Below, piece after piece: positions 1-33,465 of a stretch of DNA of 33,465 bases. Under the pieces are notes generated by a model. That model saw nothing but the letters and a program-made list of their open reading frames with translations. It was not told the DNA's origin and searched no databases. Numbering within the stretch: position 1 is the stretch's first letter; every line of letters begins with the position of its first letter. This stretch comes from an uncultured Lachnospiraceae bacterium (GTDB taxonomy: Bacteria > Bacillota > Clostridia > Lachnospirales > Lachnospiraceae). The translations under genes and the position numbers were made by a program. The stretch lies in the NCBI GenBank assembly GCA_947039785.1, contig CAMQZX010000010.1, forward strand, positions 1 to 33,465, read 5' to 3'.

Positions 1-539
1 GGGAATATATTATTCTTTTATTACATTTTTGTCAAGCAAAAATCACAAATTTTCTTTAACTCTTTTTAAGAACTTCAATATTCCACTGGCGAATATTATA
101 TATCATAAGCAAATAAAATGCTAGTGTTTTTGAGAAATTGGTGAGATTTCACTGATTATATATTTTCTGAGGGGCTATAATTCTACAAATAGCCCATATA
201 CAGAAGCAATTTGGGGAGTTTTTACCTGGAAACATCTGAATGTTGCCTGACAGCTCAGATCCCCCGCCCAAGCATTGTATCTTTTCTATTGTTCTCCTGT
301 CACACTCTCCCACTTTTGTCACAGCCTTTTCCAGAATTTTTTCCAATACAAATATGTCAAAAATCAATCTCAGAGCAATAATACCCTTATATTTCAAGTC
401 ATAACTAAAGTAACTATGTTATAAAATCATAAATAAACCGCATTCTTATATGAATTATATAAAAATGGAATAAATGATTCTATATTCGCATTATTTATCC
501 TGATTTTTTATGGAATAATTTAGGTAGGAGGTGAGTATC
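1..539. other. Gene-poor AT-rich left edge
   Basis: No convincing gene is visible before the small regulator at 540. A minus-strand frame at 149-397 (82 codons) is open, but it has no clear ribosome binding site and I recognise no family. A small inverted repeat, ATCTGA/TCAGAT, lies at 234-260, with GGGG at 213-216 and CCCCC at 261-265 able to extend it around a 17-base bulge. The stretch from about 400 to 520 is very AT-rich and probably holds the promoter of the downstream XRE gene, but no single -35/-10 pair stands out. Confidence 0.4.
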
Positions 540-755
540 ATGAAAAATATAAAGTTTGTACGTGTATCACGGGATATTACTCAATTAAAGGTACAGATGG
601 ATACTGGTATCAGTCAGAGCACTATTTCCAAGTATGAAACTGGAGAGGCTCTTCCTACGGTGGAAAATCTGATGCTGCTTGCGAACTATTACGATGTAAG
701 TCTTGACTATCTGATGGATCGAACTTCTGTCCAGAGGAGTTATCCCAATCAGTAA
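540..755 (+). CDS. Small XRE-family helix-turn-helix DNA-binding protein
   Basis: A 71-residue protein consisting of little more than one Cro/C1-type helix-turn-helix domain. The recognition-helix region SQSTISKYE, followed by LPTVENLMLLANYYDVSLDYLMDRT, is the usual XRE pattern. Such proteins bind operator DNA as dimers, often repressing themselves and a neighbour. The start is set at the ATG at 540 because AGGAGG at 526-531 ends 8 bases before it; a GTG at 531 lies inside that ribosome binding site and is unlikely. No effector domain follows the DNA-binding domain. The neighbours are not obvious targets and the next gene is on the opposite strand, so its regulon is unknown. It may be a remnant of an integrated element. 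Confidence 0.8.
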   Translation: MKNIKFVRVSRDITQLKVQMDTGISQSTISKYETGEALPTVENLMLLANYYDVSLDYLMDRTSVQRSYPNQ

Positions 756-962
756 CATTATCACCATACATATTTCTGCTATTACCATATTCGTTAAGCT
801 CCTGATTGTACCTTTCATCGAGCATGCATAGACAGCAGAACAACCTAAACATCTCATTTCCGTAAATATTCTGCTGCTATGTATGCTTTGCTTAAGTCCC
901 TTATCGCGTTGTTAATCAGCTCAACATCCAGATTCATTGAATCTTTCTGCGAATAATTACAC
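756..962. other. Intergenic stretch with possible gene remnant
   Basis: Between the XRE gene and the terminator at 963 there is no solid gene. On the minus strand a 27-codon frame (854-937, ATG start) gives MNLDVELINNAIRDLSKAYI and continues to end in AAEYLRK. Its frame stays open upstream through ALAALLCNYSQKDS. The amphipathic, protein-like composition suggests the tail of a decayed or very short protein. No ribosome binding site precedes any possible start, so I do not call it a gene. Confidence 0.25.
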
Positions 963-996
963 AAAAGCGCTGCCAGAGCTATCACCCGGCAGCGCT
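963..996 (-). terminator. Rho-independent terminator after the GH43 gene
   Basis: Perfect 9-bp inverted repeat AGCGCTGCC (966-974) / GGCAGCGCT (988-996), followed on the minus strand by TTTTG. It lies 84 bases beyond the GH43 stop codon and would end the minus-strand glycan operon. Confidence 0.7.
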
Positions 997-1079
997 AACT
1001 TGAAGCTGCATTAAAAAATCAACTTATGTCTCTCATAATGCAGTTCCTCCATATAATCCATATTTTCTATAAAATCCTT

Positions 1080-2726
1080 TTAATCCACATTCTTGGATTC
1101 GTCTGCCAGATACTCGAAGAAATCAAAGTCAGCATAATGCTGATGTTTTACCCGGTCGGCGCAGGTGAGACCCACCATGGTGCCTGTGAATTCTCCGTAT
1201 TTACAGTACTCATCAGAGAATTTAGTAGTGTCAAACACACGGCCAATCTTCTGATACTGTTCGTTGTCATAGCTCCATTCAAACCAGGATTTTCTTCCCT
1301 GGATATAAAGCCTCAGATAAATTGGCTGTTCTACCACCGGGATTCTGGTATTTAGAAACTCCGTCTTTTCTCCATTTTCCAGATGAATAATGGATAGGGC
1401 ACTCTGTCCTAAAGTCTCGCTGTAGTATTTGCGCAAATTGATGTAGTTCATGTTATCGTAGTATAAAATCAATCCAGCACTATGTTGATGAACTTCCGGG
1501 GTAAACTCCATTTTGGTGGTGATTCTGGCATAAACGCTGGTAAGCTTACGAGCAAGGATACTAACCTTATTCAAAGAGGTTCTTGACTCCTGTCCCCGGA
1601 TTCTCACATAGCCTGGTCTTGCCTTCACGTCTGCGAAGCGTTGAGGCATAATACGGGGCGCATAGTAGAAATTGCCCAGCTCTTCTCCGTCGAAATCGTC
1701 AAAGTCTGGTATCTTAGCCAAGGGGACCTCCGGCAGAGAGCTTTCCTCCACCTCCATTTTCGCCAGATTACTTCCGTCTGCCATGCGAAGCCATCCATCT
1801 TCAGTCCACTTCATCTTCTGGATAGCAGTTTCCCGTCCCAGGGTACAGCGCAGCTCCGGGGCAAATGGACGTGCGCAAAGATGTACAAGATACACTTCTT
1901 TCGTGGGCAGCTCCACATAACTTCCGTGACCAGATTTCTGAAGAATAGAATCAGGATTGTAGTATTTGGTTTTTAAATGGTCTGGGTCGTGACGCTCATT
2001 GGACTCTCCAGGTACACTGGTGACAATGGGATTCATAGGATCCTTCTCATAAGGCCCCCATACATTTTCAGAGCGCCCCATGGTGACACAGTGATTATAG
2101 CCTGTGCCGCCCTCTGCACACATGATATAGTAGTAATCTCCCCTTTTTGTCAGATGAGGCGCCTCAATGCAGCCCCGGTCTGTTCCGCCTCCCCATATTT
2201 TTCTGGGATAGCCTACAATTTCCTTTTTCTCAGGGGAGTACTCTACCATGCAGATAGAACCTGGCTTTTCATAGCCTTCGCGAGTCTCCCATTCCAGTGA
2301 TACAATGTATTTCTTCCCATCGTCATCGTGGAAAACTGAAGCATCAAAACCAGAGGAATGCAGATATACCGGCTCAGTCCATGGGCCACGGATATCCTTT
2401 GCTGTAATTACATAGTTATCCACATCAAAGTAGCGTGCATTCATGGAATTCATCACACCGTACACCACATAGAACAAGTCCTCTCCCTCACAATAAGTCA
2501 GACATGGCGCCCAGATGCCCTTGGCAGAAGGCAGCTTTCTAAGCTCCACCTTCTGATCATCAGTCAGCACATGGGTATACAGTTCCCAGTTTTTCAAATC
2601 TTTGGAATGATAAATGGGAATTCCCGGGAACCACTCAAAGGTGGATACTGCTGCATAATAATCCTCTCCCTTTCTGCAAATACAAGGGTCTGGATTAAAG
2701 CCTTTAAAAATTGGATTGACAATCAT
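1080..2726 (-). CDS. GH43 beta-xylosidase / alpha-L-arabinofuranosidase
   Basis: A 548-residue intracellular glycosidase of family GH43, XynB/SXA-like. The N-terminal five-bladed propeller carries the expected catalytic triad: Asp13 in NPDP (general base), Asp128 in FDAS (pKa modulator) and Glu188 in CIEAPH (general acid). These sit close to the positions reported for the Selenomonas SXA enzyme. The C-terminal half, from about residue 330 (DDFDGEELG, then residues such as AGLILYYDN), is the beta-sandwich domain typical of the two-domain xylosidases. No signal peptide is present. A strong GAGGAGGGAG site precedes the ATG. It is the last gene of the minus-strand operon, 87 bases after the symporter, and ends at a terminator. 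Expected role: release of xylose or arabinose from the non-reducing ends of imported short oligosaccharides. Xylosidase versus arabinofuranosidase cannot be decided from motifs. Confidence 0.9.
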   Translation of the reverse strand: MIVNPIFKGFNPDPCICRKGEDYYAAVSTFEWFPGIPIYHSKDLKNWELYTHVLTDDQKVELRKLPSAKGIWAPCLTYCEGEDLFYVVYGVMNSMNARYFDVDNYVITAKDIRGPWTEPVYLHSSGFDASVFHDDDGKKYIVSLEWETREGYEKPGSICMVEYSPEKKEIVGYPRKIWGGGTDRGCIEAPHLTKRGDYYYIMCAEGGTGYNHCVTMGRSENVWGPYEKDPMNPIVTSVPGESNERHDPDHLKTKYYNPDSILQKSGHGSYVELPTKEVYLVHLCARPFAPELRCTLGRETAIQKMKWTEDGWLRMADGSNLAKMEVEESSLPEVPLAKIPDFDDFDGEELGNFYYAPRIMPQRFADVKARPGYVRIRGQESRTSLNKVSILARKLTSVYARITTKMEFTPEVHQHSAGLILYYDNMNYINLRKYYSETLGQSALSIIHLENGEKTEFLNTRIPVVEQPIYLRLYIQGRKSWFEWSYDNEQYQKIGRVFDTTKFSDEYCKYGEFTGTMVGLTCADRVKHQHYADFDFFEYLADESKNVD

Positions 2727-2813
2727 TACTATTCTCCCTCCTCAATTACTCCGTTGACAATGGATATCTCAAAATCCTGCGTTCTTCCAACTGCATCTCT
2801 CCTTATGTAAAAT

Positions 2814-4214
2814 CTATTTGCTTCCTTTCCATTTTCCCTGAGAAAGATCTGCAATTGCTTTGTCGTAATGCTTATCCAGATCAAAGAACAGCATACATAC
2901 CACGCCAATCACGCAAGTGATAAGCGGTACCCAGATGCAAGCCACATTGATGGATGTGATGGCGGATGCACTGGTTGGGTCTGCGTTAAAGTTTCCTGCT
3001 GCCAGAATCCATCCAAGTGCGGCTGTTCCGATACCGGAACCAACTTTCATACAGAAGGAAGAGGCTGCATTTCCCATTCCCATAGCCTGTACGCCTGTCA
3101 GCCAGGAACCATATGTGATGGCATCCTGCAAAAGACCAAACATAGTAGCCGCACCGCATCCGAAGGCAGCTCCTTTCAGAACATTACATGCGATAACCAG
3201 AGTAACATTACTTCCAACCAGAGCAGTTAACACAAATGCAACGGAAGCTGCAGCCATCCCAATCATTGCAGTATAACGTTTACCGATTTTCTTCATGATA
3301 AACGGTGTGATAAACATCATAACAATCTGTGCCATGGACAAAGCATTGGAGGTTGCTGCAAATACAGCCTCATCGCCCAATACATACTGTGCAAAATAGT
3401 AGGCGCTTCCGAAGAAGGTAGACATCATAAAGTACAGACAGAACAGGAAAATTACCATTAAAATCCAGTATTTATTTACCACAAGACTCTTCAGACACTC
3501 CACAATGGAAGGTCCTTTCTCTACTTTCCCATCCTCAGAAACAGTTCCATCTGTTACACGTTCCTGACAGAAGAAAAAGGTAACCAGATTCAGAAGGATA
3601 AACACGATTGAAAGTGCGATAAATGTAAGGGTCCATCCCCTCTGACTGTTGGAATCTCCGCCGCCAAAGAATGTACATAATTTCATGACAAAAGTATTAA
3701 CAGTCATGGTACCGGCTGTTGCAAGCAGCATACGGAAGTTTCCCAACAGGCCCCGTTCGTACTGATTTGTGGTCATCAGGCCCTGCAGTGTTGCATAGGG
3801 TACATTCAGACCAGTATAAAATACAGTGGAAACCAGGTTATAAGTCAAAAACATATACGCGATCTGAATCTGCCCTGCCAGAGAGGAAGGAACAGTGAAC
3901 ATCAGCACGGTACAAACGCCAAGAGGTATACACATTCTGAGGATCCATGGACGGGCTTTTCCCCATTTGCTGTGTGTCTTATCCACGATACGCCCCATGA
4001 TCAGGTCAGATACACCGTCAAAAATTTTGGAAATCGCCATGATGGATGCCGCCACAGCCGCATCCACACCCAGCACGCTCACGTAATATACCAACAAGAA
4101 GGAGGAAATCGATGAATAAATGAGATTTCCGGAATAATCACCCAAACCATACGCCAATCGCTCCATAAATGACAATTTTGCATTGGGGTCTAATATTTTT
4201 TGATTGCTACTCAT
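2814..4214 (-). CDS. GPH-family sugar:cation symporter (MelB/XynP-like)
   Basis: A 466-residue membrane protein of the glycoside-pentoside-hexuronide:cation symporter family. About twelve hydrophobic segments are visible. The N-terminal signature RLAYGLGDYSGNLIYSSISS and the loop DLIMGRIVDKTHSKWGKARP are hallmark MelB/XynP motifs, including the conserved Asp for cation binding and the positively charged loop. I prefer the ATG at 4214 over the one at 4220, because the GGGAGA ribosome binding site abuts the upstream ATG and sits about 6 bases before the second. It lies between the GH5 and GH43 genes in the same orientation, which suggests uptake of the di- or oligosaccharides those enzymes split. 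The substrate (xylo-, arabino- or gluco-oligosaccharide) is inference. Confidence 0.9.
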   Translation of the reverse strand: MSSNQKILDPNAKLSFMERLAYGLGDYSGNLIYSSISSFLLVYYVSVLGVDAAVAASIMAISKIFDGVSDLIMGRIVDKTHSKWGKARPWILRMCIPLGVCTVLMFTVPSSLAGQIQIAYMFLTYNLVSTVFYTGLNVPYATLQGLMTTNQYERGLLGNFRMLLATAGTMTVNTFVMKLCTFFGGGDSNSQRGWTLTFIALSIVFILLNLVTFFFCQERVTDGTVSEDGKVEKGPSIVECLKSLVVNKYWILMVIFLFCLYFMMSTFFGSAYYFAQYVLGDEAVFAATSNALSMAQIVMMFITPFIMKKIGKRYTAMIGMAAASVAFVLTALVGSNVTLVIACNVLKGAAFGCGAATMFGLLQDAITYGSWLTGVQAMGMGNAASSFCMKVGSGIGTAALGWILAAGNFNADPTSASAITSINVACIWVPLITCVIGVVCMLFFDLDKHYDKAIADLSQGKWKGSK

Positions 4215-4318
4215 AATCATTCTCCCTTTTCAAAAACAGTTTTCACTCAAAAATCATACTAAAGGTTCTTCAAAAAAATTATTATAAACATTCGTTCAAA
4301 CAGCTTCACGCAGCAGCA

Positions 4319-5491
4319 TCAACCGCCTATGGGGAACCAGCTCTGGTCCACACATTTTCCAAGATCCCAGCTGTCCCATCCAAACCAGTGAGGCTCATTT
4401 ACCGTATCCAACAGCAACTTGTAGCTCCAGTAAAAATATCCTCTGCCTTCCTGCCATGCCGCAAGCTGTGCATTGGCAAGCTGCTGATACAGGTGCTGTC
4501 TGACATCGGCGCTCATAACGGAGGTATTCTTGGAGAAATCCATACCATTGAGCACTGTCTGGCCTCCCTTGGTATCCACTCCAACTGCGTAAGAATTAAA
4601 CAAGCACCATTCTCCGCAGACAACAGGCACATACTCTTGCACTTTGGCGATCTGTTTCGCATAATTCTCCTGAATATACTCAATATATCCGTTCAGAGTC
4701 TGCTTACATCCCAAAGCCTCTGCAACCATCAGATACTGATGGGTGTCAAGCATGACATTGTGAAAACGGGGCTGTGTAATGAATTCCTTCCAGGCATGTA
4801 ACTGGAATCCATCATGGAACACCACATATTTATCATCTGCAATATTGGGACGGATACGGTCATAAGCTCTGTCATAAAAGTCCTGCAGAAACTCCAGTGT
4901 GTTGGGAGCGCTGCCCATTGCCAGCTCCTTGTCCACCGCCGGGTATCTCTCCGGTACATTCATCATGTTCCACATGTCCTCTGTGATAGGCTCATTGATG
5001 GGTGTAATTCCAAACAGACCTTCCCGGTCTCCATAGCGTTTTGCCAGCTTTTCCAACACATCCAGTACAAACTCTACTTCCTGGGGAGTCTGACTCCATT
5101 TGCAGACACCGCAGATTCCGCCGTTATCAAATCCGTTCTGGCTAAGAGGGGCTGTGTGCAGATCAATCAGAATCTTCAAATCATATTTTTCCGCCCACGC
5201 AAAGGCTTTATCCAACTCCTCAATACAACCGATAAATGGTTTCCTGTCTCCGAAGACAAAGTATGGCACTGGAATACGCACTGTGTTCATGCCGATATGC
5301 TTGATACATGCAAAATCACGCTCTGTTATGTACTCACTGCGATGTATCTTAATGCGTGCTTCATATACCTCCGGCGATAACTGCGTCGGCAGATAATACT
5401 CATCCTCCGCTGTCGTACCGTCAAATAAGGCCGGACTCATCCACTTTTCCAGGACAAGCCAGTTTCCCAGATTCACACCTTTTACATACAT
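4319..5491 (-). CDS. GH5-family glycosidase, exo-beta-1,3-glucanase-like
   Basis: A 390-residue (beta/alpha)8 glycosidase of family GH5. The order of motifs matches the exo-beta-1,3-glucanase type: GVNLGNWLVLEKWM at the N terminus, NTVRIPVPY around residue 70, DLHTAPLSQNGFDNGG at 110-125, INEP with acid/base Glu167, and VCGEW with nucleophile Glu294. There is no signal peptide, so it should act on imported oligosaccharides rather than polymers. A clear AAAGGAG site precedes the ATG at 5491. A terminator (5544-5584) separates it from the AraC gene upstream, so it likely has its own regulated start or depends on read-through. The symporter follows after 104 bases. Close GH5 subfamilies include beta-glucosidases and mannosidases, so substrate specificity is not settled. 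Confidence 0.85.
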   Translation of the reverse strand: MYVKGVNLGNWLVLEKWMSPALFDGTTAEDEYYLPTQLSPEVYEARIKIHRSEYITERDFACIKHIGMNTVRIPVPYFVFGDRKPFIGCIEELDKAFAWAEKYDLKILIDLHTAPLSQNGFDNGGICGVCKWSQTPQEVEFVLDVLEKLAKRYGDREGLFGITPINEPITEDMWNMMNVPERYPAVDKELAMGSAPNTLEFLQDFYDRAYDRIRPNIADDKYVVFHDGFQLHAWKEFITQPRFHNVMLDTHQYLMVAEALGCKQTLNGYIEYIQENYAKQIAKVQEYVPVVCGEWCLFNSYAVGVDTKGGQTVLNGMDFSKNTSVMSADVRQHLYQQLANAQLAAWQEGRGYFYWSYKLLLDTVNEPHWFGWDSWDLGKCVDQSWFPIGG

Positions 5492-5543
5492 AAGAATTCT
5501 CCTTTCTCTTTCGTCATATCGCTTTCTTTTGTAAGAAAATCAT

Positions 5544-5584
5544 AAAAAAAATGGGCACTAAAATATATCATAAATTTTAGTGCC
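5544..5584 (-). terminator. Terminator after the AraC gene, before GH5
   Basis: Perfect 10-bp stem GGCACTAAAA (5554-5563) / TTTTAGTGCC (5575-5584), read on the minus strand and followed by CCA and eight T. It lies between the AraC stop (5657) and the GH5 start (5491), so it divides the minus-strand locus into two transcription units or acts as a partial terminator. Confidence 0.75.
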
Positions 5585-5656
5585 ATGTCACAATTCTTAT
5601 TTCGCAATATTTTTTCTACAAATATAATAAAAACTAATTCTCATTTTTGTGCAATT

Positions 5657-6847
5657 TTACTTTTTCTTTTTACCATAACGTGTTCGGTACTGACCTGGTG
5701 TCATTCCAGTCCATTTCTTAAACACTCTGCCAAAATGGCTTTGGGAAAAAAAAGCATAGGAATATGCAATTTCCTCATACGTATCGTCAGTGTAGATCAG
5801 CTGCTGCTTCGCAAAATCAATCTTTTCCCGTGCAATGTAATCACTGAGTTTGATTCCTTCTTCCTTTGCAAAAAGCTGCGATAGATAATTGGCATTCATG
5901 TCCAGCTTTTCCGCCAGATCTGCCACAGATATTTTGGCGTGCATGTATTGCAATACCAGCTCTTTACATTTTACAACCACTGGATTTTGCAAAGCTCCTG
6001 CCACCGTATCCCGCACAAGACAGCAGAACTCTATTTCTGCCTGCCGTCCAAGAGCCAGAACCTCCCCTTCGTTTGTCATCTCCTCAATTCTTTGAATATA
6101 AGTATCAGACATGGTATACGCAATTTCCGGCAGTATGCCCCCTTCTATGGCAGAACGTGTTGCCAGAGTCACCAAAACAATACTCATATCCTTCATATTG
6201 CGGAGGCTGTCACGGGACAGGGTGCCCAGTTTCCCCACATATGCTTCCTGAAAACTTTTCTGCAATGCCTCCAGATTTCCCGTCCGAATACTCTCCTGCT
6301 CTCTTTTCTCCTGACTATAGGGATTGTGTACTGTCTCATTTTCCTGATTGGAATAAAATACATGGTGCAGCTTTTTGCGCACGGTGAAATCCTGATTCTC
6401 GTCAAAAAAGCTTTTCAGCCAAAGCTCACTGGTACCGATGCTTTCTCCTGTTAACATCTCATGGATCATAATTACAATTTCTGAAAAATCTGTCAGCGGC
6501 AGGGAATGAAGACGATAGATGCTTCCTTTTTTCAGACCATGTTCCTTTACCAGATATTTGGATGCCAGGCTTGAATATCCATTGACACAACATGGTCCGA
6601 TGATATACACCTGACTGGAATCACTTACAATTCCATAGATAATCTGATTGGCTTCCAGATAGAGCACCGGATGCTCCAGGTTCCTTTTCTCAATTAAACT
6701 GTTTCTGAACTTCTGGTCACACGCCATAATATCCGGCTGCTCCCCGTGATTCACATAAACAGCCAGTTCATTTCCCTCCAGATCGTATAGGTGAATGGGT
6801 GCATGGACCAGTCGAATGGCATGTTCACAAAACTGTTCAACGGTCAA
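5657..6847 (-). CDS. AraC-family transcriptional regulator with N-terminal sensor region
   Basis: A 396-residue regulator. The C-terminal ~100 residues form the double helix-turn-helix AraC domain: ISVADLAEKLDMNANYLSQL is the first helix-turn-helix, and AYSYAFFSQSHFGRVFKKWT with GMTPGQYR is the second with the family signature. Residues 1-150 resemble a small-molecule sensor domain (HLYDLEGNELAVY, YGIVSDSSQVYIIGPC) but I cannot name the fold. Residues about 170-280 closely match the shorter AraC protein at 9003, including HNPYSQE and IEGGILPEIAY. Translation appears to start at a TTG (6847) that overlaps the GH42 stop by 11 bases behind GGGAGAG, so the two genes are translationally coupled. 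It probably senses a sugar and activates this glycan locus; this is inferred from position. Confidence 0.88.
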   Translation of the reverse strand: MTVEQFCEHAIRLVHAPIHLYDLEGNELAVYVNHGEQPDIMACDQKFRNSLIEKRNLEHPVLYLEANQIIYGIVSDSSQVYIIGPCCVNGYSSLASKYLVKEHGLKKGSIYRLHSLPLTDFSEIVIMIHEMLTGESIGTSELWLKSFFDENQDFTVRKKLHHVFYSNQENETVHNPYSQEKREQESIRTGNLEALQKSFQEAYVGKLGTLSRDSLRNMKDMSIVLVTLATRSAIEGGILPEIAYTMSDTYIQRIEEMTNEGEVLALGRQAEIEFCCLVRDTVAGALQNPVVVKCKELVLQYMHAKISVADLAEKLDMNANYLSQLFAKEEGIKLSDYIAREKIDFAKQQLIYTDDTYEEIAYSYAFFSQSHFGRVFKKWTGMTPGQYRTRYGKKKK

Positions 6848-8867
6848 CGTTCTCTCTCCCTTCTTCTGCCTCTTCCAAAATCACAAGATCCCAGTCCTGA
6901 ATCTGGATTTTCTCTCCTCTTTGATATTCGGTTTCACTTAGCAAATCCACTGCCTTTTTGTAAGGACAGGTGATGGTATGCTCCTGTTCACTGTAATTAA
7001 ATATATAATGCAGCAGACTTCCTTCCTGATTTCTTCCGCTTCTTACAGTCAACGGCCACTGCAGCTTATCAATCTCTCTGGATATCCCGGCATCTTTCGC
7101 AGCCTGTTCATAAATTTCCTTTAAAAATGTTTTCTCCGTAAAACAGCCCACATAGTATGCACTTCCGTCTCCATATTTATTTCTGGTAATTGCCGCATAG
7201 GCTCCCCAATACTTATGTTCATAACACTCCAAAGCTTCGGCAGTATCCGGTTTTAACAGTTCCATAAAATATTTAAGTTTCTTACCGCGCAAAGCTGTCT
7301 TCCCCGGATCTGTAAACTGATTATAACTCATTCCAAAGCAATCGCCAAGCTGGTGGGGCTGGGTATCGTGATATACGGAAAGATGTTCATCCGCCACAAA
7401 GGATTTAAAAGAACTGACCAGAACGCCGCCATGTTCCACAAAGGCTTTTAATTGCAAAATCAGTTCCTCTGCGGCACTGTAAAGCGCCGGAGTAATGATC
7501 ATCTTGTATTTCCCCAATTCTATGGCCTGCACATCCACTACATCGCACTCCAGATTCATCTCATACAGACTGTCATACATCCAGCGAACCACATCGTTAT
7601 AGCTTAACTCTTTATCGATGGGAAACCACTGAAAGGCAGTGAGTGTCCGGTTATCCACAAGCAGAGCAATCTTGTTTTCCTTCTTCAGATGAATCAGCTT
7701 GTTTCCCAGCTTCTTCCATTCCTCCCCAAACCTGCCAGCCTCTTCGTAAGCGGGATTGGTATTCAGATCATGGCTTAACAATCCTTTCCAGTATGTCTCA
7801 TACCCATTGTGAATGGAATGCCAGTTCCAGTACAAAATCCCGTCTGCACCGCTGGCAAGATGGCTGTATGCATGCAACCGCAGTTGTCCCGGATAAGGAG
7901 TCCAATATTTAAATGCCTGAGCCTGACATTCCAGCACCAGATAATTGGAATTTTTCAGACTGCGTATGGAGTCTCCTCCAAATGCAATTTCTGCGCCTGA
8001 CAATTCATCTTGCGTGGGATGATAAATATCGGTTCCCGCAATGGTCAGACATTTTGCCGTCTCATAATGATTGACATCCGGCTGAACGCCATAAGAATAG
8101 CCATCCTGGGCAATATCCGCTCCAAACTTTTTCCATTCAAAGTCCAGATTATGAGTAATAAACTGATCCTGTCTCATATACTCCCTCACAATCCCGGCTT
8201 GCCAGCTCAGGTAATCTGCCACCAGCTTTCTTTGAAACGCAGAAAATTCCCCCGCCAGTCCACTGTTGACGCATCCTCGTATGTCAGGAAAATCTTCCCA
8301 GTCTGCAATAGCATTGCTCCAGTAATTTAGCACAAAAGCCCGATTCAATGCCTGCACTGTCCCAAACCTCTCCTTCAAATATTCCACAAACAATTCCTGT
8401 ACCTGTTTCGAAGCAGTTCCATAATGCTTTGTCTCATTGTCAATTTGAAATCCAATGACGCAGGGATGATCCGCCACATGGCAGATCAATGCCCGAATCA
8501 CCCGCTCTGCGCATTGGCGATACGTAGCATTCATAATATCCATAATCTGGCGATGTCCATACCTTGCCTGTCCTTCTTTGGTGGTCACCATGACCTGGGG
8601 ATCCTTCTTCACAAGCCATGACGGCACTGCATAAGTAGGAGTTCCCACAATCACCTGCATTTTTTCCTTTTCTGCCTGCGCCAGAACCCGATCAATAAAA
8701 GAAAAATCAAATTTTCCCTCCCGCGGCTCCAGTGTACTCCAGGTGGATTCCGCAATTCGAACCGTGTTCATTCCCACCTGTTTCATCATCTCAAAGTCTT
8801 TTTCTATACGGTCATATGGCATATATTCAGGATAATACGCCGCTCCAAACAAAATTTTCTCGTCCAT
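6837..8867 (-). CDS. GH42 beta-galactosidase
   Basis: A 676-residue family GH42 beta-galactosidase, the normal length for the family. The N-terminal TIM barrel begins LFGAAYYPEY and has the acid/base Glu145 in QIDNET and the nucleophile Glu313 in YLVLECQAQ, matching the spacing of characterised GH42 enzymes. A trimerisation-type domain (about 385-590, starting KIALLVDNRTLTAFQW) and a short C-terminal beta domain follow. No signal peptide, hence cytoplasmic. It is the first gene of the minus-strand locus, with a good AGGAGGAC site and a promoter at 8901-8928, and it shares its stop region with the AraC gene. GH42 enzymes usually act on plant galacto-oligosaccharides or beta-galactosides other than lactose; some act on alpha-L-arabinopyranosides, which would suit the GH43 neighbour. 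Confidence 0.93.
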   Translation of the reverse strand: MDEKILFGAAYYPEYMPYDRIEKDFEMMKQVGMNTVRIAESTWSTLEPREGKFDFSFIDRVLAQAEKEKMQVIVGTPTYAVPSWLVKKDPQVMVTTKEGQARYGHRQIMDIMNATYRQCAERVIRALICHVADHPCVIGFQIDNETKHYGTASKQVQELFVEYLKERFGTVQALNRAFVLNYWSNAIADWEDFPDIRGCVNSGLAGEFSAFQRKLVADYLSWQAGIVREYMRQDQFITHNLDFEWKKFGADIAQDGYSYGVQPDVNHYETAKCLTIAGTDIYHPTQDELSGAEIAFGGDSIRSLKNSNYLVLECQAQAFKYWTPYPGQLRLHAYSHLASGADGILYWNWHSIHNGYETYWKGLLSHDLNTNPAYEEAGRFGEEWKKLGNKLIHLKKENKIALLVDNRTLTAFQWFPIDKELSYNDVVRWMYDSLYEMNLECDVVDVQAIELGKYKMIITPALYSAAEELILQLKAFVEHGGVLVSSFKSFVADEHLSVYHDTQPHQLGDCFGMSYNQFTDPGKTALRGKKLKYFMELLKPDTAEALECYEHKYWGAYAAITRNKYGDGSAYYVGCFTEKTFLKEIYEQAAKDAGISREIDKLQWPLTVRSGRNQEGSLLHYIFNYSEQEHTITCPYKKAVDLLSETEYQRGEKIQIQDWDLVILEEAEEGRENVDR

Positions 8868-8894
8868 GGTCTGTCCTCCTGCTTTTTACAGGCA

Positions 8895-8928
8895 CATTCT
8901 ATCTTAGAATGAAAAAAGCCTCTATCAA
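8895..8928 (-). promoter_or_regulatory. Promoter of the GH42 gene with overlapping palindrome
   Basis: On the minus strand TTGATA (8923-8928), a 16-base spacer and TAAGAT (8901-8906) form a plausible sigma-A promoter. The -10 element lies inside a perfect 7-bp inverted repeat, CATTCTA tct TAGAATG (8895-8911), a good candidate operator. The start codon is about 28 bases downstream of the -10. Confidence 0.5.
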
Positions 8929-8943
8929 AATATTCGGTTTTAT

Positions 8944-8972
8944 ATTACAATCTTCGGGAAATGTGGTATGAT
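8944..8972 (+). promoter_or_regulatory. Divergent promoter for the AraC-Crp pair
   Basis: ATTACA (8944-8949), 17 bases, TATGAT (8967-8972) on the plus strand, 30 bases before the AraC start at 9003. Only about 15 bases separate it from the -35 of the opposite GH42 promoter, so a regulator bound here could affect both directions. Confidence 0.5.
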
Positions 8973-9002
8973 AATATAAGATTATATGCAGGAGGTTTCT
9001 TG

Positions 9003-9827
9003 ATGCACAATCCATCTTCTACAGCCAAACATTTTGACTGTATCAGTGAAAAAATGAAACAAAACATCCAGAAGGAATTCTCCGATATCCTGTTTACCAA
9101 CCAGGAATATGCACAAAAGCACAATCCTTACGATCAGGAAATCCGGGAGATGTCCAGCATTCGAAATGGAGATCTGGAGCAGCTGGTCAAAAGCTGGGAA
9201 GAAGATTACATCGGAAAAATCGGCAAATTGGCAAGGACTCCCCTTCGCCAGTCACAAAATCACGGCATCGTCCTGGTAACCATTGCATCCCGTGCAGCTA
9301 TTGAAGGAGGGCTGCTGCCTGAAATTGCCTATTCTCTCAGCGACATCTATATCCAAAAGATTGAGGAGGTTCAAAATCCAAAAACTGCATTCCAGTTGGG
9401 AAGACAGGCAGAATATCAGTATACCATGCTGGTAAATGAACTGAAAAATAAAAAACCCCTCCCCAAGACAAGACAAAACACGCAGATCAACAAGTGCAAA
9501 GATTATATTTTCTCTCATCTTCATGAGAAAATTACCATCTCCGATATTGCAGAAGAATTGTATATAAACAAAAATTATCTGTGTGAACTTTTTAAAAAAG
9601 AGGAAAATGTTACCATTGGGGAATACATTCTCCATCAAAAAATTCGTCTCGTACAAAATATGCTGATTTATTCCAAGTATACTTACAGTGAAATCGCTTC
9701 CTATTTTGGTTTTTCTTCCCAGAGCCATCTGGGTCATCAGTTTAAAAAAGTAACGGGAATGACCCTTCATCAATACCGGGAAACCTATGGAGTGATTGAT
9801 ATGGATTTTCTGAATAAAAACTGTTAA
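9003..9827 (+). CDS. Short AraC-family regulator, paralogue of the 5657-6847 gene
   Basis: A 274-residue AraC protein. The C-terminal double helix-turn-helix is clear (ISDIAEELYINKNYLCELFK, then SYFGFSSQSHLGHQFKKVTG). Its middle part (HNPYDQEIREMSSIRNGDLE, IVLVTIASRAAIEGG, LPEIAYSLSDIYIQKIEE) matches the longer AraC protein of this window nearly block for block, but the 150-residue sensor region of that protein is absent. The start is the ATG at 9003, because AGGAGG (8990-8995) ends 7 bases before it; an upstream ATG at 8961 lies in the promoter. It is divergent from GH42 and lies 13 bases ahead of a Crp/Fnr gene, so those two are co-transcribed. With no sensor domain it may be constitutive, or may work with the longer paralogue. 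Confidence 0.87.
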   Translation: MHNPSSTAKHFDCISEKMKQNIQKEFSDILFTNQEYAQKHNPYDQEIREMSSIRNGDLEQLVKSWEEDYIGKIGKLARTPLRQSQNHGIVLVTIASRAAIEGGLLPEIAYSLSDIYIQKIEEVQNPKTAFQLGRQAEYQYTMLVNELKNKKPLPKTRQNTQINKCKDYIFSHLHEKITISDIAEELYINKNYLCELFKKEENVTIGEYILHQKIRLVQNMLIYSKYTYSEIASYFGFSSQSHLGHQFKKVTGMTLHQYRETYGVIDMDFLNKNC

Positions 9828-9840
9828 GGAGAGTATTTTT

Positions 9841-10539
9841 ATGGATCATACACAAAACCAGGATTCCTTTTGGGCGTTAAAAGGCTGCAGTATTGCCACC
9901 AAACAGAAATTTATGCAATTTGTCAAAGTGGTCACTTATCCGAAAGGCCACATCTGCCTTCGCGCCCGGGAAAAAACTCCCAATGTCTTTTTTATTCTGG
10001 ATGGTAAAGTCCAGATTTACAATCTGACAAAATGCGGCAAGAAAAAAATCTTATTTATTCTTGGCAAAAACAATATGGTTAATGAAAGTCTGGTGGGCGA
10101 TTTCAACACCATCTTTTGCGAAACAATGGAAACCTGCCATTTCTACACAATTCGAAGAGATGTACTTCTAAACCTGATGGAAGCAGATTTTCAGCTCACC
10201 AAAACTTTAATGGCATATCAGGAGAAAAAACTCTGGCGGCTGGGGCATCAGTTGAAAAATACTGTCAGCAGCATTTATCTGGAACGCAAGCTGGCATCTA
10301 AGCTGTGGAAGCTGGCAAGAGATTTCGGAATTCCCACAGAGCAGGGAATTTTAATCGACATTGATCTTAGCATCACCTTCCTGGCTGACCTTTTGGGAGC
10401 ACCCAGAGAAACCACTTCACGAGTCTGCAAAAAGCTGACCGACAATGGACTGATCATTATAAATAAAAAGAAGATTTATGTTCCAGACAGGGAGAATATT
10501 GTATTTTTTTATAAAAATGGAGCTTTGAAAGATTTTTGA
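9841..10539 (+). CDS. Crp/Fnr-family transcriptional regulator
   Basis: A 232-residue regulator with an N-terminal cyclic-nucleotide-binding-like beta barrel (about 25-125, including FFILDGKVQIYNL and CGKKKILFILG) and a C-terminal winged helix at about 176-206 (LSITFLADLLGAPRETTSRV). The recognition-helix pattern RETTSRV is close to the classical E-SR of this superfamily. The cysteines (16, 39, 65, 93, 99, 196) do not form the N-terminal cluster of FNR, so oxygen sensing by an iron-sulfur cluster is not supported. It follows the short AraC gene by 13 bases and ends at a strong terminator just before asrA. A role in controlling asrABC is likely from position; the signal is unknown. Confidence 0.88.
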   Translation: MDHTQNQDSFWALKGCSIATKQKFMQFVKVVTYPKGHICLRAREKTPNVFFILDGKVQIYNLTKCGKKKILFILGKNNMVNESLVGDFNTIFCETMETCHFYTIRRDVLLNLMEADFQLTKTLMAYQEKKLWRLGHQLKNTVSSIYLERKLASKLWKLARDFGIPTEQGILIDIDLSITFLADLLGAPRETTSRVCKKLTDNGLIIINKKKIYVPDRENIVFFYKNGALKDF

Positions 10540-10572
10540 TATTCCGTGATAAACGTCACGGAATATTTTTTT
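10539..10572 (+). terminator. Strong terminator between the Crp/Fnr gene and asrA
   Basis: Perfect 11-bp stem ATATTCCGTGA (10539-10549) / TCACGGAATAT (10556-10566) with a six-base loop, running into seven T. It starts on the last base of the Crp/Fnr stop codon and separates the regulator transcript from asrABC. Confidence 0.9.
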
Positions 10573-10580
10573 GTCTTATT

Positions 10581-10618
10581 TTATGATATGGCTATACGAA
10601 CGTTATAAATTTCAACGT
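10581..10618 (+). promoter_or_regulatory. Weak promoter and inverted repeat ahead of asrA
   Basis: TATAAA at 10604-10609 has only a poor -35 (TTATGA, 10581-10586) at 17 bases, as expected for an activator-dependent promoter. An inverted repeat ACGTT (10600-10604) / AACGT (10614-10618) straddles the -10 and could be an operator. The asrA ribosome binding site AAAGGAG follows. Confidence 0.35.
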
Positions 10619-10632
10619 AAAGGAGTAAATCT

Positions 10633-11631
10633 ATGGGATACCAACTATCACGAAAGACTGCGGATGAAGTATTTGGCAAGTTAAAAGAACGCTATGATAT
10701 TTTCGCACCGAAACTTTTCCAGGGCGAAGGCTGCTTCTCCGACACAGACATCATCCGTTATGGAAAAATTGATTCTCTGGATGAAATCGAATATGAGCGT
10801 CGTTCTGACTATTCCTTCAAGGAAGCTTTGATCGCCATCAACGAAACGCTTTTCTATTTCACTGAAGACGAAACCACTGTTCCCTCCTGCACTGACAAAA
10901 AGCTTCTGATTTTCCTCAGGAGCTGTGATCTGCACGCGCTGAAAAGATTAGATGCCATCTATTTGGAAAACGGACCGGAGGATTTCTACTACAAACGTCT
11001 CCGCGAGAAAGCCAGCTTTGTGCTGATGGGCTGCAGTCAGACCTGCGATACCGGATTCTGTGTCAGCATGGGCGCCAACCAGACTGACCAGTACGATCTG
11101 TATCTGAAACTGGATGGAGATTTTGTATTGGTGGACTGCAAATCGGAGGAATTGGCAGGTTATTTCCAGCACCTTGAAACTGAGGATTGTGCAGTGACTG
11201 CCGACTATGTGACCGAAAACAAAGAGAACGTAACTCTTCCCAAAAATCTGTCTGTGGACAGCTTCCAAAATCCCATCTGGGAATCTTACGGCAGCCGCTG
11301 TATCGGATGCGGACGATGCAATTTCGTCTGTCCAACCTGTACCTGTTTCACCATGCAGGACATTCACTACCGCGACAATTCCAACGTAGGTGAAAGAAGA
11401 AGAGTCTGGGCTTCCTGCCAGGTGGACGGCTACACTGACATCGCCGGTGGCAACAGCTTCCGCAAAACTCAGGGTGAACGGATGCGTTTTAAGGTAATGC
11501 ATAAAATTTACGACTTTGAGAAGAGATTCGGCTATCCCATGTGTATCGGATGCGGACGCTGTGACGCTGTCTGTCCGGAATACATATCCTACGCCAATCT
11601 GATCAGCCAACTTGCAAAGGAGGAAGCCTAA
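10633..11631 (+). CDS. asrA: Anaerobic sulfite reductase subunit A
   Basis: A 332-residue iron-sulfur protein, the electron-transfer subunit of the NADH-dependent anaerobic sulfite reductase that reduces sulfite to sulfide. Two ferredoxin-type [4Fe-4S] motifs are visible: CIGCGRCNFVC at Cys223/226/229/233 and CIGCGRCDAVC at Cys304/307/310/314. Additional cysteines occur near the first motif (236, 238) and in the N-terminal half (GCSQTCDTGFC, 134-143). Length and motif order match AsrA of Salmonella and clostridia. asrB starts at the next base after the stop codon, so the subunits are co-translated. The protein should be cytoplasmic and pass electrons from AsrB to AsrC. Confidence 0.95.
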   Translation: MGYQLSRKTADEVFGKLKERYDIFAPKLFQGEGCFSDTDIIRYGKIDSLDEIEYERRSDYSFKEALIAINETLFYFTEDETTVPSCTDKKLLIFLRSCDLHALKRLDAIYLENGPEDFYYKRLREKASFVLMGCSQTCDTGFCVSMGANQTDQYDLYLKLDGDFVLVDCKSEELAGYFQHLETEDCAVTADYVTENKENVTLPKNLSVDSFQNPIWESYGSRCIGCGRCNFVCPTCTCFTMQDIHYRDNSNVGERRRVWASCQVDGYTDIAGGNSFRKTQGERMRFKVMHKIYDFEKRFGYPMCIGCGRCDAVCPEYISYANLISQLAKEEA

Positions 11632-12423
11632 ATGAAGAACGAATACATCCCTTTTCCTTCCCAGGTAAAAGAAATCATCCCTCATACAGACATTGAGTAT
11701 ACCTTCCGTATGAGCTTTACCAAAGATGTGAAACCCGGACAATTTTTTGAGGTTTCTATTCCCAAATACGGTGAAGCTCCCATCTCTGTCAGCGGAATTG
11801 GAGAAGATACTGTGGATCTTACCATTCGTAAGGTAGGTAAGGTTACCAACAAAATTTTTGAAAATTACGAAGGAAATACGCTGTTGATGCGGGGACCTTA
11901 CGGCAATGGATTTGACATCGAAAACTACAAGGGTAAGGAAGTTGTCGTAATCGCCGGAGGAACCGGCTTGTCTCCTGTTAAGGGTATCGTGGACTATTTC
12001 TCCGATCATCCCGATGAAGCTGTCAGCACCACATTGATCGCAGGCTTTAAGTCTCCCAGCGACATCTTATTTAAAAAGGATTTTGAAAAATGGGAAAAGA
12101 CCATTCAGGTTATTAAGACGGTTGACTCCGCCCCGGAAGGATATGAAGGTCTCACTGGAATGGTAACAAAATACATACCGGATCTTCCCATCGTAGATAT
12201 GGAAAACACAGTCTTCATCACAGTTGGACCGCCGATCATGATTAAGTTCACCATCATGGAAATCTTAAAACGTGGCATTGCAGAGGAGAATATCTGGATT
12301 TCCCACGAGAGAAAGATGTGCTGCGGCCTTGGAAAATGCGGACACTGCAAGATGGATTCCACCTACGTCTGTCTGGATGGACCGGTATTTAACTATGCAG
12401 AAGGCAAAAATCTGATTGATTAG
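11632..12423 (+). CDS. asrB: Anaerobic sulfite reductase subunit B (NAD(P)H:acceptor flavoprotein)
   Basis: A 263-residue flavoprotein of the ferredoxin-reductase/PyrK-like family. The N-terminal beta barrel (to about 95) would bind the flavin. The Rossmann half has the nucleotide-binding AGGTGLSPVKG at 108-118, and the C-terminal VGPPIMIK (198-205) is typical. A cysteine cluster, Cys230/231/236/239 plus Cys247, would hold a [2Fe-2S] centre as in PyrK. AsrB takes electrons from NADH and hands them to AsrA. The ribosome binding site AAAGGAGG lies inside the end of asrA, and asrC begins 12 bases after the stop. Confidence 0.95.
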   Translation: MKNEYIPFPSQVKEIIPHTDIEYTFRMSFTKDVKPGQFFEVSIPKYGEAPISVSGIGEDTVDLTIRKVGKVTNKIFENYEGNTLLMRGPYGNGFDIENYKGKEVVVIAGGTGLSPVKGIVDYFSDHPDEAVSTTLIAGFKSPSDILFKKDFEKWEKTIQVIKTVDSAPEGYEGLTGMVTKYIPDLPIVDMENTVFITVGPPIMIKFTIMEILKRGIAEENIWISHERKMCCGLGKCGHCKMDSTYVCLDGPVFNYAEGKNLID

Positions 12424-12435
12424 GAGGAGGCGAAC

Positions 12436-13410
12436 ATGGGATTAGATATCAACACCAAAAAAGCGAAAAAAAATGCATTTAGAATCAGCAAAGAGCGAGG
12501 AATCGGAGCATCCCGAATCCGTGTGCCAGGCGGTTATCTGAAGGCAGAAATCCTGGGCATGGTACAGGAAATTGCAGAAAAATACGGAAACGGAATCGTT
12601 CATCTGACCACTCGCCAGGGCTTTGAGATTGAGGGAATCCATCTGGAGGATATGGACGCCATCAATGAGATGCTTCAGCCCATCATTGAACTTCTGGACA
12701 TCAACCAGCAGGATGAGGGAACTGGATACCCGGCTTCCGGAACAAGAAATATCACTGCCTGCATCGGTAATAATGTCTGTCCGTTTGCCAATTACAACAC
12801 TGCCAGTTTCGCCAAGCGTGTGGAAAAAGAGATTTTCCCCAACGACCTGCATTTCAAGGTGGCCTTCACAGGATGCCCCAATGACTGCGGTAAGGTACGG
12901 CTCCATGACTTTGGTATCATTGGCATGACCATGCCCCAGTATGACCCCAGCCGCTGTGTCAACTGCCAGGCTTGTGTCAAGGGCTGTAAGAGTCTGTCTG
13001 TAAACGCACTGAGAGTGGAAAATTATAAGATTGTTCGCGATGAGGAAAAATGTATCGGATGCGGTGTCTGCATCACCAAGTGTCCTACCAGAGCTTTTAC
13101 AAGAAGCAAGCAGAAATATTATAAATTGACTCTCATGGGAAGAACCGGTAAGAAAAACCCACGTCTGGGCGAAGATTTCCTGATCTGGGCAGACGAGGAT
13201 TCCATTGTGAAAATCATCTTAAATACTTATCGCTTCGTAAAGGAATACATTGATCCCAAAGCACCAGGCGGCAAGGAGCATATCGGATATATCATTGACC
13301 GTGTGGGCTTTGAAGAGTTTAAGAAATGGGCTTTAGAGGGCGTAGAACTGCTGCCGGAGACTAAGATGAAAGAGTGTGTATATTGGAACGGTATTCATTT
13401 TGACCGTTAA
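12436..13410 (+). CDS. asrC: Anaerobic sulfite reductase subunit C (siroheme catalytic subunit)
   Basis: A 324-residue siroheme sulfite reductase subunit. The coupled siroheme/[4Fe-4S] site is intact: Cys109-x5-Cys115 (CIGNNVC) and Cys147-x3-Cys151 (CPNDC). Two ferredoxin motifs are inserted after it, at Cys174/177/180/184 and Cys206/209/212/216, an arrangement typical of AsrC and not of assimilatory CysI. The N-terminal part includes the HLTTRQGFEI sulfite/nitrite reductase signature. It should carry out the six-electron reduction of sulfite to sulfide in the cytoplasm with AsrA and AsrB. It is the last gene of the operon and is followed by two hairpins. Confidence 0.95.
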   Translation: MGLDINTKKAKKNAFRISKERGIGASRIRVPGGYLKAEILGMVQEIAEKYGNGIVHLTTRQGFEIEGIHLEDMDAINEMLQPIIELLDINQQDEGTGYPASGTRNITACIGNNVCPFANYNTASFAKRVEKEIFPNDLHFKVAFTGCPNDCGKVRLHDFGIIGMTMPQYDPSRCVNCQACVKGCKSLSVNALRVENYKIVRDEEKCIGCGVCITKCPTRAFTRSKQKYYKLTLMGRTGKKNPRLGEDFLIWADEDSIVKIILNTYRFVKEYIDPKAPGGKEHIGYIIDRVGFEEFKKWALEGVELLPETKMKECVYWNGIHFDR

Positions 13411-13413
13411 AGC

Positions 13414-13477
13414 AGCAAAGCAGATTACAAATATTCGCTTTGCTGACCAAAGGGAAGGTATGTTAATATGCCTTCCC
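13414..13477. terminator. Tandem hairpins between asrC and convergent ptsI
   Basis: The first stem is AGCAAAGC (13414-13421) / GCTTTGCT (13437-13444). The second is GGGAAGG (13452-13458) / CCTTCCC (13471-13477), flanked by a loose AATTTT on the plus side and TTT on the minus side. Together they likely end both the asr transcript and the convergent ptsI transcript. Confidence 0.6.
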
Positions 13478-13538
13478 TCGAATTTTATCTGCATTTAATT
13501 TGTAATGTATTGCTTATCTTTTCATCCCCAGCCAATCT

Positions 13539-15170
13539 TTACTGTTTTGATGCTTGCATCTCTCGCACAGCTTTTCTCACTTTCAGCACCATAGAAGGAG
13601 CAACCGATAACTCATCCACTCCCATACGGACAAATTCCTCTGTCAATTCCAGATCGGCGCCCAGCTCACCGCAAATGCCCGCCCATTTGCCGCATTTGTG
13701 AGCGTTGTCCACCACCATCTGAATCATTCTCAGAATAGCCTTGTGGTGAGGATTGTAGAAATCGTCCAACTTTTCATTCTGACGATCAATGGCCAGAGTA
13801 TATTGGGTCAGGTCATTGGTTCCGATGCTGAAAAAGTCCACAAGCTCTGCCAGCTCATCGCTGACCATAGCTGCTGCCGGAGTCTCAATCATAATTCCCT
13901 GCTCCGGGATTTTGTAAGGAAGCTCGTCATTGTCCAACTCCTGTTTTACCTCATCCACAATTTCATAAATCCTTCTGACTTCCTCCGGGGAAGTGATCAT
14001 GGGGTACATAATGGAGAGATTTCCAAAAATCGCCGCACGCAGCAGGGCGCGAAGCTGTGTCTTGAAGATTTTGGGCTGCTTCAGACAGATGCGGATGGCG
14101 CGGTAACCCATGGCAGGGTTATCTTCCTTGCCCAAATTGAAGTAATCCACCTGTTTGTCAGCGCCGATATCCAGAGTACGGATAATCACCTTCTTTCCTG
14201 CCATCATCTGAACCACCTGCTTGTACGCCTGGAACTGTTCCTCTTCTGTGGGGAAATCATTTTTTCCCAGATATAAAAACTCACTGCGGAACAGCCCAAT
14301 GCCTCCCGCATCATTTTCCATTACATAACCCACATCACTGACGCTTCCGATGTTAGCATAGATGTTAATCTTCTTACCATCTTTCGTGACGTTCTCCTTG
14401 CCCTTCAGAGTCTGCAAAAGCTGCAATTTCTCTGCCTCTTCCTGTATTCTCTCCTCTGTCTCGCAGCACAGCTCCTGGGATGGTTCGAAGATAACTTCTC
14501 CCTGAAAACCGTCCACAATGGCCTTCATTCCTGTGTGGATTTCCTCCAGATTCATGGGCACGCCAATCAATGCCGGGATGTTCATCATACGCGCCAGAAT
14601 TGCAGTGTGGGAATTGGTGGAGCCATGGACAGTCACAAAGGCAAGGATTTTCTCCTTGTCCATCTGCACTGTCTCACTGGGGCTTAAATCGTCTGCCACA
14701 ATGATGGACGGCTCCATGGATGCAAAGTCCACATCCTCTCTGCCTTCCAGATTTCTCACCAGACGGTTGGAAATATCCTTAATGTCCGCGGCTCTGGCCT
14801 TCATGTAGTCATCATCCATGCTGGCAAACATCTGGGAGAAATTGTCTCCCGTCACAGCCACGGCATATTCTCCGTTTACCATCTCTGTGCGAATCATATT
14901 GTGGATAGCGTCCAGATAATCTTCGTCCTCCAGCATCATCTGATGTACTTCAAAGATAGCGGCACTGGTCTCTCCCACTTCTTTTACCGCCTTATCATAC
15001 AGCTTCTGAAGCTGCTTTTGAGCTTTAGTCAAAGCTGTCTCCACTCTCTGGATTTCTGCCTCTGGATCTTCAATTTTTCTTCTCTTTACGGTACAGTCAT
15101 TGCCAGTCAGCACTGCCACCGGCCCCAATACAATACCCTTATATACGGATTTTCCCTGATATGCTTTCAT
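13539..15170 (-). CDS. ptsI: PTS enzyme I (phosphoenolpyruvate-protein phosphotransferase)
   Basis: A 543-residue enzyme I, which takes phosphate from phosphoenolpyruvate and passes it to HPr. The phosphorylated His188 lies in GSTNSHTAIL. The C-terminal PEP-binding barrel carries IGLFRSEFLY (291-300), DFFSIGTNDLTQYTLA (445-460) and the catalytic Cys500 in GICGELGAD. The length is slightly short of the usual 570-575, mainly in the N-terminal region, with no missing motif. The start ATG at 15170 has a good CAGGAGG site. It is downstream of ptsH but separated by a hairpin with a T-tract, so EI level may be set partly by read-through. Confidence 0.95.
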   Translation of the reverse strand: MKAYQGKSVYKGIVLGPVAVLTGNDCTVKRRKIEDPEAEIQRVETALTKAQKQLQKLYDKAVKEVGETSAAIFEVHQMMLEDEDYLDAIHNMIRTEMVNGEYAVAVTGDNFSQMFASMDDDYMKARAADIKDISNRLVRNLEGREDVDFASMEPSIIVADDLSPSETVQMDKEKILAFVTVHGSTNSHTAILARMMNIPALIGVPMNLEEIHTGMKAIVDGFQGEVIFEPSQELCCETEERIQEEAEKLQLLQTLKGKENVTKDGKKINIYANIGSVSDVGYVMENDAGGIGLFRSEFLYLGKNDFPTEEEQFQAYKQVVQMMAGKKVIIRTLDIGADKQVDYFNLGKEDNPAMGYRAIRICLKQPKIFKTQLRALLRAAIFGNLSIMYPMITSPEEVRRIYEIVDEVKQELDNDELPYKIPEQGIMIETPAAAMVSDELAELVDFFSIGTNDLTQYTLAIDRQNEKLDDFYNPHHKAILRMIQMVVDNAHKCGKWAGICGELGADLELTEEFVRMGVDELSVAPSMVLKVRKAVREMQASKQ

Positions 15171-15198
15171 TTGCCTTTTCCTCCTGCCCCATTTTCTG

Positions 15199-15231
15199 AA
15201 AATAGCCGGGCGTGAAGAGAGGCCCCGGCTA
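15199..15231 (-). terminator. Terminator or attenuator between ptsH and ptsI
   Basis: Perfect 8-bp stem TAGCCGGG (15203-15210) / CCCGGCTA (15224-15231), running into TTTT on the minus strand. It lies after the ptsH stop and before ptsI, both transcribed leftward. Confidence 0.7.
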
Positions 15232-15284
15232 CTTTTGCTATTACCAAATATGTGTGAAAGGTTTCTAAGATAAATAGTTGTTCT

Positions 15285-15541
15285 TTATAAATTATTTTTT
15301 AAAAATGCTTCAAATTGATTTACAGCGGTGTCTTCGTCTGCACCTTCTACTTTAACCACAATTTTATCACCGCATTTTACACCCATTCCCATTAGAGCCA
15401 TCAGCTTGGAAGCGTCCACTTCCTTGTCGCCCTTCTGATGGTGACTTTACTCTGATATTTCTTTACCTCTTTTACCAGAATGCCTGCCGGTCTTGCATGG
15501 ATTCCCAGTTCATCTGCTACTACATACTCAAATGTTTTCAT
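15285..15541 (-). pseudogene. ptsH: HPr phosphocarrier gene with a one-base frameshift
   Basis: Read from the ATG at 15541 behind AAAGGAT, the frame gives MKTFEYVVADELGIHARPAG and continues to VTI at residue 35, with the phosphorylated His15 in GIHARPA. It then runs off into a stop after ten more residues. Re-reading one base back (near 15435-15440) restores the rest of a normal HPr: KGDKEVDASKLMALMGMG, then GDKIVVKVEGADEDTAVNQF, ending at the stop 15285-15287. The repaired product would be 85 residues, the family length, so exactly one base is missing. Either this is a sequencing or assembly error or ptsH is inactivated. The residue at the usual regulatory Ser46 position appears to be Lys. 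It lies between the GH1 gene and ptsI on the same strand. Confidence 0.9.
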
Positions 15542-15629
15542 AATCCTTTTATCCTTTCTATTTGTATATAATATAATAGTGTACTTTTGTTATTCTCACT
15601 TCATCACATAAACTTTTTCAATAAAATTC

Positions 15630-18966
<3,337 letters not shown>

Positions 18967-19016
18967 GCCAGCTACCCCTTTCCAAGTTTTTCAGCACCGG
19001 TTGCTTTGTGATTATT

Positions 19017-19068
19017 ATTATACTTATTTCCAAAAAAATTCCTAGTATTTTGACGGTTTTAGGAATTT
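19017..19068 (-). promoter_or_regulatory. Promoter and likely RpiR operator of the beta-glucoside PTS operon
   Basis: On the minus strand a perfect TATAAT lies at 19017-19022, but the -35 position (19040-19045, CTAGGA) is poor. A perfect 9-bp inverted repeat AAATTCCTA (19036-19044) / TAGGAATTT (19060-19068) covers the -35 region, a layout that suits an activator or repressor site. Confidence 0.55.
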
Positions 19069-19149
19069 GTAAGGAGGGAAAAAACATGTTTCAGAAAAAA
19101 AACAGGATGTTACCCAGAAAATGGGATTACAATTGCTTCATTAAGATAG

Positions 19150-19173
19150 AAAAAAAGCGGCTATGACAGCCGC
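19150..19173 (-). terminator. Terminator overlapping the end of the RpiR gene
   Basis: Stem GCGGCT (19157-19162) / AGCCGC (19168-19173), running into seven T on the minus strand (19150-19156). The RpiR stop codon (19161-19163) lies inside the stem. Confidence 0.85.
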
Positions 19174-19886
19174 CTTCCGATGTTTTCCAACAGGTAGATT
19201 ACCGGTACCTGTGTGGTGATATTATATTCCTCATGTACCATACGTCTGGTCACGAAATAAGACAAATGATAATCTGACATTTTCGCCAGAGTACAAGCGG
19301 TTCCGTTGGTTATGCTAAACAGCTTACATTTGTGCCGCTTAAAGCGCTCTGCCAGCCGCAAAACCTGCTGCGTCTCTCCGGATTCCGACAGGGCAATCAC
19401 CACTGTAGATTCCATGTCTCCCCCAATGGGATAGTAGGGATCCCCGATATACTGACTGTATTTCCCCAGGTTGGAGAAATATCTGGCCCCGTATTTTCCA
19501 AGGATTCCCGATGTTCCTATACCAATAAAAATCAACTGCTTTGCCTCCCGGATCACTTGAGTGACCTGATTGATAGATGCCTCATATTGATTGGAGGTTA
19601 CCGTATGGAGAAAGTACATAATTTCATCAACAGCAGTATCCTTAATCTGTGGTTTCTTACTTTCCTTCTCTTCTTTTAAAAACAACTTAAACTGTACCTT
19701 AAACTCTGAGTATCCGTCACACCCTGTTTTCTTGCAAAACCGCACAATGGTGGAAGTGGATACATGCACTACCTCTGCCAGTTCGCGAATGGTCATGTAT
19801 TTTACTTCCTCCTTGTGCTCCATGATATAATTATATACCAACATTTCCAGGTCATTATACGACTGCAAAATCTCATAGCCAAACAT
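19161..19886 (-). CDS. RpiR/MurR-family transcriptional regulator (HTH-SIS)
   Basis: A 241-residue regulator with an N-terminal helix-turn-helix (about 31-66, TIRELAEVVHVSTSTIVRFC) and a C-terminal SIS sugar-phosphate-binding domain (about 108-230, with IFIGIGTSGILGKYGARYFS and ALSESGETQQVLRLAE). Proteins of this family sense phosphorylated sugars. It is encoded directly upstream of, and in line with, the beta-glucoside PTS genes but separated by its own terminator. It probably responds to a 6-phospho-beta-glucoside or glucose 6-phosphate and controls the operon through the inverted repeat at 19036-19068 (inference). GGGAGGAA precedes the ATG. Confidence 0.9.
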   Translation of the reverse strand: MFGYEILQSYNDLEMLVYNYIMEHKEEVKYMTIRELAEVVHVSTSTIVRFCKKTGCDGYSEFKVQFKLFLKEEKESKKPQIKDTAVDEIMYFLHTVTSNQYEASINQVTQVIREAKQLIFIGIGTSGILGKYGARYFSNLGKYSQYIGDPYYPIGGDMESTVVIALSESGETQQVLRLAERFKRHKCKLFSITNGTACTLAKMSDYHLSYFVTRRMVHEEYNITTQVPVIYLLENIGRRLS

Positions 19887-20028
19887 GGTAAATTCCTCCC
19901 AAAGCCAAATCCGCTAGCGTATGTATGAAAATTGCTTTCCGCAAGATGTATTCCACAATTTTCAAACACGCTCCAGGCACATTTTTACGCCCCACAACAT
20001 TTAGAGTACAAAAGTCATTTTCAGTATA

Positions 20029-20058
20029 ATAATATCAGCAACCGCCAAAACCTGTCAA
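20029..20058 (-). promoter_or_regulatory. Sigma-A promoter of the RpiR gene
   Basis: On the minus strand TTGACA (20053-20058), an 18-base spacer and TATTAT (20029-20034). Transcription would start near 20022, leaving a leader of about 135 bases before the RpiR ATG in which I see no strong structure. Confidence 0.6.
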
Positions 20059-20290
20059 TGTCCCGTCATGGTTTCCCGGATTTTCCGTTGGTTTTCGTTA
20101 CTGTTTGCACACCAATGTCAATTAGATAATCGCCAGATGTCCGCATAATTACTTATACAAAACAATTATACTATTATAAAATTTATACTGTCAACAGTGC
20201 AAATGAATAGAATGTAGGGATTACAAATTTGAAAATTGCAGCATGAACAGCACTCCTGATCGTGCCGGGAATTCCCCTCAAATCAACAGC
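20059..20290. other. Intergenic region without a visible gene
   Basis: AT-rich stretch between the RpiR promoter and the terminator of the decayed surface-protein gene. I see no open frame with a ribosome binding site, no RNA gene and no notable repeat. Confidence 0.4.
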
Positions 20291-20317
20291 AAAAATGCTC
20301 CTGCCAAAAAGCATTTT
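20291..20317 (-). terminator. Terminator downstream of the decayed surface-protein gene
   Basis: Perfect 8-bp stem AAAATGCT (20292-20299) / AGCATTTT (20310-20317), followed on the minus strand by a run of T. It is placed about 70 bases beyond the last remnant codon at 20386. Confidence 0.55.
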
Positions 20318-20385
20318 ACTATTTGACAGAAGCATTCTCTTTTATATTTGTTTGAGTTGCCTGGTATGTTCTTATGAATCGGCAA

Positions 20386-21725
20386 TTAATTGGCTTTCAC
20401 TGTGATTGACCTGGATGCAAAAAGCTTTTTATGCGCATTGACTGACAGAACACATGACGTCCAATGGAGGTCAGCCCTGTTCCGATGGTTACCTTTTTCA
20501 GGCTGCTGCATCCGTAGAATGCCTTTTTCGCCACGCTTGTCACCCTGTAGGTGATACCTTTGTAAGTGATGGTTTTCGGGATTTTGATGGTTGTAGCAGT
20601 TTTATTGATTGTTCCAATGCAAGCCACTGCCTTGGTTCCAGTCACTTTGTACTGCAGCTTGGCAGATGTGGCTGTCCTCCCACAGCAATTAACTTGCCAG
20701 AACCAGCAATGGTACCCTGATCAAGAATAACTGCAGTACCTCCTACAGAAGTTGCAGCCAAGTGTCCACCGCCATATACAGCCAATACAGCCCCTTCCGT
20801 CAAAGTCAGAGTTCCGTTTTTCACCATAAGGCCTGTCTGTCCGGCATAACTTTTGCCTGTGGCAGAATCTGTACCTGTGGGCGCTTCATCACCACGGATA
20901 AATACTTGTCCTTCTATGTTTACATTCCCTTCTGTTACTACCACAGGATTTGTATTCTTACGTGCTTCTGTTCCATTAGCAATGTTATTTGTATTGGAGT
21001 AAATCTTTGCATTTTTTAATGTTGCACCGTCTCTTAAAACCAGCTGCCCATTGATGGAAGCACCCGTCAGGAATGTTCCGCCGTCTGTATAATCATCATA
21101 ATTCATGGAGAATGTTCCGCCATTCTGCACATCTACAATCCCCTGAACGGTTGAATCTCTGAGAACAAGAGTTCCTCCGTCCTGCACAACGATGCGGACA
21201 CTGCTTAAAATGTCCATATTTACAAGTGTTAAATTACAGCCTGAGGGAATAATAAGGGTCTGTGTTGTTTCTGTTCCTTCCGGTATAGCGTAGCCAAGTT
21301 CTCCATAGGTGCCGCTGGTGGCATCATACCCTTTCTGATTTACCAATGCAGATTCAAAGTAGCCTACTAAACGCACATGAAGTGTATACTCATCTCCTGG
21401 TTCTTCATCCTGGTCTGCTGGTTTTACACTGACATCGTTGCCTGCAACAACTATTTTCAGGCTTAATGCATCATATTCCGGATGCTGAATAGTAAGTATA
21501 TCTCCTGACTTAAATGGAACGCCACTCATTTTATCGAAATAAATTGCATTATTCTCTTTATCCAGATAGTATTTTGTTCCATTTAAAGCCATCATGTATT
21601 CTGTTTGCTCTAACACTACATCGTTACAGGCAATGGATGAAATACCGTCTACATATCCGTTTCCTTCTACTCTGAGAATAAAATAAGTAGACTCTGTGGA
21701 ATCTGCAGTAAGCCGCCATCCTTTT
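20386..21725 (-). pseudogene. Decayed cell-surface/BspA-like protein gene
   Basis: A protein-like stretch runs leftward from about 21722 (WRLTADSTESTYFILRVEGN), but no ATG or ribosome binding site opens it and a TGA lies just upstream at 21740-21742, so the 5' end is lost. The first ~320 codons include beta-repeat-like text (GGTLVLRDSTVQGIVDVQNG, LTLTEGAVLAVYGGGHLA). Near 20675-20680 a one-base shift breaks the frame: the next frame continues TATSAKLQYKVTGTKAVACI into a BspA-type leucine-rich repeat (TSVAKKAFYGCSSLKKVTIG). Near 20450 the frame appears to shift again, the third frame ending FASRSITVKAN at stop 20386-20388. No signal peptide or wall anchor remains. I read it as a fragment of a once larger surface or adhesin protein. 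Confidence 0.75.
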
Positions 21726-21901
21726 TTTGATAAAAAGAATCAGCATTACGTCAGTGCAGAAAAAAATTCATCAGCCAAAAACATCCATCTTTTCTTTCAT
21801 AGATACAGAAAAAAAAATCTTTTAGGGAATATTTGCCCTATATTGTTTCACTTTCCCAATTTTTCCTGTATCATTTATGTAAAGTTCCGAAAACAGAACC
21901 T

Positions 21902-21929
21902 TTGTCACTTTTTGTCTAAAACCTATAAT
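21902..21929 (+). promoter_or_regulatory. Promoter of the second XRE gene
   Basis: TTGTCA (21902-21907), 16 bases, perfect TATAAT (21924-21929). A small dyad GTTC/GAAC lies just upstream (about 21884-21899). The start codon is 32 bases downstream of the -10. Confidence 0.65.
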
Positions 21930-21961
21930 GAAAGAAACACAAGGAGATGGGGAGGGATTCT

Positions 21962-22162
21962 ATGATACGGTACGATAAGTTATGGGAAACAATGAAAAAA
22001 AGAGGTATTACAAAGTATGCACTATACAAGGACCATCATTTCAGTAAATCTCTAATCCACCGCCTTCAGAATAATGAAGGTGTCAGCATGAACACAATCA
22101 ACACACTCTGCAACATATTAGACTGTAACATTGAAGATATTGCGACACATTACAAAGACTGA
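21962..22162 (+). CDS. Small XRE/Cro-type DNA-binding protein
   Basis: A 66-residue single-domain protein: MIRYDKLWETMKKRGITKYA, then a helix-turn-helix (SKSLIHRLQNNEGVSMNTIN) and the usual tail TLCNILDCNIEDIATHYK. This is the short Cro-like family common in clostridia, which often works as a local repressor or phage/conjugative-element regulator. The ATG at 21962 is chosen because GGGGAGGG (21949-21956) sits 5-6 bases before it; the upstream in-frame ATG at 21947 touches its own AAGGAG. It has its own promoter and is followed by a long hairpin. Its target is unknown. Confidence 0.85.
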   Translation: MIRYDKLWETMKKRGITKYALYKDHHFSKSLIHRLQNNEGVSMNTINTLCNILDCNIEDIATHYKD

Positions 22163-22173
22163 CCCAACCAGCA

Positions 22174-22212
22174 CATCACCTGGTGACTGGCTGCATCCTT
22201 GACCAGGTGATG
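22174..22212. repeat. 11-bp perfect inverted repeat without T-tract
   Basis: CATCACCTGGT (22174-22184) / ACCAGGTGATG (22202-22212) with a 17-base loop, 11 bases after the XRE stop. There is no T-run on either side, so it is not a classical terminator. It may protect the 3' end of the mRNA or be a regulator binding site. Confidence 0.6.
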
Positions 22213-22286
22213 CTGCTGCATTACCCAGAATTATCTTTCCGGAACAATCCTGTCACTAACAGCTTTTACACATAGGAGAATAATCA

Positions 22287-22838
22287 ATGTACGAAGGAAA
22301 TAACCCCATAGCACTGGCTTCCAGAGAATGGCTGATCAATGCTTTGTTGTCGTTAATGGAACATAAGCCTTATTCCAAAATAACCATTCAGGATATCTGC
22401 ACAGCAGCAGATCTGTCCCGTCAGACCTTTTATAATTTTTTTGAGACAAAAGATGATATCATTCGCTTCTGTCTCCATCGCTGTTACACAGAGATGATGA
22501 AAAAAACAGCTCCCAAATCGCCGCTCCTGCTGTCTGATATAATCAGACAATTAACCGAAACCTTCCAACAGAATCAGCGGCTCATGAATCTGGTGATTTC
22601 CCATAACCTGGAACACTTTCTGGAAGTGGAATTAGTTTCCTCCATCCTCTCTTTTGCAGAGCAGATATCTCCCGAAAGTAATCCCCAATGGAATCGTTAT
22701 TCCATTTCTTTTCTCACAGGAGCTATTGCCCATACGATTATATGCTGGGCTTCAGATTCCAATCCACTCTCTTTTGAGGAACTGAACAAGCTTTTGTGTA
22801 AAATTTTAAGCGGAGATTATTATCAGATCATATTTTAA
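22287..22838 (+). CDS. TetR-family transcriptional regulator
   Basis: A 183-residue TetR-type protein. The DNA-binding half is standard: about 28-58, SKITIQDICTAADLSRQTFY then NFFETKDDIIRF. The C-terminal half, rich in hydrophobic helices and including an SFLTGAIAHTIICWA segment, is of the short type seen in the DhaS-like group; the ligand is not predictable. GGAG precedes the ATG at 22287. It lies upstream of, and in line with, the dehydratase module but is separated from it by a long terminator hairpin and about 430 bases, so it may control that module as a separate unit. Confidence 0.85.
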   Translation: MYEGNNPIALASREWLINALLSLMEHKPYSKITIQDICTAADLSRQTFYNFFETKDDIIRFCLHRCYTEMMKKTAPKSPLLLSDIIRQLTETFQQNQRLMNLVISHNLEHFLEVELVSSILSFAEQISPESNPQWNRYSISFLTGAIAHTIICWASDSNPLSFEELNKLLCKILSGDYYQIIF

Positions 22839-22901
22839 CATCTATGAATCTCCTGTTAAGAATCCTATCATTTTTCCAAATAATTATTTTTCGCACTGCC
22901 T

Positions 22902-22954
22902 GAAAGACATGAAAATTGCCAGCACCATTTCCGCTGGCAATTTTCATGTCTTTC
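22902..22954. terminator. 22-bp perfect hairpin after the TetR gene
   Basis: Both arms are 22 bases and fully complementary: 22902-22923 and 22933-22954, with a 9-base loop. The core GCCAGC/GCTGGC followed by AATTTT works as a terminator in either direction; the outer AT-rich arms extend it well beyond the usual length. It ends the TetR transcript and insulates the dehydratase promoter. Confidence 0.7.
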
Positions 22955-23048
22955 GCAAATTCTTTCACCAAATAAATCTCTCCTCAATTTTCATAAGCAT
23001 CACTGTTGTTACTGTTCAGAAGTACCTTCAATTTATCACGTTGAAGTG

Positions 23049-23077
23049 TTGACATTTCCAATTTAGAATGCTATAAT
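23049..23077 (+). promoter_or_regulatory. Perfect consensus sigma-A promoter of the dehydratase module
   Basis: TTGACA (23049-23054), exactly 17 bases, TATAAT (23072-23077). Transcription should start near 23084, about 190 bases before the dehydratase ATG. A promoter this strong ahead of a catabolic module suggests that control acts after initiation or by repressor. Confidence 0.85.
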
Positions 23078-23139
23078 CTTTTCATCGAATTTATTTCAAT
23101 GAAATTAGTTCTATAAAATAATTAAATCAATTAAAACTC

Positions 23140-23248
23140 TCACCAGAACCAGCAATACAAGACATCGGCGTCGTTCATAACTTTTGTACGGCGCCTTTTT
23201 GTTATCGCACGTTGTAAACAAGTCTGGTGAACCCTTTCTAAACTTGTT
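23140..23248 (+). promoter_or_regulatory. Candidate structured leader with competing stems
   Basis: Inside the long 5' leader three pairings are visible. TCACCAGA (23140-23147) pairs with TCTGGTGA (23223-23230) and encloses a terminator-like hairpin (23167-23195). AACAAGT (23217-23223) pairs with ACTTGTT (23242-23248), and this stem conflicts with the first pairing. The short palindromes TTGTAAACAA (23212-23221) and TTGTTGCACAA (23244-23254) could instead be protein operators. It does not look like a T-box (no GGTGG-type sequence before the terminator) or any riboswitch class I can name. Confidence 0.45.
23167..23200 (+). terminator. Terminator-like hairpin inside the leader
   Basis: GGCGTCG (23167-23173) pairs with CGGCGCC (23189-23195) through one G-U pair, with a 15-base loop, and runs into TTTTT. 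It lies downstream of the promoter and upstream of the dehydratase ribosome binding site, the position of an attenuator. Confidence 0.65.
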
Positions 23249-23274
23249 GCACAATGTTATAAGGAGGTAACTTT

Positions 23275-24957
23275 ATGCAGGAAAAATTTCAAACGGGCAC
23301 TTTTATGCCGGAAAGTATGATTACTTGCAAAACACTTTACAAAGCAACCGGATTATCAGACGAAGATTTTGAACGTCCTATCATCGGCATTGCCAACTCT
23401 TTCAACGACATCGTACCCGGACACAAAAATCTGAAAGAACTAACCGAACAGGTAAAATACGGCATTTACCGTGCCGGAGGAACACCGGTTGAATTTGGCT
23501 GTATTGCCGTGTGTGATGGAGTCTGCACTACCCACAGCGGTTCCCGCTATTCTCTCCCCTCCAGAGAAGTGGTTGCAGACAGCATTGAGATTATGGTTCG
23601 CGCTCACCGTATGGATGGACTGGTTCTGATTGGCTCCTGTGATAAGACCGTGCCTGGAATGCTGATGGCAGCGGCAAGGCTGGATATCCCCTGCATTTTC
23701 CTAGCAGGAGGATGTATGCTGGGTGGTCCTTCCTTTGGAGCGAAACGCAAATCCGACAGCACCTCCATCGCAGAGGCCTATGGCATGTATCAGGCAGGAA
23801 TCTGTACACATGAAGAATTAATGAATCTACTGACCGTCTCCTGCCCCACGATTGGCTCCTGTCAGCATATGGCCACGGCAAACACCATGTGCTGTATGGC
23901 TGAGGCTCTTGGGCTTTCCCTGGCAGGCTCTGCTGCAATCCCAGCAGTGTTCAACGAACGTACAAGAGTAGCCTTAAAAACCGGTGAAATTGCTGTGGAA
24001 ATGGTAAAGATGGGAATCACATCCCGCGACATTATCACAAAGAATGCCATCGAAAATGCTATTATGATGCTGATGGCCACCGGAGGTTCCACCAACGCAG
24101 TTCTCCACACCTGTGCTATCGCCCATGAAATCGGTATGGACACACAGGAGGTTATGGAATTATTCGATCGTTTCGGTGAGTCTGTTCCCCTGATTGCAAG
24201 AATCAATCCTTCTTCCGTAGAATATGATGCTCTTGATTTCTATTTTGCAGGAGGAATCCCCGCAGTTATGGAAGAAATGAAGAGTATTCTTCACATGGAC
24301 TGTATGACTGTAACCGGACAGACTTTACAGGAAAGCATTGACAGCTACCAATATTTATATCCGAAAAATCCAGAAGTTATCACCTCTTTGGATAAGCCAT
24401 TCAGCAGTCTTCCGGGACTGGTCATCATGAGAGGGAACTTGGCACCGGATACGGCTGTTGCCAAACCGGCAGCCATCTCACCGGAAGTACGGCAATTTAC
24501 CGGAAAAGCCATCTGCTTTGACTCCGAAGAAGAATGCTCCGAAGCAATCGGCAAACAATTGGTAAAACCGGGACACGTGGTGGTCATCCGTTATGAGGGA
24601 CCAAAGGGCGCACCGGGTATGCCGGAAATGTATAAGCCTTTGAAACTGCTCTATGGACAAGGACTGAACAAATCTACTGCTCTAATCACAGACGGAAGAT
24701 TTTCCGGAACCAACAATGGATGCTTTGTGGGACATATCTCTCCGGAAGCTGCCGCAGGCGGTCCTCTGGCGTTGATTAAAGATGGGGATGAGATTCTGAT
24801 TGACGTAATCAACAAAAAACTGGAATTGAAAGTATCCAACGAAGAACTGGAGCGTAGAAAAAGTGAATTTACCTATGCTTCGCCTAAAATCAGCGGATAT
24901 TTAAAACGCTATGCAGAAAATGCGCAGTCTGCAGACCGGGGAGGCATTTTACTGTGA
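23275..24957 (+). CDS. IlvD/Edd-family dehydratase, probably catabolic
   Basis: A 560-residue member of the dihydroxy-acid/phosphogluconate dehydratase family, which removes water from 2,3-dihydroxy acids or sugar acids using an iron-sulfur cluster and a metal. Visible family residues are Asp81 (CDG), Cys122-Asp123-Lys124 (SCDKTVPGM), Cys196 (IGSCQHM), [11 protein letters not shown] (93-103) and GRFSGTNNG near the C terminus. Position 49 is Gly (VPGH), as in E. coli IlvD, not the Cys of [2Fe-2S] sugar-acid dehydratases. An unusual cysteine-rich run, [13 protein letters not shown] (Cys76, 80, 84), replaces the usual VDDGIAMGH. It leads a module with an isomerase-like protein and a hydroxyacid dehydrogenase, without other branched-chain genes. 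A sugar-acid or related hydroxy-acid substrate is therefore likelier than valine synthesis; the substrate is unknown. Confidence 0.85.
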
Positions 24958-25802
24958 TGAAACACTGTTATTCCATCGCCACCCCTGATGTTCCCCTATC
25001 CCGAAGTGTATTCGGATTAAATGGAGATTTTGAAACAAATTTAGAAAAAGTCAAGCAGGCAGGTTTCGATGGAGTGGAGCTTATTATGTGTGATCCAGAA
25101 AAAGTAAATCTGGAACAGATGGTATCCAGCCTGAAACGCCACAACCTGGAGGCAGTCATGATTTCCTCCGGAGAAATCACTGCAATAGAAGGCCTATCCC
25201 TCTCCTCTCCAGATAAAGAAATACGCACAAAAACCATTCAACGCTTTGGGCAATTAGCAAAAACGGCCCAATTACTGGGAACCAACATCAATATCGGGCG
25301 TTCCCGTGGTATGCTGCAAAAAGGAATCTCAAAAGAAAAAACTGATGTCTGGCTCATAGATTCCCTGAAAGCAATCTGCGATGATGCCGGTCCTCTCGGC
25401 GTATCATATGCCCTGGAACCAGTGGCACCTCAGCTGATGAATTACATCAATACTCTGGAAGAAACGTTGGTATATATTGACCGGATTGGATATGACAACA
25501 TTTCTTACATGCTGGATACGCAGCACATGTATCTGGGAGAAAAGGACATGTTTGGCATAATCAGACACTATGGAAAGGAAGCTCTTCATGTACATCTGAC
25601 GGATTCTAACCGAAATTATCCTGGAAGCGGTGAAATACCATTTGAAACTGTCATTGCTGCTTTTTCACAGGCAGGTTATGAGAAAGCATTTGCTCACGAA
25701 AGTCTTCCAGTTCCAGATATGGAACGCTGTATGCAATATTCTATAAACCATATGAAACCAATATTGAACAAATACTACACCCCCACTCCTGTGACGTACT
25801 AA
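24954..25802 (+). CDS. Xylose-isomerase-like TIM-barrel protein (sugar isomerase/epimerase family)
   Basis: A 282-residue protein of the AP-endonuclease-2/xylose-isomerase-like TIM-barrel superfamily. The metal-binding carboxylate and histidine pattern is visible: Glu155 (YALEPVAP), Asp188 (MLDTQH), His214 (VHLTDSN) and Glu249 (AHESLPV). Relatives include hydroxypyruvate isomerase, tagatose epimerases and inosose dehydratase. Start is the GTG at 24954 or the ATG at 24957; both overlap the dehydratase stop (TGATG-type coupling), with GGGGAGG at 24938-24944 favouring the GTG by spacing. Translational coupling to the dehydratase argues for consecutive steps. The precise reaction cannot be assigned. 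Confidence 0.82.
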
Positions 25803-25859
25803 ATATACCCCAACACGTAAAACATACAATGAACCTACAAGCAAAGGAGGAACTATTTT

Positions 25860-26762
25860 ATGGCAACAGGATTTATAGGAATCGGAAATATGGGACTTCC
25901 CATGGCAGAAAATCTTTTGAAGAAGACCGGTCAATTGTTTGTCTATGACATCAATGATGCCGCTGTTCAAAAGCTGACAGACCAGGGTGCTGACTATCTG
26001 TCATTATCCCAAATGGCAGAAAAATGTGAAATTGTATTCATGATGCTTCCAAACGGCAGCATATCAAAAAGCACTCTGTTCTCACAGGATGGATTAATTC
26101 AACACTCCTCTGCTTTAAAGCTGGTGGTGGATATGAGTTCTGTAACAGCTTCAGACTCACAAGACTGTGCCAAGGCACTGGCAGAGAAAGGAATTGGATT
26201 TTTAGATGCCCCGGTGAGCGGCGGGATGCCAAAGGCAAAGGAAGGAACCTTATCTTTCATGGTTGGAGGAAAAGAAGAAGATTTCCAGCTTGCCAAACCA
26301 TTTCTGAAAGCGATGGGTACTTCTGTCCGGAGAATCGGGGAATCTGGAAGCGGCTCTGTGACCAAGCTGGCAAATCAGGTAATTGTAACCGCCCTCCTCG
26401 GCGCTGTAGGAGAAGCATATACTATGGCAGCTAAAGCAGGAGCAGACCCTGCCCTTGTCTACGAGGCCCTCAAGGGCGGCTTAGCGCAGAACACTTTGAT
26501 GGATATGTATCTTCCTAAGATATGGAACCGTGACTTTACTCCCGGAGGAATTCTTGCACTGAACTTAAAAGATGTAAACAACATTATTAAGACAGCAGAA
26601 GAATTACAGGTTGAAATTCCCGTTACCAGAACCATGGAAAAAATAATACGTTCTGAAGAGCTAAAAGATTGTCAGACAGAGGACCATCGCTCCATCGTAA
26701 AATATTTTGAGCAAAAAGCCGGCATTATAATTCAAAGTGAGAAATTGCCAGAAACCAGATAA
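25860..26762 (+). CDS. 3-hydroxyisobutyrate dehydrogenase-family oxidoreductase
   Basis: A 300-residue NAD(P)-dependent beta-hydroxyacid dehydrogenase. It shows the Rossmann motif GIGNMG (7-12), the substrate motif DAPVSGGMPKAKEGT (116-130), catalytic Lys169 in VTKLANQV with Asn172, and NLKDVNN (235-241). The family includes 3-hydroxyisobutyrate dehydrogenase, tartronate semialdehyde reductase and threonate dehydrogenase. Asp30 after the second strand (VYD) suggests NAD rather than NADP (inference). It has AAAGGAGG, 57 bases after the TIM-barrel gene. It could reduce a semialdehyde made by the neighbouring enzymes. Its 3' end overlaps the convergent TetR gene by 31 bases. Confidence 0.88.
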   Translation: MATGFIGIGNMGLPMAENLLKKTGQLFVYDINDAAVQKLTDQGADYLSLSQMAEKCEIVFMMLPNGSISKSTLFSQDGLIQHSSALKLVVDMSSVTASDSQDCAKALAEKGIGFLDAPVSGGMPKAKEGTLSFMVGGKEEDFQLAKPFLKAMGTSVRRIGESGSGSVTKLANQVIVTALLGAVGEAYTMAAKAGADPALVYEALKGGLAQNTLMDMYLPKIWNRDFTPGGILALNLKDVNNIIKTAEELQVEIPVTRTMEKIIRSEELKDCQTEDHRSIVKYFEQKAGIIIQSEKLPETR

Positions 26763-27343
26763 AGATTCAGAATACGTTTCATCGTATCATGCATCTTTTT
26801 TACCAGATCATATGAGGCATCCTTGTACAGCCAGTCCAATATCACGCCACGGGCAAACATCATAAGCTCCTGTACAATATCCTCATCATCCATGGAAGAT
26901 ACAATTTCACCGGCTTCCCGTCCCTGAGAAATCAGCTTGCCCAGAAGTTCATAGGTAAATCTCTCCTTTGGAATGGCAAGCTTGGCAACGGGAGAATACC
27001 ACTGCTTGTTAAGCTCCAGGCTCAGGGACAGGTGATATTCCGAGTAAAGCTGAAAGAAGTTCAAGACTCTCTCTGCCACATTTTCACCGTTAATGGTCGT
27101 TGCTGTTTTTTCAAAATACTCATCAAATTTCGCATAATGAGAAAAAATCACATCCTCTTTGGAAGTGTAATAGTGATAAAAGGAACCAATGGATACCTGT
27201 GCCTCTTTGCAGATATCAGCAATTTTTAGATTCTGAAATCCAGATTTTTCCAGAATACGCAAAGAAGCCTGATAGATTTTTTCCTTTGTTTCCAAAGCCT
27301 GTAGATCACGGCTTGTAAGACGTTTTTTGGTCTGTTGATACAT
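26732..27343 (-). CDS. TetR-family regulator between the two catabolic modules
   Basis: A 203-residue TetR protein. The DNA-binding domain at about 20-66 reads TKEKIYQASLRILEKSGFQN, ADICKEAQVSIGSFYHYYTS. The C-terminal ligand domain includes ISQGREAGEIVSSMDDEDI and a helical ARGVILDWLYKD segment. The start is the ATG at 27343, behind GGAAAGGAT; an earlier in-frame ATG at 27463 would run through the divergent promoter region and is rejected. It is divergent from the M20 gene, so it most likely represses module B (M20, aminotransferase, transporter) and itself. It is convergent with the dehydrogenase, whose last 31 bases it overlaps. Confidence 0.88.
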   Translation of the reverse strand: MYQQTKKRLTSRDLQALETKEKIYQASLRILEKSGFQNLKIADICKEAQVSIGSFYHYYTSKEDVIFSHYAKFDEYFEKTATTINGENVAERVLNFFQLYSEYHLSLSLELNKQWYSPVAKLAIPKERFTYELLGKLISQGREAGEIVSSMDDEDIVQELMMFARGVILDWLYKDASYDLVKKMHDTMKRILNLYLVSGNFSL

Positions 27344-27362
27344 ATATAAAATCCTTTCCACA

Positions 27363-27414
27363 TCAAATTTGAATGTATGTATTTTATTATACTGAATTTG
27401 CCAACAGGAATCAA
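27363..27414. promoter_or_regulatory. Divergent promoters and palindrome between TetR and M20 genes
   Basis: For TetR (minus strand): TTGATT (27409-27414), 17 bases, TATAAT (27386-27391). For M20 (plus strand): TATACT (27388-27393) overlaps that -10, with a weak -35 at 27365-27370. A perfect 10-bp palindrome TCAAATTTGA (27363-27372) covers the M20 -35 and the TetR start region, where a TetR dimer could block both. Confidence 0.5.
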
Positions 27415-27463
27415 TAAGATCAATGGATATAAAAAAAGAAGAAAAAGAAAGGAAGACCTTCAT

Positions 27464-28732
27464 ATGGAAAAACTATTTGAACAAATCAACCGGCATTCTG
27501 AAGAAGTTCTGGAAAAAACCATTGCCTGGAGACGGGATTTTCATCAGCATCCTGAACTCGGGAACCAGGAAATACGAACTTCAAAAATCATAGCCGAACA
27601 CTTACGAAGCCTGGGCGTGGATGAAGTATATGACCATCTGGGCGGCTCCACAGGAGTAATCGGAATTGTCCATGGAGCTTACGATGGTCCCACTGTAGGA
27701 CTTCGCGCCGATATGGACGCACTGCCTATCAAAGAAATTACAAAAGTCCCCTTCGCTTCCACAGACACGCAGCATTGGGGTGACCAGGGTGAGGTTCCGG
27801 TGATGCATGCCTGCGGCCATGACATTCATACCGCAATGCTGATGGGTGCAGCGGAAGCAATTTGCAACATGAGAAATTCTCTTCATGGAAAAGTTATGTT
27901 TGTATTTCAGCCAGCTGAAGAACATCACGCCTCTGACTGGGTTGGAAAATCAGGCGCAGCAGCTATGGTAGAGGAAGAAGTTTACATCCAAAACCGTCCG
28001 GAGGCATTTTTCGCACTTCATGTTGAGACAGATGCTCCTGAGGGAAGCGCGGGAGATGTGGTTTTGGTGCCAGGTCTGGCTGGAGGCTTCTGCATGTGGA
28101 TCTTTAAACTTATGATTCACGGTAAAGGCGGACACGGGGCTTCTCCATGGGTTGGAACGGACGCTCTGGTAAATGGGGCTGAAATCCTTCTTGGACTTCA
28201 AACTGTCATCAGCCGAAATGTGGATGTATATCACAATCACGCAACTCTTTCCATCGGCACCTTCCACTCTGGCAAAAAATTCAACGTGGTTTCTGATCTT
28301 ACCACTATGGAAGGCGCAATCCGCTTCACAGATCTGGAGCAGAAAGACTATATGAAAGAACGTGTGGAAGAAACCGTAAATCACATCGCTGCCAGCGGAA
28401 GATGTACCGCAGATCTAGAGTGGACTTGGATTCCGCCTCTCTACAACGATGCAGCACTGGTTGCTGACATCAAACCAAAACTTGCAAAGACCATTGGAGC
28501 AGAAAAAATCATCGAAGACAGGGAACGTATTTTCAAGTTTTTGGATGATTATGCATTCTTTATGGAAGAGACGCCTGGAATCTATGCAACCTTAAGCGTG
28601 GTAAATGATCCCACAGACCATTATAAAACTCACCAGATTCATGATGCTGATTTCCATGCCAATGAAAAGGCATTTATCAACGGCATCAAATCACTGGTAA
28701 CCTTCGCAGTAAGCTATGGAATTGATAAATAA
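27464..28732 (+). CDS. M20-family amidohydrolase
   Basis: A 422-residue metallo-amidohydrolase of the M20 group (hippurate hydrolase, N-acyl-amino-acid deacylase, IAA-amino acid hydrolase-like). Metal-binding motifs are present: RADMDALPI (81-89), HACGHD (115-120) and QPAEE (149-153), with the lid/dimerisation domain starting near GKGGHGASPW. Family members cleave the amide of N-acyl amino acids, releasing the free amino compound. The ATG at 27464 is chosen for its AAAGGAAG site; an upstream in-frame ATG at 27377 lies in the promoter. An aminotransferase gene follows after 20 bases, suggesting deacylation followed by transamination. The acyl and amino parts of the substrate are unknown. Confidence 0.9.
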   Translation: MEKLFEQINRHSEEVLEKTIAWRRDFHQHPELGNQEIRTSKIIAEHLRSLGVDEVYDHLGGSTGVIGIVHGAYDGPTVGLRADMDALPIKEITKVPFASTDTQHWGDQGEVPVMHACGHDIHTAMLMGAAEAICNMRNSLHGKVMFVFQPAEEHHASDWVGKSGAAAMVEEEVYIQNRPEAFFALHVETDAPEGSAGDVVLVPGLAGGFCMWIFKLMIHGKGGHGASPWVGTDALVNGAEILLGLQTVISRNVDVYHNHATLSIGTFHSGKKFNVVSDLTTMEGAIRFTDLEQKDYMKERVEETVNHIAASGRCTADLEWTWIPPLYNDAALVADIKPKLAKTIGAEKIIEDRERIFKFLDDYAFFMEETPGIYATLSVVNDPTDHYKTHQIHDADFHANEKAFINGIKSLVTFAVSYGIDK

Positions 28733-28752
28733 ACGCATAGGAGGAACCGATT

Positions 28753-30090
28753 ATGAATACACAACTGGACAATGACCACATTATGCACTATGTCTGGGGC
28801 GCTGATTTTCCCAAACTGGTAAAAGGAGAAGGCATTTATTTATACGATGTAAACGGCAAAAAATACATTGACGGCTCCAGCGGAGCTGTAAGCTGCAGCT
28901 TACGCCACGGAAGAAAAGACATGGCAGAAACGCTTTACCAGCAGGCATCCACACTGGCATATGCTCTTCGTCACACCACCACATCCAAGGTTTTGGAAGA
29001 AGCCACTGATAAGATGGCACAGATGTATCAAATGGACCGCTTTTTCCTGGTATCCGGCGGAACAGAAGCCAATGAAATCTCCACAAAGCTTGCCCGCATT
29101 TACTGGGCACAGAAGGGAAGGCCCATGAAAAATAAGATCATCAGCCGATGGCAGAGCTATCATGGATTTTCTACAGACGCATTAAGCTGGGGTGGAAGTA
29201 TCGCCAGAAGAAGAGAGTTTATCCCTCAGCTTCAGGAAGACGGACATATTGCTCCGCCCTATTGCTATCGCTGCTGGTTTGGTAAGGAATGCGGCAAATG
29301 CAATTTTGAATGTGCCAATGCTTTGGAAACAGAGATCAAATGCCGCGGTGCCGAGACCGTAGCTGCTTTCATCTGTGAGACCATCAGCGGAACCACTCTG
29401 GCGGGCGTCACGCCTCCCGATGGATATTATCAGAGAATCCGTGAGATTTGTGATAAATACGATGTCTTATTGATTGTGGACGAGGTACTCTGTGGAAGTG
29501 GACGTACTGGAAAAATGATGGCAATTGATCATTATGGCGTAAAACCAGACATTGCCTCCCTTGCCAAATCCATGAGCGGCGGATACTTCCCGGTAGGTGC
29601 CGTAGCCTGTACAGAAAAAATCGCCGAGCCAATCCGCAGGAGTGGTCATTTTTCACCCGGATACACCTGGGCAGGAGCACCTCTTCCGGCATCTGTTGTC
29701 TCCAAAACCATGGATATCATCAAGGAAGAGCACCTGTTGGAAAATGTAACTGAAGTAGGAAGCTATATGGAAGAACAGCTTCACGATTTGCAGACAAGGC
29801 ACCCAAGCATGGGGGATGTGCGAGGCAAGGGACTTATGTGGGGAATTGAATATGTAAAAGACAAGAAAACCAGAGAATCCTTTGATCAATCTGTAAAGTT
29901 TGCAGCAACCGTTGCAAAGAATTGTCTCGACATGGGACTTTTGATTTGTTCCTGCGGAAACCTGGACATGGGAGAAAAAGGAGATGCCTCCTGGATGGGT
30001 CCATGCTTCGAGATTACCAAAACAGAGATTGATGAATTACTAGATATCTATGAAAAGGCACTGACAAAAACAGAAAAACAACTTATGTAA
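28753..30090 (+). CDS. Class III PLP-dependent aminotransferase
   Basis: A 445-residue class III (omega-type) aminotransferase. PLP-binding features are SGGTEANE (101-108), the catalytic Asp243 in IVDEVLCGSGRTG, and Schiff-base Lys272 in LAKSMSGGYFPVGAV. A cysteine-rich insert (Cys171, 174, 180, 183, 187: YCYRCWFGKECGKCNFEC) sits where relatives carry a YRCPFG-type loop. The enzymes move an amino group from an omega-amine or beta-amino acid to a keto acid, forming an aldehyde or semialdehyde. It lies between the M20 gene (20 bases) and the transporter (11 bases) in one operon. Its aldehyde product could be the substrate of the dehydrogenase at 25860 (inference). Confidence 0.9.
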   Translation: MNTQLDNDHIMHYVWGADFPKLVKGEGIYLYDVNGKKYIDGSSGAVSCSLRHGRKDMAETLYQQASTLAYALRHTTTSKVLEEATDKMAQMYQMDRFFLVSGGTEANEISTKLARIYWAQKGRPMKNKIISRWQSYHGFSTDALSWGGSIARRREFIPQLQEDGHIAPPYCYRCWFGKECGKCNFECANALETEIKCRGAETVAAFICETISGTTLAGVTPPDGYYQRIREICDKYDVLLIVDEVLCGSGRTGKMMAIDHYGVKPDIASLAKSMSGGYFPVGAVACTEKIAEPIRRSGHFSPGYTWAGAPLPASVVSKTMDIIKEEHLLENVTEVGSYMEEQLHDLQTRHPSMGDVRGKGLMWGIEYVKDKKTRESFDQSVKFAATVAKNCLDMGLLICSCGNLDMGEKGDASWMGPCFEITKTEIDELLDIYEKALTKTEKQLM

Positions 30091-30101
30091 AGGAGAATAT
30101 A

Positions 30102-31283
30102 ATGGAATCATTACAAGCATTTATGATATTAGCCCTTTTCCTTGGAATCGGGGAAATTGTAGCAGTGAAAACAAAAGCCTATGTGGGCTCCACTTTCGTA
30201 ATGATGGCACTGCTGCTTGCCGCCTTCTGGTGCGGTCTGGACCCGGAAATCGTAACAAAATCTCAGGCAGTGGCTCTGGGAACCATCAGCTGCGGACTGT
30301 TAATGGTAAATCTTGCAACTTCTATTTCGCTGAAAGAATTTTTGAAACAGTGGAAAACGGTACTCGTGGGTGTGGGAGCTGTGGTATTTATTGCACTGTT
30401 CTGCGGAGGTATCGGTTCCCTGCTGATGGGTAAGGTCATGGCATTGACTGGTACGCCTATCGTAGCCGGCGGAATCAACGCATATCTGATTCTCTCAGAA
30501 CCGCTTTCAGCAGCAGGAAGAGACAAAGAAGTAATATTTGCCCTTGTGATCATGAGTATTCAGATGTTGATTGGATCGCCCCTCTGTTCCATCATTATGA
30601 AGAAGGACGCGGAAAACTTCAAAAAAAGCGGAAAGATCAATGAATACCTGACTGCCCTGAATGAAACATCAACGGAGGGGAGCAAGAAGTCTTTGATTCC
30701 ATCCCTTCCCCAGGAATTACAGAAACCGGCGGTACTGTTTTTTAAATCCGGCTTGGTTGCCTTCCTTGGATATTACGTTTCTTCCCTGACAGGTGGAAAA
30801 TTAAACGGTCTGCTTCTTTGTATGGTATTTGGTGTAATCTTCCATGCCATTGGATTTTTGGAAGATAACACTGTAGAAAAAGCAGGCGGTTCCGGATTCT
30901 TAATGACTATGCTGATGTTTTTCATTTTCTCCAATACTTCACAGGCTACGCCAAAGATGCTTCTGGATCTGATTGTTCCTCTTATTCTGATCTTTGTATT
31001 GGGAATTGCAGCCATCGCAGTAAACGCATTCATCATGTCCCTGATTCTCAAAGAATCTTTCCTGATGAATTTTGCCATTGGTCTGGTTGCCCTCATCGGC
31101 TTCCCAGGAATCTACTACATTTCCAAAGAAGTATCTGAAGCCGTGGGAGAAACACCCCAAGAGAGAAAGGCCGTGGAGGAATATTCCATGCCCCGTCTGG
31201 TGGTTGCCAACTTCGCAACCATGACTATACCTTCTGTGGTACTGGCTTCAATCTTACTTCCAATGATTACATCCTCTTTGTAA
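30102..31283 (+). CDS. Multi-pass membrane transporter of unassigned family
   Basis: A 393-residue integral membrane protein with about ten or eleven hydrophobic segments, among them ALFLGIGEIVAV, GTISCGLLMVNL, VVFIALFCGGIGSLLMG, YLILSEPL and FVLGIAAIAVNAFIM. The two halves are separated by a polar cytoplasmic-like loop (about 167-205, KKDAENFKKSGKINEYLTAL). There is no ATP-binding motif or periplasmic partner, so it is a secondary carrier or channel. The general look recalls bacterial organic-anion carriers such as the GltS type, but I cannot place it with confidence. As last gene of the M20-aminotransferase operon, with AAAGGAG and a terminator after it, it is the likely importer of the amidohydrolase substrate. 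Confidence 0.75.
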   Translation: MESLQAFMILALFLGIGEIVAVKTKAYVGSTFVMMALLLAAFWCGLDPEIVTKSQAVALGTISCGLLMVNLATSISLKEFLKQWKTVLVGVGAVVFIALFCGGIGSLLMGKVMALTGTPIVAGGINAYLILSEPLSAAGRDKEVIFALVIMSIQMLIGSPLCSIIMKKDAENFKKSGKINEYLTALNETSTEGSKKSLIPSLPQELQKPAVLFFKSGLVAFLGYYVSSLTGGKLNGLLLCMVFGVIFHAIGFLEDNTVEKAGGSGFLMTMLMFFIFSNTSQATPKMLLDLIVPLILIFVLGIAAIAVNAFIMSLILKESFLMNFAIGLVALIGFPGIYYISKEVSEAVGETPQERKAVEEYSMPRLVVANFATMTIPSVVLASILLPMITSSL

Positions 31284-31311
31284 AAACAATATAAAAAACA
31301 TTTTAATCATC

Positions 31312-31343
31312 AAAAGCCCATTGTCAAACGACATAGGGCTTTT
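31312..31343 (+). terminator. Terminator of the M20-aminotransferase-transporter operon
   Basis: AAAAGCCC (31312-31319) pairs with GGGCTTTT (31336-31343), with an inner GTC/GAC pair. A/T runs flank the GC core on both sides, so it may also serve the convergent flavodoxin gene. Confidence 0.8.
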
Positions 31344-31372
31344 GAAACTTTAATCATTTTACTTATAATCTT

Positions 31373-31852
31373 TTACTGCTTTCCAATATTCTGAGTCCAT
31401 TTCAATATATCTTTTTCTGCTGTAAGCAGCCTGTCTTCATTGAAGCGTACATTTAATCCTTCGCAAACCTTTGCACCCTTACATCCCTCTCCAAAATCCT
31501 TAAAGGTATGTCCAATCCATCCGCCATTTGTGGCAAAAGGATATACCTGCTTTCCGGACAGATCAGCATTATTTAAAAACGTCTTCATAGCAGGCGCAAA
31601 TGTATACCACCACACAGGCGTTCCCAGAACGACAGTATCATATTGACCCAATTCCACTTCCAATGGCTTTATTTTCGGCATGAAACCACTGTTGACTTCT
31701 CGCTGCCCCTGATCAACCACATGGTCATAGCTCCCAGTGTAAGGCTTTGCTGTTTCAATTTCTGCTATATCTGCATCCAGCTGCTTTTGTATCATTTCTG
31801 CAGTCCTGCGGGTATTGCCACCATGGGAATAATAAATAACGATACTCTTCAT
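31373..31852 (-). CDS. Flavodoxin-like FMN protein
   Basis: A 159-residue flavodoxin-fold protein. The phosphate-binding loop YYSHGGNTRRTAEMI (residues 7-21) and the isoalloxazine-contact loop TPVWWYTFAP (about 78-87) are present, followed by ATNGGWIGHTF. Such stand-alone proteins carry electrons or reduce small molecules. Its ribosome binding site (AGGAGGAC) overlaps the end of the upstream cupin gene, 9 bases before the ATG, so it is co-transcribed with the cupin. A redox or detoxification role under the LysR protein upstream is inference. Confidence 0.9.
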   Translation of the reverse strand: MKSIVIYYSHGGNTRRTAEMIQKQLDADIAEIETAKPYTGSYDHVVDQGQREVNSGFMPKIKPLEVELGQYDTVVLGTPVWWYTFAPAMKTFLNNADLSGKQVYPFATNGGWIGHTFKDFGEGCKGAKVCEGLNVRFNEDRLLTAEKDILKWTQNIGKQ

Positions 31853-31861
31853 GATGTCCTC

Positions 31862-32269
31862 CTATTTCAATCTTCTATAGTTTTCGTCAGAAACAGGCTC
31901 ACACCACTCTGTCTTTGTCTCTTCGCCGGGCACCTCAACTGCCAGATGGGAGAACCAACTATCCGGTGCAGCACCATGCCAGTGTTTTACTCCTGCCGGG
32001 ATGTTCACTACATCACCTGGCTGCAACAGACGCGCTTGATTCCCCCACTCCTGATAATATCCTTTTCCGCCGGTAACCATCAGAATCTGTCCGCCCCCTG
32101 ATTTGGCATGATGAATATGCCAATTGTTACGGCAGCCCGGCTCAAAGGTTACGTTACCGATTACAACCTGCTCCAGCGACAACATATTCAGATAACTCTG
32201 GCCCACAAAATATTGTGCAAACGCCGTGTTTTCCTCGCCGCGCGGAAAAATATCTTTCAATTCATTCAT
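31862..32269 (-). CDS. Cupin-domain protein
   Basis: A 135-residue single-domain cupin. The two metal motifs are visible: NNWHIHHAKSGGGQ (His51, His53/54, with Gln61 in place of the usual Glu) and PAGVKHWHGA (His96, His98). This subtype is common beside flavodoxins, carboxymuconolactone decarboxylase-like proteins and aldo-keto reductases in gut bacteria; no defined reaction is established that I know of. It is the first gene of the cupin-flavodoxin pair and is separated from the LysR gene by a terminator. The start at 32269 has GGAGGAAAAC. Confidence 0.88.
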   Translation of the reverse strand: MNELKDIFPRGEENTAFAQYFVGQSYLNMLSLEQVVIGNVTFEPGCRNNWHIHHAKSGGGQILMVTGGKGYYQEWGNQARLLQPGDVVNIPAGVKHWHGAAPDSWFSHLAVEVPGEETKTEWCEPVSDENYRRLK

Positions 32270-32329
32270 TTTCGTTTTCCTCCACTAAATGTATCAGCTC
32301 CATTGAATTGCTTTATCTTTCTGCAAGAT

Positions 32330-32359
32330 AAAAGCATATCGGAACTTTTCCGATATGCT
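32330..32359 (-). terminator. Terminator between LysR and cupin genes
   Basis: Perfect 12-bp stem AGCATATCGGAA (32333-32344) / TTCCGATATGCT (32348-32359) with a 3-base loop, running into TTTTATCTT on the minus strand. It ends the LysR transcript. Confidence 0.85.
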
Positions 32360-32400
32360 CATTATATAACTCATCACGCTTTATGTCGAATACCCGTTTT

Positions 32401-33294
32401 CTATTCTGTTTTCATGCTTAAAAAGCATCTAAAATATTCTAAGAACTTCACCGTAACTGCTGAAAATGGCTGTCCCCGTTTCCATGCTAAAACCGAGGTA
32501 GCTGTTAATTCCGGATAAAGCGGTACAGTGCATATCTCAGAACGTTCTAAAAATGGAAGTGCCCCTTCGACGACTAGCGCGTAGCCAATACCTGCCTGAA
32601 CCAGCAGGGCGGCATTAGTACCCAGATTACTGACTCCCGTCATTTTCAGATTTTCATAATATTCGCCAAACCAGTTTGCCACCTCATCGTGTACTTTCTG
32701 GCGGCTTGGCATGATTACCGGAATATCAGCCAGATCTCCGGCTGTCACATAGTCCCGCTTCGCCAGAGGAACTCCTGAAGGTATAATAGCTGCCCAGCGT
32801 TCCTTTACTGGCATACGGATGTATTCATATCGTTCAATCTCCACCGGTTCCAGCAAAAGCCCAATGTCTGTTAATCCTTCATCCATACGATGTTTGATCT
32901 GATCTGCATTGGCAGTATAGACATCGAAGGCCACCCGGGGATATTTCTGATGGAAGTCAGCAATTGCTTCAAACAAAAATTTCGCTGATGCCAGCTCTCC
33001 GCATCCAATAGATATGGTTCCTTCAATATGCTCTTCCTGTGCAGCCAGCTCCTTTTCCGTCTTTTCCAACAGCTCCAGAATCTCCTCTGCCCTGCGCCGC
33101 AGCAAAAAGCCTTCATTAGTCAGAGTAAGCGGTCTGCTGCCGCGAAGAAACAGCTGTGTCCCCATCTGTTCTTCCAGCATGGCCATCTGACGGCTCAGAG
33201 TTGGCTGAGTAATATGTAATGATTTTGCTGCATTTGTGATGTTCTGTTCCCTTGCAACTGCAAGAAAATAGTGCAGCAGCCTTGTCTCAATCAT
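32401..33294 (-). CDS. LysR-family transcriptional regulator
   Basis: A 297-residue LysR regulator. The N-terminal winged helix (about 3-62) is canonical: LLHYFLAVAREQNITNAAKS, HITQPTLSRQMAMLEEQMG, LFLRGSRPLTLTNEG. The C-terminal periplasmic-binding-like effector domain begins near ISIGCGELASAKFLFEAIAD. It is encoded upstream of, and in the same direction as, the cupin-flavodoxin pair, which is its likely target. Complete ORF; the start ATG at 33294 has only a weak upstream purine run. The effector is unknown. Confidence 0.92.
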   Translation of the reverse strand: MIETRLLHYFLAVAREQNITNAAKSLHITQPTLSRQMAMLEEQMGTQLFLRGSRPLTLTNEGFLLRRRAEEILELLEKTEKELAAQEEHIEGTISIGCGELASAKFLFEAIADFHQKYPRVAFDVYTANADQIKHRMDEGLTDIGLLLEPVEIERYEYIRMPVKERWAAIIPSGVPLAKRDYVTAGDLADIPVIMPSRQKVHDEVANWFGEYYENLKMTGVSNLGTNAALLVQAGIGYALVVEGALPFLERSEICTVPLYPELTATSVLAWKRGQPFSAVTVKFLEYFRCFLSMKTE

Positions 33295-33465
33295 AGTCTG
33301 TCTACCCTTCTTCTTTGTTTTCCCACTGTTACTTTACTCACAGAATATCACAAAACTGCAATTTAGACAACAAAGCCCTTATTCCTCAGTAGAGCTCGTT
33401 TGCTGCGATGGTTACTGTTCACTCCGTTCCCAGTAACACGCTGCGCGATGCACAGAAATGATGCA
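33295..33465. repeat. Right-edge intergenic sequence with inverted repeat
   Basis: No gene is visible. GTTACTG (33411-33417) and CAGTAAC (33431-33437) form a 7-bp inverted repeat with a 13-base spacer, flanked by similar words (GCTGCGATG on the left, GCTGCGCGATGCA on the right). This looks like a dispersed intergenic repeat unit cut by the window edge, but only one copy is present here. Confidence 0.35.

Follow-up and report, generated by a model that had tools for sequence, protein, structure and literature searches.

An HPr gene split between two reading frames

The HPr gene, ptsH, of a phosphotransferase system (PTS) operon in an uncultured Lachnospiraceae bacterium appears to lack a single base, which raises the question of whether the gene is genuinely broken and, if so, what the break means for the PTS. 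We analyzed the surrounding 33,465 nucleotides (the window), which are contig C10 of a draft genome of 4.10 Mb in 375 contigs, 96% complete. An operon-like run on the minus strand holds, in order, genes for an RpiR-type regulator, EIIBCA, a bglA-like protein, HPr, and Enzyme I (EI) (Table 1). The position of ptsH directly before ptsI on the same strand, with EII genes alongside, is that of a ptsHI operon with a PTS permease, and full Pfam domains were found in EI, the GH1 6-phospho-beta-glucosidase, EIIBCA, and the RpiR regulator. The same bglF-bglA-ptsH-ptsI order occurs, intact, at locus L063, where bglA and bglF are 87% and 78% identical to their counterparts in the window.

Table 1. Features of the ptsH region (window coordinates)
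Feature	Position	Strand	Basis or remark
ptsI, Enzyme I, 543 aa, intact	13539..15170	-	Pfam domains; orthologues
Stem-loop and T-run in the ptsH-ptsI gap, terminator/attenuator-like	15187..15240	-	Also in L063, L052, and L061
ptsH (HPr gene), whole	15541-15285	-	ATG at 15541
ptsH 3' part, other frame, residues ~36-85	15285..15446	-	PTS-HPr profile 36-80
ptsH 5' part, residues 1-35 including His15, then out-of-frame tail	15401..15541	-	PTS-HPr profile 2-37
ptsH junction, one base short versus intact relatives	15430..15440	-	Frame comparison; relatives
bglA-like GH1 family 6-phospho-beta-glucosidase-like gene, intact	15630..17060	-	Pfam
bglF-like beta-glucoside-type EIIBCA, 630 aa, intact	17074..18966	-	Pfam
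RpiR/MurR-type regulator (HTH_6 + SIS), intact	19161..19886	-	Pfam

The window ptsH resembles the HPr genes (PF00381) of Firmicutes ptsH-ptsI operons in its length, its GIHARPAG His15 motif, its place directly before ptsI, and its association with a PTS permease in one operon, but differs from them in that a one-base shift interrupts its frame near codon 36. The first frame reads MKTFEYVVADELGIHARPAGILVKEVKKYQSKVTI and then unrelated residues up to a stop at 15401-15403, giving 46 codons and a predicted product of 46 amino acids that keeps the GIHARPAG motif. The second frame is open from 15446 to a stop at 15285-15287 and encodes ...KGDKEVDASKLMALMGMGVKCGDKIVVKVEGADEDTAVNQFEAFLKNNL, with no start codon of its own ahead of the mid-domain methionines conserved in the family. 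Each half alone matched the 81-position Pfam PTS-HPr profile (E = 9.5e-11 for the 5' half and 4.2e-13 for the 3' half), and when proteins of related loci were aligned, 24 alignments showed the same split, so it is not a chance result. HPr is typically encoded in one uninterrupted frame of about 85 codons; here, the handover between frames at ~15430-15440 leaves the gene one base under its 85-codon relatives. These observations agree with a first-pass annotation of the window, which had described two HPr halves in two frames with a junction near 15435-15440, joined by stepping back one base, beside intact EI and EIIBCA genes. As assembled, and judged by its sequence, ptsH is a pseudogene of HPr rather than a working member of the family. 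Its product would be cut after about 35 correct residues, retaining His15 but losing the fold, and we infer that the locus yields no functional HPr.

A second difference concerns the Ser46 position, where the window HPr has lysine rather than the serine of Bacillus HPr; the same holds for other ptsI-linked HPr proteins of Lachnospiraceae. The stem-loop between ptsH and ptsI gave z scores of about -3.6 to -4 in relatives and was not significant in the window; from its sequence it resembles an attenuator, through which HPr could be made in excess over EI. Elsewhere in the window (10633-13410, plus strand), three adjacent genes read like subunits A, B, and C of anaerobic sulfite reductase.

Lesions in ptsH at related EI loci

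We compared 88 EI loci, chosen by EI similarity and comprising 80 loci from a genome scan, the window, and loci of the same genus and of the same genome. The gene directly upstream of ptsI was an intact ptsH in 61 of these, broken in 5, missing in 21, and unjudgeable at a contig edge in 1; ptsI itself stays where ptsH is broken or missing. At L095, ptsH lies downstream of ptsI instead. The five broken genes (the window, L030, L052, L061, and L083) carry five unrelated lesions. L083 appears to have lost one of the copies of a short direct repeat near codons 25 to 28, L030 is truncated after codon 27, and just a 3' remnant is left in L052 and L061, which in L052 is fused to part of an rpiR-type gene. 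On the EI tree, by a quick method that gives approximate counts, the five broken genes represent five separate changes and the missing genes require 13, at least 7 of which are forced by well-supported branches.

This comparison bears on two accounts in which the divided gene would still be useful. Programmed -1 frameshifting, perhaps regulated, could yield full-length HPr, and a one-base step back would indeed link the two halves. However, neither an XXXYYYZ heptamer nor a homopolymer of four or more bases was present in the frame overlap (15446-15404 searched). The intact relatives are all single-frame at the junction, so nothing is conserved there, and the lesions of other relatives differ in place and kind. 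We consider such recoding highly improbable and did not assign ptsH to the programmed frameshift genes, for which a conserved slippery heptamer is expected. The absence of a heptamer and the unbroken relatives uphold the first-pass annotation, which had seen no slippery heptamer at the junction and thought a genuine deletion or a sequencing error more probable than programmed frameshifting. Equally improbable is a split protein assembled from the two halves, or a 3' half made separately. In its favor, sequence is conserved in both halves, but the 3' frame offers no start upstream of the conserved methionines, HPr is one small domain, and no relative is divided in this manner at the same site.

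Recent mutation or consensus error

In a nucleotide comparison with L063, the closest intact relative, ptsH of the window gave a pN of 0.12 and a pS of 0.66, and pN did not differ between the halves. These values indicate that the gene was under purifying selection until recently, and therefore that the lesion is either recent or artefactual. Intact functional relatives and purifying selection before the lesion, both seen here, are the marks of a recent-frameshift pseudogene. The same constraint, still visible in both halves, is also what an error in the consensus would leave, in which case the cell would have a whole ptsH and the base would be missing from the draft alone: a lone lesion in a well-conserved gene has the look of an isolated error, the draft is fragmented into 375 contigs, some of which carry leftover adapter at their ends, and a surface protein gene near 20670 on the same contig also looks broken.

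Set against this account, the junction lies outside any homopolymer, and ptsH decay recurs among relatives. In addition, when proteins of the 80 related loci and of a same-genus genome were used as tblastn queries, they covered 118.5 kb of the genome and revealed no credible frameshift other than that in ptsH, so the assembly is not rich in indels generally. An earlier homology scan with few references had covered just 51 kb. An apparent frameshift at L125:19574 was rejected, as the query probably begins with 21 residues of untranslated leader from a stop-to-stop open reading frame. Detecting frameshifts ab initio from codon usage was dropped after it made many false calls, because antisense open reading frames had entered the training set, and missed the ptsH site.

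Nextera mosaic-end remnants were found at contig ends (L103 on C7, 17878-17891; L104 on C144, 10009-10022), where they give spurious open reading frame tails with MCIRDR; the window contained no adapter sequence beyond chance, and a plasmid collection that was searched gave no match. The remnants suggest that the assembly was built from Illumina reads, and Illumina data seldom lack a single base outside a homopolymer. In the same-genus genomes G001 and G002, no EI was found closer than 78% to that of the window, and the lesion is known from one assembly. The isolation of the lesion and the repeated decay of ptsH in relatives favor a real mutation, which we regard as fairly likely, with the lesion present in the DNA of the living cell. 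The decays in L052 and L061 are not exact parallels to that in the window, as the bgl genes too are gone from beside those remnants. A consensus error is unlikely, though it keeps an appreciable chance; the window ptsH is probably an ordinary pseudogene.

The surface protein gene (20397-21616, minus strand) appears to be divided between two frames, with a junction near 20670. Its 3' part matches LRR_5 (BspA type), it has no clear 5' or 3' end, and it appears to be a second degraded or misassembled gene in the window.

Other phosphocarriers in the same genome

The first-pass annotation had proposed that loss of HPr would disable the PTS unless a second HPr existed. The search of the rest of the genome answered that proviso many times over, and the proposed loss of function is not supported: six intact HPr-family open reading frames lie elsewhere, and with these genes present the cell is not expected to lose PTS function in general. 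EI was matched six times in all; of the five matches outside the window, four are full length and one is cut by a contig end. HPr adjoins EI on four contigs, as a canonical ptsH-ptsI pair on C7 (its EI 77% identical to that of the window), after fructose genes on C144, and with other PTS genes on C63 and C37. The two remaining HPr-family genes are, unlike the window ptsH, intact and, again unlike it, unlinked to ptsI. One is a Crh-like gene on C14, which follows rapZ and whiA and has glutamate in place of His15; the other, on C67 (L106, 641-3091), encodes an HPr with His15 and Ser46 and adjoins cdaA-cdaR, genes of c-di-AMP synthesis. At L172, an HPr similar to the C67 type lies by a cdaR homologue. 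Four EIIC permeases are encoded in the genome (C24, C10, C144, and C37).

We therefore favor, with good but not full confidence, a recent one-base frameshift in a redundant, operon-local ptsH of a beta-glucoside PTS operon, a lesion that would be tolerated through the other phosphocarriers of the genome. EIIBCA would then be served by HPr from elsewhere, and the HPr of the C7 pair is the most likely substitute. The break has thus probably knocked out a spare copy and not the uptake of sugar. As a routine case of a broken paralogue, it is a warning that a pathway should not be called lost on the strength of one broken gene before spare copies have been looked for.

Retention of EI where ptsH is lost

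Incomplete PTSs are known in bacteria, for example, in Brucella (PMC2937029). The genomes of L052 (G004) and L033 (G008) are of this kind, with EI kept and other parts lost: each has one intact EI and no PTS_EIIC match, and by sequence each appears to hold an orphan EI. The window's genome is unlike them, as it retains four EIIC permeases along with several HPr/EI pairs that are intact. In the genomes of L030, L052, L061, L083, L033, and L060, the canonical ptsI-type HPr was not found and the remaining full HPr-type genes are of the Crh-like type, a type like that linked to cdaA/R, or both; the relatives are mostly metagenome-assembled genomes, in which absence is weaker evidence than presence.

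A survey of the EI/HPr chain treated the ptsH and ptsI genes of Firmicutes as a pair that evolves largely as a unit (PMC2405797). The repeated local loss of ptsH is a modest refinement of the known picture and no new kind of system. The window could plausibly be an early step in a recurrent uncoupling of ptsI from ptsH in Lachnospiraceae. A broader proposal, that ptsI-linked HPr has been repeatedly lost in this family while EI is kept even in genomes without a detectable PTS_EIIC permease whose sole remaining HPr paralogues are Crh-like and of the cdaA/R type, so that EI would have a job independent of the operon HPr and the window would mark an early stage of that uncoupling, is tentative and, in our estimate, rather doubtful. 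If it were true, EI might, for example, phosphorylate the second HPr type for regulation. The survival of ptsI beyond ptsH across many lineages raises the question of which HPr partners EI, and to what purpose, among gut Lachnospiraceae that have few PTS permeases or none. In the genome of L046, another HPr gene (L183, 907-1180), next to a PTS EIIC gene, has its break between about codons 37 and 40.
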